Source of the DNA: Yersinia massiliensis CCUG 53443
GTDB taxonomy: Bacteria > Pseudomonadota > Gammaproteobacteria > Enterobacterales > Enterobacteriaceae
Assembly (NCBI RefSeq): GCF_000312485.1
Contig: NZ_HE997652.1
Coordinates: 1 to 64,000 of the forward strand
Direction of reading: 5' to 3'
Length of the DNA: 64,000 nt
Within the stretch, counting starts at the first letter, position 1. The number at the start of each line of letters is the position of its first letter. Below the pieces are notes generated by a model. The model worked only from the letters and a program-made list of their open reading frames with translations. It ran no database searches and was not told the DNA's origin. Below are positions 1 through 64,000 of this stretch, piece after piece. Both the position numbers and the translations under genes were made by a program.

Positions 1-225
1 GCGGTAGGTTTTACTGGCATTGATAATAATGGTGACATCATGCTGACCCGGTAAGAATTTATCAGCTCCGCTAAAGAAATCAGCTAATTCTGCTGAATAG
101 CCTAAACCTTCCAGTGTTTTTATATCAAATGCCGCCGCGCCTTCTTTTGTCGCAGAGAATCCTGCCACAGGAAAAAGGGAAAGCAGACATAAGGTATAAA
201 GGAATGAACACTGGCGACTGACCAC
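1..225 (-). CDS. Fimbrial outer-membrane usher, N-terminal fragment (cut by window edge)
   Basis: The leftward reading frame opens with GTG at 225, preceded by AGGA, and runs off the window after 75 codons. Residues 1-23 look like a signal peptide (VSRQCSFL...LFPVAGFSA). The mature part has FDIKTLEGLGYSAELADFF followed by FLPGQHDVTIIINAS. This is the layout of usher N termini, where secreted Phe-Asp is followed later by a PG-x(2-4)-V-x-hydrophobic-N strand. The usher would be the pore that assembles the pilins encoded just upstream on the same strand. Only about a tenth of a normal usher is visible, so the usher family is inferred and the clade is not assigned. GTG is chosen because no ATG lies in frame before the signal peptide. 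Confidence 0.6.
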   Translation of the reverse strand, partial: MVSRQCSFLYTLCLLSLFPVAGFSATKEGAAAFDIKTLEGLGYSAELADFFSGADKFLPGQHDVTIIINASKTYR

Positions 226-381
226 AAGGATATCCTAAATAGAGTGAGCAATTATTTATCGATAATAGTGCATCTTGATGCTTTATTTATAAAATAATAA
301 GCGTAGTGAGAGGCTGAAATACTTATTAGCGATAGTGTGTGATCAAGACAACTGAAGCCTTGTTGGCTAAAAAATGTGAAC

Positions 382-468
382 TTAGGGAAGCGACGGTGCG
401 ACGTGTGCTACAGCCATACCCAAAATCAGAGAAGATAAAACCGTCACGCCAATCAGTGGCTTTTTCAT
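382..468 (-). pseudogene. Truncated fourth fimbrial-subunit copy (signal peptide remnant)
   Basis: This 28-codon frame (MKKPLIGVTVLSSLILGMAV...) is nearly the same as the signal peptide of the subunits starting at 2249 and 3397. After the signal peptide it jumps to DNA matching the codons around SCTVAS of the intact genes, and it stops at once. Both deletion ends carry GCACC, so a short-homology deletion removed the stretch between the signal peptide and the first cysteine. The rest of the gene is missing. The upstream region, including the palindrome at 641-654, is kept. It cannot make a pilin; a short secreted peptide is possible but unlikely to matter. Confidence 0.8.
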
Positions 469-656
469 GTGTAAGATATCCAAAATTAAAATGTAGGGTT
501 AAGTAATGATTAGCCTCAGTATGCCGATGTAAGATTTATTTTTTGTTTCACTGAAACATGAGCTGAGTCTATTTATTTCGTTGGGATGATTAGACCGCAA
601 TCAGACATGGGCGTATATCGGAATGGAAGCGGACTTAATGTAAGAATATTCTTACG
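469..656 (-). repeat. Upstream-region repeat, copy 1
   Basis: This is the first of three homologous upstream regions; the others are 2250-2438 and 3398-3585. All three run from just before the start codon (GTGTAAGATATCC on the plus strand) to the TAAGAATATT palindrome. They share a 22-bp identical block (608-629 here, core GGGCGTATATCGG) and an ATTTATTTCGTTGG block. The repeat shows that promoter and signal peptide were duplicated together with the subunit genes. Confidence 0.85.
641..654. promoter_or_regulatory. RcsAB-box-like palindrome, copy 1
   Basis: TAAGAATATTCTTA is the core of a perfect 16-bp palindrome (640-655). It matches the published RcsAB box consensus TAAGAATATTCCTA at 13 of 14 positions. 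It lies about 180 bp upstream of the remnant gene at 468, the same distance as in the two other copies. Binding is inferred, not shown. Confidence 0.6.
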
Positions 657-846
657 AAATACTGTGTTATTTAAATGATATTTATCAGTGGATTACTGTC
701 ATCAGATGATGTTCTGAGCCATCACTCTTAAGAAAGCACAACTTGATAGTAAATTGCGCTAGTCCGATGAAGTGTTTCACTTTGAAGAAATTGTTTTATG
801 TGATTCTGACACTAAATAAATCACATAAGGCTAGGCATTTTATGGC
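657..846. other. Intergenic remainder upstream of the truncated copy
   Basis: AT-rich spacer between the copy 1 palindrome and the end of the subunit gene at 847. Together with the upstream repeat it makes a 378-bp gene-free stretch. A weak inverted repeat near 830-846 could end the 847-1482 transcript. I see no other structure. Confidence 0.4.
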
Positions 847-1482
847 CTAAATACCGTAAGCGAAGCTCAAAGTCACCGACCCATCAATATTGATATTTTC
901 AGTAATAGCACCACCCATCGTGGCTGAACTTGCCAGTACTGGTGAGACAGTTAAATCAGCACTGAAGACTTTACCAGCTTTTGCCGTCGTTGCGTTTTGC
1001 GCCCAACCAAAAGGCAAATTATTCGTCAGTGTTTCTGTCGTATGGCCTCCCTGGAATCCGTTTTCTACGTAATAAAAAAAGCTACTTTCACCATCAACCT
1101 TGGCGTTGCTCAATCCTGTTCTAAAGTAACCAATCTTCCCTGTGCCATTGACAAAACCCAACCCAAAATTATGGATTGCCGTGGTATTGCTAACAGATGA
1201 TTTTCGATTATCCGTGGGTGTGAAACTGAGATAAGTCGAGCCATCGCAGGAGATAGTCCAGGTTTTAGTGATTGTGGGTAATATCACTGAGGCCGTAGGT
1301 TGTATTGTTGCGGCTGAAATATTGCCCACGTTATAAACGCCGCCATCAGGGACATTGATAGTACAAGTTGGGACTCCTATTGAGCCTTTGACTTTTAATT
1401 CAGAAGTCGGTGTCGCCGCTTGTACTACCAGAGATAAAAATAACGAGCTGAAAATCGTTAAATTAACAAATTGCATTTTCAT
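847..1482 (-). CDS. Fimbrial subunit-like protein, diverged paralogue
   Basis: A 211-residue exported protein with a signal peptide (about 1-22, ending VVQAA). It has the same architecture as its two neighbours: ELKVKGSIGVPTCTI, a second cysteine in the TWTISCDGSTYL strand (expected disulfide), NFGLGFVNGTGKIGYF, and a C-terminal strand ending TLSFAYGI, as in pilins polymerised by donor-strand exchange. I recall such proteins being grouped under DUF1120 in chaperone-usher clusters, but I could not check. It is far more diverged than the other two copies and lacks their duplicated upstream region, so it probably relies on readthrough from 1611-2249. The start at ATG 1482 (ATGAAAATG) has a weak ribosome site. 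Confidence 0.7.
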   Translation of the reverse strand: MKMQFVNLTIFSSLFLSLVVQAATPTSELKVKGSIGVPTCTINVPDGGVYNVGNISAATIQPTASVILPTITKTWTISCDGSTYLSFTPTDNRKSSVSNTTAIHNFGLGFVNGTGKIGYFRTGLSNAKVDGESSFFYYVENGFQGGHTTETLTNNLPFGWAQNATTAKAGKVFSADLTVSPVLASSATMGGAITENINIDGSVTLSFAYGI

Positions 1483-1550
1483 AAAATTAAATTTACCCCG
1501 TTTATCATATAACGTGGAAAGGTAAAAAGTATCTTCAGGGAAGCGATAAC

Positions 1551-1577
1551 AAGGGCCGAAATAACATTCCGGCCCTT
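1551..1577 (-). terminator. Hairpin after the subunit gene at 1611
   Basis: AAGGGCCGAA pairs with TTCCGGCCCTT with one bulge. The U-tract on the minus strand is poor, so it may be leaky and allow expression of the downstream paralogue at 847-1482. Confidence 0.55.
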
Positions 1578-1610
1578 GCTTTCAATTCATTTCATTTGTC
1601 TTCGCGGTAA

Positions 1611-2249
1611 TTAGATACCGAAAGCGAAATTCATGGTCATTGAACCGTCAAGCTCTGCATCGTCAGTGATTGGACCGCCCATCGTGGTGGTGCCAGCCAA
1701 CATTGGGCTCACTGTGATATCAGCCACAAACACTTTACCGGTGCTCTGGGTGTTAGCCGCAGATGACCAACCGGTGCGCAGACCTGTGGTCAGGTTAGCT
1801 GTCGTTGTCGCCGTGAACGTTGATGTTGCAGAAGAGAACAAGTTAGACGCTTTGCCGTCTACAGTGCCGTTCTTAATCAACGCAGTGTAGTAACCGATTT
1901 TGCCGGTAGTGTTCACGTTACCCAGACCGAAGTTAGTGGTGGCAACGGCACTGGCAGATGCTGCGCGGTTATCGACTGGTGTGAAGTTCAGATAAGTATC
2001 AGCATCACAGGTCACCGTCCAGGTTTTCGTCATTGGCGTCAGCGCGGTCGTGGCCGTCCCTGATTTGACTAAAGATGAAGACAATTTACCGAAATCATAA
2101 ACACCTTCATCTGGAGAAGCGACGGTGCAGCTTGGAACAGTCAGTGTACCAGTGACTTTCAGTTCAGCTGTTGGTGGTGCGGCGTGCGCTGCAGTCATGC
2201 CCAAAACCAGAGAAGATAAAATAGTCAGACCAATCAGTTGCTTTTTCAT
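1611..2249 (-). CDS. Fimbrial subunit, tandem paralogue A
   Basis: A 212-residue exported pilin-like protein. The signal peptide MKKQLIGLTILSSLVLGM ends at AHA. The mature chain begins PPTAELKVTGTL, with cysteines in VPSCTV and TVTCDADTY, a FGLGNVNTTGKIGYY motif and C-terminal MTMNFAFGI. It differs from the next copy (2759-3397) at only about a dozen residues, half of them clustered between SNLFSS and TGWSS. I choose ATG 2249 over the in-frame TTG at 2264 because it begins the signal peptide. It carries its own upstream copy with a perfect RcsAB-box match. Its position upstream of an usher supports a role as a surface pilus subunit. Confidence 0.75.
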   Translation of the reverse strand: MKKQLIGLTILSSLVLGMTAAHAAPPTAELKVTGTLTVPSCTVASPDEGVYDFGKLSSSLVKSGTATTALTPMTKTWTVTCDADTYLNFTPVDNRAASASAVATTNFGLGNVNTTGKIGYYTALIKNGTVDGKASNLFSSATSTFTATTTANLTTGLRTGWSSAANTQSTGKVFVADITVSPMLAGTTTMGGPITDDAELDGSMTMNFAFGI

Positions 2250-2438
2250 GTGTAAGATATCCAAAATTATAATGTAGGGGTCAGTAATAATTGGTCTGTC
2301 AGCATGTCAATATAAGCTCTATGTTGAGTTTCATTAAAACATGATCTAGGTCAATTTATTTCGTTGGAGTGATTAAACCTTAATAAGGCATGGGCGTATA
2401 TCGGAATGGAAGTGAACTTGATGTAAGAATATTCCTAC
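2250..2438 (-). repeat. Upstream-region repeat, copy 2
   Basis: Second copy of the duplicated 5' region. The conserved 22-bp block is at 2391-2412 and the palindrome at 2424-2437. Differences from copies 1 and 3 are scattered, while the two blocks are preserved, which suggests the blocks are under selection. Confidence 0.85.
2424..2437. promoter_or_regulatory. RcsAB box, perfect consensus match
   Basis: TAAGAATATTCCTA equals the published RcsAB consensus at all 14 positions. The centre lies about 181 bp upstream of the start codon at 2249. This is far for simple activation next to the polymerase, so the transcription start is probably well upstream of the gene, or the site acts from a distance. 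Confidence 0.7.
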
Positions 2439-2636
2439 TGGTTATTTTTGTTAATTTAAATTAATTTAATCAATAGGTTGCGTTGCGATTGAAAGCCGTT
2501 GGATGTCATCTTTTTTTTGAATAATCCTATTGATAAAAATAATAGGAATCAGATTTCTGCCTGCCTAAAAACCATCGCAACTCAGTTATCGTCAGTATTA
2601 GGGGTTTATTAACGCCAATGTGTATTTGGCGCGTTC

Positions 2637-2678
2637 TATTTTATTGATGAAAGCGGAGTGCAGGACATCAATAAAATA
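2637..2678. repeat. Perfect 13-bp inverted repeat, 16-nt loop
   Basis: TATTTTATTGATG pairs perfectly with CATCAATAAAATA. It sits just beyond the terminator of the 2759-3397 gene. Another small stem (CGCCAA/TTGGCG, about 2614-2632) follows, so this gene-free stretch (2250-2758) holds three hairpins in a row. It may protect RNA 3' ends or be a relic of a small inserted repeat. Confidence 0.6.
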
Positions 2679-2682
2679 AAAA

Positions 2683-2716
2683 AATAAGGGCCGGAAATAA
2701 TATTCCAGCCCTTATT
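2683..2716 (-). terminator. Rho-independent terminator of the first subunit gene
   Basis: AATAAGGGCCGGAA pairs with TTCCAGCCCTTATT with one mismatch. On the minus strand it is followed by seven T residues. It is much stronger than the related hairpin at 1551-1577, so the 2759-3397 gene is likely a monocistronic unit. Confidence 0.8.
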
Positions 2717-2758
2717 TACTATTAATGTGTATTCACTATTAATTTGTCTTCGCGGTGA

Positions 2759-3397
2759 TTAGATACCGAAAGCGAAGTTCATGGTCATTGAGCCGTCAAG
2801 CTCTGCATCGTCAGTGATTGGACCGGCCATGGTAGTGGTGCCAGCCAAAATTGGGCTCACTGTGATATCAGCCACAAACACTTTACCGGTGCTCTGGGTG
2901 TTAGCCGCAGATGACCAACCGGTATGCTGACCTGTTGTCAGGCTAGCTGTCGTTGCTGCTGCAAACGTTGATGATGCAGAAGAGAACAAGTTAGACGCTT
3001 TTCCGTCTACAGTGCCGTTCTTAATCAGTGCAGTGTAGTAACCGATTTTGCCGGTAGTGTTCACGTTACCCAGACCGAAGTTAGTGGTGGCAACGGCACT
3101 AGATGTCGCTGCGCGGTTATCGACTGGTGTGAAGTTCAGATAAGTATCGGCATCACAGGTCACCGTCCAGGTTTTCGTCATTGGCGTCAGCGCGGTCGTG
3201 GCTGTCCCTGATTTCACTAAAGATGAGGACAATTTACCGAAATCATAAACACCTTCATCTGGAGAAGCGACGGTGCAGCTTGGAACAGTCAGTGTACCAG
3301 TGACTTTCAGTTCAGCCGTTGGTGCTGCCGCGTGTGCTGCCGTCATGCCCAAAACCAGAGAAGATAAAACTGTCAGACCAATCAGTTGCTTTTTCAT
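2759..3397 (-). CDS. Fimbrial subunit, tandem paralogue B
   Basis: A 212-residue near-twin of the product of 1611-2249: same signal peptide (MKKQLIGLTVLSS...), same cysteine pair (VPSCTV, TVTCDAD), same C-terminal NFAFGI strand. Changes cluster in RAATSSAVA and in the FAAATTASLTTGQHTGW region, a likely exposed loop. ATG 3397 is preferred to TTG 3412 because it opens the signal peptide. It has its own terminator and its own upstream repeat, so it can be expressed alone. It is the promoter-proximal gene of the visible cluster. Pilin function is inferred from secretion, the disulfide pair and the neighbouring usher. Confidence 0.75.
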   Translation of the reverse strand: MKKQLIGLTVLSSLVLGMTAAHAAAPTAELKVTGTLTVPSCTVASPDEGVYDFGKLSSSLVKSGTATTALTPMTKTWTVTCDADTYLNFTPVDNRAATSSAVATTNFGLGNVNTTGKIGYYTALIKNGTVDGKASNLFSSASSTFAAATTASLTTGQHTGWSSAANTQSTGKVFVADITVSPILAGTTTMAGPITDDAELDGSMTMNFAFGI

Positions 3398-3585
3398 GTG
3401 TAAGATATCCAAACTTAAAATGTAGGGTAAATGAAGATTTGTCTGTCAGCATGTTGGTGTAATCTCTATTTCGAGTTTCACTAATATGTGATCCAGATCG
3501 ATTTATTTCGTTGGAGTGATTAAACAATAATCAGATGTGGGCGTATATCGGAATGGAAGCGGACTTTATGTGAGAATATTCTTAC
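3398..3585 (-). repeat. Upstream-region repeat, copy 3
   Basis: Third copy of the duplicated 5' region; the conserved 22-bp block is at 3538-3559. The stretch up to the pckA stop at 3704 holds only this repeat and the pckA terminator. Confidence 0.85.
3571..3584. promoter_or_regulatory. RcsAB-box-like palindrome, copy 3
   Basis: TGAGAATATTCTTA matches the RcsAB consensus at 12 of 14 positions. It is placed about 180 bp upstream of ATG 3397, as in the other copies. Confidence 0.55.
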
Positions 3586-3644
3586 AGAATAATTTTTTAT
3601 AGAGTTGAATATATCGAGGAATAATGTCTCGTGGGCTAAAACTA

Positions 3645-3671
3645 CAAGAGGGACACAATGTGCCCCTCTTG
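3645..3671 (-). terminator. pckA terminator
   Basis: CAAGAGGG pairs with CCCCTCTTG (ACACAATGTG in the middle extends the stem). It sits 33 bp past the pckA stop, with TAGTTTTAG following on the minus strand. Confidence 0.65.
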
Positions 3672-3703
3672 GTGTCGTACTAAAACGGTCTTATTCTTCT
3701 AAA

Positions 3704-5323
3704 TCAGATTTTTGGCCCTGCACTCACTAACGCTGCCCCTGCTGGGGTATCGGTATATTTGTCAAAGTTAGTGACAAAGCGCTGCGCCAAATCTTCTGCT
3801 TTCTCTTGCCACTGTGCGACATCCGCGTAGGTGTCACGCGGGTCGAGAATGGCTGGGTCGACACCCGGTAGCGCAGTTGGTACTGCCAGATCGAAGATAG
3901 GCAGAGTGAAGGTTTCAGCCTTATCGATTTCACCGCTCAGAATGGCGTCAATGATGCCACGCGTATCCTTGATGGAGATACGCTTGCCTGTCCCATTCCA
4001 GCCGGTGTTAACCAGATAAGCTTGTGCGCCTACCGCTTGCATACGCTTCACCAGCACTTCAGCATATTGCGTTGGATGCAGCGATAGGAAGGCTGCGCCA
4101 AAACAGGCAGAGAAGGTTGGGGTCGGCTCAGTCACACCACGCTCAGTTCCGGCCAACTTAGCCGTAAAGCCAGACAGGAAGTGATACTGGGTCTGATTCG
4201 CGGTCAACCGTGATACCGGAGGCAATACGCCAAAGGCATCTGCCGTCAGGAAAATAACCTTAGTGGCATGGCCCGCTTTAGAAACCGGCTTAACGATGTT
4301 TTCGATGTGGTAGATCGGGTAAGAAACACGGGTGTTTTCTGTTTTGGAACTGTCATTAAAATCAACGGTCCCATCTGCCAGTACGACCACGTTTTCCAGC
4401 AAAGCATCGCGCTTAATCGCGTGATAAATATCTGGCTCGGCTTCTTCGGATAACTTGATGGTTTTGGCGTAGCAGCCGCCTTCAAAGTTAAAGACGCCAT
4501 CATCATCCCAGCCGTGCTCATCATCACCGATCAATTTACGTTTCGGGTCAGTAGAGAGTGTGGTTTTTCCTGTTCCAGACAAACCGAAGAAGATTGCGAC
4601 ATCGCCTTTCTCACCGACGTTGGCTGAACAGTGCATGGATGCAATGCCTTTCAACGGCAACAGGTAGTTCATCATCGAGAACATGCCTTTTTTCATTTCG
4701 CCGCCGTACCATGTGCCGCCAATGAGCTGCATACGTTCCGTCAGGTTAAAGGCAACAAAGTTTTCGGAGTTCAGGCCCTGCTCTTTCCAATCTGGATTAG
4801 TGCATTTAGCGCCATTCATGACGATAAAATCAGGCTCAAACTGGGCCAGTTCTTCATCTGTTGGGCGAATAAACATGTTTTTGACAAAGTGTGCCTGCCA
4901 AGCCACTTCGGTGACGAAGCGAACTTGCAAACGAGTATCGGCATTAGCTCCGCAGAAGGTATCTACGACAAACAGGCGTTTACCAGACAATTGTTGAGTC
5001 ACCAGCCCTTTCAGGTGGCTCCAAGTCTCTTGGCTTAGCGGTTTGTTATCATTCTTACCTTTGCCCTGATCAGCCCACCACACGGTATCCTGTGTGATAG
5101 CATCGCGGACAATGTATTTATCTTTGGGGGAGCGGCCGGTAAAGATACCGGTATCGACCGCTATTGCTCCTGTGGTGGTGAGGGTTCCTCGCTCGTATCC
5201 TTCAAGCGTGGGCTTCGTCTCTTCCTGGAACAGTAAATCATAGCTTGGGTTGTAAACAATCTCGCTGACGTTATGGATGCCATAGGCGGCGAGCTCCTGC
5301 GGGGTAATTCCTTTAACACTCAT
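3704..5323 (-). CDS. pckA: Phosphoenolpyruvate carboxykinase (ATP)
   Basis: A 539-residue cytosolic enzyme that converts oxaloacetate plus ATP to phosphoenolpyruvate and CO2, the entry step of gluconeogenesis. Visible family marks are [11 protein letters not shown] near the N terminus, the substrate region around [13 protein letters not shown], the P-loop-like kinase-1a motif [11 protein letters not shown] and the downstream GDDEHGWDD metal-binding stretch. Length equals the enterobacterial enzyme (540). ATG 5323 follows AGGAGTTATGAC. It stands alone between its terminator and a 195-bp upstream gap; the AT-rich run around 5398-5412 may be promoter sequence. Nothing unusual. Confidence 0.97.
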
Positions 5324-5478
5324 GTCATAACTCCTGGATCGTCAATTTTCTACCAGCGATTGTAAATCCTCAGCACCGATTAACAGCGATAGCGTTCAAA
5401 TATTTAAATATATGACCTACATTTCGCTGGGTTATGAGAGATAGAACACGGAATATCGCAAGCATGAAACGGCAGAAG

Positions 5479-5504
5479 TGCTGGGCACGAGTCAGCACCC
5501 AGCA
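5479..5504 (-). terminator. Possible hslO terminator hairpin
   Basis: TGCTGGG pairs perfectly with CCCAGCA 15 bp past the hslO stop. No U-tract follows on the minus strand, so it may act in RNA stability rather than intrinsic termination. Confidence 0.4.
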
Positions 5505-5518
5505 AAATGTTATGGAAA

Positions 5519-6400
5519 TTAATGAATTTGTTCAGATGATGCGCTGTTACCATTCTTGAGCGAAGCGATATCGACGGCATCAAAAAGGTAGTGGCTGCCA
5601 CAATATTCACAATGCATATCAATATTGCCGTCTTGCTCCAGCATTTCGGTGATGTCATCTTCAGACAATGTTACTAATGCATCTGCACAACGTTCGCGCG
5701 AACAGGTGCAACGGAAGTTGACGTTTTGCGGTTCATAGAGCGTCACTTCTTCCTGATGGTATAAACGATACAGCACCTCGTTGGCCGGCAGCGTGAATAA
5801 CTCCTCTGCTTTGACGGTCGCGGTCAATTGCGCGAGATGATCAAATTCATCTTCATTGCGCTCTTGCGCAGGCATGACTTGCAGTAGCATACCGCCAGCA
5901 GCAGCTTTGCCCTCTACGTCACCCGTACGAATAAACAGGCGAGTGGGTAATTGCTCGGACTGCATAAAGTAATTTTCAAGACAGGCTGCGATGGTTTCAC
6001 CTTCCAAGGCCACTACGCCCTGATAGCGTTCGCCTTTTTCTGGCGTAATGGTGATCACCAAATAACCGTTACCGACCATCTCTTTTAGCGTGCTGTCATC
6101 GCTTATCTCGCCTTTAAAGCGGGCGACACCACGCATTTCTTGCTGGTTATTGCCGTTAATCACCGCCAAGGTCAGCGGGCCATCGGTACTCTGCAATTGC
6201 ACGGTGATATCACCGTCAAACTTAAGAGTAGCGGTCAGTAAGCTGGTCGCGACCAACATTTCACCTAACAGTTTTTGTACCGCAGGTGGGTAATCGTGGT
6301 TAGCTAATACCTGCTGGTAGGTTTCATTGACTGAAACCAGCTCACCGCGCACAGCATGGTTAGCAAACAGATAGCGATGTAATTGGTCGTGATTAGACAT
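5519..6400 (-). CDS. hslO: Redox-regulated holdase chaperone Hsp33
   Basis: A 293-residue cytosolic chaperone that protects unfolding proteins during oxidative and heat stress. The redox switch is visible at the C terminus: a CTC pair in [11 protein letters not shown] and a CEYC pair in [12 protein letters not shown]. These four cysteines hold zinc in the reduced state and form disulfides on oxidation. The N-terminal [22 protein letters not shown] is typical of the family. It follows hslR by 25 bp on the same strand, as in other enterobacteria (yrfG-hslR-hslO). Length is normal. Confidence 0.96.
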
Positions 6401-6425
6401 AGGTTTCTCTCATTCTGGCTGCCGC

Positions 6426-6833
6426 TTACTCAGACTCGCCTTGTTTAAATTTGATTAGATGACGGCGCTCTTTTTTATCGGGCCGCCGATCAGGGTGTGG
6501 CATGGTCAGCGCATTCAATTTACGCGCTTGTGCGACTTTTTCGCGGTTGGCGATACTGGCCTCAGTTTCTTCATACAATGCCTGCGCTTCGCTGGCACCT
6601 CGACGCTGAGCATTGAGTGCCAGTACTCGGACTGTGCGTTCGTCATTGCCCTGACGTAGCCGAATTTCAGCATTAATCTCAACCAGTTTACTCGGTTTTC
6701 CACGCTGGCCGTTGTAGTGGACTTTACCGCCATCCACCATGTCCCGAGCGATAGCTCTGGTTTTATAAAACCGAGCCGCCCACAGCCATTTGTCCAGCCG
6801 AACCGATTCGTCCACGGCCGTTTTATCCTTCAT
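6426..6833 (-). CDS. hslR: Ribosome-associated heat shock protein Hsp15
   Basis: A 135-residue S4-domain RNA-binding protein that binds free 50S subunits carrying a nascent chain and helps recycle stalled complexes. The S4 motif VRLDKWLWAARFYKTRAIA is followed by DGGKVHYNGQRGKPSK; the basic tail (RRPDKKERR) fits RNA contact. ATG 6833 has AGGAG ten bases upstream of it and matches the E. coli start. A longer in-frame opening at 6848 would place that ribosome site inside the gene. It sits between yrfG and hslO in a likely stress-linked operon. Confidence 0.95.
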   Translation of the reverse strand: MKDKTAVDESVRLDKWLWAARFYKTRAIARDMVDGGKVHYNGQRGKPSKLVEINAEIRLRQGNDERTVRVLALNAQRRGASEAQALYEETEASIANREKVAQARKLNALTMPHPDRRPDKKERRHLIKFKQGESE

Positions 6834-6891
6834 GAAGGCTCCTGCCATTGGGCTGATTTATTCTTCGTGTCAGCTTATTCGCTGCGTAACG

Positions 6892-7572
6892 TTACTCGTG
6901 ACGTAAATGCAATGCTGGCAATAACTTACGATAGTCATTGATAGCGGGATGACCATGAAAAACTTTGTCGGCACAACTAGAATCTGGATTTTCAATCCCC
7001 AAACAGTAGCGAATACCGAAGCTGCGCGCAGCGTCCAACATGGTTTCACTGTCATCGACAAATAACGTTCTGGCCGGGTTTAACCCCGTATGCTGCGCAA
7101 CGGCCTGCCACAGACGTTGATCTTCTTTTGGATAACCAAATGTATGGGTGGAAAGTAATAAATCAAGGTGTTGATCGAGTGCAGTATGCTCCACTTTTAC
7201 CGCAAGGCTATGTGGGTGGGCGTTGGTGAGCAAAATTGTTTGCAACCCGCACTCGCGAAGACTGGCTAAAAAGGGCTCAGTATCTTGGCGCAGCCGCACT
7301 CGGTTACCCGCTTGTGTCGTCATGGCATAAATATCCAGATCCAGCCGTTCGCTCCAGTAATCAAAACAGTACCAATTCAGCGTGTGCTGCACGGACAGAT
7401 ATTCATCGTGAATAATTTTGTGTGCTGACTCGAGCGGGATCCCTCGGCGCTGGCTGAGTGTCTCCGGTACCTGTTTTAGCCAGAAATGGCTGTCGAACTC
7501 TAAATCGAGCAGAGTGCCGTCCATATCGAGCAGCACGGTATCAATTTCTTGCCAGTTGAACTCAGGGGGCAT
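6892..7572 (-). CDS. yrfG: HAD-family GMP/IMP nucleotidase
   Basis: A 226-residue haloacid-dehalogenase-type phosphatase; the E. coli orthologue hydrolyses purine mononucleotides such as GMP and IMP. HAD motif I is VLLDMDGTLLD near residue 13. Motif II is the Thr in ILLTNAHPH, motif III the Lys in GYPKEDQRLW, and motif IV the DDSE stretch in LFVDDSETMLDAA. Length and order (igaA-yrfG-hslR-hslO) match E. coli. It is probably cotranscribed with its neighbours, with gaps of 43-60 bp. Confidence 0.94.
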   Translation of the reverse strand: MPPEFNWQEIDTVLLDMDGTLLDLEFDSHFWLKQVPETLSQRRGIPLESAHKIIHDEYLSVQHTLNWYCFDYWSERLDLDIYAMTTQAGNRVRLRQDTEPFLASLRECGLQTILLTNAHPHSLAVKVEHTALDQHLDLLLSTHTFGYPKEDQRLWQAVAQHTGLNPARTLFVDDSETMLDAARSFGIRYCLGIENPDSSCADKVFHGHPAINDYRKLLPALHLRHE

Positions 7573-7631
7573 AGCGACTCCACGATCACAAATAGTGGTG
7601 ATAAATTATACGCGCAATAAAGGCAAAAGGG

Positions 7632-9782
7632 CTAACGCAGGAAAGGTGGAGGCGTGAGGGTTTGGTTAAAGCAGTTGTCATAATAGCTCTGAATATTATC
7701 CATGCGGCTACGGTTCTTCAGGATGCGCTGAATTAATAAGGTGGTATTCACCACTAAGCAGACAATCAGTGCTAACAGCAATAGGCTGGTCCCCAAATAA
7801 CGGCTGAGCATCATCATATCCGGTTCGCTATGCAATGAGATATGCCGCGTGCCATTGGCATCGACGGTAATATTGGTAATGATACCCTCGGCCTTGAATG
7901 GGGTATTCAGCAGCAGCCCTGAAAGTCGCTGCAATTCACGCCATTGTTCTAGGGCCGTGAAATCAAACAGTGGGACAGCAGGCGTCGGGTGATTCACCAA
8001 CTGTTTACCTTCATCGCTGGTGATGAGGAACCCTCCTGGCGGCGGGCTGTTTAATGCCTCAGTCGCTAGATGTGTTTCACGGTAAACAAAGGATGAGGTG
8101 GCGGTTTTAACCAGATTTTCTAGCGTGTCGGCGCTCACGGGGCGTAACAAAACGTTCATGCCTTTCAAGGTGCCTGATTGCGCTCGTTTGACCAAGGCTG
8201 ACCAATTCTTCGCGTTACCCAAATTCACTAATGCATTTTTCAGGCGTATACAATCGCTATCTGCACCACATAACGTCTGCGTTTTTAAGACAATATCTGC
8301 GAAGTCATCCAACAAAATCATACCGGATTTTTCAATCGCGGTTGCCAACTGCGGGTTAACATTGGCGTCGGTGCCTTGGGGATGTAACTGATGATTAACG
8401 GTTGTCATCAATGCGGCGGCTTTTTCAATCGTCTCAGACTCAGGTAATGGCAGAGGAGCCGCGTTATTCCAATAGATTCCGGAGCAATCAAAGGGGGTAA
8501 ATGCGAAGCTATGTGGGTTCTGTGAATTTGGCGGTACATAGCACATGCCTGTTCCCTGTGCTTTTAGCATATCGCCAATATGCAATGGCATTTTTTCTAG
8601 GGCTTCAACACTGGTGACCTGCTGGCTTTGCGCCCCTTGTAGCCAAGCGACGCTCAATTTTAGTGGTAAACCAAGGGGGACATAGATAAGTAAGAGTGCC
8701 ATTACCAGCAAGGAGCCTGCCATTAGCGCCAGATTTTTCCCCCAGCGTTGCAGCGGGAAATGTTTCATTTCATCGTGCAAGGATAAAAAGCGTCCTTGGC
8801 GAATCACCTGGCGGTTGAGGTAGATATCAATATTGGTTTTTTTACCCAAGTCATGGGCGAAATAAGGCCCCCAATGGGCCGGATAAATCAGGTCGACAAT
8901 CCCGAGAGAGATATTACTCATCTGCCCCTGATTGGATTCACCAAAGAGTCCCCAGCGTTTGGGCGTCCCACTCAAGCAATGGACTTCGCGCAAATCTTTT
9001 TCTGATACCGGTCGAAACATATTCCAGCATGCCCAGCCCGTTAATGTTGCCGCGATAATCACTAGCCACGGCAGAATGACGGCTGGCCCAATCAGGGCGA
9101 AAAATAGCAAAAGCAGTGCCAGACAAATGGCTAAGGCTTCTTTTAAACCATTCGCACTATGCAGCGCATATTCTTCTGCTGTTTCCTTACGAATATTCAG
9201 TAGCTCAATATGTTCACTGTCCGCTTTTCGGATGGAGGCATTTTGCGCGGTAGAGGGCAAAATAGGCTGATAAGGGCTTTCGGGTTGATGATCTTTCAAC
9301 GTGTGGCCGTTAAGGGAAATCACCAACGGAATGGTCTGAGTTTGGATAAATTCGACATCATTATCCTGAGTAATGTATTGCTCCCATGACACCGGCAAAT
9401 GGACTTCAATCGAATCAAGGTAATAGCGCCATTTATTGGGTTCATCGCTTGCCACACCGTAGCGAGTAATCGCACGCGATACGGAGTAAACCTTGTCACT
9501 TTGGGGGGTGAGAACCAGTTTTGTGGGCGTCAGATCGCGATTGGCTAGGGTGTTGGGATCAAAGGTTGTTAGCGTTTTGAAGCCGGTCTTCTCGTCTTGC
9601 TGGCTGAGGAGATAATTCTCAATATTAACGCGTTCTTCCGGTGTCAGTGTGCGGTACGTGGGTTTCACAAATGGCTGTATTGCGGCTACGGGAAGGCGAG
9701 GGCGGAATTTGAACCACCAAAGTAAACCTACTGCGATCAGACTGGTCAACAGTAAGGCCAATATTAAAACTATTGTGCTCAT
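7632..9782 (-). CDS. igaA: IgaA/YrfF/UmoB inner-membrane repressor of the Rcs phosphorelay
   Basis: A 716-residue inner-membrane protein that holds the RcsCDB envelope-stress relay off; loss of it in Salmonella causes toxic over-activation. The sequence shows a first membrane segment at 2-24, a hydrophobic pair around 216-255, another at about 350-372 and a last one near the C terminus (YLGTSLLLLALIVCLVV). Cytoplasmic stretches lie between the first segments, and a large periplasmic region with cysteines (MCYVPP, FDCSGIYW, TLCGADSDCIRL) lies before the last. It is the first gene of the leftward igaA-yrfG-hslR-hslO run. The same window holds three RcsAB-like boxes at 0.6-3.6 kb. Confidence 0.94.
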   Translation of the reverse strand: MSTIVLILALLLTSLIAVGLLWWFKFRPRLPVAAIQPFVKPTYRTLTPEERVNIENYLLSQQDEKTGFKTLTTFDPNTLANRDLTPTKLVLTPQSDKVYSVSRAITRYGVASDEPNKWRYYLDSIEVHLPVSWEQYITQDNDVEFIQTQTIPLVISLNGHTLKDHQPESPYQPILPSTAQNASIRKADSEHIELLNIRKETAEEYALHSANGLKEALAICLALLLLFFALIGPAVILPWLVIIAATLTGWACWNMFRPVSEKDLREVHCLSGTPKRWGLFGESNQGQMSNISLGIVDLIYPAHWGPYFAHDLGKKTNIDIYLNRQVIRQGRFLSLHDEMKHFPLQRWGKNLALMAGSLLVMALLLIYVPLGLPLKLSVAWLQGAQSQQVTSVEALEKMPLHIGDMLKAQGTGMCYVPPNSQNPHSFAFTPFDCSGIYWNNAAPLPLPESETIEKAAALMTTVNHQLHPQGTDANVNPQLATAIEKSGMILLDDFADIVLKTQTLCGADSDCIRLKNALVNLGNAKNWSALVKRAQSGTLKGMNVLLRPVSADTLENLVKTATSSFVYRETHLATEALNSPPPGGFLITSDEGKQLVNHPTPAVPLFDFTALEQWRELQRLSGLLLNTPFKAEGIITNITVDANGTRHISLHSEPDMMMLSRYLGTSLLLLALIVCLVVNTTLLIQRILKNRSRMDNIQSYYDNCFNQTLTPPPFLR

Positions 9783-10298
9783 CCCATCCCCATCTGAGCG
9801 CCCCTGACTTACGTCAACTCTATGAAAAAAAGCATATAATTCGTAAACACAGTTTATACGTAAATACAGTGCAGAGGTACATAGCAGCGTTATTCAGTAG
9901 ACATATGCTACACGCAATTATCCATCAAGATAACTAATATAGTGCTCTTTAACTGCCTGTAGACTGATCAGGGTAGCAAGGCTAATACATCGCTAATATC
10001 AGCATAATCTTATTTTCAAACGCAACTTTTTACGTGCATTCAGCGGGGATTGAGTGAAATTTCACCGATTGAATATTGACTAAGCTCGCCTTCATGTTAA
10101 AAACAGGTAAATTATATCTAACTGACATTGCGATAAAGGTTCTCATTAACGCACAATGTGATCAAGTTCTAATAAATCTCAGGACAACTTATCTAGGTAA
10201 TCATTATCGGCAAAAAATAGCGCGTTAAGTCACTATAAAAGTCCTGATTATCGCGATATGAGTCCATTTGGCAGTGAGTTTTTAATTTTGGGGCCATC
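9783..10298. other. Divergent igaA-nudE intergenic region (516 bp)
   Basis: AT-rich and must carry the igaA and nudE promoters. The only clear structure is a 12-bp palindrome GTGAAATTTCAC at 10054-10065. I found no conserved riboswitch, small open frame or known operator. Its size is unusual for this gene-dense window. Confidence 0.5.
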
Positions 10299-10856
10299 AT
10301 GAAACACCTGCAAAAACCAAAAATTCTTAAAATAGAAACGATTGCCCGCTCTCGCTTATTTACTGTCGAAGCGGTGGATTTGGCATTTAGTAATGGGGCA
10401 CAACGTGTTTATGAGCGTATGCGTCCATCTAATCGTGAAGCCGTGATGATTGTGCCGATTATCGGCGATGATCTATTACTGATTCGTGAGTATGCGGTTG
10501 GTATTGAAGCGTATGAGTTAGGCTTCCCTAAAGGGTTGATTGATCCTGGAGAAGACGTGTTGGAGGCCGCGAATCGCGAGCTGATGGAGGAAGTGGGATT
10601 TGGTGCTGAACGTTTTGACTACCTCACGAAACTGACCATGGCACCGTCCTATTTCTCCAGCAAAATGAATATTGTGATTGCCCATAACCTCTATCCGCAA
10701 AGTTTGGAAGGTGATGAGCCAGAGCCGTTGCCGCAAGTACGTTGGCCGATTGCGAATATGATGGCATTGCTTGATGAGCCAGATTTCTGTGAGGCCCGTA
10801 ATGTTAGCGCACTGTTTTTGGCACAGGCATTTCTTAACCGCACCGATATCGATTAA
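10299..10856 (+). CDS. nudE: ADP compounds hydrolase, Nudix family
   Basis: A 185-residue Nudix enzyme that cleaves ADP-ribose, Ap3A and NADH to mononucleotides. The Nudix box is complete: GLIDPGEDVLEAANRELMEE then VGF, with the catalytic REx2EE glutamates. The start ATGAAACACCTGCAAAAACC is the usual one. It is divergent from igaA and convergent with mrcA, as in E. coli. Confidence 0.95.
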   Translation: MKHLQKPKILKIETIARSRLFTVEAVDLAFSNGAQRVYERMRPSNREAVMIVPIIGDDLLLIREYAVGIEAYELGFPKGLIDPGEDVLEAANRELMEEVGFGAERFDYLTKLTMAPSYFSSKMNIVIAHNLYPQSLEGDEPEPLPQVRWPIANMMALLDEPDFCEARNVSALFLAQAFLNRTDID

Positions 10857-10920
10857 TTCTCCGCATCAGAAATGGGTGTTGCTGGCTATCCAATATAAAG
10901 CCAGAAAAATAGAGAGACAG

Positions 10921-10955
10921 AAAAGCCGGGATGATCTTGCGATCTCCCGGCTTTT
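10921..10955 (+). terminator. nudE terminator
   Basis: AAAAGCCGGGA pairs with TCCCGGCTTTTT. It is followed by CATTTTTATTC on the plus strand and lies 65 bp after the nudE stop. It may also stop mrcA transcription coming from the right. Confidence 0.85.
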
Positions 10956-11015
10956 TCATTTTTATTCACTTTTTCATTCACGCTAATAACTTCGTTAGAC
11001 TGAATGACAGTGATA

Positions 11016-13571
11016 TCAGAACAACTCGTGGGTTTGACCGTTATCCATTAGCGTCGTCCCTGCCTCATGCACCGAATACTCGGTTGGCTGAGTACCCTCG
11101 ATAAAGAACTCAGGGCGACTCCCCGGCCCACCGCTAGAGAGCTTGCCAGTTTGTTTATCAATCACGACGCTAACGATACCCGGCGGTGGCGAGACGGTTT
11201 TTTCCGGCAAACCTGCGAGGGCTGCTTTCATAAAGTCATCCCATGCGGGTTGAGCCGTTTTCGCTCCACCTTCGGCCCCCGAGATCTGGTCAGGTATCGC
11301 CCCTGATGCTGAACTACGGCCTAAGTCGCGGCGATGGTCATCAAAACCAATCCAAACTGAGGTGACAGTATCTGGGCCATAGCCAGAGAACCAAGCATCT
11401 TTCGAGTTGTTAGTAGTACCGGTTTTGCCACCAATATCTTTACGTTTTAAATCACGCCCTGCACGCCAACCTGTTCCCATCCAACCCGGTTCCCCAAAGA
11501 TGTTGGAATTCAGCGCATCGCGCATCAGGAAGGCTAACGGTGTACTGATCACATGTGGCGCATATTGTTCATCGCTATTGAGCCTAGCCTGATCAGGCGT
11601 AACTTGTTCCAGTTCAGGCACGGGAACATTGTTGGCTGCGTTGTTCTGGGATGTCACGACGTTTTCGACGTTATCATCTGACAGCACAACTGAGCGCTGA
11701 GTGTCGCCATAAATAACCGGCAAGTTACAGTCTTCGCAGACAATTTTAGGCTTCGCTTCGAATAGCACATTGCCGACATCATCGGTGATTTTGGTGATGA
11801 AATAAGGGTCAACTAAATAACCCCCATTTGCCAGCACCGCGTAACCACGCACTAACTGCAATGGTGTAAATGATGCTGAACCTAAAGCCAGTGATTCCGA
11901 ATGCACAATATTCTGCGCAGGGAAGCCAAAGCGTTGCAGATATTCAGCGGCATAATCCACACCCATCGCACGCATTGCCCGCACCATCACCACGTTCTTC
12001 GACTGGCCTAAACCTTGACGCAAACGAATTGGACCATCGTAAGTGGGCGGTGAGTTTTTTGGCCGCCAATCGGTACCGGCACCGGCATCCCAACGGGTGA
12101 TAGGTAAGTCGTTGAGGATAGTAGCGAGTGTCAGTCCTTTATCCATCGCTGCGGTATACAGGAAAGGTTTGATATTTGAACCAACCTGACGCAGTGCTTG
12201 TGTGGCACGGTTGAATTTACTTTGGTTAAAGTCAAAACCACCAACCAAGGCTTTAATCGCACCGTTATTCGGATCGATGGAAACCAAGGCTGAGTTGACG
12301 TCCGGCACCTGTGCTAGCCACCAGTTATCCTCGACTTTCCTCACCCAAATTTGCTGGCCGGGTTGCACCACATCAGTCACTTGTTTTGGTGTCGGCCCTT
12401 GAGCATTGTCTGACTTAAACGGGCGTGCCCAACGCATACCTGACATTGGCAGCGTGACATTACTGCCATCGGCCAGCATGGCGGTGGCTTGTGTTGCATT
12501 CGCTTCGGTGACTACGGCGGGGAGCAACGGGCCATAGACTGGCAGCGTTTTCAGCGAATCAAGAATCTGTTCGCGGCTCCACGCACTCTCACCAACCTTC
12601 CACAACACATTGGATGGGCCACGATAGCCATGGCGCATATCATAAGCCAACACATTGGCGCGTAAGGATTCAACCGCCGCCAACTGGAGTTTGCGTGTAA
12701 TGGTGGTATAGACCTGATAGCCGTCGGTATAGGCATTCTCACCGTAACGCTTGATCATCTCTTGACGCACCATTTCAGACAAATAGGGTGCAGAGAAGGC
12801 AATTTGCGGTGCATGGTAGTTAGCGACAATATCTTCGCTACGTGCCTGATCATATTGCGCTTGGGTGATGTACTTTTCATCCAACATGCGCGATAGCACG
12901 ACATTACGACGTGCGACAGCTCTATCATGTGAATAAAGCGGATTGAAGGTTGATGGCGCTTTGGGCAAACCGGCAATCATCGCCATCTGGCTAAGGGTCA
13001 ATTCGTTGACATCTTTACCGAAATACACCTGCGCGGCCGCACCGACACCATAGGCACGGTAACCGAGATAAATCTTGTTCAGATACAACTCAAGAATTTC
13101 ATCTTTGGTAAGTAACTGTTCGATGCGAATGGCCAGAAATGCTTCCTTGATTTTACGCATCAAGGTCCGCTCTGGGCTTAAGAAAAAGTTTCTCGCCAAT
13201 TGTTGGGTAATGGTACTCGCCCCTTGGGAGGCTCGACCAGAAACCATGGCAATAGAGGCGGCACGTAGGATACCGACGGGATCCACACCATGATGGTCGT
13301 AGAACCGGCTATCTTCCGTCGCAATAAACGCATGCACCATCTCTGGTGGAATTTGTTTTAGCGTTAACGGAATACGGCGTTTCTCACCGTATTGAGCGAT
13401 CAATTCGCCTTCGGCGCTATACACCAACATAGGGGTTTGCAGCCGGACATCTTTCAGTGTGGCAACATCAGGTAGCTGAGGCTCAATATATTTGTAGAGA
13501 CCAAATATCGAGGCTGCTCCCAGTAAAATGCAACACACCACAAGGATCAAAAAATACTTTACGAACTTCAC
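11016..13571 (-). CDS. mrcA: Penicillin-binding protein 1A (bifunctional peptidoglycan synthase)
   Basis: An 851-residue class A PBP: a membrane anchor at about 5-28, a GT51 glycosyltransferase domain with the catalytic EDSRFYDHHGVD motif and STITQQLARN, an OB-like insertion, and a transpeptidase with the active serine in GSNIKPF, SxN in SKN and KTGTT. It polymerises glycan strands and cross-links peptides in the periplasm. I choose GTG 13571 because the family begins KFVKYFLILVVCC and its length then equals E. coli PBP1A (850); a TTG 24 bp upstream would add eight unconserved residues. The gene is monocistronic and divergent from hofM. Confidence 0.96.
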   Translation of the reverse strand: MKFVKYFLILVVCCILLGAASIFGLYKYIEPQLPDVATLKDVRLQTPMLVYSAEGELIAQYGEKRRIPLTLKQIPPEMVHAFIATEDSRFYDHHGVDPVGILRAASIAMVSGRASQGASTITQQLARNFFLSPERTLMRKIKEAFLAIRIEQLLTKDEILELYLNKIYLGYRAYGVGAAAQVYFGKDVNELTLSQMAMIAGLPKAPSTFNPLYSHDRAVARRNVVLSRMLDEKYITQAQYDQARSEDIVANYHAPQIAFSAPYLSEMVRQEMIKRYGENAYTDGYQVYTTITRKLQLAAVESLRANVLAYDMRHGYRGPSNVLWKVGESAWSREQILDSLKTLPVYGPLLPAVVTEANATQATAMLADGSNVTLPMSGMRWARPFKSDNAQGPTPKQVTDVVQPGQQIWVRKVEDNWWLAQVPDVNSALVSIDPNNGAIKALVGGFDFNQSKFNRATQALRQVGSNIKPFLYTAAMDKGLTLATILNDLPITRWDAGAGTDWRPKNSPPTYDGPIRLRQGLGQSKNVVMVRAMRAMGVDYAAEYLQRFGFPAQNIVHSESLALGSASFTPLQLVRGYAVLANGGYLVDPYFITKITDDVGNVLFEAKPKIVCEDCNLPVIYGDTQRSVVLSDDNVENVVTSQNNAANNVPVPELEQVTPDQARLNSDEQYAPHVISTPLAFLMRDALNSNIFGEPGWMGTGWRAGRDLKRKDIGGKTGTTNNSKDAWFSGYGPDTVTSVWIGFDDHRRDLGRSSASGAIPDQISGAEGGAKTAQPAWDDFMKAALAGLPEKTVSPPPGIVSVVIDKQTGKLSSGGPGSRPEFFIEGTQPTEYSVHEAGTTLMDNGQTHELF

Positions 13572-13690
13572 CTGAGATTTCCCATTCAATGTCAATTGGG
13601 CAGTTTATAAACAACCGCGCCGTAGTATAAAGGCAAGCCCTTAACATGGATACGTTCTTTTATTCTCTCTCGACAAGGAGGTCGACAAAG

Positions 13691-14743
13691 ATGTACTCAC
13701 AATATTGGCAGGTTGGGCTGGATATTCAAATGGAGGCAATACGCGCCTTGGCAGTTGTCAAACGCCGTCATGGTTGGCAACTGCGTTACTGGTGGGCTCA
13801 AACCTTACCTGCCGGAACGTTGCGCGACGGCATTTTACATCAGCCAGCAATCGTTAGCGACACACTCAAATTATTACGTAAACAATTACCGAGACATATT
13901 TCATTACGTATTGCATTGCCCGCACAGAGGATATTGCAACATTCGATGTTTGCGCCAGAGCGGCGTCTACGGGAGTCAGAATGCGAGGGCTATGTACAAG
14001 CTGCAGCCAACAGAGCGTTTCCTGTGAGCAGTGAAGGGCTGGCACTGGATTATCGCATTGATACTTCATCGAATCGTGAAGCCGCATCTAGTCATAATCA
14101 TTCATCTGGCAATAACAATGCATCTGCTAATAACAATGTATCTGGTACTGCTCATCACAGATCACATACGAACGAGTTACTGATTACCGCAGCTCGCCAG
14201 TCAGAAATCCAGCAATGGCAACGGTGTTTACATCAAGCGGGTTTGCCCTCACAGGTTATTGATATTACGCCTTGTGCTTTACGCTATATGGCGGTTGCGG
14301 CAGGGTTAACGGGGCCATATTGGTTGATTCACCGCTTGGCAAATGAGTGGCTATGGGTTTCTTCTCATGAGATGCCATTTGAGTTTGGTGTGGTCGCCAT
14401 TGATACAGATGATGGGGTAGGTACTTATCATGCGAATGATACTAGTCGTGTGATTAATACTGACCCTGTGATTGATGCTAATAGTAGCGTGCCGTATACC
14501 CATTGCTCTAGGGTACTCGATCCGCTATCTGCATTGGTGGCACAGCTTCAGGCCCGTTCTATCGATCAAGGCACTGTACCGATGAGGGTGTACTACAGCA
14601 GCACAATAGATGAACATTTCCCTGAAAATACGCTTCGTTGGTCAACTTTTAAGGCATTTAGCCAGTACCAGCCACCTCTCCCTTCTTTACCATCAGCTTA
14701 TACTCTGGCGGGAGGGCTGGCATTACGACCAGCGGATGTGTGA
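13691..14743 (+). CDS. hofM: HofM, type IV pilus/DNA-uptake assembly protein (PilM-like), enlarged
   Basis: A 350-residue actin-fold protein of the PilM type, first gene of hofMNOPQ. In competent relatives the homologous operon (comA-E of Haemophilus) is needed for DNA uptake and, in E. coli, for using DNA as food. ATG 13691 is preceded by AAGGAGG at ideal spacing; the open frame begins 45 bp earlier without a ribosome site. It is clearly longer than E. coli HofM (about 260). The extra length includes a Ser/Asn/His-rich stretch around residues 130-160 built from an 18-bp tandem repeat (14103-14145), and an Asp/Asn-rich loop near residues 240-270. The frame is open throughout. Confidence 0.85.
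   Translation: MYSQYWQVGLDIQMEAIRALAVVKRRHGWQLRYWWAQTLPAGTLRDGILHQPAIVSDTLKLLRKQLPRHISLRIALPAQRILQHSMFAPERRLRESECEGYVQAAANRAFPVSSEGLALDYRIDTSSNREAASSHNHSSGNNNASANNNVSGTAHHRSHTNELLITAARQSEIQQWQRCLHQAGLPSQVIDITPCALRYMAVAAGLTGPYWLIHRLANEWLWVSSHEMPFEFGVVAIDTDDGVGTYHANDTSRVINTDPVIDANSSVPYTHCSRVLDPLSALVAQLQARSIDQGTVPMRVYYSSTIDEHFPENTLRWSTFKAFSQYQPPLPSLPSAYTLAGGLALRPADV
14103..14145 (+). repeat. In-frame 18-bp tandem repeat inside hofM
   Basis: CATCTGGCAATAACAATG is followed directly by CATCTGCTAATAACAATG and then a partial third unit TATCTGG. It encodes Ser-Gly/Ala-Asn-Asn-Asn-Ala/Val type repeats. Unit changes would keep the frame. Confidence 0.85.
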
Positions 14744-15291
14744 TGTATCAGGTTAATTTTTCATTATGGCGCGTTGAGCGCCGACTCACCCGCTACCGTT
14801 TTTGGCGTAATGCGGGTGTGTGCCAGTGCACGCTTTGGCTTATGGCACTGTTGATCGTTCAGGGGCAATCACGGGCGGTGCAAGTCGACCAGCAGGCTAA
14901 TTTGGCGGCGTTAACACAACAACAAATGGTATTAAGCCAGCAGCATCAGGCTGTGCAACAGGGAATGACTCAATTACAGCAGGCAGAGCAGCGTGCTCAG
15001 GTTTATCGTCAGGCACAGCAATCAACTTACCGTTACACCAGGTTATTGCAGCAGCTATCACAACACATCCCATCAAGCTGTTGGCTGGTCAACTTGTTAC
15101 CGCAAGATAATGGCTTCATTTTTGAGGCTATCAGTCAGGACTATGCCGCCATTGATATTTTCTTAGTGCAATTAAGTCGTCAGTCCTCACTGACTAATGT
15201 GCGCTTACAAAAAATTGTTCAGCAGGATGACGGTACTTTTCGCTTCAGTGTGTGGGCGGATCGGCAGCAGGGGGAAGATAACCATGAATAA
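14743..15291 (+). CDS. hofN: HofN, PilN-like fimbrial assembly protein
   Basis: A 182-residue bitopic inner-membrane protein: a cytoplasmic head (YQVNFSLWRVERRLTRYRFWR), a membrane segment around 27-42 (CQCTLWLMALLIV), then a Gln-rich coiled coil (QQQMVLSQQHQAVQQ...) and a small periplasmic domain. PilN partners PilM and PilO in the alignment complex. ATG 14743 overlaps the hofM stop (TGATG), while GTG 14740 is possible. The 8-bp overlap with hofO points to coupled translation. Confidence 0.85.
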   Translation: MYQVNFSLWRVERRLTRYRFWRNAGVCQCTLWLMALLIVQGQSRAVQVDQQANLAALTQQQMVLSQQHQAVQQGMTQLQQAEQRAQVYRQAQQSTYRYTRLLQQLSQHIPSSCWLVNLLPQDNGFIFEAISQDYAAIDIFLVQLSRQSSLTNVRLQKIVQQDDGTFRFSVWADRQQGEDNHE

Positions 15292-15847
15292 GACATTACA
15301 GCATTGGATGGATAGGCCCGGCTGGCAACTCTGTTTATGGCAATGGGGGTTATTGGGGCTATTTAGCACAATCGCTTATGGCATGTTGCTGCGCCCCGCA
15401 TGGCAGCAACAGAGGATGGCTGAGAGTAACCTTATTCAGGCTCAGCAGCAGATTGAGCACCAACAATCTATTTTGGCTGCATTACCTGCACTTTCACTCA
15501 TTCGCCAACAAATAGCGGCTGCCGCTGAGGAAGAAAGCGCATGGCAGCAAAATGACCGCTCGTTGGCCCATCTCGTCGGTCAATTAATAGCGCCCTTTGG
15601 TGGGCAGGTCGTGGCGTGGCAACGTCAATCTGAACCGCGTACTGGTGTAGAGCCGGATTTATTCCAGCTTCGTCAATGGCATGCGACCTTGCGCGTCAAT
15701 TTCCATGGGCTGCTTCATTTATTTCATCATTTATCGCAGAGCTCGGCCCCTATTCAAGTCGAACGGGTGGAAGTTAAAAGCACGAACACTGAACTTATCG
15801 TGACAATGAGTTTGAAAGAATACCTTGTGGGGAGCGCCCATGAATAA
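15284..15847 (+). CDS. hofO: HofO, PilO-like fimbrial assembly protein
   Basis: A 187-residue predicted inner-membrane protein with a short cytoplasmic N terminus, one membrane segment (LCLWQWGLLGLFSTIAYGMLL, roughly residues 15-36), a Gln-rich coiled coil and a ferredoxin-like periplasmic domain, as in PilO. ATG 15284 has GGGGAAG upstream. An in-frame ATG 87 bp earlier lies wholly inside hofN and is rejected. It overlaps hofN and hofP by 8 bp each, a tight translational unit. Confidence 0.85.
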   Translation: MNKTLQHWMDRPGWQLCLWQWGLLGLFSTIAYGMLLRPAWQQQRMAESNLIQAQQQIEHQQSILAALPALSLIRQQIAAAAEEESAWQQNDRSLAHLVGQLIAPFGGQVVAWQRQSEPRTGVEPDLFQLRQWHATLRVNFHGLLHLFHHLSQSSAPIQVERVEVKSTNTELIVTMSLKEYLVGSAHE

Positions 15848-16223
15848 GGACAGCAGGGTGCTGGGGTTAAGGGTGATCATCTTATTAGTTTCTACTTTGG
15901 TTGCTACTGTTTATGCCGAAACAGCGGTGTCTACCGAGGCTGCCGAGCGTGATCCTTTTCAAAAAGTGTCGACAGAATCTTGTCACCTTGATCGAGAACG
16001 GCTAGCCAGTTGGCAACTACAAGGCATTGTGAGTGGTGTGGAATACCAATCCGGTTGGGGGCAATGGCCTAATGGGAACCGGCAGAAGCTGGTCGTTGGA
16101 CAACAGTTGCTGCCAAATTGGCAAGTGACCCACATTAATTCACGGCAGGTGAATTTACAGCAGCTAAATCCAAATATAGCGTGTGCGGGGCAGTCCTCCA
16201 CGCAGGTGCTGTCGATGCGTTGA
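15840..16223 (+). CDS. hofP: HofP, PilP-like periplasmic/lipoprotein component
   Basis: A 127-residue small exported protein: a hydrophobic N terminus (VLGLRVIILLVSTLVATVYA) followed by a mature domain with RDPFQK and a short beta-rich region ending QVLSMR. PilP-like proteins link the inner-membrane assembly complex to the secretin. ATG 15840 has GGGGAG upstream and overlaps hofO; a TTG at 15825 is less likely. No lipobox cysteine is obvious, so the signal may be type I. It is followed by hofQ after 47 bp. Confidence 0.8.
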   Translation: MNKDSRVLGLRVIILLVSTLVATVYAETAVSTEAAERDPFQKVSTESCHLDRERLASWQLQGIVSGVEYQSGWGQWPNGNRQKLVVGQQLLPNWQVTHINSRQVNLQQLNPNIACAGQSSTQVLSMR

Positions 16224-16270
16224 GCTCCCCACGCTTGTGATAATAATCAGCATTAAAAGGAATTGATCTG

Positions 16271-17590
16271 ATGGATCTTGAAACAACGGGAAATCAACCC
16301 AGTAATAAAACGAAAACAGAAGATTGGCTAATACGATCACGCAACTTGTTACAGGCGGCTCGGCCAATCCTATTGCTGCTGAGTCTATTGTTCGTAAGCG
16401 CTTCTGCTTTTAGTGCAAAGAAGAACCCCCCCGTCACACTCGACTTTCAAGATGCCCCCATTTCTATGGTGTTACAGGCACTGGCTGATTATCAGCAATT
16501 GAATTTGGTGGTTGCGTCAGGGGTGAGTGGCAATATCAGCCTCCGATTGGTCGATGTTCCTTGGGAACAAGCGCTGGCAATTATTTTGCGCATGGGCCAC
16601 CTAAAAGAGGAGCGTGAAGGTACTGTGATGATGGTCTTCACTGAACACGACATACAGGAGAGGCAACAACGCGCTAAGAAAACAGCAGAGCCAGATACCC
16701 TCATCAATCTCACACTGGCCTTGCAACATGCGGATGCTGAACAGCTTGCTGAAAGTTTGGAAGAAGGGGACTTACTCTCACCTCGGGGCAGTGTGGTGGT
16801 CGATAAACGCACGAATACATTACTTATTCGCGACACTTCCGCTTCATTAACTTTATTGAAGGGGTGGCTAACTGAAATGGATTCCCCTCTCCAGCAAGTC
16901 CAGCTTGCCGCACATATTGTGACGATGAGCCGTGAAAATTTGCAGGAGTTGGGTGTACGTTGGGGAATGGGGGAAACGCCTCAAGCCATGCCACTGAGAA
17001 TAAATGATTTCAACGTCAATCTGCCGCTCCCAAATAGTACTGTTAGCGCAGGATTTAATGTCGCTCGTATTGGTGGTCGCTTGCTGGAGCTCGAGTTAAG
17101 CGCATTAGAACAAGAAAATCAGATCGATATTATCGCCAGCCCACGTCTAGTGACCTCGCATCAGCAAACAGCCAGCATCAAGCAAGGTTCTGACATTCCT
17201 TATACTGTTTCACGCGGCGAAAAAGGTGCTTCATCTATTGAGTTTAAGGAAGCTGTATTAGGCATGGAGGTGACACCTAAAATACTGCGCAATGACAAAA
17301 TTACTCTAAACTTGAAAATTAGCCAGAATATGCTCGGAATGAAGATTAAACGTGGTGATAGTGAAGCTCTGCTAATTGATAAGCAGGAAATAAAAACTCA
17401 AATCACGGTCAGTAACGGCGAAACGATTGTGCTAGGGGGGATTTTCCAACAAAAAAACAGTCAGGTTGTTAATAAAGTCCCCTTTTTGGCCGATATTCCT
17501 TGGCTCGGTGCATTGTTTAAACAAGATACCCAACAACAAAACCGACGAGAACTGGTGATTTTCATCACGCCAAAGCTCATCAGTGCTTGA
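16271..17590 (+). CDS. hofQ: HofQ, DNA-uptake secretin
   Basis: A 439-residue outer-membrane secretin through which type IV pseudopili or DNA would pass. The N-terminal segment has a late hydrophobic signal (PILLLLSLLFVSASAFSA, about residues 36-53). N domains follow (VTLDFQDAPISMVLQALADY; then TLLIRDTSASLTLLKGWL). The C-terminal secretin core has IASPRLVTSHQQTASI, the VxPxI-like VTPKIL and LVIFITPKLI. Length matches E. coli HofQ (412) plus a longer leader. It is the last gene of the operon; aroK follows after 347 bp. Confidence 0.92.
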   Translation: MDLETTGNQPSNKTKTEDWLIRSRNLLQAARPILLLLSLLFVSASAFSAKKNPPVTLDFQDAPISMVLQALADYQQLNLVVASGVSGNISLRLVDVPWEQALAIILRMGHLKEEREGTVMMVFTEHDIQERQQRAKKTAEPDTLINLTLALQHADAEQLAESLEEGDLLSPRGSVVVDKRTNTLLIRDTSASLTLLKGWLTEMDSPLQQVQLAAHIVTMSRENLQELGVRWGMGETPQAMPLRINDFNVNLPLPNSTVSAGFNVARIGGRLLELELSALEQENQIDIIASPRLVTSHQQTASIKQGSDIPYTVSRGEKGASSIEFKEAVLGMEVTPKILRNDKITLNLKISQNMLGMKIKRGDSEALLIDKQEIKTQITVSNGETIVLGGIFQQKNSQVVNKVPFLADIPWLGALFKQDTQQQNRRELVIFITPKLISA

Positions 17591-17937
17591 ACCCTATGAG
17601 GTGCTGTTTCGTGAAAATAGATCAATCTTGGTGACTTTCTACAACTTTTTGTGTGCTAGAAAGCTTCTAAATTTGACGCTGCGCCAGATTTAGCTTACAA
17701 GGGTTACCGAATTGAGCACCGAGGTTTTTAATAACGTTGATACGCCGATAAAAACGTATGGTTTCCCTCCCACGACGTGTACAACGATTTATTCGGTTGC
17801 CAAACTACCAGATGTGCTGAGATAATTTTCAGTCTGATCTCGCACTATCGCTCATGAGGTTTCAGTTTAGGTCCCGCCGCTAGTTTGATTGGCGGGGCGG
17901 GTTATCATTAACGAATAGTCTTAGTAATACCAAAAAC
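17591..17937. other. hofQ-aroK intergenic region (347 bp)
   Basis: This should hold the aroKB promoter of the damX superoperon. No strong hairpin terminator for hofQ is visible; TTGACGCTGCGCC (17672) could be a -35 region but no convincing -10 pair stands out. No open frame or repeat seen. Confidence 0.4.
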
Positions 17938-18459
17938 ATGGCAGAGAAACGCAATATCTTTCTGGTTGGGCCTATGGGTGCCGGCAAAAGCACTATTGGT
18001 CGTCAGTTAGCTCAGCAACTCAATATGGAGTTTTTCGACTCTGATCAAGAAATTGAGCGACGTACCGGAGCTGACGTGGGCTGGGTATTCGACGTGGAAG
18101 GCGAAGAAGGTTTCCGCGATCGCGAAGAAAAAGTTATTAATGAACTGACGGAAAAGCAAGGCATTGTTCTGGCAACCGGTGGTGGCTCTGTTAAATCCAG
18201 AGAAACCCGTAACCGTTTGTCAGCCCGTGGCGTTGTGGTGTATTTAGAAACTACAATCGAAAAGCAGTTAGCCCGCACTCAGCGTGACAAAAAACGTCCG
18301 TTGTTGCAGGTCGATTCGCCTCCGCGTGAAGTGTTAGAAGCACTGGCAAGAGAACGTAATCCGTTGTACGAAGAAATTGCAGATGTCACCATCCGCACTG
18401 ACGATCAAAGCGCAAAAGTTGTTGCTAACCAGATTATCAACATGCTGGAAAGTAACTGA
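17938..18459 (+). CDS. aroK: Shikimate kinase I
   Basis: A 173-residue kinase that phosphorylates shikimate at O3 with ATP in aromatic amino acid and folate precursor synthesis. The P-loop is GPMGAGKST (about 11-19), followed by the shikimate-binding [10 protein letters not shown], the GGGSV turn and the lid with RDKKRPLL. Length equals E. coli AroK. It is the first gene of aroK-aroB-damX-dam-rpe-gph-trpS. Confidence 0.97.
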
Positions 18460-18515
18460 TTTTAGCATTTTACTAATGCCCACGGGCGTAAGTTAAGAAG
18501 GTTACTGAGCGCGAC

Positions 18516-19616
18516 ATGGAGAAGATTACTGTCACGTTAGGGGAGCGTAGCTACCCTATTACGATTGCCGCTGGATTGTTCGATGATCCGGTTTCTTTTA
18601 TGCCGCTAAAGGCGGGCGATCAGGTCATGCTGGTCACCAACGAAACGCTGGCACCACTCTATCTGGACGCGCTCCGGGCAGTGCTGGAACGCAGTGGCAT
18701 TAAAGTGGATCAGGTGATTTTACCTGATGGTGAGCAGTACAAATCTCTCAGCGTTTTGGAGCAGGTATTTTCTGCCCTTCTGGAAAAACCGCACGGTCGT
18801 GATACTACCCTTGTCGCCTTAGGTGGCGGTGTAGTAGGCGACCTGACCGGTTTTGCCGCAGCTTGCTATCAACGTGGTGTTCGCTTTATCCAAGTTCCAA
18901 CCACCTTACTTTCCCAAGTGGACTCATCTGTCGGTGGCAAAACCGCCGTGAATCATCCATTGGGCAAAAACATGATTGGTGCTTTCTACCAACCTGCATC
19001 GGTGGTAGTTGACCTCAATTGCCTGAAAACTCTCCCTCCACGCGAGCTTGCTTCTGGGCTGGCTGAAGTTATCAAATACGGCATTATTCTGGATGCTGCT
19101 TTCTTCGATTGGCTAGAAGATAATATCGACGCATTACTCGCACTGGATATGTCAGCGTTAGCTTACTGTATCCGTCGTTGCTGTGAATTAAAGGCCGATG
19201 TTGTTGCTGCCGATGAACGTGAAGAGAGCGGGATGCGCGCTTTACTTAATTTGGGTCATACTTATGGTCATGCCATTGAGGCTGAAATGGGGTATGGCGT
19301 CTGGCTGCATGGAGAAGCGGTTGCTGCTGGTATGATGATGGCCGCGCACACCGCCCGTCGTTTAGGCCAACTCTCGGTGAGTGATGTCGAGCGTATCAAG
19401 AAACTACTTTTACGTGCCGGTCTGCCAGTCTGTGGGCCGAAAGAAATGACACCAGAGTCTTATCTGCCGCATATGATGCGAGATAAAAAAGTGTTGGCAG
19501 GCGCGCTTCGTTTAGTATTGCCAACCGCAATTGGTCAGTCAGAAATCCGTAGCGGTGTTGAGCACGACATAGTATTAGCGTCGATCGCGGACTGCCAGTC
19601 ATCGAGAATGGTATAA
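18516..19616 (+). CDS. aroB: 3-Dehydroquinate synthase
   Basis: A 366-residue NAD- and zinc-dependent enzyme that cyclises DAHP to 3-dehydroquinate, the second shikimate step. The NAD-binding [13 protein letters not shown], the substrate lysine in [14 protein letters not shown] and the metal ligands in [21 protein letters not shown] and LHGEAVAAG are all present. It follows aroK by 56 bp. Confidence 0.97.
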
Positions 19617-19634
19617 GTGCCTTATTCCCAAGAA

Positions 19635-19648
19635 GTGGAATATTCCTA
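19635..19648. promoter_or_regulatory. Partial RcsAB-like sequence between aroB and damX
   Basis: GTGGAATATTCCTA matches the last 11 of 14 consensus positions but lacks the left TAA. A second GAATATTC follows at 19656. It may simply be an AT-rich palindrome; reported because the fimbrial boxes share the core. Confidence 0.2.
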
Positions 19649-19818
19649 GGAAATAGAATATTCAGAAGAACTATGCTCATAAGCACTATGATGTTGTATC
19701 ATAAGAACATCATATTCCTTTGCTGCGGGCGGTTTAGCCTGTTTGCAGTCAGTAAATTCAATCAGCCAGATCGCAGCGATAAATGCGGTCGGCGTTTGCC
19801 TCTAGTTGGAGGGTTTAG

Positions 19819-20832
19819 ATGGATGATTTAAAGCCGGAAGACGATCTGAAACCAGATAGTAGTGACCGTCGTCCTACACGCCCACGTAAGGCTTCTACGG
19901 GGCCGAAGCTTGCTGTTTCACGCCAACATATGATGATTGGTATCGGCATCTTAGTGCTGCTATTGATCATTATTGCTATTGGTTCAGCCCTGAAAGCCCC
20001 AACAGAGCATGAAGCCTCTCAACAGAATCCGAATGTTGATGCCGCGAGAAATATCAATCTGTCTGATTCATCTTCACTCACTAGTGGCAATAACACTCAA
20101 CCGAGTGTTGCAAATAATAGCAGTGATGGTCATGACGCCAACGGCGTGAGAAACACCGCGCAACCGCAAGATATCAGTGTTCCGCCAATTTCGCCGACCC
20201 CGACTGAGGCCGCGGCTCAGCCGTCAGCGAACGGCCCAACGCAACGTGTCGAGTTGCCGGGCAATATGTCTGATGCGCTTTCCCAAACTCAAGGGCAAGT
20301 TGATACGCTGTCTCAAAATATGAATGACGGTCAGACATCCACCTTACCGACAGCGCCGGCTACGGTTTCAGGTACCAAAGGGGGCAAAGTCTCCACGTCA
20401 GGTGAATCTATTACTCATCCGTCACAGAAACCAGGTTCAGTTGCAACCAAACAGCCAGCGGCAAATCAAGCGGCCAACCATAAAAAACCAACTACAGCAG
20501 TCACCCCTGCAGCGTCTGCGGTGGCTAAATCCGGTTCGGCTAATGGTAGCAGCAGCACATTGAAAAATGCGCCAAGTAGTCATTTCACAATACAGTTGAG
20601 CAGTGCATCGCGCTCAGACACGCTGAATGCCTACGCCAAACAGCAAAAATTAACTGACTATCATGTCTATGAAACGAAACGTGATGGTAAGCCTTGGTAT
20701 GTATTAGTGACCGGCAATTACGCCTCTTCCGCTGATGCGAAAAGGGCAATTACGACACTACCCGCCGATGTTCAGGCGAAGAAACCGTGGGTTAAACCTG
20801 TACAACAAGTACAGCAAGACCTTAAAAAATAA
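19819..20832 (+). CDS. damX: DamX, SPOR-domain cell-division protein
   Basis: A 337-residue bitopic inner-membrane protein recruited to the septal ring through its SPOR domain, which binds denuded glycan. There is a cytoplasmic N terminus rich in charge (DDLKPEDDLKP...), a membrane segment around 37-55 (MMIGIGILVLLLIIIAIGS), a long low-complexity Ser/Gln/Thr/Ala/Pro linker, and the SPOR domain from about 250 (HFTIQLSSASRSDTLNAYAK ... WYVLVTGNYAS). It is shorter than E. coli DamX (428); the difference is in the linker. Ribosome site TTGGAGGG lies upstream of ATG 19819. Confidence 0.94.
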   Translation: MDDLKPEDDLKPDSSDRRPTRPRKASTGPKLAVSRQHMMIGIGILVLLLIIIAIGSALKAPTEHEASQQNPNVDAARNINLSDSSSLTSGNNTQPSVANNSSDGHDANGVRNTAQPQDISVPPISPTPTEAAAQPSANGPTQRVELPGNMSDALSQTQGQVDTLSQNMNDGQTSTLPTAPATVSGTKGGKVSTSGESITHPSQKPGSVATKQPAANQAANHKKPTTAVTPAASAVAKSGSANGSSSTLKNAPSSHFTIQLSSASRSDTLNAYAKQQKLTDYHVYETKRDGKPWYVLVTGNYASSADAKRAITTLPADVQAKKPWVKPVQQVQQDLKK

Positions 20833-20915
20833 ATCATTCTTATTTGTGCGCTGATGTGCTGTTTGAAACAGAGTACAATCTGCGGCTCTGAATTATTAAG
20901 TAGCTAACTGACGGC

Positions 20916-21728
20916 ATGAAGAAAAACCGCGCTTTTTTAAAATGGGCTGGTGGGAAGTATCCGCTGGTTGATGACATACGACGCCATCTACCAGCGGGAG
21001 ACTGCTTGATAGAGCCATTCGTCGGTGCGGGGTCGGTGTTCTTGAACACTGAGTATGAGTCTTACATACTGGCCGACATCAACAGTGACCTCATCAATCT
21101 CTATAATATTGTGAAGGAACGCACTGACGATTTCGTGCGTGATGCCCGTGTATTATTCACCGGTAGTTTCAATAATTCTGAACACTTTTATCTTTTGCGG
21201 CACGAGTTCAATTGCAGCACTGATACCTATCGCCGTGCATTATTGTTTCTCTATCTGAATCGTCACTGCTATAACGGTCTGTGCCGCTATAATTTGAGCG
21301 GTGAATTCAATGTGCCTTTTGGCCGCTATAAAAAGCCGTATTTCCCAGAAGATGAACTGTATTGGTTTGCTGAAAAGTCGCAACATGCTGTTTTTGTTTG
21401 TGAGCACTATCAGGAAACGTTATTAAAAGCCGTGCATGGGGCCGTGGTTTACTGCGATCCTCCGTATGCGCCACTCTCTGCGACCGCGAATTTTACGGCC
21501 TACCACACCAATAATTTCGGCATTGCGGATCAACAGAATCTGGCGCGTCTGGCTTATCAACTTTCGGTCGAAAACCAGATTCCAGTTTTGATTTCTAATC
21601 ACGATACAGAACTGACGCGTGATTGGTATCATCAAGCATCGCTGCATGTAGTGAAAGCGCGCCGAACTATTAGCCGTAATATCCTTGGCCGTAGTAAAGT
21701 GAACGAGCTTTTGGCGCTGTATAGCTAA
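20916..21728 (+). CDS. dam: DNA adenine methylase (GATC)
   Basis: A 270-residue class alpha N6-adenine methyltransferase that marks GATC for mismatch repair, replication timing and gene regulation. The AdoMet motif FLKWAGGKYPLVDDI and the catalytic DPPYAP motif are present, as is FVGAGSVFLN. In Yersinia, Dam dosage affects virulence in published work. Its place between damX and rpe is the conserved one; no truncation seen. Confidence 0.97.
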   Translation: MKKNRAFLKWAGGKYPLVDDIRRHLPAGDCLIEPFVGAGSVFLNTEYESYILADINSDLINLYNIVKERTDDFVRDARVLFTGSFNNSEHFYLLRHEFNCSTDTYRRALLFLYLNRHCYNGLCRYNLSGEFNVPFGRYKKPYFPEDELYWFAEKSQHAVFVCEHYQETLLKAVHGAVVYCDPPYAPLSATANFTAYHTNNFGIADQQNLARLAYQLSVENQIPVLISNHDTELTRDWYHQASLHVVKARRTISRNILGRSKVNELLALYS

Positions 21729-21746
21729 GCGGGAGCGCCCGCTTAG
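21725..21746 (+). terminator. Hairpin at the dam stop codon
   Basis: CTAAGCGGG pairs perfectly with CCCGCTTAG over a 4-nt loop and includes the dam stop. No U-tract follows, so it may tune RNA decay or partial termination inside the superoperon rather than end it. Confidence 0.5.
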
Positions 21747-21848
21747 AAATGATTCAAACCTGGCGTTTTATGGTGTCGCAGTTTGAGGCAGAACAAAATC
21801 TGCCAACTGACGACTGCATAAAACAAAGAGAGACGTTTGGAGAAGCGG

Positions 21849-22518
21849 ATGAAAAAGTTTTTAATTGCCCCGTCTATTCTGTCAGCCGATTTTGCCCGTT
21901 TGGGTGAAGATACCGCGAAGGTGCTCGCGGCGGGTGCAGATGTCGTGCATTTTGATGTGATGGACAATCATTACGTGCCTAATCTGACCATCGGGCCAAT
22001 GGTGTGCCAAGCGCTACGCGACTATGGTATTACTGCCCCGATTGATGTGCACTTGATGGTGAAGCCCGTTGATCGCATCGTGCCGGATTTCGCTAAAGCC
22101 GGTGCAACTTACATTTCTTTCCATCCTGAAGCCTCAGAACATGTTGATCGCACACTGCAACTTATCAAAGAGAGTGGTTGTAAAGCGGGTCTGGTGTTTA
22201 ACCCAGCCACACCGCTTAGCTATCTTGATTATGTGATGGATAAGCTGGATGTGATTTTGCTGATGTCGGTGAACCCTGGTTTTGGTGGGCAATCCTTTAT
22301 TCCTGAGACGCTAAATAAGTTGCGTCAAGTGCGTAAGCTTATCGATGACAGCGGTTATGACATTCGTCTGGAAGTCGATGGCGGCGTAAAAGTGGATAAT
22401 ATTCGCCAAATTGCGGCGGCGGGTGCCGATATGTTTGTGGCGGGTTCCGCTATCTTCAATCAACCGGATTATGCTGCGGTCATCGATGCGATGCGTAGCG
22501 AACTGGCGATGTCTGCTC

Positions 22519-22526
<8 letters not shown>
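21849..22526 (+). CDS. rpe: Ribulose-phosphate 3-epimerase
   Basis: A 225-residue TIM-barrel enzyme that interconverts ribulose-5-phosphate and xylulose-5-phosphate in the pentose phosphate pathway. It has the metal and substrate motifs [25 protein letters not shown] and EVDGGV. ATG 21849 has GGAGAAG upstream and gives the E. coli start; TTG 21837 is rejected. It overlaps gph by 8 bp. Confidence 0.97.
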
Positions 22527-24247
<1,721 letters not shown>

Positions 24248-24301
24248 GTGATGACTTTGGTTCCAACTGCCGTAAAAAGTCGCCAATAGCGATTTCAACG
24301 T

Positions 24302-24346
24302 AGAGAAGACAAGCAGTGGTATTAATACTGTCTGCTTGTTTTCTCT
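24302..24346. terminator. Bidirectional terminator between trpS and cysG
   Basis: AGAGAAGACAAGCAG pairs with CTGCTTGTTTTCTCT with one non-Watson-Crick step, and GGTATTA/TAATAC extends the stem. TTTTC follows on the plus strand. The two genes converge here. Confidence 0.75.
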
Positions 24347-24388
24347 GCGGATATTGAAACGCTTTCCTCGCTCCCCAAGTACCTCTAT

Positions 24389-25801
24389 TTAACTGACTTT
24401 TTCGATCTGCTGCTTGGCGTTGCCATGCTCAGCACTGGAAAACCAATTCAGTTTTTCGCGCAAGCTCACTACGCTGCCGACGATAATCAGGCTGGGGCTA
24501 CAGACTTGCTGAGAGAGCAGCGCTAACTGGCTCAGTTCGCCGCTGACGACTCGTTGGTGCCGTGAAGTGCCGTTCTCAACCAACGCAACAGGCGTCGTGG
24601 CTGGCATGCCATGCTGGATCAACTGTTGCTGGATCTCAGCGGCTTGGGATAATCCCATGTAGAACACCAAGGTTTGTTTCTCTGCTGCCAGATTGGCCCA
24701 ATCCAGTTGGCTGTCTTTTTTGGCGTGGCCCGTAATCAACCGCACGCTTTGCGCATGGTCACGGTGCGTGAGAGGAATGCCGCTGTAGGCTGAACAGCCC
24801 GATGCCGCTGTAATCCCCGGTACCACTGAGAAAGGAATGTCGTATGCTGCCAGTGTTTCCAACTCTTCGCCGCCTCGGCCAAAGATAAAGGGATCGCCAC
24901 CTTTCAAACGTACCACGCGCTTACCTTGCTGCGCTTGTTGCAACAAAATCTGATTGATTTGATCCTGCGGAACACTGTGGCGGCCCGACTCTTTACCGAC
25001 AAAAATCCGCTCGGCATCGCGCCTCACCAGATTCATCACCTCATCGGAGACGAGTCGGTCATAAACCACCACATCGGCCTGCTGAATTTGCTGTAACCCT
25101 TTCAATGTCAGTAAACCTGCATCGCCAGGGCCTGCACCCACTAACACCACTTCACCGCGGTCAGAGAGTGGCGCATTAAATAACTGCTCAATATGCTGTT
25201 CCGCTTGTACCTGATCGTCATTCGCCAGTGATTGCGCCAAACGATCGTGGGTCAACAGTTTTTCCCAAAAGCGGCGGCGGTCGGGCATGGCGGCAAAATG
25301 TTGCTTCACTCGTTGGCGTAAATTGCCCGCCAACTGCGCCAACTGCCCCAAATGCAGCGGCAACATCGCTTCCAGTTTTTCCCGTAACAACCGTGCCAAT
25401 ACCGGTGCTTTGCCGCCGGAAGAGATAGCAATCATGATGGGCGAGCGGTCAATGATAGATGGCATGATGAAACTGGTTCGCTTCGGATCATCCACCACAT
25501 TGCAGAACACACGCTGTTGGTTGGCGCTTTGATACACCAATGCATTCACTGCGACCTGATCTGTTGCGGCAATCACTAACCACTTTTCTGCCAGTAGTTC
25601 TGGAACAAACTCGCGGCTGACTAAGGAAAGCCGCCCCTGCTCGGCCCAGTCATGGAACTGCGGGGTGAATTCGCAGGCATTGACGGTGACCAGCGCGCCA
25701 GCATCGAGTAGCAGTCGCGCTTTGCGTTCGGCCACTTCACCACCACCGACTAGCAGGCAGGCTTTGTTTTGCAGTTGGCAGAAAATCGGGAAGTAGTCCA
25801 T
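24389..25801 (-). CDS. cysG: Siroheme synthase (trifunctional)
   Basis: A 470-residue fused enzyme: N-terminal precorrin-2 dehydrogenase/ferrochelatase with the NAD motif [15 protein letters not shown], then uroporphyrinogen III methyltransferase with [16 protein letters not shown] and [17 protein letters not shown]. It supplies siroheme, the cofactor of NirB upstream and of sulfite reductase. ATG 25801 ([11 protein letters not shown]) has AAGGA six bases ahead; TTG 25807 is rejected. It is the last gene of nirBDC-cysG. Confidence 0.97.
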
Positions 25802-25835
25802 CGGCAATCCTTCAGATATAGGTAGCGGTGATAAA

Positions 25836-25855
25836 ACCCGCCCTGACAGGCGGGT
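25836..25855 (-). terminator. Hairpin between nirC and cysG
   Basis: ACCCGCC pairs with GGCGGGT and is followed on the minus strand by TTTATC. It could partly terminate the nir transcript and lower cysG expression relative to nirBDC. Confidence 0.6.
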
Positions 25856-25870
25856 GAACGCGGGTAACGG

Positions 25871-26677
25871 TTACTCTTTCACTGCTTGTGACGCAAGGAC
25901 TGCCGCAGGCTGTGGGCGTTGATCCCGTGGTGTGGCATACCAGTAACCCAAGCCCATAAAGACGGCACCGGACAGGGTATTGCCTAGCGTGACCCATAAC
26001 AGGTTGTGACCAATGCCGCTCAGGGTGTAGGCCTCGCTGTGATGGCCGAACCACGACAGCGCGAACAGCGTCATATTGGCCACTGAGTGCTCGTAGCCCG
26101 AAGCAATAAAGGCCAGTAAACACCACCAGATAGCGATGAATTTTGCCGCGCCCTCTACACGAATTGCCATCCAGATCGCCAGACAAACCAGCCAGTTACA
26201 TAGTACACCCTTGAAGAATAAGGTCATAGCTGGCGCAGAGGTTTTTGCTAGTGCTGCCGTGTGAACCAAGCTGGTATCGACCGTGAGCAAGCTACCGCCG
26301 CCGTAGTAATAGAGCAGGGCGACAAAAACTGAACCTAGCAGATTCCCTAACCAAGTTTGCGGCAATACTGCCCACATTTGGCTGGATTTGATGGTGCCTG
26401 CTTTTACACCAAAGGTGAGAAACATGGTGTGTCCGGTAAACAGCTCAGAACCGGCGATAATCACTAAGGTCAGTGCCAGACCAAAAGTAGCTCCCATTAC
26501 TAATGGGCGATACGCTGGGTCAATCAGATTGCCTAACGTGAAAATCAGGATAATGCCAAGGCCAACATAGGCTCCGGCCATGGCTGAACCAATCCAGAAA
26601 CCCATCGGGCTTTCTTTGGCCAGTTTGACGATCCTTGCGGCGTTAGCTGCGCATTTGTTAATCGTGTCGCTATACAT
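25871..26677 (-). CDS. nirC: Nitrite transporter NirC (FNT family)
   Basis: A 268-residue predicted inner-membrane channel of the formate/nitrite transporter family, importing nitrite for NirBD. Six hydrophobic segments and the family marks GFWIGSAMAGAYVG near residue 25 and GVLCNWLVCLAIWMA in the middle are visible, as is FIASGYEHSVANMTLF. ATG 26677 has GAGGATGAACG before it. It sits 86 bp after nirD. Confidence 0.95.
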   Translation of the reverse strand: MYSDTINKCAANAARIVKLAKESPMGFWIGSAMAGAYVGLGIILIFTLGNLIDPAYRPLVMGATFGLALTLVIIAGSELFTGHTMFLTFGVKAGTIKSSQMWAVLPQTWLGNLLGSVFVALLYYYGGGSLLTVDTSLVHTAALAKTSAPAMTLFFKGVLCNWLVCLAIWMAIRVEGAAKFIAIWWCLLAFIASGYEHSVANMTLFALSWFGHHSEAYTLSGIGHNLLWVTLGNTLSGAVFMGLGYWYATPRDQRPQPAAVLASQAVKE

Positions 26678-26689
26678 CGTTCATCCTCG

Positions 26690-26716
26690 ATCCCCAACAT
26701 CACACATGCTGGGGAT
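26690..26716 (-). promoter_or_regulatory. Hairpin just upstream of nirC
   Basis: ATCCCCA pairs with TGGGGAT over a 13-nt loop. It lies immediately before the nirC ribosome site and after a minus-strand run of seven T, so it may affect RNA processing or nirC translation. Function inferred only. Confidence 0.4.
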
Positions 26717-26763
26717 GATAAAAAAAGGGGGGAATCCGGTACGCACCAGATTCCAGTTATCTA

Positions 26764-27090
26764 TCAAGCTTTGACTTGCACGATGTTTTCACGTACCCGC
26801 ACGTCATAATGGGCAACTGAATGCGTTTCATCTTCTAGGCAGAAACCATCATGTAGGCGGAAATGCTGTTTTTTCAGTGGGCTAGCCACCCACAGGTCAC
26901 CTTGATGCTCAGCCACTAATCCGCGCGACAGCACACTGGCCTGCGCGAAGGGGTCGATGTTACTGATGGCGAAAACCTGTTCGTCAGTGTAGGGGCGAAA
27001 AACGGCGATATGATGCTCGCCAATCAGGCCGCAGACACCGCTACCGGGTAAAATATCGTCTAATTGACAAAGTGGGATCCACTGGCTCAT
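26764..27090 (-). CDS. nirD: Nitrite reductase (NADH) small subunit
   Basis: A 108-residue Rieske-like subunit of cytoplasmic assimilatory/detoxifying nitrite reductase. The fold is that of a Rieske domain, but its cluster-binding Cys and His pairs are absent, as in E. coli NirD. It overlaps the nirB stop by 4 bp (coupled translation). Confidence 0.95.
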   Translation of the reverse strand: MSQWIPLCQLDDILPGSGVCGLIGEHHIAVFRPYTDEQVFAISNIDPFAQASVLSRGLVAEHQGDLWVASPLKKQHFRLHDGFCLEDETHSVAHYDVRVRENIVQVKA

Positions 27091-29633
27091 GGGTTTTCCT
27101 CCAGTTCTAATACCCGAATCGGAATGCGTTCATCTGGGCGGGCTGGGCGATGTTGATCGCGTTCAGGCACCACTTGTACGTTAGTGTCACGCAGTGGGCT
27201 GTTGATAAAGTGGGCAAAACGAACTTGTGCCGCAGGGTTTTCGACGGTGGCTTTCCACTCGCAGGTCACTTTATCGCGCAAGCGAGCGATATCGGTTTCC
27301 AACTGATCATTGATACCCAGTTTGTCGTCGAGAATAACCGCCCGTAAGTAGTCGATACCGCCTTCCAAACTTTCCAGCCACACTGATGTTCGTTGCAACT
27401 TATCGGCCGTGCGGATGTAAAACATCATAAAGCGGTCGAGGTAGCGCATCAGGGTATCTTCATCCAGATCCGCCGCCAGTAAATCGGCATGACGGGGTTT
27501 CATGCCACCATTACCGCAAACATAGAGGTTCCAGCCGTTTTCCGTGGCGATAATCCCCACGTCTTTACCCTGTGCTTCGGAGCACTCGCGTGTGCAGCCT
27601 GAAACGCCAAACTTCATTTTGTGTGGCGTTCGGATGCCTTTGAAGCGATGCTCTAATGCCACACCAAAGCCCACGCTGTCACCCACACCAAAACGGCACC
27701 AGGTGCTGCCGACGCAGGTTTTTGCCATACGCAGCGCTTTGGCATAAGCGTGGCCGGTTTCAAAGCCCGCCTCAATCAGTTGCGCCCAGATAGCCGGTAG
27801 ATCATCTTTTTGCGCGCCAAACATCCCCACTCGCTGTGAGCCCGTCAGTTTGGTGTACAAATGATATTCTTTGGCGATACGACCGATGGTCAGCAAACCG
27901 TCTGGTGTGATTTCACCGCCTGGCGAACGAGGGATAATCGAGTAAGTTCCGTCTTTTTGAATATTACCGAGGAAGTTGTCATTGGTATCCTGCAATGGCG
28001 TGTGCTCGGGGGCCAAGATATAGTCATTCCAGCACGATGCCAGCAGCGACCCTACTGTCGGTTTACAGACTTCGCAGCCGTAGCCTTTACCGTATTTCTC
28101 CCGCAGGGCATCGAAAGATTTGATCCCTTCTACGCGGATTAAGTGGTACAGCTCTTGGCGTGAGTAGGCGAAGTGCTCGCAGAGATGATGATTAACTTCA
28201 ATGCCTTGCTTGCTGAGTTCAGCATTGAGCACTTGCGTGACCAGCGGAATACACCCACCGCAACCGGTACCTGCTTTGGTGGCTGACTTCAGTGCGGCGA
28301 CGGTATGGCAGCCTTGGCCGATAGCCTGAATAATGTCGCCTTTGGTGACATCAAAACAGGAGCATATTTGCGCGCTATCAGGCAGCGAATCGACACCCAT
28401 CGCGGGTTTACTGCCGGCGTGGGCAGGCAGGATCAGGCTATCTGGATTATCGGGCAGCGTGATATTGTTCAGTGCCAGTTGCAGTAAGTTGCCATAATCC
28501 GAGGTATCCCCGACTAAAACGGCACCCAGCAGCGTTTTGTTGTCAGCACTGACCACCAGACGCTTATAAATTTCTTTATTTTCATCCAGATAAACGTAGC
28601 TACGTGCACCCTCTGTCCGGCCATGTGCATCGCCAATCCCACCGACATCAACCCCCAGCAACTTCAGCTTGGCGCTCATATCCGCACCTTGGAAGGCGTT
28701 TTCGCGACTTAATAGGTGGTCGGCGGTGACCTGCGCCATTTTATAACCCGGCGCGACGAGGCCAAACGTCCGTTCTTGCCAAGATGCGCACTCGCCGATG
28801 GCATACACATCGGGATCAGATGTTTGGCAATAATCATTAATAGCAATACCACCACGGCGACCTGTGGCTAAACCGCATTGATGAGCCAGCTTATCTTGCG
28901 GGCGAATACCGGTGGAAAAGACGATAAAATCGACTTCCAGTTGCGAACCATCGGCAAATAGCATGGTTTTACGACTGTTTTGGCCCGTATGAATGATTTC
29001 CTGCGTGTTTTTACCGGTATGAACTCTCACGCCCATCCGCTCAATCTTCTGACGCAGTTGATCACCGCCCATAGGATCAAGCTGTTCAGCCATTAACACC
29101 GGTGCAAATTCAATAACATGAGTTTCAACGCCGAGGTTTTTTAACGCCCCTGCGGCTTCTAACCCAAGTAGTCCACCACCGATGACCGCCCCGCGTTTAC
29201 TGCGACGTGTACAGGCTTCAATCGCATTCAAATCTTCAATGGTGCGATACACAAAGCAATCTTGTCCTTCGCTGCCTTTAATGGGAGGGATCCACGGATA
29301 GGAGCCGGTCGCCATAATCAGCTTGTCGTAATACAGGGTACGGCCGCTGTTAGAGTGAATCACTTTCTCGGTGCGATTGATGGTAATGGCACGTTCGCCA
29401 ACCAACACTTTGACACCGTGTTTCTCATAAAAGCCTTCGCGAACCAGTGACAGTTCTTCGGCAGTATGGTGGGAGAAGTAAGAAGAAAGATGAACTCGGT
29501 CATAGGCGATACGAGGCTCTTCGCATAATACAGTTATCTCAAATTGGTCTTTTTCTGCTTTATCCAGTAAGTCTTCAATAAAGCGGTGGCCGACCATGCC
29601 GTTGCCAATGATGGCAAGTTTGACTTTGCTCAT
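27087..29633 (-). CDS. nirB: Nitrite reductase (NADH) large subunit
   Basis: An 848-residue flavo-siroheme enzyme that reduces nitrite to ammonium in the cytoplasm using NADH. In order: FAD/NAD domains (IIGNGMVGHRF; VIGGGLLGLEAAGAL), a BFD-like [2Fe-2S] region (CSCFDVTKGDI ... GTGCGGCIP), then the ferredoxin-like half-domain and the siroheme/[4Fe-4S] motif CVGSTWCRFG ... CTRECSEAQGKD. Length matches E. coli (847). First gene of the operon, controlled by the FNR and NarL/NarP sites upstream. Confidence 0.98.
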   Translation of the reverse strand: MSKVKLAIIGNGMVGHRFIEDLLDKAEKDQFEITVLCEEPRIAYDRVHLSSYFSHHTAEELSLVREGFYEKHGVKVLVGERAITINRTEKVIHSNSGRTLYYDKLIMATGSYPWIPPIKGSEGQDCFVYRTIEDLNAIEACTRRSKRGAVIGGGLLGLEAAGALKNLGVETHVIEFAPVLMAEQLDPMGGDQLRQKIERMGVRVHTGKNTQEIIHTGQNSRKTMLFADGSQLEVDFIVFSTGIRPQDKLAHQCGLATGRRGGIAINDYCQTSDPDVYAIGECASWQERTFGLVAPGYKMAQVTADHLLSRENAFQGADMSAKLKLLGVDVGGIGDAHGRTEGARSYVYLDENKEIYKRLVVSADNKTLLGAVLVGDTSDYGNLLQLALNNITLPDNPDSLILPAHAGSKPAMGVDSLPDSAQICSCFDVTKGDIIQAIGQGCHTVAALKSATKAGTGCGGCIPLVTQVLNAELSKQGIEVNHHLCEHFAYSRQELYHLIRVEGIKSFDALREKYGKGYGCEVCKPTVGSLLASCWNDYILAPEHTPLQDTNDNFLGNIQKDGTYSIIPRSPGGEITPDGLLTIGRIAKEYHLYTKLTGSQRVGMFGAQKDDLPAIWAQLIEAGFETGHAYAKALRMAKTCVGSTWCRFGVGDSVGFGVALEHRFKGIRTPHKMKFGVSGCTRECSEAQGKDVGIIATENGWNLYVCGNGGMKPRHADLLAADLDEDTLMRYLDRFMMFYIRTADKLQRTSVWLESLEGGIDYLRAVILDDKLGINDQLETDIARLRDKVTCEWKATVENPAAQVRFAHFINSPLRDTNVQVVPERDQHRPARPDERIPIRVLELEENP

Positions 29634-29663
29634 TTTTGCCTCAATTTTTAATTTTCTATGCTT

Positions 29664-29669
29664 ACCTTA
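29664..29669 (-). promoter_or_regulatory. Probable nirB -10 element
   Basis: TAAGGT on the minus strand lies where the E. coli nirB -10 does, about 28 bp from the centre of the FNR site. No good -35 is expected in an FNR-activated promoter. Confidence 0.45.
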
Positions 29670-29690
29670 ATCCTCCGTACATCGCATTTA

Positions 29691-29704
29691 TTGATGTAAA
29701 TCAA
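29691..29704 (-). promoter_or_regulatory. FNR box of the nirB promoter
   Basis: TTGATGTAAATCAA is a perfect TTGAT-N4-ATCAA palindrome. Its spacing to the gene is almost the same as in the E. coli nirB promoter, where FNR binds at -41.5. It predicts anaerobic induction of nirBDC-cysG. Confidence 0.9.
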
Positions 29705-29717
29705 TTAGCGTTTCATA

Positions 29718-29733
29718 TACCTCTAAGGTGGTA
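29718..29733 (-). promoter_or_regulatory. NarL/NarP 7-2-7 site
   Basis: TACCTCT-AA-GGTGGTA is an inverted pair of NarL heptamers, one strong and one degenerate. It is centred exactly 28 bp from the FNR box, as in E. coli (-69.5 against -41.5). It predicts nitrate/nitrite activation. Confidence 0.7.
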
Positions 29734-29925
29734 GATGGATGATTTTTAACGATTTTTGATAAGTTGCGGATTTCATTCATCTTTAGCTGAAAGGATTCAG
29801 TTTTGGCTTTTTTTTCACGAAAAGAAAAATGGATGCAATAAAAAGAAAATCGGGTGTGTGACGGCTGATCGGATAAGCTAAGAACCCATAACATCGAAAG
29901 TGGCAAAGGGAATAGGGAGGTATCA

Positions 29926-31221
29926 ATGTCAGCGCAATCCTCAACGAATCATTTACTGGTGAGCATCAATAATGTGCGCCTTGTCGGGCAAACGGGGCTT
30001 TGGCAGCTCACGATAGATGAGGGAAAGATCAGTGCGATTTCGCCGCAACCTTCATCGCTGCCATCGGGGGCTGGCGTGCTCGATGCGCAGGGAGGGTTGG
30101 CCTTGCCGCCCTTTGTTGAGCCACATATTCATTTAGATACCACCCAAACGGCGGGGCAACCGAATTGGAACCAGTCTGGAACCCTGTTTGAGGGCATCGA
30201 GCGCTGGGCTGAGCGTAAAGCATTATTGACCCGTGAGGATGTGAAGCAGCGGGCATGGCAGACGTTGAAATGGCAGATAGCCAATGGGATTCAGCATGTT
30301 CGTACTCATGTCGATGTTTCCGACCCTAGCCTGACGGCCTTGAGTGCCATGCTGGAAGTCAAAGAAGAGGTCAGCCCTTGGGTGGATATGCAGATTGTGG
30401 CCTTTCCCCAAGAAGGTATTCTCTCCTATCCCGACGGGGCTGCGCTGTTAGAAGAAGCACTGAGACTGGGCGCAGATGTGGTGGGGGCTATCCCACACTT
30501 TGAGTTTACCCGTGAATATGGCGTTGAATCGCTACACATTGCCTTTGCGCTGGCACAGAAATATCAGCGGCTGGTGGATGTGCATTGCGATGAAATCGAT
30601 GACGAACAGTCGCGTTTTGTCGAAACAGTGGCCGCTTTGGCGCATCGAGAAAATATGGGCGCGCGCGTCACCGCCAGCCATACCACGGCGATGCACTCCT
30701 ACAACGGCGCTTATGCCTCGCGTTTATTCCGGCTGCTAAAAATGTCCGGTATTCATTTTGTCGCTAATCCGTTGGTGAATATCCACCTGCAAGGGCGCTT
30801 TGATACTTATCCGAAGCGACGTGGCATTACGCGTGTCAAAGAGATGCTAGCGGCAGATATCAATGTCTGCTTTGGTCATGATGATGTCTTTGACCCTTGG
30901 TATCCGCTAGGGACCGCCAATATGTTGCAAGTGCTGCATATGGGGTTGCATATTTGCCAGTTAATGGGATACGGCCAAATCAATGACGGGCTGAATTTGA
31001 TCACCCACAACAGTGCTAAAACGCTGAATTTATCCGATTATGGGTTGCAACTGGGTAATAGCGCCAATCTGATTATTTTGCCTGCGGAGAATGGTTTTGA
31101 TGCAGTGCGACGGCAGGTACCGGTGCGCTATTCCATCCGCCATGGGGTGATGATTGCCCAAACGCAACCTGCGCAAAGCCGGATCTATTTGGGGCAAGAG
31201 GAAGTGATTAACTTTAAGTAA
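29926..31221 (+). CDS. codA: Cytosine deaminase
   Basis: A 431-residue amidohydrolase that turns cytosine into uracil for pyrimidine salvage. Metal and catalytic residues are visible: EPHIHLDTT (two His), [21 protein letters not shown] and [12 protein letters not shown]. It is very close to E. coli CodA in length and sequence. GGGAGG precedes ATG 29926. The permease gene codB, which precedes codA in E. coli, is absent here; codA stands alone, divergent from nirB. Confidence 0.95.
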
Positions 31222-31274
31222 GCGAGTGGGGAAAGAGATCGCTTGTGAAAACGGTGAGTGGCTGAGTGGATAAG

Positions 31275-31305
31275 TTGCCCTGCTAGCGTCATAGCAGCAG
31301 GGCAA
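31275..31305. terminator. Inverted repeat between codA and tsgA
   Basis: TTGCCCTGCT pairs perfectly with AGCAGGGCAA over an 11-nt loop, between two convergent genes. There is no U-tract on either side, so intrinsic termination is uncertain. Confidence 0.5.
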
Positions 31306-31324
31306 TAAAACCGTCAATACTTTC

Positions 31325-31370
31325 AAACATTAACGCTTCAAACATCTAAACATTAACGCTTCAAATCATC
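31325..31370. repeat. 23-bp tandem duplication at the tsgA 3' end
   Basis: AAACATTAACGCTTCAAACATCT is followed at once by a near-identical unit ending TCATC, which reaches the tsgA stop codon (31369-31371). Confidence 0.85.
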
Positions 31371-32553
31371 AATGTGTAACGTGGCCGTGGCTGCGGTGTT
31401 TGGTGAAGAAGCCCAGAATCAGGCACATCACAAATACCACCAGATACAAACCGTTGGCCGTTGCCAGCGCGGCATGAACACCACTGTTTGCCACAATCGG
31501 GCCAGTGACCACGAAGGTCAACATGGTTCCCACGGTGCCGCAGGTCAAAATGAAGTTCACCAGTTTTGGTGAAGAGACTTTGGTTTGCAGTGAGCCGAGG
31601 GTGATCAGTGTGGTGTAAATGGCACTGGAGACAAAGCCCAATGTCAGGATGTAGTAGCTCAGATAAGCAGGGTTATCCGTGCTAACGAACAGGTACATCG
31701 CCAGTGTTGCCAGCGCAGCCAAGACGGTGACGATACGTTGCAGATCAAAGAAGCGCAGGATAAAGCTGAATACCCACATCCCAATCATGTAGGAGATCCA
31801 GAAGTTACTGACTAGCTGGCCCGCTTGGCTGATATCCATATTGAAGTTTTTAGTCGCGTATTCAGGTACCCACTGGATGAAACCGAGTTGACCCAAGATA
31901 TAGCACAGCGCTGCAATCGAGAGGAACAGCACGCCGACACCCCATTTTTCTTTCGCGACAGGCTTGTTTTCATCGGTGGCTTTGTGGCCCAAAATGGGGA
32001 AGTCAGACATCAGCGTTAATACGAAAATACCTAAATATAACAGACCGATGCAGGCATAAACCCAGTACCACTCAATATGACGTGCCAGCAGCATCGCCGC
32101 GACAATCGGGAAAATCATCCCCGCCATACTGAAAAATGAGTCGGTAAACAGCAGGCGCGAACCACGCTGACGCCCTTCATACATGTGGGTAACCAAGAAG
32201 GTCCCTATCGACATGGTGATCCCGCTGACCACGCCGAGAATAAACATGCTGATGGAGAAGACCATCAGATTGTGGCCCACCATCAATCCAGCAATCGCAA
32301 TTAGCATCAGAATAAAACCAAATACTAACTGACGTTTTAATGGAATGATTTCCATCAACCAAGCATTCAGGAAAATGGAGATCAAAATACCAGCGTTAAG
32401 GAAGGTAAATGTATTACTCATACTGGCAATAGGCAGATTGAAATACTCCGCGATATTCCCCATCACCATCCCGGTGACAATAACTAGCGCACCCGTAAGC
32501 GCGTAAGAAAAGTAACTTATCCAAGTGAGCCGGAGGCGATTGCTGTTATTCAT
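31369..32553 (-). CDS. tsgA: TsgA/YhfC, MFS transporter
   Basis: A 394-residue 12-segment major facilitator protein of the inner membrane; substrate unknown. The N terminus [21 protein letters not shown] and stretches such as [21 protein letters not shown] and [18 protein letters not shown] match the enterobacterial TsgA family. I choose ATG 32553 because the frame upstream (to 32646) only translates a pair of 15-bp tandem repeats. The ribosome site is weak. It is placed near the nir operon, as in E. coli. Confidence 0.93.
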
Positions 32554-32578
32554 AGATGGGGCCTGTTTCAGCATAGCG

Positions 32579-32608
32579 TTAATATAACCATAGTTAATGT
32601 AACCATAG
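32579..32608. repeat. 15-bp tandem duplication upstream of tsgA (unit A)
   Basis: TTAATATAACCATAG followed by TTAATGTAACCATAG, one mismatch. It lies within the likely tsgA promoter or leader. Confidence 0.85.
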
Positions 32609-32638
32609 TAAGAACATCGAAAGTAAGAACATCGAAAA
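32609..32638. repeat. 15-bp tandem duplication upstream of tsgA (unit B)
   Basis: TAAGAACATCGAAAG followed by TAAGAACATCGAAAA, directly abutting unit A. The two duplications have different units of the same length. Confidence 0.85.
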
Positions 32639-32975
32639 GGGTTCAAAACCCTTCAGTACTCAGGCGGCGGATCCTAGCACAGGCATTGAGGGTTTTTGTG
32701 ACTTACATTCAATTTTTAATGCAATGCATGAAATCTGATAGAGATTAATAGTGAGCCGTCACATATTGCGACTTGAAGCAAATGATAAAGATTCTTAATT
32801 CAATTAAATTTAGGCTGGATTTAAGGTGCTCGAGGTATAATTCTCACCGTTTTTTTTGGTGAAAAATCGATCAGTACGCTTGGCAGAAATCGCAGGCAAT
32901 AGTGAAGCATAATTAAAAACAGATAATTATAAATAATTTTTTATTTTTCAGTCATTAAGATAAAGGGAAACTATC
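32639..32975. other. tsgA to copper-locus intergenic region
   Basis: AT-rich gap that should carry the promoter of the rightward DUF2946/TonB-receptor pair. It contains CACCGTTTTTTTTGGTG (32847-32863), a small inverted repeat around a T-run, and a weak Fur-like stretch at 32778-32796 that I do not trust. No other structure seen. Confidence 0.4.
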
Positions 32976-32978
32976 GTG

Positions 32979-33029
32979 ATGAGTCATCCTGCGACGGCGT
33001 TAATACTCTTGGTACGCTGGTGCCACTGA
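32979..33029 (+). CDS. Possible 16-codon leader peptide before the DUF2946 gene
   Basis: ATG 32979 (also GTG 32976) is preceded by AAAGGGAAAC, a good ribosome site, and encodes MSHPATALILLVRWCH then stop. The stop overlaps the GTG start of the next gene, which itself lacks a ribosome site. This suggests translational coupling. It ends Trp-Cys-His, residues compatible with a metal-responsive leader, but this is speculation. Confidence 0.3.
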   Translation: MSHPATALILLVRWCH

Positions 33030-33541
33030 GTCAGCTTATTCATCGCAGAAGGCACTATTCGGCTTGGCTCGGAATAGCTGCAATTCTCATGTTATTTATC
33101 GCCCCGGTGATTTCAGTTTCGCTGGCGATTTCTAACGAGCAAAATACGTCGGCTATCACGATGGTGGATTGCGCGATGGCTGACGGTGTGATGACTGATG
33201 ACATCAAAACTGATCGCGTCGTGGCTGATCATGAGATGGCTACGTATAGTCATCACGGTGGTGGGCATGATGGCCCTCCTGATGGCGCGCATAGTCAGGC
33301 TAAAACCACGAATACTGATGAGCATGGGAGCCACCATGACAGCATGATGATGAATCATGCCGCCTGCGGATACTGTGTTTTGCTGACACATCTTCCCCTG
33401 CTCAATACTGCATTTAAAGCGGATATCCGTTCTGCACTCCTGCTCGCTGAACCCTCACCACCGCGACTGATTCCAACACAAGTTGTTAATGACCGTTATT
33501 GCGAATACCAACCTCGTGCCCCCCCGACCTTTTATTCCTGA
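33020..33541 (+). CDS. DUF2946-type metal-linked membrane protein
   Basis: A 173-residue protein of a type often encoded beside copper receptors. It has an N-terminal basic stretch and membrane segment (about 13-36, AAILMLFIAPVISVSLA), then a His/Asp/Met-rich region with HHGGGHDGPPDGAH, DEHGSHHDSMMMNH and ACGYC, and a C-terminal RAPP motif. The Cys/His/Met content suggests metal binding in the periplasm. The start is GTG 33020, chosen because family N termini resemble MPLSQLIHRRRHYSAWLG; no ribosome site precedes it, so it may depend on the leader frame. It is 101 bp upstream of the receptor gene, likely cotranscribed. Family assignment is from memory of the motif pattern. Confidence 0.7.
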   Translation: MPLSQLIHRRRHYSAWLGIAAILMLFIAPVISVSLAISNEQNTSAITMVDCAMADGVMTDDIKTDRVVADHEMATYSHHGGGHDGPPDGAHSQAKTTNTDEHGSHHDSMMMNHAACGYCVLLTHLPLLNTAFKADIRSALLLAEPSPPRLIPTQVVNDRYCEYQPRAPPTFYS

Positions 33542-33642
33542 AATTCAATAATAACCATTTATTTGGTATGGATTTTTTAATGTGAATTATCCGGTGTGAC
33601 GTATTAATCACCGGAGTATTTTCTATTGCCCAAGGAATAAAT

Positions 33643-35685
33643 ATGTCTGGGAAGAATAACGGCTGTAAAAAAACATTATTAGCGTGCGCCATCACATCTG
33701 CATTTTCTGTTATAGCCTTAAATGCTTCAGCAGCGGAGCATGATCATTCGGCAGTGGCTAATCCTGCGGTAAATAGCAGCACGGTTAATAACAGTGATAA
33801 AAAAACCCATGATGCCGAAGTGATTACGGTTACCGCCCCACAGCATTCGCCACTCACCATCGTCACCTCGCCTAAAACGCCGCGCCAACCCGTCCCTGCC
33901 AGTGATGGCGCGGACTACCTGAAAACTATCCCCGGTTTTTCGCAAATCCGTAATGGCGGTACTAATGGTGATGTGGTTTTCCGTGGCATGTTTGGCTCAC
34001 GAATCAAGATTCTGACGGATGGTGCCGAAACGCTGGGGACGTGCCCATCACGGATGGATGCACCGACCTCTTATATTTCGCCGGAGAGTTTTGATCTGCT
34101 GACAGTCGTGAAGGGGCCGCAATCCGTATTATGGGGACCGGGGGCTTCTGCGGGGACGATTTTATTTGAACGCGAACAACCCCGTTTTGAACAAGCGGGG
34201 GTGAAAGGGAATGCCAGCTTGCTGGTGGGTTCCAACGGGCGTTGGGACAAAAACCTCGATACCAGTCTAGGTAACGAACAAGGCTATTTGCGCATGATGG
34301 GGAACCAGTCTCAAGCCGGTAATTATAAAGATGGCAACGGCACACGCGTCCCTTCAAAATGGGACAAATGGAATGCCGATATTGCGTTAGGTTGGACACC
34401 AGATACCGATACCTTACTTGAATTCACGGCAGGTAAGGGCGATGGCGAGGCGAGTTATGCTGGCCGCGGCATGGACGGCTCTCAGTTTTTACGAGAAAGC
34501 TTGGGCGCGCGGTTTCAGAAAACCAATATTGGTGAGGTGCTGGATAAAATTGAAGCTAAGGTTTACTACAATTACGTCAACCATATTATGGATAACAATA
34601 CGTTACGCACCCCACCAATGATGCCGATGTCCAGCAATCTCGATCGGCGCACCATTGGGGGCCGAGTGATGGGGACGTGGTTGTGGGAGGATCTGAAGTT
34701 AGAGGCCGGCACTGACCTGCAAACCAATACCCATCGTAAGAACAAACAAAATACGTGGCAAAAAGACGCCAGCTTTGCGAATTATGGCCTCTTTGGTGAA
34801 CTGACGTGGACGATGAGTGAACAGGATAAACTGATTACCGGCACCCGTTTGGACCATAATCAGGTGACTAATTACACTCGCGCCGATGAACCCAGCCGTT
34901 CTGCCACTCTCCCCGCAGGTTTCATGCGTTTTGAGCATAATTTGGCCGATGCACCTGTGATGTGGTATGCCGGATTAGGCCATACTGAACGTTTCCCTGA
35001 TTACTGGGAGCTATTTTCACCAACATTCGGGCCAACGGGGTCTACCAGTGCTTTTGATGGGGTGAAGAGTGAAAAAACCACCCAAATTGATATTGGCGCG
35101 CAATACAGCGGCAAGCAGTTAAATAGCTGGGTATCCGCATATTTGGGCCGAGTGAATGACTTTATTCTGTTCAAATATGATCCCAATAACTTACGTATCA
35201 GTCAGGCCGATAATATCAATGCGACCATTATGGGGGGCGAAATGGGGGCAGGTTATGCCTTCAATGACCACTGGAAAGCCGATGCTAGCCTAGCTTACGC
35301 TTGGGGCGAGAACACCAGTAACCACCGCCCTCTGCCACAAATACCCCCTCTTGAAGCACGGTTAGGGTTGACCTTTGAAGCGGGTGACTGGAGCAGCACG
35401 GCATTATGGCGATTGGTCAGTAGCCAGCATCGGGTGGCGATCAACGAGGGGAACGTGGTGGGTAAAGATTTTGCCGACAGCGCGGGCTTCGGTGTGCTGT
35501 CAGCCAATGTGGCCTACAAAGTGACTAAGCAAGTGAAAGTCAGTGGTGGCATCGATAATTTGCTGAACAAAACCTACAGCGAGCATCTCAATCTGGCCGG
35601 TAATAGTGGATTTGGCTATTCCGTGAATACACCGCTGAATGAGCCGGGCCGCACATTGTGGGCCAAATTAAATGTGACGTTCTAA
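33643..35685 (+). CDS. TonB-dependent copper receptor (OprC/NosA type)
   Basis: A 680-residue outer-membrane beta-barrel. Signal peptide about 1-30 (ITSAFSVIALNASA), TonB-box-like region EVITVTAP near 60, plug domain with FRGMFGSRIKILTDGAET and VVKGPQSVLWGPGASAGTI, barrel to the C-terminal LWAKLNVTF. The plug has CPSRM at 134-138 and the barrel HIM at 314-316. This is the CxxxM...HxM pattern reported to bind copper in Pseudomonas OprC, which strongly supports copper as ligand. A His-rich mature N terminus (AEHDHS) agrees. Probably one operon with the DUF2946-type gene. Confidence 0.9.
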   Translation: MSGKNNGCKKTLLACAITSAFSVIALNASAAEHDHSAVANPAVNSSTVNNSDKKTHDAEVITVTAPQHSPLTIVTSPKTPRQPVPASDGADYLKTIPGFSQIRNGGTNGDVVFRGMFGSRIKILTDGAETLGTCPSRMDAPTSYISPESFDLLTVVKGPQSVLWGPGASAGTILFEREQPRFEQAGVKGNASLLVGSNGRWDKNLDTSLGNEQGYLRMMGNQSQAGNYKDGNGTRVPSKWDKWNADIALGWTPDTDTLLEFTAGKGDGEASYAGRGMDGSQFLRESLGARFQKTNIGEVLDKIEAKVYYNYVNHIMDNNTLRTPPMMPMSSNLDRRTIGGRVMGTWLWEDLKLEAGTDLQTNTHRKNKQNTWQKDASFANYGLFGELTWTMSEQDKLITGTRLDHNQVTNYTRADEPSRSATLPAGFMRFEHNLADAPVMWYAGLGHTERFPDYWELFSPTFGPTGSTSAFDGVKSEKTTQIDIGAQYSGKQLNSWVSAYLGRVNDFILFKYDPNNLRISQADNINATIMGGEMGAGYAFNDHWKADASLAYAWGENTSNHRPLPQIPPLEARLGLTFEAGDWSSTALWRLVSSQHRVAINEGNVVGKDFADSAGFGVLSANVAYKVTKQVKVSGGIDNLLNKTYSEHLNLAGNSGFGYSVNTPLNEPGRTLWAKLNVTF

Positions 35686-35789
35686 GCGAGCCTCTCATGG
35701 CATTGCCACTATCTCGCTCGGCAATGCTAATGACATTAAACTTCAGGCATAAAACACTGTGGTAGGCGGTCGCTTGCCACATTTATTCT

Positions 35790-35821
35790 TTACCAAACCT
35801 ATTACTTACCAAACCTATTAC
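35790..35821. repeat. 16-bp perfect tandem duplication
   Basis: TTACCAAACCTATTAC occurs twice with no gap in the spacer between the receptor gene and the LacI-type gene. Confidence 0.9.
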
Positions 35822-35834
35822 TTGCCCACTTATT

Positions 35835-35866
35835 ATTATGGCGATTAATCATTATTGCGATTAATC
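35835..35866. repeat. 16-bp tandem duplication over the regulator stop codon
   Basis: ATTATGGCGATTAATC followed by ATTATTGCGATTAATC. The second unit includes the stop codon of the LacI-type gene (35861-35863). The duplication leaves the coding end intact. Confidence 0.9.
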
Positions 35867-36847
35867 GCGCTCACGTGGCGGCATCACCGATTCACGCATG
35901 ATAATTGACGGTGAGAAGCTAGCAGGGGGAGTCTGCGGGTTAATCAATAATTGTGTGGCGTATTGCGCCATTTCTACGATGGGGAAATGTAGGCTTGTGA
36001 GCGCAGGGGACACAAAAGGCGCGCGCTCTCCACTGTCGTAGCAAATCAACGAAATATCTTGCGGTACCTGTAAGTGATGCTTGTTGATCGCGAGCAGCGC
36101 ACCAATGGCCATCTCTTCATTGCAACAATAGATGGCGGTCGGTAACTGCGCTAGATTGAGGATCTCGTCAGCGCGTTGGTAACCGCTTTCCAGATCATAC
36201 ACACCTTCCACGCAGGCGACAGGGTCTAACCCCGCCGATTGCATGGCATCGATAAACCCTTCTCGGCGTAACCCGCTGGAATGACGTTGCGCCGCGCCAC
36301 TGATGCAGGCAATACGTCGGTGGCCCGCATCGATAAGCACCTGAGTTGCCATTTGGCTAGCACGGCGGTGATCGAAGGTCACGCAACGCGCTTCGAGGCC
36401 AGGGACTAATCGGTCAAGTAAGACGAATGAACGCCCTGCGGCAGCCAATTGACGCAGCTTTTCGTCACTGAGAAATCGGACGTGGAGGATTAACCCGTCA
36501 CAACGTAAGTTATATAGGCGCTGAATGGCTTGCCACTCTTTCTCTGCATTATCCCGCCCTTGAGTGACTAATAGCTGCTTACCCTGAGACTCAGTTTCTG
36601 TTTGCACAAAATCCATTAGCGCACCAAAGAAACCGCCGCGATAGGAGGTCGTGACTAGCCCGAGGGTATTACTTTGGCTGGAAGCCAGGGCGCGCGCGGC
36701 TGGGTTTGGGGTGTAACCTAACACCGCCACCGCTTGTTCGACTTTCTCGCGCGTGAGGGGTTTGACATTGGTATCACCGTTGACCACGCGGGAAACCGTA
36801 GCGCGAGAAACCCCGGCTAATACCGCGACATCTTCCAGTGTGACCAT
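35861..36847 (-). CDS. LacI/GalR-family repressor (AscG-like)
   Basis: A 328-residue transcription factor with an N-terminal LacI helix-turn-helix (VTLEDVAVLAGVSRATVSRVV) and hinge (NPAARALASSQSNTLGLV), then a periplasmic-binding-like sugar domain. ATG 36847 has AGGGGA at good spacing; the longer opening at 36868 lies at the edge of a dispersed repeat and is rejected. It is downstream of the GH4 glucosidase gene on the same strand. A perfect palindrome at 38341-38360 ahead of that gene is its likely operator. The effector is probably a phospho-beta-glucoside, by neighbour only. Confidence 0.88.
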   Translation of the reverse strand: MVTLEDVAVLAGVSRATVSRVVNGDTNVKPLTREKVEQAVAVLGYTPNPAARALASSQSNTLGLVTTSYRGGFFGALMDFVQTETESQGKQLLVTQGRDNAEKEWQAIQRLYNLRCDGLILHVRFLSDEKLRQLAAAGRSFVLLDRLVPGLEARCVTFDHRRASQMATQVLIDAGHRRIACISGAAQRHSSGLRREGFIDAMQSAGLDPVACVEGVYDLESGYQRADEILNLAQLPTAIYCCNEEMAIGALLAINKHHLQVPQDISLICYDSGERAPFVSPALTSLHFPIVEMAQYATQLLINPQTPPASFSPSIIMRESVMPPRERD

Positions 36848-36859
36848 TTCTGATTCCCC

Positions 36860-36982
36860 TATACCCATCAGTCTTTCAAATTACAGTTTGTGTTGGTTAC
36901 ACGCGTTATTTGGCCCCATCCATGGGCCTTGCCTCTTCGAGGCCGCTGCTTGTTACCGACCTGCAACGCCAATCAATTGGGA
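36860..36982. repeat. Dispersed intergenic repeat, copy C (degenerate)
   Basis: Starts ATACCCATCAGTCTTTCAAA, holds GCTGCTTGTTACCGACCTGC and ends CAACGCCAATCAATTGGG. These stretches align with copies at 46564-46682 and 57171-57282. It separates the regulator from the GH4 gene. Confidence 0.6.
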
Positions 36983-36999
36983 GATAAAATTTGTTAATA

Positions 37000-38316
37000 C
37001 TACAAATCCGCGAACTGAGGCAAGTAAGGCTTATTGACCTGTAAAACCTCTTCCAGCAATGACTCAGCGACGCTGGCATTTGCAATTAGCGGGTTAGTCA
37101 CTAATGCCAACAAGGCACTCTGACGGTCACCGTGGACTGCCGCTTCAATGGTCAGACGTTCATAGGCTTTTACTTGCTGCGTCAACCCATGCATTGACAC
37201 GGGTAGGGGGCCGAAAGTGAGTGGATGAGCACCTTGTGCATCAACAATACAGTTGGTTTCTACCACAGAGTTGTCAGATAAACCGCGAATCGCCCCGCGA
37301 TTTGTCGTATTCACAACTAATTGAGTGCCCAAATTATTATAAATAGCACGAATAAGTTCTAATGCAACTTCAGAATAAAATGATCCACCACGGAAGCTGA
37401 GCTGCTCGGGTTTGCTGTCGAGGTGTGGGTCAGCATACAAATCAAATAACTCTTTTTCGACCTGCATCACCTGTTCTGCGCGTGTGCCGCGCTCGGCAGC
37501 GGCGGCCATTTCTTCAGCCAGCATATCTTGCGTCTGGTAGAAATAGCGGTGGTACGGGCAAGGAATCGCTCCCATTGCTCGCAAGAACTCAGGCGGCCAT
37601 GGTGCTTCTTTAATATTGTTCATGGTCAGCGATGCACCGTTACACAGCATATCCATCACGTCGCCGGTGACATTTTTACCACGCTGTAAGACTTCATGCA
37701 CCCACACCATGTGGTTTAGGCCAGCAAAGCGCAGTTGGATATCTTCATACGGCGCTTGCAGTAAATTGGCGATCATATGGTGCATGCTGATAGGAACGTT
37801 ACACAAGCCAATAATTTTTGCTTTGCTATAACGAGTCACCGCTTCAGTGACGATCCCCGCGGGATTGGTGAAGTTAATGATCCAAGCGTCAGGCGCCAGT
37901 TGTTCAACTTTTGCGGCGATATCTAGCATGACAGGAATGGTACGTAAGGCTTTAGCAAAGCCACCAACCCCTGTTGTTTCCTGCCCTAGCATCTGATATT
38001 TCAGCCCCAGACGTTCATCAGCCGCCCGTGCAGGGAGCTGGCCGACGCGGAATTGAGTGAGAACAAAGCTAGCCCCTTCGATAGCACTTTCCAGCGAGAA
38101 GTGAACACTTACTTTGACTTGCTCCAACCCATGTCGATCCAGCATTCTTCGCGTTAGCGCGGCAATAATCTCTACTTTTTGGCGCCCTAATTCTACATCT
38201 GCCAATGCCAACTCAGTGACGGGTAACTGGTCAATGCGCTGAATCAGACCGTCAACCAACTCAGGGGTGTAACTACTACCGCCACCAATAATGGCAATTT
38301 TAAAGGATTTCATCAT
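37000..38316 (-). CDS. 6-phospho-beta-glucosidase, GH4 family
   Basis: A 438-residue NAD- and metal-dependent glycosidase that hydrolyses phosphorylated disaccharides such as cellobiose-6-phosphate by a redox mechanism. It has the N-terminal NAD motif [17 protein letters not shown], the INFTNPAG stretch and [12 protein letters not shown] with the metal-binding Cys and His. It resembles CelF/LicH. No PTS transporter gene is nearby, so the substrate must come in through a system encoded elsewhere. ATG 38316 or 38313 (ATGATG after GAGG). The operator palindrome lies 25 bp upstream. Confidence 0.9.
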
Positions 38317-38340
38317 CTGGCCTCAAAATGGGTGAATTAG

Positions 38341-38360
38341 AAATGAGAGCGCTCTCATTT
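38341..38360. promoter_or_regulatory. LacI-type operator palindrome
   Basis: AAATGAGAGCGCTCTCATTT is a perfect 20-bp palindrome with the central CG typical of LacI/GalR operators. It lies 25 bp upstream of the GH4 gene and close enough to its promoter for repression. The encoded LacI-type regulator is the natural candidate binder. Confidence 0.8.
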
Positions 38361-38666
38361 GTAGGCAGATTAACGCTAAACCAAAAACAAAGTGGGATAT
38401 TTCTCGCAAAAATGGCAGGTCATGGATAAGAAGATCTGTAAGACGTGATCTCGCTTACAGAATTCCATTGTTGAACTGGCATGTCTTGATGGGTTAATTT
38501 GATTAATTAGTTGCGATTATGCTGCCAGATCACAGGGGCGGCGGGTTTTCATCGAAAATGCGCATTTTGTTACGTAAATATCCGTAAATGGGTGGCATTG
38601 CGTGGGTTAGCTCTCTAGAATCGAAGCGCTTTTCCGCTGTTTGCACCCTACAGAAAGGAACCGTTA
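38361..38666. other. GH4 gene-ppiA divergent spacer
   Basis: About 300 bp that must hold the ppiA promoter and the GH4 promoter. TTACGTAAATATCCGTAAATG (38570-38590) contains two TACGTAAAT/CCGTAAAT half-repeats. No hairpin or known site stands out. Confidence 0.35.
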
Positions 38667-39236
38667 ATGTTTAAACGTACTTTAGTGACCTTCGTCGCAC
38701 TTTGCTCTCTTAGCGCCGTGGTACCTGCTGCTTTAGCGGCGGGTGAGCCTCATGTGTTGTTAACGACGTCTGCTGGGAATATTGAGTTGGAACTCAATAG
38801 TCAGAAGGCCCCAGTCTCAACACAAAACTTCGTTGATTACGTCAACAACGGCTACTACAACAACACCATATTCCACCGTGTCATTCCGGGCTTTATGGTG
38901 CAAGGTGGTGGTTTCACCGCTGATTTCAAACAAAAGACCGCTAAAACGCCAATCAAAAACGAAGCGGATAACGGCTTGCGTAACCTGCGTGGCACCATCT
39001 CGATGGCCCGTACCGCAGATAAAGATAGCGCCACCAGCCAATTCTTCCTTAATGTGGCAGATAACGCTTTCCTCGATCATGGTCAGCGTGACTTCGGTTA
39101 TGCCGTGTTCGGTAAAGTGGTCAAAGGCATGGATGTGGTGGATAAAATCTCCCAAGTCCAAACCGAAAATGTTGGGCCGTATCAAAACGTGCCAGTCAAA
39201 CCCATCACTATCTTGTCCGCGAAAGTGTTGCCTTAA
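38667..39236 (+). CDS. ppiA: Periplasmic peptidyl-prolyl cis-trans isomerase A (cyclophilin)
   Basis: A 189-residue cyclophilin with a signal peptide ([24 protein letters not shown]). The catalytic [15 protein letters not shown] and [13 protein letters not shown] are present, and NRGQ-like [14 protein letters not shown]. It speeds proline isomerisation during folding in the periplasm. Ribosome site AAAGGAACC lies before ATG 38667. Confidence 0.97.
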
Positions 39237-39246
39237 TCGCCGAACG

Positions 39247-39272
39247 ATCAGCCTTCTTTCTTGAGGGCTGAT
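39247..39272 (+). terminator. Possible ppiA terminator
   Basis: ATCAGCC pairs with GGCTGAT over a 12-nt loop, 10 bp after the stop. TTAACG follows, so the U-tract is poor. Confidence 0.4.
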
Positions 39273-39369
39273 TAACGCCTCTAAAATCCCATTTCTGTCA
39301 TAAATTAATCCGTGCCCCCAAAGAGCAAGCTTATAATCAATTATCTAGCGACGTTGAGGTGAGTGGTTT

Positions 39370-40893
39370 ATGAGCGAAACATTACTGATCGGGAAAGCAT
39401 TGCCAGCGCAAGATTTGGTGATTTTATCGGCACTGGCAAACCGCCATGGCTTGATTACTGGTGCAACGGGAACCGGTAAGACCGTCACCTTACAAAAAAT
39501 GGCTGAGCAATTCTCTCGCATTGGCGTGCCGGTTTTCTTGGCCGATGTAAAAGGGGATCTCTCTGGCATTGGTGCAGAAGGCGTCACTTCCGAGAAACTG
39601 CAAGCCCGTCTGGCGGCGATAAATGTCACTGATTGGCAACCTCAAGCATGCCCGATTATTCCTTGGGATATTTTCGCCGAAAAAGGTCACCCGATCCGCG
39701 CGACCATCTCTGACCTTGGTCCCTTGCTACTGGGTCGATTGCTTGATTTGAATGACGTACAAAGCGGCGTGTTGCAGATCGTTTTTAAAATTGCGGATGA
39801 TAACGGCCTACTCCTGCTAGACATGAAAGACCTGCGTGCCATCGTGCAATTTGTGGGTGACAACGCTAAACAGTATCGCACCCAATACGGCAATATTACG
39901 CCAGCCTCTATTGGTGCCATTCAACGTGGTTTGCTGACCTTAGAAGAGCAGGGTGCCAATCAATTCTTTGGTGAGCCGATGCTGGATATCCACGATTTAA
40001 TGCAAACTGACCGTCACGGGCAGGGGATTATCAATCTGCTGGCGGCAGATCGGCTGATCAATCAACCCAAGTTATATGCCATTTTTTTGCTTTGGCTATT
40101 GTCGGAGCTGTTCGAGCAACTGCCGGAAGTGGGTGATGTCGATAAACCTAAGCTGGTGTTTTTCTTTGACGAAGCCCATTTGCTTTTCACTGATGCGCCC
40201 ACGGCATTGGTGGATAAAGTTGAGCAAGTGGTCAGACTGATCCGCTCAAAAGGGGTCGGTGTTTATTTCGTGACGCAAAATCCGCTGGATATTCCCGATA
40301 AGATCCTCGGCCAATTAGGCAATCGCGTGCAACATGCGTTACGGGCCTTCACGCCACGTGACCAAAAAGCCGTGAAAGCGGCAGCGCAAACAATGCGAGC
40401 CAATCCGGCATTTAGTGCTGAACAAGTGATTACTGAATTGGCTGTGGGTGAAGCGCTGATCTCTTTCCTCGATGAGAAAGGGCGGCCAAATGTGGTGGAA
40501 CGTGGCATGGTTATCGCGCCGCAATCAAAAATGGGCGCACTGGATGCGGCTGCGCGTAATCATGCGATCAATCATTCCCCACTCTATGGCCGCTATGAAG
40601 AGATGGTCGATCGCGAATCGGCCTATGAGAAATTATCTGCAGGCGGCTTTACCACTCTAGGCGATGCTGCATCAGGGGAAGCAAAAGACTCTGAGCAGCC
40701 CGCTGAACAACACAATAACGGCGGCGGTGGCTTGATGGGCGGGCTAAATGATTTACTGTTTGGCTCTACTGGCCCGCGTGGCGGCAAACGCGATGGTATT
40801 GTCCAAACTGCCGCGAAAAGTATGGCTCGTGATCTCGGCCGACAAATTCTACGTGGCGTGCTGGGGTCTATTACCGGTGGGCGTAAGCGCTAA
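39370..40893 (+). CDS. yjgR: HerA-like ATPase, DUF853 (YjgR)
   Basis: A 507-residue predicted ATPase of the HerA/FtsK class. Walker A is [12 protein letters not shown] near residue 35 and Walker [12 protein letters not shown] near 265, followed by the arginine-bearing [12 protein letters not shown] region. A Gly-rich segment ([17 protein letters not shown]) precedes the basic C terminus. The role is unknown; homologues are thought to act on DNA or protein translocation. In E. coli the gene lies elsewhere, while fic is found between ppiA and pabA. Confidence 0.92.
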
Positions 40894-40967
40894 TGCTCCG
40901 TGTTGTGTTAAATCATCTTGTGACTAAGGTTTATGACAATCTGTTCATTGAGTAAGTTAGGTTATCC

Positions 40968-41543
40968 ATGCTGTTATTAATTGATAATTACGATTCATTT
41001 ACCTACAACCTCTATCAGTATTTTTGTGAGCTGGGTACGCAGGTGGTGGTGAAGCGTAATGATGAAATACAACTGACTGATATTGAAGCATTATCGCCTT
41101 CACATTTGGTGATCTCCCCCGGCCCCTGTACACCGAATGAAGCGGGGATTTCCTTGGCGGCGATCAGCCATTTTGCTGACAAATTGCCGATCTTGGGGGT
41201 TTGCTTGGGCCATCAAGCACTTGGGCAGGCTTTTGGTGCTCGCATTGTGCGGGCGCGGCAAGTCATGCATGGCAAGACCACGGCCATTTGTCATAGCAAT
41301 CAAGGGGTTTTTCAAGGGCTTAATCAGCCGCTAACGGTGACCCGCTATCACTCATTAATCATTGACGCAGAGTCACTGCCTGCGTGTTTTGAATTAACCG
41401 CATGGACTGAGCAAGCGGGGAAGATGGATGAGATCATGGGGATTCGCCATCGGACACTGCCGCTGGAGGGCGTGCAGTTTCATCCGGAGAGTATCCTCAG
41501 TGAGCAAGGCCATCAATTATTAGCGAATTTCCTTAAAAATTAA
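40968..41543 (+). CDS. pabA: Aminodeoxychorismate synthase, glutaminase subunit
   Basis: A 191-residue class I glutamine amidotransferase that supplies ammonia to PabB in folate synthesis. The catalytic triad is visible: Cys in [10 protein letters not shown], His and Glu in [13 protein letters not shown]. The N terminus is [19 protein letters not shown]. The anthranilate synthase subunit TrpG is related, but the place next to argD is that of pabA. Confidence 0.95.
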
Positions 41544-41623
41544 TGCGTTAAGCTGACTCTCTCCATTATGTGATCTTTTTGTTTGCTTGCTTGTGATTTT
41601 TTATGCATATTTTGTGATTATAA

Positions 41624-42898
<1,275 letters not shown>

Positions 42899-42921
42899 GT
42901 TCACTATTTAGTCAGGCTATC

Positions 42922-42946
42922 AATGGGAGGTATTTGGCCTCCCATT
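42922..42946. terminator. Bidirectional terminator between argD and yhfK
   Basis: AATGGGAGG pairs perfectly with CCTCCCATT over a 7-nt loop, with CTTTCTG after it on the plus strand. The flanking genes converge. Confidence 0.8.
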
Positions 42947-42954
42947 CTTTCTGC

Positions 42955-45078
42955 TCACGCGGTATCGCGTAACTTCTTACTCCGCCAAATACCATGATGC
43001 GGTTGCCGCTGCCAAGCCATGGCTGAAACCGTATGCATGACACTGAGATGCACGAGTATCCGCCGCAAATTACGTTCCATTTCAGTAAGTTGTGTATCAG
43101 AAGCTACTTCAGGTAATTGAACAAAGTCAGTGTCTCCACCCAGGCTGTCAGATTCCAACCGCTGCTGGCATTGCTGAATCGCCATCTCGCATAACTGCAA
43201 ATAATCCGTGGCCTGTTTGGTGCTCATCATCAAATGAGGGGTGCCAGCAGATGGCGTGGATTCAATGGAGAGGTGTTTTCGCGTCAAGATAGTCATCTCA
43301 TTGATATGGGCCGCAATCAGCTCACTATGGGTTGCCCATAGCTGCATATCAGCCAAATATTGAGAGTTAAACCCCGGTTCTCGCATCGCCTGACTCAGCG
43401 AGCTGAGCACGGCATTACTGGCTTTATTGACCTGAATACGATCATAAGAGAGCTGCGCAACGTCTGGCGGCGTCGGCGTCAGCAGTAAACGTAGGATATT
43501 CTGATAAGCGCTCAGTGCTTGATGGGCATTCTTGCGCAGCAACCCACTTTGCCACTGAGGCCACAGCCATAATGCGCTGGCAAAGGCCAGTGCGCACCCG
43601 ATTAACGTATCCAGTAGACGCGGGACTAAAAAGTCAGCTCCCTCGCCCGTTAGCAGTTGCAAAATATATACCGCAGTGATGGTTCTACCGATGACCGAAA
43701 GCCCGTAGTTCTTACGTTGAACAAGCGTCGCCGCCAAGGTGATGAGCAGCATAACACTCAGTGTCGCCCCTTCCGGCATACGCAAATGCAATAAGCCCGC
43801 GGCTAAGATCAGCCCGACCAATGTGCCGAGAGCACGATGATGGATGCGGACTCTTGTGGCGTTATAACCGTTTTGCGTCACCAGCATCACAGTAAGTAAA
43901 ATCCAGTAAGGTTTTGGTAACTGTATCAAAGCCCCAATATAGCTGCCGGCTGCCAATGTGACGCCTAATCGGGCGGCATCGCGCAATGCTGTGGAGTTAA
44001 ACGACAGATAGCTGACGATCGCGGACCACAAGGGTTGCTGCTGTTGGCCTGACATCAACTCACGATCGTACAGGGGGCGTCGATTACTCAGAAGTTGGTC
44101 AATTTGGCGGATATGGTAGTAGCAAAATTGTGCCACTGGATTATCGGGATGCTGCTGGGCGATCTCCTCTAGCTCAATGAGCGCATCGCCGGTGGTGAAA
44201 TGGTTTGTCGCATGATGGTGATAGAGAATGTCATCAGCAATGGTGCGCATCTGAGTTGAGATAACTTGGGCATTGCGGCTCAGTACGGCTTCAATTTGGC
44301 TGTGTTCCACCAGCGCTTGTACTTTCTCCGGCTGATTCAGCGCCGCAGTAATATGTTCTTGTAGATCGAGCGCCATCTGAAATAGCCCCAACAGTCGTTT
44401 TTGCTCTTTCTTGGTCGCATTGCTTATAAGATTAAATTGTTGATAAAGCTGATTAATTTTATCCATTATCTTTTGCTGTCGATCGAGCAGCGGCGGGAGT
44501 GCTTTTTCTGGCTCGAGATGCTGTGATAAAAAGTTATATTTCGATTCGCAATAATCTGCCAGTAAATCATACAGTTGGCTTAGGGGCTCGCGGATGGGTT
44601 GGTCTTTGCAGAGCCGAAACCACAACCAATTAAAGACGCCGTACCAGAGCGTTCCTACCGCGCACAGGAGTGGCGCTTGCCAGATAGGTGCACGGTCCAC
44701 CATGCTGAGGCTGAAAATGGCGGCAATTAACGCGGCAGGTAATAAGCGGCCGTGGAGGGGGCTGATCGCGCCATTAACACCGAGCAGCAGCGCCAGCCCT
44801 AACATGATCCACGGCAGGGGAATATGCCACAGCAGTAATTGCTGTGTCAGGAAGCTGGTCAACGTGAAGAGTGCGCCACCAATAATCAGACGGCGGAAAA
44901 AATGTTGATGGGGGGTATCCAGCGCCGCAATATTGCAGCAGGCAGGGATCAGAGCAAACATCAATCCGAGCCGCAGATCGCCAAGGGCAAACCCGAGGGC
45001 GGCGGGAAGACAAAGCACCAATGTTTGGCGTAACGCGTAGTTCACTTCAGGATGATAAATAACCCGTTGCCATTTCAT
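42955..45078 (-). CDS. yhfK: YhfK, FUSC-family inner-membrane protein
   Basis: A 707-residue FUSC-type protein with two membrane blocks (about residues 15-140 and 390-520, e.g. AALGFALGDLRLGLMFALIP; MLLITLAATLVQR), each followed by a soluble region. The family is proposed to export aromatic acids, but YhfK's substrate is unknown. It sits between crp and argD, as in E. coli. Confidence 0.93.
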   Translation of the reverse strand: MKWQRVIYHPEVNYALRQTLVLCLPAALGFALGDLRLGLMFALIPACCNIAALDTPHQHFFRRLIIGGALFTLTSFLTQQLLLWHIPLPWIMLGLALLLGVNGAISPLHGRLLPAALIAAIFSLSMVDRAPIWQAPLLCAVGTLWYGVFNWLWFRLCKDQPIREPLSQLYDLLADYCESKYNFLSQHLEPEKALPPLLDRQQKIMDKINQLYQQFNLISNATKKEQKRLLGLFQMALDLQEHITAALNQPEKVQALVEHSQIEAVLSRNAQVISTQMRTIADDILYHHHATNHFTTGDALIELEEIAQQHPDNPVAQFCYYHIRQIDQLLSNRRPLYDRELMSGQQQQPLWSAIVSYLSFNSTALRDAARLGVTLAAGSYIGALIQLPKPYWILLTVMLVTQNGYNATRVRIHHRALGTLVGLILAAGLLHLRMPEGATLSVMLLITLAATLVQRKNYGLSVIGRTITAVYILQLLTGEGADFLVPRLLDTLIGCALAFASALWLWPQWQSGLLRKNAHQALSAYQNILRLLLTPTPPDVAQLSYDRIQVNKASNAVLSSLSQAMREPGFNSQYLADMQLWATHSELIAAHINEMTILTRKHLSIESTPSAGTPHLMMSTKQATDYLQLCEMAIQQCQQRLESDSLGGDTDFVQLPEVASDTQLTEMERNLRRILVHLSVMHTVSAMAWQRQPHHGIWRSKKLRDTA

Positions 45079-45117
45079 GTCGGCCCCAGAAATTTATGGT
45101 TTACAAACCTGCGTGAG

Positions 45118-45150
45118 AAAACCAGTGCCGAGGGTTTCGGCACCGGTTTT
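45118..45150 (-). terminator. crp terminator
   Basis: AAAACCAGTGCCGA pairs with TCGGCACCGGTTTT (one mismatch), 7 bp past the crp stop. TTTTCTC follows on the minus strand. Confidence 0.85.
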
Positions 45151-45157
45151 GAGGGAA

Positions 45158-45790
45158 TTAACGAGTGCCGTAAACGACAATCGTTTTACCGTGTGCGGAG
45201 ATCAGGTTTTGATCTTCCAGCATTTTTAGTATCCGCCCCACAGTTTCGCGGGAGCAGCCAACGATTTGACCAATTTCCTGGCGGGTAATTTTAATCTGCA
45301 TCCCATCGGGGTGGGTCATGGCATCAGGTTGTTTTGCCAGATTAAGCAGTGTTTGTGCAATTCGCCCAGTCACATCAAGGAAAGCAAGGTTACCCACTTT
45401 CTCGGATGTAATCTGCAAGCGGTTCGCCATTTGCGAAGACAGGCGCATCAAGATATCTGGGTTGACCTGAATAAGCTGACGGAATTTTTTGTAAGAAATT
45501 TCAGCCACTTCGCAGGCAGTTTTTGCTCTAACCCAAGCACTACGCTCTTGGCCTTCTTCAAATAATCCAAGTTCACCGATGAAATCCCCTTGGTTTAGAT
45601 AGGAGAGAATCATCTCTTTACCTTCTTCATCTTTGATAAGCACCGCAACGGAGCCTTTCACGATGTAGTAAAGCGTTTCGGCCTTTTCACCTTGGTGAAT
45701 CAGCGTACTCTTCGATGGGTATTTGTGAATATGGCAATGAGACAGGAACCATTCGAGAGTCGGGTCTGTTTGTGGCTTGCCGAGAACCAT
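45158..45790 (-). CDS. crp: Cyclic AMP receptor protein
   Basis: A 210-residue global regulator, essentially identical to E. coli CRP. The cAMP pocket is [20 protein letters not shown] (Arg-Ser pair) with Thr/Ser at the hinge. The DNA-binding helix is [20 protein letters not shown]. It controls carbon use, and in pathogenic Yersinia it is required for virulence factor expression. Single gene, with a 362-bp upstream gap. Confidence 0.98.
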
Positions 45791-46152
45791 TCGCTGTTAT
45801 CCTCTGTTGTTATCGCAGCCTAACTAAACAGGGCTCAGAGTTCCCTGTACGGCGTGCTTATAAAATACACTTTCTTTATACCCACCATCTTGACGTCTAT
45901 TGGGTATAGCATATTAATTTGCTCAACTGCCGAAAGGTATAGCCAAGATACGTACTGGATAGAAACCTTACACTGAGTATCGATCACTACCCAATTTAAT
46001 TCTAGAAACAATACTTTCGGTTCTGTTTGTAGCACAGGATGAGGTCAGTGTCTTGTGTTGTATCGCTTCAGCATGATGAACATCGGGTTACATTGCGACT
46101 TTATAAATGAAAGGGTAGTCTGGATCAGAAAATTTAACTGGGAGCGAGCGTT
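45791..46152. other. Divergent crp-yhfA intergenic region (362 bp)
   Basis: This must hold the crp and yhfA promoters and, by analogy with E. coli, CRP autoregulatory sites. I could not find a good TGTGA-N6-TCACA match. It contains an 8-bp inverted repeat with repeat-family ends (45877-45908). Confidence 0.45.
45877..45908. repeat. Inverted-repeat pair resembling ends of the dispersed repeat (copy D)
   Basis: TATACCCA and TGGGTATA, perfect 8-bp arms, with CTTGACGT between. ATACCC and TTGGGTAT are the terminal sequences seen in the other copies (36860, 57282), so this looks like an internally deleted copy inside the crp upstream region. Confidence 0.45.
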
Positions 46153-46560
46153 ATGCAGGCACGTGTAAAGTGGGTTGAGGGGCTGACATTTTTGGGTGAA
46201 TCAGCGTCAGGGCATCAGATTTTGATGGACGGTAATGCCGGTGATAAGGCACCCAGCCCGATGGAAATGTTGCTGATGTCAGCCGGTGGCTGTAGCGCGA
46301 TAGATGTGGTCTCTATTTTGCAAAAAGGGCGTAATGATGTGCGCGATTGTGAGGTGACACTCACCTCTCAGCGCCGTGAAGAAGCGCCGCGTCTGTTTAC
46401 ACAAATTAATTTGCACTTTATCGTCAGCGGTAAGGGTCTCACCGACAAAATTGTTGAGCGTGCAGTGGAATTATCAGCAGAGAAGTATTGTTCTGTTTCT
46501 CTGATGTTAGGCAAGGCCGCGACCATTACTCACAGTTTTGAAATTCGTGACGTCGCTTAA
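46153..46560 (+). CDS. yhfA: OsmC-family protein
   Basis: A 135-residue member of the OsmC/Ohr fold family. Visible are the family's helix with the catalytic cysteine region (SAGGCSAIDVVSIL) and the C-terminal VELSAEKYCSVSLMLG, which holds the second cysteine. Such proteins reduce organic peroxides, but YhfA itself has no proven activity. GGGAGCGAGCGTT precedes ATG 46153. It is divergent from crp, as in E. coli. Confidence 0.93.
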   Translation: MQARVKWVEGLTFLGESASGHQILMDGNAGDKAPSPMEMLLMSAGGCSAIDVVSILQKGRNDVRDCEVTLTSQRREEAPRLFTQINLHFIVSGKGLTDKIVERAVELSAEKYCSVSLMLGKAATITHSFEIRDVA

Positions 46561-46563
46561 ACG

Positions 46564-46682
46564 TCATTTTCGTCCTTGAAGTTGCAAGGGGCTGCATCCG
46601 CTCACCCCAATCACTGACTGAGGTCAGTTCATCGGGATAAGTCTGCTTGTCGCCGCCTTGCAGTTCCAATCGTTATTGATAC
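46564..46682. repeat. Dispersed intergenic repeat, copy B
   Basis: TTTTCGTCCTTGAAGTTGCA ... TTCATCGGGAT ... GCCTTGCAGTTCCAATCG aligns in order with copy A at 57171-57282 (CTTCGTCCTTGACGTTGTA ... TTCATCGGGGT ... GACTGCAACACCAATCG). It carries a small stem ACTGA/TCAGT. It fills the yhfA-prkB spacer. Confidence 0.7.
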
Positions 46683-46709
46683 GTAAAGCCACGATGTCTA
46701 CGTACAGTC

Positions 46710-47579
46710 TTAAATGATTTTTTTGCCTTCCAGGAGTTGCTGCACCAAAGGGGCCATAATCAGCTCCATTGCTAACCCCATCTTCCCGCCCGGTACCACC
46801 AATGTATTGATATTGGAAATAAACGAGCCTTGTAGCATTGCTAACAAGTAGGGGAAATCAATCTGATCCAAGCCACGGAAATGAATAACCACAAAACTTT
46901 CATCCAGCGACGGGATGGCTTTCGCGGCAAAGGGGTTGGAGGTATCGACGGTCGGCACGCGCTGGAAGTTAATATGGGTGCGTGAGAACTGTGGCGTAAT
47001 GTAGTTGATGTAATCATCCATGGAGCGCACAACGGAATCCATCACCGCTTCACGCGAATGGCCACGCTCACCGGTATCGCGCACCAGTTTTTGAATCCAT
47101 TCTAGGTTGACGATGGGCACCACACCCACCAATAAGTCGACATGCTTTGCCACATCGTGATGTTCAGTCACGACACCGCCGTGTAGCCCTTCATAAAACA
47201 GTACATCAGTAGGTTCAGGTAAGGGTTCCCACGGCGTAAATGTGCCGGGAATCTGGTTATAAGGCACGGCTTCATCATAGGTGTGTAAATACTTCCGTGA
47301 ACGGCCTGTGCCGTGTTTGCCGTATTCCGACACACTCTGCTCCAACTGACCGAAATCATTGGCTTCTGGACCAAAATAGCTAATATGCCGGCCTTGATCC
47401 CGCGCTTTACGGATGGCGGCATCCATTTCAGGGCGAGTATAGCGATGGAAGCTGTCACCTTCGAGTTCTGCCGCGCGGATATTCAACTGCTGGAATATTT
47501 TACGAAACGCCAAACTGGTGGTGGTCGTCCCTGCGCCGCTTGAGCCGGTAACGGCTATAACCGGATGTTTAGTTGACAT
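46710..47579 (-). CDS. prkB: Phosphoribulokinase-like protein
   Basis: A 289-residue P-loop kinase. The ATP loop is GSSGAGTTT (residues about 12-20). GDSFHRYTRPEM follows, and the FYEGLHGGVV Walker B-like segment. Enterobacteria lack a Calvin cycle, so the substrate is not known. ATG 47579 (MSTKHPVIAV) equals the E. coli start; an opening 69 bp further upstream is not conserved. Confidence 0.95.
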   Translation of the reverse strand: MSTKHPVIAVTGSSGAGTTTTSLAFRKIFQQLNIRAAELEGDSFHRYTRPEMDAAIRKARDQGRHISYFGPEANDFGQLEQSVSEYGKHGTGRSRKYLHTYDEAVPYNQIPGTFTPWEPLPEPTDVLFYEGLHGGVVTEHHDVAKHVDLLVGVVPIVNLEWIQKLVRDTGERGHSREAVMDSVVRSMDDYINYITPQFSRTHINFQRVPTVDTSNPFAAKAIPSLDESFVVIHFRGLDQIDFPYLLAMLQGSFISNINTLVVPGGKMGLAMELIMAPLVQQLLEGKKII

Positions 47580-47721
47580 ATTAACGGTAACTCCATGGGG
47601 TAAGCGCCTCAGTGGCCGAGCGGCATTTGCCAGTGTTTTTATCGACAATGGTTATTTTTAGGGCAAATCGTCTGGCTTGTCATCTTGATTTTCATCAAAA
47701 ATTCTCATCGTCAGACGAGGA

Positions 47722-47958
47722 TTATAGGTGTTCTTCTGCATCCGCGCGGAATGAACCACGGGGCATAATATTGATGGTTTCGTGTAACTCGGACCACACC
47801 AAAACCACGTCACCACTCACTAACTGGCGGCGAACATCCTCCACTTTTTGTGCCAATGAGCGTTCATGCTCGCCGTAATCCGTGCCTTCACGTAGCACGA
47901 AGGCTTCTAGCAAATTATCCAGTGTATCAGCGTCGATTTGTTGCCAAGGAATGATCAT
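47722..47958 (-). CDS. yheU: YheU, UPF0270 family
   Basis: A 78-residue small protein of unknown function. The conserved [21 protein letters not shown] and [16 protein letters not shown] are visible. ATG 47958 overlaps the yheT stop by 4 bp (ATGA), so translation is coupled; the longer open frame to 48012 is inside yheT. Confidence 0.95.
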
Positions 47959-48971
47959 AAATGTTGTTCCAAATAAGGGGAGAGCCAGGCAGGAATGCGT
48001 TGTTCCAGCCACATTTGTGGGTGCTTCAATGAGCCGCCGACAAAGCCAACATGGCCGCCATGCTGAGTTAACTGGTAATGAATATTACTCGGTAATGTAT
48101 TGAGATTAGGAATAACCTCGTCGGTCATAAAGGGATCATCTTTGGCATGAATGATCAGTAGTGGAATCTTAATCTGCGGCAACAGGGGAAGGGCGCTGCA
48201 ACGGCGATAATAATCTTGCGCGTCATTAAAGCCATGGATTTTCGCGGTGATCGCATCGTCGAACTCCCTGACGCGCCGCAACGCTTTCAATTGTGGCAGC
48301 GCCAATGGCAAACTACCGGGGTAACGTAATAATTTACGGGTGGCATTTAACTTGAGTTGATCAAGTAAATAGCGCTGATAAACCCGTGAAAAACCGTGTT
48401 CCATCCGATTGGCGCAAGGCTCTAGCATCAAGGGGGCTGACACCACCACAGCGGCTTGCAATAAACTGTCCTGCCCTGTTTGGGCTAACTGCCCTTGCTC
48501 CGCTAAATACATCGCCAACATATTGCCGCCTAATGAGACGCCTACTGCCGCGGTTGGCACTTGGCCATAGGTTTCACGCAGCCAACGCAGGAAAAATCGT
48601 GCATCTTCGGTTTCACCGGAGTGATAGATGCGCGATTTACGATTCGGCTCTCCACTGCAACCACGAAAATGCATGACGACGCCCAGCCAACCTTCCGCTT
48701 GCCATGCGCGCAGTAAGCCGTGTGCATAGGGGCTGTAAAAGTTTCCTTCCAGACCATGGAAAAGCACCACTCGCGGCTTCTCTCGTGCTAACGCGGGATT
48801 TTCACTCCAAGCTAAATCGACAAAATCACCATCGGGCAACTCAAGCCGTTGCCAAAAAGGTTGCAGTTGTACGCGCCGCCTGACCAGCCTCGGCAGCAGC
48901 GTTTGTAGATGTGGATTACTGGCTCCAGCCAGTGGTCGGAACGATTCATGCATAAGGTGAATATAAATCAT
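47955..48971 (-). CDS. yheT: YheT, alpha/beta hydrolase
   Basis: A 338-residue hydrolase of the ABHD1/2 type. The nucleophile elbow is GVSLGGN (catalytic Ser); HAKDDPFM holds the Asp and [10 protein letters not shown] the His. FHGLEGN marks the oxyanion loop. Substrate unknown. ATG 48971 lacks a clear ribosome site; ATG 48953 (MHESFRPL) is an alternative. It forms an operon with yheU. Confidence 0.92.
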
Positions 48972-49054
48972 GTTGTTGTTCTTGTTTGATCAATAGCACA
49001 CTGTTAGCTTCGTGGGTATATCGCGCATCATTTTGGGTGAGAGGCACCCGTCTC

Positions 49055-49657
49055 ATGGAACTGAGTTTATTTCTTTCAATGGTAGGTTTTCTCTGGGTTG
49101 CTGCTATTACCCCTGGCCCGAATAACATGTTACTCACCTCCGCAGGGGCCAACTTTGGTTTTATGCGCTCTATCTGGCTGATGTTGGGTATTATGTTAGG
49201 GATGCAGAGCATGCTGCTGCTGGTCGCTTTTGGCGTCGGCGGGCTGATTCTGGTCTACCCTTCTCTTCACCTGATATTAAAAATTTTAGGTAGCTTGTAT
49301 CTGCTGTGGCTGGCATGGAAAATTGCCACTTCTGCCTACGAGAAATTAGAAACTAACGTGGCGCCGCCAAAACCGCTGCGTTTGTATCAAGGCTGGTTAC
49401 TGCAATTTCTTAACCCTAAAGCGTGGTTGATGGGGTTAGGTTCAGTCGCCAGTTTTAGCATGGCAGGTGCCGCTTATAACCACTCTATCGTCATGATAAG
49501 TTTAGGGATGTTTATGGTGAATCTGGTGGCGGGCATTATTTGGCTCGGATTCGGCACCCTCATTGGCCGCTTGCTGCGCAGCCGCCGTGCTTGGTTTACG
49601 TTTAACATCTCAATGGGCTTACTGACGGCGGCCTGTGTGTTGTTGATTTGGCATTAA
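49055..49657 (+). CDS. LysE/RhtB-family amino-acid exporter
   Basis: A 200-residue inner-membrane protein with about six hydrophobic segments. The family motif AAITPGPNNMLLT is near the N terminus, and LQFLNPKAWLMGLG in the middle. Substrate unknown. ATG 49055 gives the family start; the open frame upstream (from 48986) is not conserved. It is 20 bp from the PhzF-type gene, so they are likely cotranscribed. This pair is not found at this place in E. coli. Confidence 0.9.
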   Translation: MELSLFLSMVGFLWVAAITPGPNNMLLTSAGANFGFMRSIWLMLGIMLGMQSMLLLVAFGVGGLILVYPSLHLILKILGSLYLLWLAWKIATSAYEKLETNVAPPKPLRLYQGWLLQFLNPKAWLMGLGSVASFSMAGAAYNHSIVMISLGMFMVNLVAGIIWLGFGTLIGRLLRSRRAWFTFNISMGLLTAACVLLIWH

Positions 49658-49677
49658 TCAATCACCGGAGCTTATTG

Positions 49678-50460
49678 ATGTCCAATAACTATTTTCATGT
49701 TGATGCGTTTGTCGGGGCGGGGCTTTCCGGTAACCCCGCTGGCGTTTATTTGCTGAAACAACCGTTGTCTGCTGAACAAATGCAGCGTATCGCCGCCGAG
49801 ATCAATCTGCCGGAAACCAGTTTTGTCTGGGATGAAGGGGACAAGTCGGCGATTCGCTGGTTTACACCTGAACGTGAGGTTGATTTATGTGGTCACGGCA
49901 CCTTAGCTGCGGCACATGTCATGTTCAGCATGGTGAATCCGGGTTTGCAGGATATTTGCTTTCGCAGCGCCAGTGGTGATTTGTACGTCAAACGTGATAG
50001 CGAAAACTTTGGCCGATTGGCGCTGAATTTTCCCTCATTGCCCCCTGAGCAAATCGCGATTCCGGCTGAGTTGAATCGCTTGCTTGGCGTTGAAATCCAG
50101 CAGGTGTGGCAGGCGAAATCCTTGCTGGTGGTATTGGAAAGTGAACAGCAGGTACGGCAGTTACAACCCGATATCGCGGCTTTGATTGCCTATACGGGCC
50201 GAGGTGTGATTGTGACGGCACCCGGTGATAATGTGGATTTTGTCTCGCGCTATTTTACCCTCGATAGCACGGAGGATCCGGTTACCGGTTCGGCGCATTG
50301 CACATTGATGCCCTATTGGGTTGCTCGACTGGGCAGAGCGTCACTGCATGCTCGCCAGATATCCGCGCGGGGTGGCGAGCTTTTTTGCACGTTAGCGGGC
50401 GATCGCACTTTAATCGCCGGTGAATCCCATATTTTCCTCAAAGGGGAAATTACACTTTAG
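49678..50460 (+). CDS. PhzF-family isomerase
   Basis: A 260-residue two-lobed DapF-like fold enzyme. VDAFVGAGLSGNPAGVYLL marks the N-terminal lobe, the catalytic glutamate lies in AEINLPETSFV, and the pseudo-repeat TEDPVTGSAHCTLMPYW is in the second lobe. The closest relatives (YddE) have no known reaction, and phenazine synthesis is not implied. GGAG precedes ATG 49678. Terminator at 50512-50546. Confidence 0.9.
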   Translation: MSNNYFHVDAFVGAGLSGNPAGVYLLKQPLSAEQMQRIAAEINLPETSFVWDEGDKSAIRWFTPEREVDLCGHGTLAAAHVMFSMVNPGLQDICFRSASGDLYVKRDSENFGRLALNFPSLPPEQIAIPAELNRLLGVEIQQVWQAKSLLVVLESEQQVRQLQPDIAALIAYTGRGVIVTAPGDNVDFVSRYFTLDSTEDPVTGSAHCTLMPYWVARLGRASLHARQISARGGELFCTLAGDRTLIAGESHIFLKGEITL

Positions 50461-50511
50461 TTAACTGTTTGTTGCCAATAAGGATTCATTTATTGGTCAA
50501 TTTGTTATCGC

Positions 50512-50546
50512 CAAAAGGAATAAAGAAGATTTTTTTATTCCTTTTG
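50512..50546 (+). terminator. Terminator after the PhzF-type gene
   Basis: CAAAAGGAATAAA pairs perfectly (13 bp) with TTTATTCCTTTTG; T-rich arms provide the U-tract. Confidence 0.7.
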
Positions 50547-50646
50547 TCATATTGCTCCTTCAGGTAACACTGTCATCTCAGCGCGCCGAGCGCGCTTCGG
50601 GTCGCAACAACAGCGAATGAGACAGTCAACTGAGCGGAGTCAACCC

Positions 50647-51675
50647 ATGGCGATAACCTTTTCTTCAACGCGTCTTGCCCCCGCAATTCGTCGTTTCTTA
50701 CGGCCCACGGGCGCACTCTTGGCACTGTCATTAACCGCGACCAGTGCCCATGCCGTCGATGTGACCGTGGCATACCAAACCTCCGCTGAACCGGCCAAAG
50801 TCGCTCAGGCAGATAACAGTTTCGCTAAACTGTCTGGTGCTAAGGTCGATTGGCGCAAGTTTGATAGCGGTTCCAGCGTGGTTAGGGCGCTAGCGTCCGG
50901 CGATGTACAAATTGGTAATATCGGTTCGAGTCCGCTGGCGGTGGCCGCAAGCCAAAATGTCCCGATTGAAGTCTTCCTGCTGGCCTCACAGTTAGGCAGC
51001 TCTGAAGCACTGGTAGTGAAAAAAGAAATTAAGACGCCACAAGATCTCATCGGCAAACGCATTGCCGTGCCATTCATCTCCACCACCCATTACAGCCTAC
51101 TGGCCGCCCTCAAACATTGGGGCATCAAGCCGGATCAGGTCACCATTCTCAACTTACAACCTCCGGCTATCGCCGCCGCTTGGCAGCGTGGGGATATTGA
51201 TGGTGCTTATGTGTGGGCACCTGCCGTTAACGAACTCGCAAAAACCGGTACGGTGCTAACGGATTCCGCGCAAGTGGGCCAGTGGGGCGCACCAACGCTG
51301 GATGTCTGGGTAGTACGTAAAGACTTCGCCCAAGCTCATCCTGAAGTCGTCACCGCCTTTGCCCGCAGCGCTTTAGCCGCACAGGGTGCTTATTTGGCGC
51401 AACCTGAACAGTGGCTTAAAAACGAACAGAATCTAAATCAGTTAGCGCGCCTCAGTGGTGTATCCGCTGATCAAGTGCCTGAACTGGTGAAGGGCAACAC
51501 TTATCTGCCGGTGGCTGAACAAGTCACGCAACTGGGCCAGCCGGTGGATCAGGCCATCCGTGACACTGCCGAATTCCTCAAGCAGCAAGGCAAGATCCCG
51601 CAAGTGGCCAGCGATTATCGTGCTTTTGTCACGGACCGCTTTGTGAAAGATGTTCAGGCTACGCCACAGTCTTAG
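50647..51675 (+). CDS. tauA: Taurine ABC transporter, periplasmic binding protein
   Basis: A 342-residue secreted taurine-binding protein. A Sec signal runs to about residue 36 ([13 protein letters not shown]). The mature part has [18 protein letters not shown] and [14 protein letters not shown], as in the family, and NEL...[17 protein letters not shown] 50647 has GGAG at good spacing; the opening at 50617 is not preceded by one. First gene of tauABCD, normally switched on by Cbl/CysB in sulfur limitation. Confidence 0.93.
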
Positions 51676-51683
51676 GAGCCAAC

Positions 51684-52451
51684 ATGCTAAACGTGCGCGG
51701 CCTGTGGGCCGAATATCAGGGCAAACCTGCCTTACAAGATGTGTCATTACAAATCGCATCTGGAGAGTTGGTCGTGGTATTGGGGCCATCGGGCTGCGGC
51801 AAAACCACATTATTGAATTTGATTGCAGGGTTTATGACCCCTTCCGCGGGCAGCATCACGCTAGATGGCCAACCGGTTGATGGCCCGAGTGCGGAACGGG
51901 GCGTGGTATTCCAGCATGAGGGGTTGTTGCCGTGGCGTGATGTGGTCAGCAATGTGGAGTTTGGCCTGCAATTAGCGGGTGTCAGTCAGTCTGCACGACG
52001 GGCCACAGCCCTGAAAATGCTGCATCGTGTGGGGCTGGCGGGTTTTGAACATCACCACATTTGGCAGTTGTCTGGTGGTATGCGTCAACGGGTGGGCATT
52101 GCCCGCGCGCTGGCTGTCGATCCGCGCCTATTGCTGTTGGATGAGCCCTTTGGGGCGTTGGATGCCTTCACCCGCGAGCAGATGCAAGAACTGCTACTGA
52201 CCATTTGGCGCGATACCGGTAAACAAATCCTGCTGATTACTCACGATATTGAAGAAGCCGTATTTTTGGCCAGCGAGCTATTACTGCTGTCACCGGGGCC
52301 TGGTCAGGTAGTTGAGCGATTATCCCTGAATTTTGGTCAGCGCTATGCCGAAGGCGAAGCGTGCCGCAGCATTAAATCTGATCCTGAGTTTATCGCCCGC
52401 CGCGAATACGTGTTGGGCAAAGTCTTCCAACAGCGGGAGGCGCTGGTATGA
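51684..52451 (+). CDS. tauB: Taurine ABC transporter, ATPase
   Basis: A 255-residue ABC ATPase. Walker A is [11 protein letters not shown], the Q-loop [12 protein letters not shown], the signature [14 protein letters not shown] and Walker [13 protein letters not shown]. It energises taurine and alkanesulfonate import. It overlaps tauC by 4 bp. Confidence 0.95.
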
Positions 52452-53386
52452 GTCTACACGGAACATTACGCGACAGTACGTTAGGTGGCAGTGCTTTACG
52501 CGATCCCGCGTTGCCGCAGCAAACAGCCTCAGATGCATCAGTGGTGCACTCAGTCGCTAAGAAACCGCTTCGCCATCGCAGTGCAGCGGTCAAGCGAGCG
52601 GCTGGCAATGGGCAAGCTGTCAATGGACTGTGGCTCAGCATTGGCACGGTGATTATCTTAGTCGCGGTGTGGTGGGCGGTTACGGCATTACAACTGATTA
52701 GTCCGCTGTTCTTGCCCGCGCCGCAGCAGGTATTACATCAATTACGGGTGATTGCTAGCGCGCAAGGATTTATGGATGCCACGCTATGGCAGCATCTATC
52801 CGCCAGCTTAGGGCGCATTCTGGTTGCCTTATTCGCCGCCGTGGCGCTCGGTGTGCCGACTGGCATTGCGATGGGGCTCAGCCGCCGAGTCCGTGCCATC
52901 TTAGACCCGTTGATTGAAATCTATCGCCCCGTACCGCCGTTAGCCTATTTACCGCTGATGGTTATCTGGTTCGGCATCGGCGAAACTTCAAAAATCTTAC
53001 TGATTTATCTCGCGATATTCGCCCCTGTGACATTGGCCGCCGTGGCGGGCGTTCGCAGTGTGGCGCAGGTACGCGTTAGGGCAGCCCGCGCATTAGGGGC
53101 CAGCCGCTGGCAGGTTTTACGCTTTGTGGTATTGCCAAGCGCGTTACCTGAAATTTTAACCGGTATTCGCATCGGGCTGGGCGTTGGCTGGTCAACCCTC
53201 GTCGCAGCAGAGTTAATCGCAGCCACGCGCGGGTTGGGCTTTATGGTGCAATCTGCCGGTGAGTTTCTTGCGACAGATGTGGTGATTGCCGGTATTAGCG
53301 TGATCGCCATAATTGCTTTTGGGATGGAATTAAGTTTGCGGGCGATTCAGCGCCGCTTAACCCCTTGGTATGGAGCACAGCAATGA
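52448..53386 (+). CDS. tauC: Taurine ABC transporter, permease (extended N terminus)
   Basis: A 312-residue permease with five to six membrane segments and the EAA loop in [15 protein letters not shown]. It is about 37 residues longer than E. coli TauC (275). The extra stretch before the first membrane segment (residues 1-58) is Ser/Ala/Arg-rich and holds two imperfect copies of a LRDxxL element (LRDSTL, LRDPAL). ATG 52448 overlaps tauB, supporting the long form. A later internal start would leave tauB-tauC uncoupled. Confidence 0.92.
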
Positions 53387-54231
53387 ATGAACGTTTGGTC
53401 GTCACCCCATTAGGGCCGCATATTGGCGCGCGAGTAGAAAATATCAATATTGCCCGCCCATTGGGCGATGGCCAGTTTGAGCAGCTTTATCACGCATTAC
53501 TCAAGCATCAAGTGCTCTTTTTCCGCGATCAACCTATCACGCCATTACAGCAGCGAGAGTTGGCGGGGCGTTTTGGTGATTTGCATATTCATCCGGTTTA
53601 TCCGCACACCAAAGAGTGCGAAGAGATTATCGTGCTGGATACCCACGATAATAATCCGCCCGATAATGACAACTGGCACACCGATGTGACCTTTATCGAG
53701 AACCCGCCATTGGGCGCGATATTGGCGGCTAAACAGTTACCCGCTACGGGTGGGGATACCTTGTGGAGCAGCGGTATTGCTGCTTATGAAGCGCTATCTG
53801 CGCCGTTTAGGCAGTTGTTGGCAGGGTTGCGGGCAGAGCACGATTTCACTCACTCCTTCCCCGAACACAAAAATCGCGCGACGCCGGAAGAGCATCAGCG
53901 TTGGCTATTGGCAAAAGAGAAGAATCCGCCGTTATTGCATCCCGTGGTGAGAACGCATCCGGTCTCTGGGCGTCAGGCATTGTTCGTCAATGAAGGATTC
54001 ACCACTCGTATCGTTGATCTGAGTGCGAAAGAGAGCGATGCATTACTGCGTTTTCTTTTCGCTCACGCCACTAAGCCCGAGTTTCAAGTGCGCTGGCGTT
54101 GGCAGCAAGATGATGTGGCGATTTGGGATAACCGTGTCACCCAACACTATGCGAATGCCGACTATTTGCCGCAGCGGCGGGTGATGCACCGTGCGACAAT
54201 TTTAGGTGATAAGCCCGTTTATCGGCCTTGA
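53383..54231 (+). CDS. tauD: Taurine dioxygenase
   Basis: A 282-residue Fe(II)/2-oxoglutarate oxygenase that hydroxylates taurine to release sulfite. The iron ligands are HTD in [13 protein letters not shown] and the distal His in [10 protein letters not shown], with the 2OG arginine in [12 protein letters not shown] 53383 overlaps the tauC stop. Last gene of the operon; the next gene converges after 4 bp. Confidence 0.96.
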
Positions 54232-54235
54232 TGCA

Positions 54236-55213
54236 CTACTTTTTGGTGTAAAGACCCAACGTGAGATTGCAACGCAAAGCTCGCCAATACTCGCTGAACG
54301 TGGTGCTACCTTGGAACAGCGCAGCAGGTAAGCCAAGGGCAAAAAATCGCTTCGCTAATGTGCGACGGGCTAGAGGGTCGGTAATCTTTTTACGTATCAA
54401 CCCCAACAGATGCCCACTTTCGCGGTTGGCATGGCGCAGCAGTATTTTACGTAACGCCGGTGGGCTATTCGCCGCAATCTCAACTAGCCCGTGAATGATA
54501 TCAAGATAACTATTCGCGCGGCGCTGTAACGCTTGAGGCGATGGGGAATTGGTGATGGATTCAGGATTGGTGCGGTAACCATAAAACGGTTGCTGGCAGA
54601 ATCCAACCCGCTTGGCGACTCGTGCCAGTTGGGTGGTCCACAAAATGTCCTCATGAACCATATCGCGGATAAAGGCCAAGTGATTATCCACGATAACATC
54701 ACGACGAATCAGTTGTAGCCAGGCAAAATGAGGCCACTCATCTTGCTCAACACTGCGAATAACCCACTGTTGACCGTCCAATACCTCGCCCCAAGGCTGC
54801 TTATGCAGCAATGGGGGCTCGGCTTGTACCGCAGGATTGCTGGTGAATCGATAACCATTGCCTATCAGCAAATCTAACGACTGCTCCTTGGCTTGTGTGA
54901 GCCAGCGGTGTAACGCATCGGGTGCGAGCCAGTCATCGCCATCGACAAAGGCAATCCATTGCCCCTTTGCTTGCGCAATACCCGCGTTACGTGCCGCTGA
55001 TAACCCTTGATTCACCTGATTGATAATCACCAAGCGGCTGTCATCGTGGGCAATGTCGGCGAGCATCTCCGGACTGGAGTCGGTCGAACCATCATTGACG
55101 GCGATGATTTCAAATGAAATGCCCTGTTGGCTTCTCAATGAGTCCAGTAATTCGGCGAGATACGTTTCACAGTTATAAACCGGAACAATGATGCTGACGT
55201 CGATGGATGCCAT
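54236..55213 (-). CDS. Family 2 glycosyltransferase
   Basis: A 325-residue GT-A fold transferase. VSIIVPVYNCETYLAELLDSL is the nucleotide-binding start, AVNDGSTDSS and FVDGDDWL hold the metal DxD, and the VHEDILWTTQLARV region resembles LPS/exopolysaccharide enzymes such as WaaH/YibD. Probably modifies a cell-surface sugar; donor and acceptor unknown. It is 5 bp downstream of yheS on the same strand and so may share its transcript. No other sugar genes nearby. Confidence 0.82.
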   Translation of the reverse strand: MASIDVSIIVPVYNCETYLAELLDSLRSQQGISFEIIAVNDGSTDSSPEMLADIAHDDSRLVIINQVNQGLSAARNAGIAQAKGQWIAFVDGDDWLAPDALHRWLTQAKEQSLDLLIGNGYRFTSNPAVQAEPPLLHKQPWGEVLDGQQWVIRSVEQDEWPHFAWLQLIRRDVIVDNHLAFIRDMVHEDILWTTQLARVAKRVGFCQQPFYGYRTNPESITNSPSPQALQRRANSYLDIIHGLVEIAANSPPALRKILLRHANRESGHLLGLIRKKITDPLARRTLAKRFFALGLPAALFQGSTTFSEYWRALRCNLTLGLYTKK

Positions 55214-55218
55214 GCGCT

Positions 55219-57135
55219 TTACTCCGCCTCAAATAGCTTGGTGATGTTTTCCAGCTGTTCCTGCGCGTCCAACCACTGCATTTCTGTCTCTTCCAGTTTG
55301 GACTTCACCTGTAGCTGCTGCTGTAAACATTGGGTCAAATCGGCCTTACGGGCAATGTCGTACAAGGCAGAATCTGCTAGCTGTTCTTCGATAGCAGCCA
55401 ATTCTGTGCTGAGCTTATCCATCTGCTTTTCCAGCGTCATAATCTGCTTACGTAATGGTTGGGTCTGGCTGCGGAATTCAGCTTCACGGCGTTTTTGGTC
55501 TTTACGCTGCTGAGCGCTATTGCCCGAAAGCTCTTTGGCAGGGCTATCTTGCTGGCTTTGCTGGCGTTGTACATCCACCAAAAATTGCTGGTAATCCTCT
55601 AGATCGCCATCGAACTGTTCCACTTTGCCATCGTGCACCAAATAGAGATCATCGGTGGTAGAGCGCAGCAAATGACGGTCATGGGAAACCACCACCAAGG
55701 CACCTTCGAAATCAATCAGCGCCTCCGTCAGGGCTTGACGCATATCGAGGTCAAGGTGGTTGGTGGGTTCATCCAGCAGCAGCAGATTAGGGCGCTGCCA
55801 GATAATCAGTGCCAAGACCAATCGCGCCTTTTCACCGCCAGAGAAGCGAGCAGTAGGATCGGTTACTTGATCGCCCTGAAAACCGTAGCCACCTAAGTAA
55901 TCACGCAACTGCTGTTCTGGCTCTTTAGGCGCTAAGCGACTCATATGCTGTAGCGGGGATTCATCTGCGCGTAAGAATTCAAGTTGATGCTGAGCGAAGT
56001 AACCCAGCTTAATGCCTTTGGATAGTCCAATTTCGCCACTTTGTGGTTCCAACGTGCCGGCGAGTAACTTGATCAGCGTGGATTTACCGGCACCGTTGCG
56101 GCCCAGCAGGCCGATACGCGATCCTGGCACCAAGTTGAGCTTGATGGACTGTAAAATAGTTTTATCGCCGTAACCTGCGCTGACCTTTTCCATCCGCAAT
56201 AAGGGGTCTGGCAGACTCTCAGGCGTGCGGAAACTGAAGTGGAATGGGTTATCCACATGAGCAGGGGCGATAAGCTCCATGCGCTCAAGCATTTTGATTC
56301 GGCTCTGGGCCTGTTTTGCTTTGGTTGCCTGTGCGCGGAAACGGTCGATATAACTTTGTAAATGCGCGACTTTTTCTTGTTGATGCTGATACATCGATTG
56401 TTGTTGCGACAGCTTAGTGGCGCGTTGGCGTTCGAAGGATGAATAGTTGCCGGTATATTCATTCAGCGTCTGCTGTTCAATGTGTAAAATCTTATCAATA
56501 ATAGGATCAAGGAAATCACGGTCATGGGAGATCAACACCAGTGTACCGGTGTAACTTTTCAGCCATTTTTCCAGCCAGATAACGGCATCCAAATCTAAAT
56601 GGTTGGTCGGTTCATCGAGCAGCAGTAGATCAGAACGGCAAAGCAGCGCCTGTGCCAAGTTCAAGCGCATGCGCCAGCCACCCGAAAATGAGCGCACCGG
56701 TTGTTGCAATTGATCTTGAGAAAAGCCTAACCCGTTGAGCAAACTGGCGGCGCGTGGCTGGATAGTCCAAGCATGGATGGCATCGAGCTTGCCGTGGACG
56801 GTGGCAATGGCATGACCGTCATTTTTTTCATTGGCGACCTGAAGTTCAGCTTCCAATTGACGATACTCACGGTCACCGTCGATAACATACTCTATCGCCG
56901 GAATATCCAATGCGGGGGTTTCTTGATTGACCCAAGCCAGCGCCCAGTTGCTAGGAAAAGTAGCGTTGCCCCCATCGGCGCTCAGTTCGCCTTTGAGCAA
57001 CGACAGCAGAGTGGATTTACCGCAACCGTTTTTGCCGACTAACCCAACTTTTTGGCCAGGGTTAATCGTGGCAGTGGCGTTGTCCAGCAAGACGCGAGTA
57101 CCACGTCGAATTTGAAGCGAAGAAAAAACAATCAT
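55219..57135 (-). CDS. yheS: ABC-F family ATPase YheS
   Basis: A 638-residue soluble protein with two ABC domains: Walker A GLVGKNGCGKST and GLLGRNGAGKST, signatures FSGGWRMRLNLA and FSGGEKARLV, Walker B LLLLDEPTNHLDL twice. A charged C-terminal coiled coil follows. ABC-F proteins act on ribosomes; YheS has been linked to stalled translation. Length equals E. coli (637). Confidence 0.95.
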   Translation of the reverse strand: MIVFSSLQIRRGTRVLLDNATATINPGQKVGLVGKNGCGKSTLLSLLKGELSADGGNATFPSNWALAWVNQETPALDIPAIEYVIDGDREYRQLEAELQVANEKNDGHAIATVHGKLDAIHAWTIQPRAASLLNGLGFSQDQLQQPVRSFSGGWRMRLNLAQALLCRSDLLLLDEPTNHLDLDAVIWLEKWLKSYTGTLVLISHDRDFLDPIIDKILHIEQQTLNEYTGNYSSFERQRATKLSQQQSMYQHQQEKVAHLQSYIDRFRAQATKAKQAQSRIKMLERMELIAPAHVDNPFHFSFRTPESLPDPLLRMEKVSAGYGDKTILQSIKLNLVPGSRIGLLGRNGAGKSTLIKLLAGTLEPQSGEIGLSKGIKLGYFAQHQLEFLRADESPLQHMSRLAPKEPEQQLRDYLGGYGFQGDQVTDPTARFSGGEKARLVLALIIWQRPNLLLLDEPTNHLDLDMRQALTEALIDFEGALVVVSHDRHLLRSTTDDLYLVHDGKVEQFDGDLEDYQQFLVDVQRQQSQQDSPAKELSGNSAQQRKDQKRREAEFRSQTQPLRKQIMTLEKQMDKLSTELAAIEEQLADSALYDIARKADLTQCLQQQLQVKSKLEETEMQWLDAQEQLENITKLFEAE

Positions 57136-57170
57136 CAGAGTGCCGTATGTTTAGAGTATGTTAAATTGTT

Positions 57171-57282
57171 ATCCCCTTCGTCCTTGACGTTGTAGGGGCA
57201 TTCGCGGCGCTCATTCACCCGAGCCACTGTTCATCGGGGTTAGCGCGTTTTGCCTGACTGCAACACCAATCGCTTTGGGTAT
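57171..57282. repeat. Dispersed intergenic repeat, copy A
   Basis: Starts ATCCCCTTCGTCCTTGACGT, ends GCAACACCAATCGCTTTGGG then TAT. The ends and internal TTCATCGGG match copies at 46564 and 36860. Spacer between yheS and kefG. It looks like the ATACCC...GGGTAT intergenic repeat seen in Yersinia and relatives; exact family name not verified. Confidence 0.7.
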
Positions 57283-57356
57283 AAATCTTAGTCTTTTTTA
57301 GTCTTTGCGAAGCATGGTAACGGAAAAACCGGACCCTGACGACGCTTTGGAGGGGA

Positions 57357-57911
57357 ATGATGTCGCAGCCACCGAAGGTTTTGCTGCTGTATGCCCATCC
57401 GGAATCACAGGACTCGGTCGCTAACCGAGTTTTGCTGCAACCGGTGCAGCAGTTAGAGCATGTCACTGTGCACGATCTTTATGCACACTATCCGGATTTC
57501 TTTATTGATATTCACCATGAGCAAGAATTGCTGCGTGAGCATCAAATTATCGTCTTCCAACACCCCCTTTATACCTACAGTTGCCCTGCATTACTGAAGG
57601 AGTGGCTGGATCGAGTGCTGGCGCGTGGCTTTGCCAATGGCGTTGGCGGGCATGCGTTGACCGGTAAATACTGGCGCTCAGTGATTACGACTGGCGAACC
57701 TGAAGGAGCTTATCGGGTTGGGGGGTATAACCGCTACCCTATGGAAGACATTTTGCGTCCCTTTGAATTGACGGCCGCTATGTGCCATATGCATTGGATG
57801 AATCCCATGATTATTTACTGGGCGCGGCGTCAGAAGCCGGAAGTCCTTGCTAGCCATGCGCAAGCTTATGCGCAGTGGCTACAGTCACCGTTGCCCACAG
57901 GGGGGCACTGA
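57357..57911 (+). CDS. kefG: KefG, ancillary subunit of the glutathione-regulated K+ efflux system
   Basis: A 184-residue flavodoxin-fold quinone oxidoreductase-like protein needed for full KefB activity. Visible are [35 protein letters not shown] and [20 protein letters not shown] 57357 has GGAGGGG. kefB begins 1 bp after its stop. Confidence 0.94.
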
Positions 57912-57912
57912 T

Positions 57913-59721
57913 ATGGAAGGCTCGGCGCTACTGACTGCGATTTTATTATTCTTATTTGCCGCTGTGGTGGCAGTACCCATTGCTCAACGGTTGGGTATTG
58001 GTGCGGTATTGGGTTACTTGATAGCGGGTATCGCTATCGGCCCATGGGGGTTGGGTTTTATCCGTGATGTTGACGAAATTCTGCACTTTTCCGAACTGGG
58101 TGTCGTTTTTCTGATGTTCATCATTGGATTGGAGCTGAATCCCGCGAAGCTCTGGCAATTACGCCGCTCGATTTTTGGTGTCGGCGCAGGCCAAGTGATT
58201 ATCACCGCAGCGGTATTGGGCGCATTGCTCTATTTCACCCATTTTGCTTGGCAAGCCGCAGTCATCGGTGGGGTCGGATTGGCGATGTCCTCGACGGCAA
58301 TGGCATTGCAACTGATGCGGGAAAAAGGCATGAACCGCAATGAAGGCGGGCAACTCGGCTTCTCGGTTTTGCTATTCCAAGATATGGCCGTCATTCCTGC
58401 CTTGGCTCTGATCCCCATTTTGGCCGGTGGCGGTGGTGAAACCAACGATTGGGTCAGGATTGGCACTAAAGTCGCTGCCTTTGCAGGCATGCTCATTGGT
58501 GGCCGTTATCTGCTGCGCCCCTTGTTTCGTTACATTGTGGCCTCCGGTGTGCGCGAAGTTTTCACCGCCGCTGCACTACTGGTAGTCTTAGGTTCAGCCC
58601 TGTTTATGGATGCACTTGGGCTATCAATGGCGCTAGGAACATTTATCGCCGGAATATTACTGGCGGAAAGTGAATTCCAACACGAACTCGAAATCGCCAT
58701 CGAACCCTTCAAAGGGCTATTGCTGGGTTTATTCTTCATTTCTGTTGGCATGGCATTAAATATTGGCGTGCTGTTTACCCATCTGTTGGATGTCCTGTTA
58801 GGCGTTCTGGCGTTGGTCTTTATCAAAGGCACTGTGCTGTATGGCTTGGCGCGGGCTTTCGGGTTGCGTCGTTCGGTGCGGTTGCAATTTGCGGGCGTAC
58901 TGAGTCAAGGGGGCGAGTTCGCGTTCGTCTTGTTCTCGGCGGCATTCACTCAGCATGTTTTGGATGCAGAACAACTGGCCTTACTGCTGGTGGTTGTTAC
59001 CCTCTCTATGATGACCACGCCATTACTGATGCAACTTATTGACCGCATTTTGTCTCGTCGTTACAACGCACAAGAAGAGAGTGATGAGAAGCCGTTCGTT
59101 GAAGATAACGATCCGCAGGTGATTATTGTTGGCTTTGGTCGGTTTGGTCAGGTGATTGGCCGATTACTGATGGCGAACAAAATGCGTATTACCGTGTTGG
59201 AGCGCGATGTCAGCGCCGTCAGTGTGATGCGTAAATATGGCTATAAAGTCTACTATGGTGATGCTACTGAACTGGAGCTGTTACGTGCCGCCGGTGCTGA
59301 AAAAGCCAAGGCTATCGTTATCACCTGTAATGAGCCGGAAGACACGATGACGTTGGTGCATTTGTGCCAGCAGCATTTCCCTAATTTACATATTCTGGCC
59401 CGAGCCAGAGGGCGTGTTGAAGCACATGAATTGCTGCAAAGCGGTGTCAAAGACTTCACCCGCGAGACATTTTCCAGTGCGCTGGAGTTGGGCCGCAAAG
59501 CACTATTGGGTTTGGGGATGCATCCTCATCAGGCATACCGTGCGCAGCAACATTTTCGTCGTCTCGATATGCGTATGTTGCGTGAATTGGTGCCTCAGCA
59601 TCATGGCGATGTGGCACAAATTTCCAGAATTAAAGAAGCCCGTCGTGAACTGGAAGATATTTTCCAACGTGAAATGCTGCATGAAAGTCGGCAATTAGAC
59701 GGGTGGGATGAATACGAATAA
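57913..59721 (+). CDS. kefB: Glutathione-regulated potassium-efflux antiporter KefB
   Basis: A 602-residue CPA2 antiporter: about 12 membrane segments to about residue 380, then a TrkA-N/RCK domain with the nucleotide motif [17 protein letters not shown]. It exports K+ to acidify the cell against electrophiles. ATG 57913 ([15 protein letters not shown]) is chosen. The 7-bp TA of kefG gives tight coupling. It overlaps yheV by 1 bp. Confidence 0.96.
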
Positions 59722-59960
59722 TGTCGGAGAAAATGATGGCAATGGTGCAGAATAATACGTCAAGCACACGTAAAAGGTTCATCGCAGGCGCGGTTTGCCC
59801 GAAATGCAAGGCATTGGATACACTGGCTTTATGGCGTGAAGATCAGGTCGAAGTGGTGGAGTGCGTCAAGTGTGGACACCATCAACGCCAGACGGATAAA
59901 CAGGTCAGCCAACATGTGCGTCAAAATGAACAAGTGATCGGTATTTTCAATCCGAAGTAG
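59721..59960 (+). CDS. yheV: YheV, small zinc-ribbon-like protein
   Basis: A 79-residue protein with a CPKC...CVKC zinc-ribbon (AVCPKCKALD; VECVKCGHHQRQ). Unknown function. It is longer at the N terminus than E. coli YheV (66 residues); an internal start after the first 13 or so residues is possible. ATG 59721 overlaps the kefB stop (TAATG). Confidence 0.9.
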   Translation: MSEKMMAMVQNNTSSTRKRFIAGAVCPKCKALDTLALWREDQVEVVECVKCGHHQRQTDKQVSQHVRQNEQVIGIFNPK

Positions 59961-60054
59961 CGTTATCCTTCGCGATTTTTTATGCTGAAGAGTACAGCGG
60001 TGCAGATTTCCGCTACAATCTGTGCCAATTTTTGTTCCAAGGGTAGGAGATATC

Positions 60055-60639
60055 ATGAAAGTAGCAAAAGACTTGGTGGTCAGCCTGGCTTACCAGGTAC
60101 GTACAGAAGACGGTGTTTTAGTTGATGAGTCTCCGGTGAGCGCGCCGTTGGACTACCTGCACGGTCACGGTTCTTTGATCGCAGGTCTGGAAAAAGCGCT
60201 TGAAGGCCACGAAGCTGGCGACAGCTTTGATGTGCGCGTTAATGCAGACGAAGGTTACGGCAGCTATGATGAAAATCTGGTGCAGCGCGTACCGAAAGAC
60301 GTCTTCATGGGCGTTGACGAGCTGGAAGTGGGTATGCGTTTCCTGGCTGATACCGATCAAGGTCCAGTACCAGTTGAGATCACTGCGGTTGAAGACGAGC
60401 ACGTCGTTGTAGACGGTAACCACATGCTGGCGGGTCAGGATCTGAACTTCCATGTTGAAGTGGTTGCTATCCGTGAAGCGACAGAAGAAGAATTGCAACA
60501 TGGCCACGTACATGGTGAGCATGACCATCATCACGAACATGGTGACGGTTGCTGCGGCGGCCATGGCCATGGTGATCACGACGAAGGTCATGAACACGGC
60601 AAAGGCGGTTGCGGTAAAGGCGGTTGTGGCTGCCACTAA
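60055..60639 (+). CDS. slyD: FKBP-type prolyl isomerase and nickel chaperone SlyD
   Basis: A 194-residue cytosolic isomerase and metallochaperone. The FKBP core starts MKVAKDLVVSLAYQV, the insert-in-flap domain follows (DELEVGMRFLADT), and the C-terminal His/Cys-rich tail (HGHVHGEHDHHHEHGDGC..., GKGGCGKGGCGC) binds nickel for hydrogenase/urease maturation; urease would be a relevant client in Yersinia. ATG 60055 has TAGGAGATATC; earlier openings are not conserved. Confidence 0.97.
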   Translation: MKVAKDLVVSLAYQVRTEDGVLVDESPVSAPLDYLHGHGSLIAGLEKALEGHEAGDSFDVRVNADEGYGSYDENLVQRVPKDVFMGVDELEVGMRFLADTDQGPVPVEITAVEDEHVVVDGNHMLAGQDLNFHVEVVAIREATEEELQHGHVHGEHDHHHEHGDGCCGGHGHGDHDEGHEHGKGGCGKGGCGCH

Positions 60640-60657
60640 AATCTGACGTTGTCAGTC

Positions 60658-60685
60658 AAAAGCCAGCCTTGCGGCTGGCTTTTTG
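60658..60685 (+). terminator. slyD terminator
   Basis: AAAAGCCAGCC pairs with GGCTGGCTTTTT over TTGC; the T-run is in the right arm. Confidence 0.9.
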
Positions 60686-60747
60686 CGTTAAGCATGGCGG
60701 GTGATTACGATGGACGATTATTACTGTGCTTCGCCTATTCACCCGAC

Positions 60748-61329
<582 letters not shown>

Positions 61330-62154
61330 ATGAAATCACTGTTTAAAGTAACGCTACTGGCTACCACCATGGCGCTAACCCTGAATACCTCTGCGGCTTT
61401 CGCTGCTGAAGCAGCAAAAACTGCCACTGCAGCTGCACCAGCAACGACAAATAGTGCATTTAAAAATGATGACCAGCAGTCTGCTTATGCACTCGGCGCA
61501 TCATTAGGGCGTTATATGGATAACTCCCTGAAAGAACAAGAAAAGCTGGGTATTAAACTGGATAAAGACCAGTTAATCGCAGGCGTACAAGATGCTTTTG
61601 CAAGCAAAAGTAAACTAACTGACGAAGAAATCGAAAAAACCTTGCAAGGTTTTGAAGCGCGCGTGAAAGCCTCTGCTCAAGCCAAGATGGAGCAAGATGC
61701 GAAAGAAAACGCCGATAAAGGCGCAAAATATCGCGAGACCTTTGCTAAAGAAAAAGATGTGAAGAAAACCGAGTCTGGTTTGCTGTACAAAGTTGAGAAA
61801 GCCGGTACAGGTGATGCACCAAAAGATAGCGATACTGTCGTCGTTAACTACAAAGGCACACTGACCGACGGTACTGAGTTTGATAACTCATACAAACGTG
61901 GTGAGCCACTGTCCTTCCGTCTGGATGGCGTTATCCCAGGTTGGACCGAAGGTCTGAAGCAAATCAAGAAAGGCGGCAAGATCACTCTGGTCATCCCACC
62001 AGAACTGGCTTACGGCAAAACTGGCGTCCCAGGTATCCCTGCGAACTCTACGTTGGTATTTGACGTAGAACTGCTGGATGTGAAAGCGGCACCGAAAGCT
62101 GACGCACCGGAAGAGCAGCCTGCTGCAGCGGCGGACGCAAAAGCGAAGAAGTAA
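61330..62154 (+). CDS. fkpA: Periplasmic FKBP prolyl isomerase/chaperone FkpA
   Basis: A 274-residue periplasmic chaperone. The signal peptide MKSLFKVTLLATTMALTLN...AFA is cleaved; a helical dimerisation domain (SAYALGASLGRYM ... ARVKASAQAKMEQD) is followed by the FKBP domain with VVVNYKGTLTDGTEFDNSY, VIPGWTEGLKQ and YGKTGVPGIPANSTLVF. ATG 61330 has GGAG; openings at 61291 and 61318 lie before it. The Ala/Lys-rich tail (PAAAADAKAKK) is normal. Confidence 0.97.
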   Translation: MKSLFKVTLLATTMALTLNTSAAFAAEAAKTATAAAPATTNSAFKNDDQQSAYALGASLGRYMDNSLKEQEKLGIKLDKDQLIAGVQDAFASKSKLTDEEIEKTLQGFEARVKASAQAKMEQDAKENADKGAKYRETFAKEKDVKKTESGLLYKVEKAGTGDAPKDSDTVVVNYKGTLTDGTEFDNSYKRGEPLSFRLDGVIPGWTEGLKQIKKGGKITLVIPPELAYGKTGVPGIPANSTLVFDVELLDVKAAPKADAPEEQPAAAADAKAKK

Positions 62155-62184
62155 TCTAGCGCCGTTATTCGGACCTGCATCTAA

Positions 62185-62216
62185 CCGCTACGATGATTAT
62201 CGTGGCGGTTTTTTTA
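62185..62216 (+). terminator. fkpA terminator
   Basis: CCGCTACGAT pairs with ATCGTGGCGG over GATT and is followed by TTTTTTT. Confidence 0.95.
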
Positions 62217-62409
62217 TTATACGCATATCAATTCGCACTTCTGTTCGTTGATAACTTGACGGTTTATGGCTTGTGGGCTTAACGTCAATATCACGTGTAA
62301 ACGCAAGGATTTTATCTCAGCATATTTGCTAAACTTAAAATTCAAGATATTGAGTTATGAGTCTGCCAACGATATTGAGACAGGCTTTATCTAGAGGATG
62401 GTGTCTTCG

Positions 62410-63132
62410 ATGTCTAATTCGCTTCTTAGTAGCGATACCAGTGAACTGGATTTACTGGATGAACGTCCGTTCAGTCAGACGGACCATGAAATATTAAAAT
62501 CATACGAAGCTATCGTTGATGGTTTGGCGATGCTTATTGGCAGTCACTGTGAAATTGTGCTGCATTCTCTGGAAGACCTGAAAAGTTCCGCGGTGAGAAT
62601 TGCCAACGGTGAACATACCGGGCGGCAGATTGGTTCACCGATAACTGATTTAGCCCTGCGGATGTTGCACGACATGGCTGGTGCTGACAGCAGCGTATCG
62701 AGAGCTTATTTCACGCGAGCTAAAAGCGGTGTGCTGATGAAGTCCGTCACTATCGCGATTCGTAACCGCGACCAGCGTGTTATTGGTTTGCTGTGTATCA
62801 ACATGAATCTGGATGTGCCTTTCTCACAGATCATCCAAACTTTCATGCCGCCAGAAACACAAGAAGTCGCCTCCTCGGTTAACTTTGCCTCATCGGTCGA
62901 TGACCTCGTAGCGCAAACGTTGGAATTCACTATCGAAGAAGTGAATGCGGACCGTAACGTTTCTAACAATGCCAAGAACCGTCAGGTGGTACTTAACCTG
63001 TATGAGAAGGGTATTTTTGATATTAAAGATGCCATCAATCAGGTTGCTGAACGGCTAAATATCTCTAAACACACGGTATATCTCTACATTCGTCAGTTTA
63101 AAAGTGGCGATCTCGTGGGGCACGACCGTTAA
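62410..63132 (+). CDS. yheO: YheO, PAS-like/HTH transcriptional regulator
   Basis: A 240-residue predicted regulator with an N-terminal YheO-type PAS-like domain ([20 protein letters not shown] ... [18 protein letters not shown]) and a C-terminal DNA-binding helix-turn-helix ([20 protein letters not shown]). Effector and targets unknown. ATG 62410 ([11 protein letters not shown]) matches E. coli; ATG 62398 abuts AGAGG with no spacing. It overlaps tusD by 1 bp. Confidence 0.93.
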
Positions 63133-63536
63133 TGTCAGGTTTGAAAGCGGCGAAATATTGCCTAATGGTGACTGGACCAGCTTATGGTACACAGCAGGCC
63201 AGCAGTGCATATCAATTCGCACAAGCTCTTATCAACTCAGGCCATCATCTGGTGAGTATCTTCTTCTATCGTGAAGGGGTACTCAATGCTAACCAATTAA
63301 CGGCTCCCGCCAGTGATGAGTTTGATTTGGTTCGTGCTTGGCAAAAACTAGCTGATGAGCATGCTGTGGCATTAAATGTGTGTGTGGCAGCAGCGCTGCG
63401 CCGTGGGGTGACTGACCAACACGAAGCAGAACAACTCAATCTGGCGGCAGCGAATCTGCAACCGGGTTTTACCTTAAGTGGTTTGGGTGCGCTGGCAGAA
63501 GCGGCATTGACCTGTGATCGTATGGTGCAATTCTAA
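63132..63536 (+). CDS. tusD: TusD, sulfur-relay protein
   Basis: A 134-residue DsrE-like subunit of the TusBCD complex, which passes persulfide from TusA to TusE and MnmA for 2-thiolation of tRNA U34. The catalytic Cys is in [34 protein letters not shown] is the family start. It overlaps yheO and tusC by 1 bp. Confidence 0.96.
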
Positions 63537-63901
63537 TGGTGGCGAAGCGCATTGCTTTTGTTTTCACTCAAGGCCCACATGGCAACTCAGCAGGGCGGGA
63601 AGGGCTAGATGCTTTACTGGCGGCATCAGCGCTAAGCGGAGATATTGGTGCCTTCTTCCTTTCAGATGGTGTCCTGCAACTTCTACCCCAACAGCAACCA
63701 GAAAAAATCCTCGCCAGAAACTATATTGCGACTTTTGGTGTTTTACCTTTATACGATGTCGAGAATTGCTATATCTGCGAAGCCTCATTACATCAACGTG
63801 GATTGAGCGGTATAACGGGTTTGATCCTCGATGTTGAGGTCTTATCTCCAGCAGATTTGCGTCATCAACTGGCGACTTATGACGTCGTACTGACTTTTTA
63901 A
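63536..63901 (+). CDS. tusC: TusC, sulfur-relay protein
   Basis: A 121-residue DsrF-like subunit of TusBCD. The start is [23 protein letters not shown]. It shares the fold of TusD. 20 bp before tusB. Confidence 0.95.
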
Positions 63902-63921
63902 TTGAGAATGGGGCCGAGATA

Positions 63922-64000
63922 ATGCTGTATACCGTCAGTCATTCTCCTTATCGTTGTGATTTATCTGCTTTGTTGAGATTAGTCACATCTGAAGATGACA
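63922..64000 (+). CDS. tusB: TusB, sulfur-relay protein, N-terminal fragment (cut by window edge)
   Basis: The visible 26 codons [20 protein letters not shown]... match TusB, third subunit of TusBCD. The rest lies beyond the window. In E. coli rpsL-rpsG follow. Confidence 0.85.

What the first reader, a model, noticed from the sequence alone, without database searches (positions are those of the whole stretch)
641..3584. RcsAB boxes upstream of three fimbrial subunit copies
Each duplicated upstream region carries a 14-bp palindrome matching the RcsAB consensus TAAGAATATTCCTA at 13, 14 and 12 of 14 positions, all centred about 180 bp from the start codon. Published RcsAB boxes are known from capsule and flagellar genes. 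A whole amplified pilin family keeping this site suggests that the Rcs envelope-stress relay switches these fimbriae. The Rcs brake igaA lies only 4 kb away. The location and conservation are seen; regulation is inferred.
Basis: partly seen in the sequence, partly recalled or inferred. Interest (0 to 1): 0.75.

Follow-up and report, generated by a model that had tools for sequence, protein, structure and literature searches.

The report
Rcs operator shared by Yersinia pilins
A scattered family of Yersinia pilus genes, on chromosome and plasmids, appears to carry the same DNA switch for the cell's envelope-stress relay at a fixed distance from each predicted promoter, so surface damage may switch the whole set together.

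Summary
The three palindromes are real and as described (13, 14 and 12 of 14; centres 180-181 bp from the start codon). One correction: the box at 641-654 precedes a dead 28-codon pilin remnant and then the usher gene, not an intact subunit. The feature is wider than the window. In 25 Yersinia genomes, 40 of 43 lead genes of this DUF1120 pilin type carry the box, against 0 of 17 followers, 0 of 8 other DUF1120 genes in Yersinia and 0 of 28 in the loci fetched from outside Yersinia. In 21 diverged promoters it is the most conserved element and lies 63-65 bp before a predicted transcription start. Of the genome's 19 best sites, 10 belong to this family; the other nine include flhD, a known Rcs target. 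RcsB is 91% identical to E. coli's. Best reading: an RcsB(A) operator, probably activating from upstream. Binding and direction are inferred. The closeness of igaA is ancestral synteny, not evidence. RcsB-controlled fimbriae are known elsewhere; this dispersed set appeared in none of the paper listings seen.

The parts
641..654 (.). RcsAB-like box TAAGAATATTCTTA (13/14), promoter of pilin remnant + usher
   Evidence: identical 14/14 in Y. massiliensis (L091) and Y. frederiksenii (L114)
2424..2437 (.). RcsAB-like box TAAGAATATTCCTA (14/14), promoter of subunit 1611-2249
   Evidence: centre 181 bp from ATG
3571..3584 (.). RcsAB-like box TGAGAATATTCTTA (12/14), promoter of subunit 2759-3397
   Evidence: centre 180 bp from ATG
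2395..2400 (-). predicted -35 TATACG of the 2249 gene
   Evidence: joint core-promoter column; sequence
2372..2377 (-). predicted -10 TTTAAT of the 2249 gene
   Evidence: sequence
3542..3547 (-). predicted -35 TATACG of the 3397 gene
   Evidence: sequence
3519..3524 (-). predicted -10 TTTAAT of the 3397 gene
   Evidence: sequence
612..617 (-). predicted -35 TATACG of the remnant/usher promoter
   Evidence: read by eye at the spacing found; this promoter was not in the set
589..594 (-). predicted -10 TCTAAT of the remnant/usher promoter
   Evidence: read by eye at the spacing found; this promoter was not in the set
1..225 (-). start of outer-membrane usher gene, cut by the contig end (75 codons present)
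   Evidence: tblastn 98.7% to the L091 usher; that usher is PF00577
382..468 (-). dead pilin remnant, 28 codons of a DUF1120 signal-peptide region
847..1482 (-). DUF1120 subunit, follower gene, no box of its own
1611..2249 (-). DUF1120 subunit (lead gene)
   Evidence: PF06551
2759..3397 (-). DUF1120 subunit (lead gene)
   Evidence: PF06551; pilin-like predicted fold
2682..2717 (-). terminator-like stem with T tail after subunit 2759-3397
   Evidence: 8 such sites found in 1-3750, 3.2 expected
3645..3671 (-). terminator-like stem between pckA and the box at 3571

Best explanation
The 14-bp palindrome is an operator for RcsB, most likely as the RcsA-RcsB dimer. It sits about 64 bp upstream of the predicted start of transcription of chaperone-usher pilus operons built from DUF1120 pilins. 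Under envelope stress, phosphorylated RcsB (with RcsA) would bind there and most likely help RNA polymerase from this upstream position (class I geometry), switching on the dispersed pilin genes and the usher-chaperone operon together. Shown: the sequence, its conservation, its restriction to lead genes and its fixed spacing to a predicted promoter. Inferred: RcsB as the binder, the start of transcription, and activation rather than repression.
For: 40 of 43 lead genes carry the box at up to 3 mismatches, 0 of 53 genes in the other classes. Of 41 anchored lead promoters, 21 are under 70% identical to one another outside the box; all 21 have it at up to 3 mismatches, against 0.52 expected from shuffles (the boxless lead gene and the one with N were left out before this step). 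Mean information is 1.54 bits per column in the box, 0.18 in the left flank and 0.49 in the right. None of 300 permuted 14-mers does as well, and the commonest 7-mer found without any model is TTCCTAC, 13 of 21. The best -10 between +54 and +64 falls at +58 to +60 from the box start in 21 of 21 and matches 5 or more of 6 in 20 of 21; mean match 5.05 against 3.05-4.10 in eight other intervals of that width. This puts the box centre at -63 to -65, while the leader varies from 78 to 131 nt. Of 19 distinct genome sites with at most 1 mismatch to TAAGAATATTCYTA, 10 are promoters of this family; four of the other nine were named: flhD, two diguanylate cyclase genes and efeU. RcsB is 91% identical to E. 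coli RcsB. In Y. pestis the hmsC box lies within 59 bp upstream of the mapped start and its authors conclude that RcsB activates through it (PMC4325325, section 6 read; passages). The pilin gene behind the usher box is dead in three species, yet the box is 14/14 identical.
Against: No binding or expression data for these genes. The start of transcription is predicted, and the -35 hexamers match only 2-4 of 6; a general promoter scan of 1-3750 gave 6 sites against 8.6 expected and did not pick these promoters. RcsA-like proteins score below the NCBIfam cut-off in 25 of 25 genomes, and that model also rings in unrelated control genomes such as B. subtilis, so RcsA itself is not proven. [quoted passage not shown] Three of 43 lead genes lack a qualifying box: one has a run of N in its leader with a box beyond it, one has 4 mismatches, one has 5. 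Of the nine other sites with at most 1 mismatch, five were not linked to a known Rcs gene and one of these lies inside a 126-aa ORF.
Confidence: 0.6

Rival explanations
1. The box is an RcsAB operator but represses the pilins, so the fimbriae are made when Rcs is quiet and shut off under envelope stress.
For: RcsAB directly represses hmsCDE, hmsT and hmsHFRS in Y. pestis (PMC4381331, passages); Rcs represses mrpA, pmfA and ucaA in P. mirabilis (PMC7917084, passage). One of the six promoter-like sites (2454-2426, 9 of 12) has its -10 inside the box at 2424, though six sites are fewer than the 8.6 expected by chance.
Against: The box lies upstream of the predicted -35 and not over the core promoter in 21 of 21 diverged promoters, whereas the repressing sites of hmsT and hmsHFRS overlap the -10 and the start of transcription (PMC4381331). 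RcsB homodimer sites are usually upstream of the -35 (PMC5651002, passage).
Confidence: 0.27
2. A different LuxR/FixJ-type regulator recognises the same palindrome, or RcsB acts there with a partner other than RcsA.
For: RcsB works with several partners (PMC5651002, passages). The genome also encodes a 205-aa LuxR-type protein whose DNA-binding domain is 47% identical to that of RcsB over 58 residues.
Against: The full 14-bp RcsAB consensus is matched on both halves, and the same word stands upstream of flhD.
Confidence: 0.1
3. The sites are kept only because the copies are recent duplicates; they have no function.
For: The copies in the window share extended promoter homology, and Y. hibernica has three identical 1125-bp periods.
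Against: The box is conserved in 21 promoters under 70% identical outside it, with information far above its flanks, and persists where the pilin has decayed.
Confidence: 0.02
4. Chance matches in AT-rich upstream DNA.
For: 2 of 100 shuffles of the window reach the observed count of 11 loose matches.
Against: 0.52 of 21 expected, 21 of 21 observed.
Confidence: 0.01

Closest known systems
RcsAB box of the Yersinia hmsCDE promoter (PMC4325325; section 6 read, other passages seen)
   Same: Same consensus; box within 59 bp upstream of the mapped start in hmsC, against a predicted 57-59 bp from box end to start here.
   Different: hmsC matches only 9 of 14 and has an extra left half-site; there it controls a diguanylate cyclase, here a pilin family. 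Binding was tested there and not here.
RcsB-MatA control of Mat (ECP) fimbriae in E. coli (PMC7917084, PMC5651002, passages)
   Same: RcsB controlling a fimbrial operon.
   Different: There the partner is MatA and the effect is independent of RcsB phosphorylation; here the site is a full RcsAB palindrome and many unlinked pilin genes share it.
Rcs repression of mrpA, pmfA and ucaA fimbrial genes in Proteus mirabilis (PMC7917084, passage)
   Same: Rcs acting on fimbrial genes.
   Different: Opposite direction to the one favoured here; no shared operator is described in the passage seen.
RcsAB box upstream of flhDC
   Same: The same word upstream of flhD in this genome, TAGGAATATTCCTA; RcsB binds the E. 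coli flhDC box (PMC5829831, passages).
   Different: Flagellar master regulator; Rcs represses it in E. coli (title in a reference list).

Membership tests
RcsAB box | 14-bp imperfect palindrome TaAGaatatTCcta | tested here: met
   0-3 mismatches in 40 of 43 lead promoters; in 21 of 21 diverged representatives G at position 4 and TTC at 9-11 are invariant. Consensus as printed in PMC4325325.
RcsAB box | Placed near a promoter of the controlled gene | tested here: met
   Fixed 58-60 bp from box start to a predicted -10; the promoter is predicted, not mapped.
RcsAB box | Organism has RcsB and RcsA | tested here: inconclusive
   RcsB 91% identical over residues 1-215. RcsA-like match over positions 1-191 or 1-192 in 25 of 25 genomes, but below the NCBIfam cut-off in all; 25% identical to E. 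coli RcsA in the own genome.
RcsAB box | Bound by RcsB/RcsA in vitro | not testable with these tools
   needs gel shift or footprint
Rcs regulon | Expression depends on rcsB | not testable with these tools
Chaperone-usher fimbriae | Usher (PapC type), PapD-type chaperone and Ig-like pilins in one locus | tested here: met
   PF00577, PF13953, PF13954 and PF00345 in the Y. massiliensis counterpart; predicted fold of the pilin matches 8psv, 9fwz and 3me0; the chaperone lies outside this window
DUF1120 (PF06551) | Pfam profile above gathering score | tested here: met
   29.1-37.9 bits against a cut-off of 21 for the three subunits

The most novel reading that the evidence does not exclude
Pilin genes in Yersinia travel and multiply as about 1.1-kb cassettes of RcsAB operator, promoter and pilin gene, on chromosome and plasmids. 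They feed one or a few usher-chaperone machines whose own operon carries the same operator, so the Rcs relay sets both the amount and the subunit mix of the pilus in one step.
Probability: 0.3. Interest if true: 0.7.

Novelty: new member of a known kind. Interest (0 to 1): 0.52.

Why it matters
It turns a hint from one locus into a clear, genus-wide prediction. A stress relay known in Yersinia for control of biofilm genes would also set a scattered family of pili made of proteins still filed as 'unknown function'. The fixed operator-promoter spacing gives a set of natural promoter variants for measuring how RcsB acts from about -64.

Tried and rejected
igaA closeness as evidence: rejected, the same gene order (igaA, yrfG, hslR, hslO, then pck and envZ) is found in E. 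coli K-12.

-10 at +37 with the box against the -35: considered first, dropped because the joint -35/-10 column profile peaks at +37/+60 with a 17-bp spacer, mean 6.24 against 3.73 (sd 0.62) over 318 columns.

FNR/CRP-like palindrome as a second operator: FNR-like at up to 2 mismatches in 11 of 21 against 4.1 expected; CRP-like in 3 of 21 against 1.1. Suggestive only; left open.

RcsA by E. coli sequence at E 1e-20: 0 of 25; repeated with the family model, which found relatives below the cut-off in 25 of 25 and also rang in 5 of 14 control genomes.

Box outside Yersinia: none in the 28 genes of the loci fetched (one search listed further matches for which no locus was taken), nor at this distance in Serratia oryzae and the further relatives, where two loose 3-mismatch matches lie 8 and 32 bp from an ATG.

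Rfam on window 1-5000: no match.

Rows dropped or merged before the counts: genes with under 220 bp of upstream sequence (number not printed), and identical copies within one genome merged (among them tandem copies of Y. hibernica and inverted plasmid copies of Y. massiliensis). The split between this pilin type and others (profile score 250) was set by me. Of the 43 lead genes, 41 entered the anchored set (one dropped for N, one for 5 mismatches); the 21 representatives were drawn from these 41. In one search the -10 was the best match between +54 and +64, ties going to +60.
Full report
What is there. The window is the start of contig C10 of a 5.05-Mb Yersinia genome. It is close to Y. massiliensis: G014, identified by the 121,622-bp length of its plasmid, equal to NZ_CP028488. 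On the minus strand lie two DUF1120 pilin genes with their own promoters (1611-2249, 2759-3397), a third pilin gene behind the first (847-1482), a 28-codon pilin remnant (382-468) and the first 75 codons of an usher. The boxes are at the stated coordinates with the stated matches. In Y. massiliensis the same locus runs on into usher, PapD-type chaperone, two more DUF1120 pilins and then envZ/ompR-like genes (envZ/ompR named from my reading of the ORFs). A predicted model of the pilin (mean pLDDT 74.1; residues 1-37 under 50) has chaperone-usher pilus proteins as its 25 best PDB matches, 3 of them at E up to 0.001, and the sequence profile finds a fimbrial protein, 7lhi_F, at E 1.6e-4. 'Fimbrial subunit' is therefore well founded.

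Beyond the window. The genome has 12 DUF1120 genes over the Pfam cut-off and one more box-bearing relative found by my own profile. Within 400 bp, 11 of the 12 have a box with 0-2 mismatches. Ten of these lie 142-181 bp from the ATG; in the other a run of N lengthens the gap to 360. The exception is the follower gene 847-1482. Among 25 Yersinia genomes 17 have DUF1120. For the type found in the window, 40 of 43 lead genes have the box at up to 3 mismatches, 31 of 43 at up to 2, against 0 of 17 follower genes, 0 of 8 other DUF1120 genes in Yersinia and 0 of 28 genes in the loci fetched from outside Yersinia. The three misses are the gene with N, one with 4 mismatches and one with 5. All 14 genomes with this type have at least one promoter in the anchored set. 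Serratia oryzae, whose pilin is 70% identical, has none, so the link is probably a Yersinia gain.

More than descent. I anchored 41 lead promoters on the box and kept 21 that are under 70% identical outside it; the boxless lead gene and the one with N were left out before this. The box holds 1.54 bits per column, the left flank 0.18 and the right flank 0.49; G4, A5, T9, T10, C11, A14 and the next C are invariant. Because anchoring on a consensus can inflate this, I repeated it with 300 permuted 14-mers: none did as well (best mean mismatch 3.62 against 1.67; highest information 1.32 against 1.58). Without any model, the exact 7-mer present in most promoters is TTCCTAC (13 of 21), then GTTTAAT (12 of 21), the -10 region. 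Shuffled promoters give 0.52 of 21 by chance.

Geometry. The joint -35/-10 profile peaks at one column: -35 at +37 and -10 at +60 from the box start, with a 17-bp spacer (6.24 against mean 3.73, sd 0.62, 318 columns). Searching +54 to +64, the best -10 falls at +58 to +60 in 21 of 21 and matches 5 or 6 of 6 in 20 of 21; the mean match is 5.05, against 3.05-4.10 in eight other intervals of the same width. The box centre then lies 63-65 bp before the predicted start, while the leader to the ATG varies from 78 to 131 nt. The spacing that is kept is box to promoter, not box to gene. A general sigma-70 scan of 1-3750 did not pick these promoters, as expected if their -35 is weak. In Y. pestis the hmsC RcsAB box lies within 59 bp upstream of a start mapped by 5' RACE, and the authors conclude that RcsB activates through it (PMC4325325: passages, section 6). 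The same section also reports that mutating the box raised expression, so the precedent is mixed, and PMC4381331 (passages) reports direct repression.

Is it an Rcs site? Of 19 distinct sites in the genome with at most 1 mismatch to TAAGAATATTCYTA, 10 are promoters of this family. Of the other nine I named the neighbour of four: one 246 bp upstream of flhD, one 142 bp upstream of a diguanylate cyclase, one 100 bp upstream of a PAS-GGDEF protein and one 136 bp upstream of efeU. The remaining five have no Rcs link that I could name; one lies inside a 126-aa ORF and one 576 bp before another fimbrial-like gene. flhD is a known Rcs target (PMC5829831, passages), so the word marks at least one accepted Rcs site in this genome. 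RcsB is 91% identical to that of E. coli. An RcsA-like protein is found in 25 of 25 genomes, but below the family cut-off, with a model that also rings in unrelated control genomes.

A natural test. In the window, in Y. massiliensis and in Y. frederiksenii the pilin gene between the box and the usher is dead, broken differently in each, yet the box is 14/14 identical in all three. Between the window and Y. frederiksenii the flanks are 34/60 (left) and 50/60 (right) identical. The box seems to be kept for the usher-chaperone genes. One box in three sequences is no statistical proof on its own.

Spread. Y. hibernica has three identical 1125-bp periods, each with a perfect box, and plasmids of Y. 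massiliensis and Y. hibernica carry copies with the box. The unit that multiplies is operator, promoter and pilin.

What is known. RcsB control of fimbriae is not new (Mat fimbriae in E. coli, repression in Proteus; passages). Nine paper searches listed no title or abstract opening on DUF1120 pilins under Rcs; several lists were capped (for example 30 of 110). 'DUF1120' itself occurs in one held paper, whose title concerns a database of cysteine residues (listing). Two Yersinia Rcs expression papers are not held, and in the Y. pestis study PMC10191623 the word 'fimbria' does not occur in the main text. So prior notice in a subscription paper or a supplement is possible.

Verdict. An RcsB(A) operator is about 87% likely in my judgement; activation from about -64 about 60%; repression about 27%.

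Noticed in passing
window 2341-2354 and 3488-3501: FNR/CRP-like palindrome (TTGACCTAGATCAT, TCGATCTGGATCAC) about 18 bp after the predicted start. FNR-like at up to 2 mismatches in 11 of 21 promoters against 4.1 expected.
   Followed up: partly
window 1; L007 end; L009 end: Contigs C10, C6 and C11 all break inside usher genes, as expected if near-identical usher copies collapse in assembly.
   Followed up: no
L088 3075-6449: Y. hibernica: three identical 1125-bp periods of promoter plus pilin gene, a fresh amplification.
   Followed up: partly
L121 577-1194: 205-aa LuxR-type protein whose DNA-binding domain is closest to RcsB among NCBIfam models but far below cut-off; possible RcsB partner or competitor.
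   Followed up: partly
L019 3092-3105: A box with 1 mismatch lies 576 bp before a different fimbrial-like gene, so a second fimbrial type may be touched by Rcs.
   Followed up: no
L012 3236-3249; L011 3439-3452: Boxes with 1 mismatch upstream of efeU (iron uptake) and of a PAS-GGDEF protein: candidate further Rcs targets.
   Followed up: partly
L116 6001-6639: Y. frederiksenii has a lone DUF1120 pilin gene with a box (3 mismatches) and no usher or chaperone match in the 12.6-kb locus: an orphan pilin under the same operator.
   Followed up: partly
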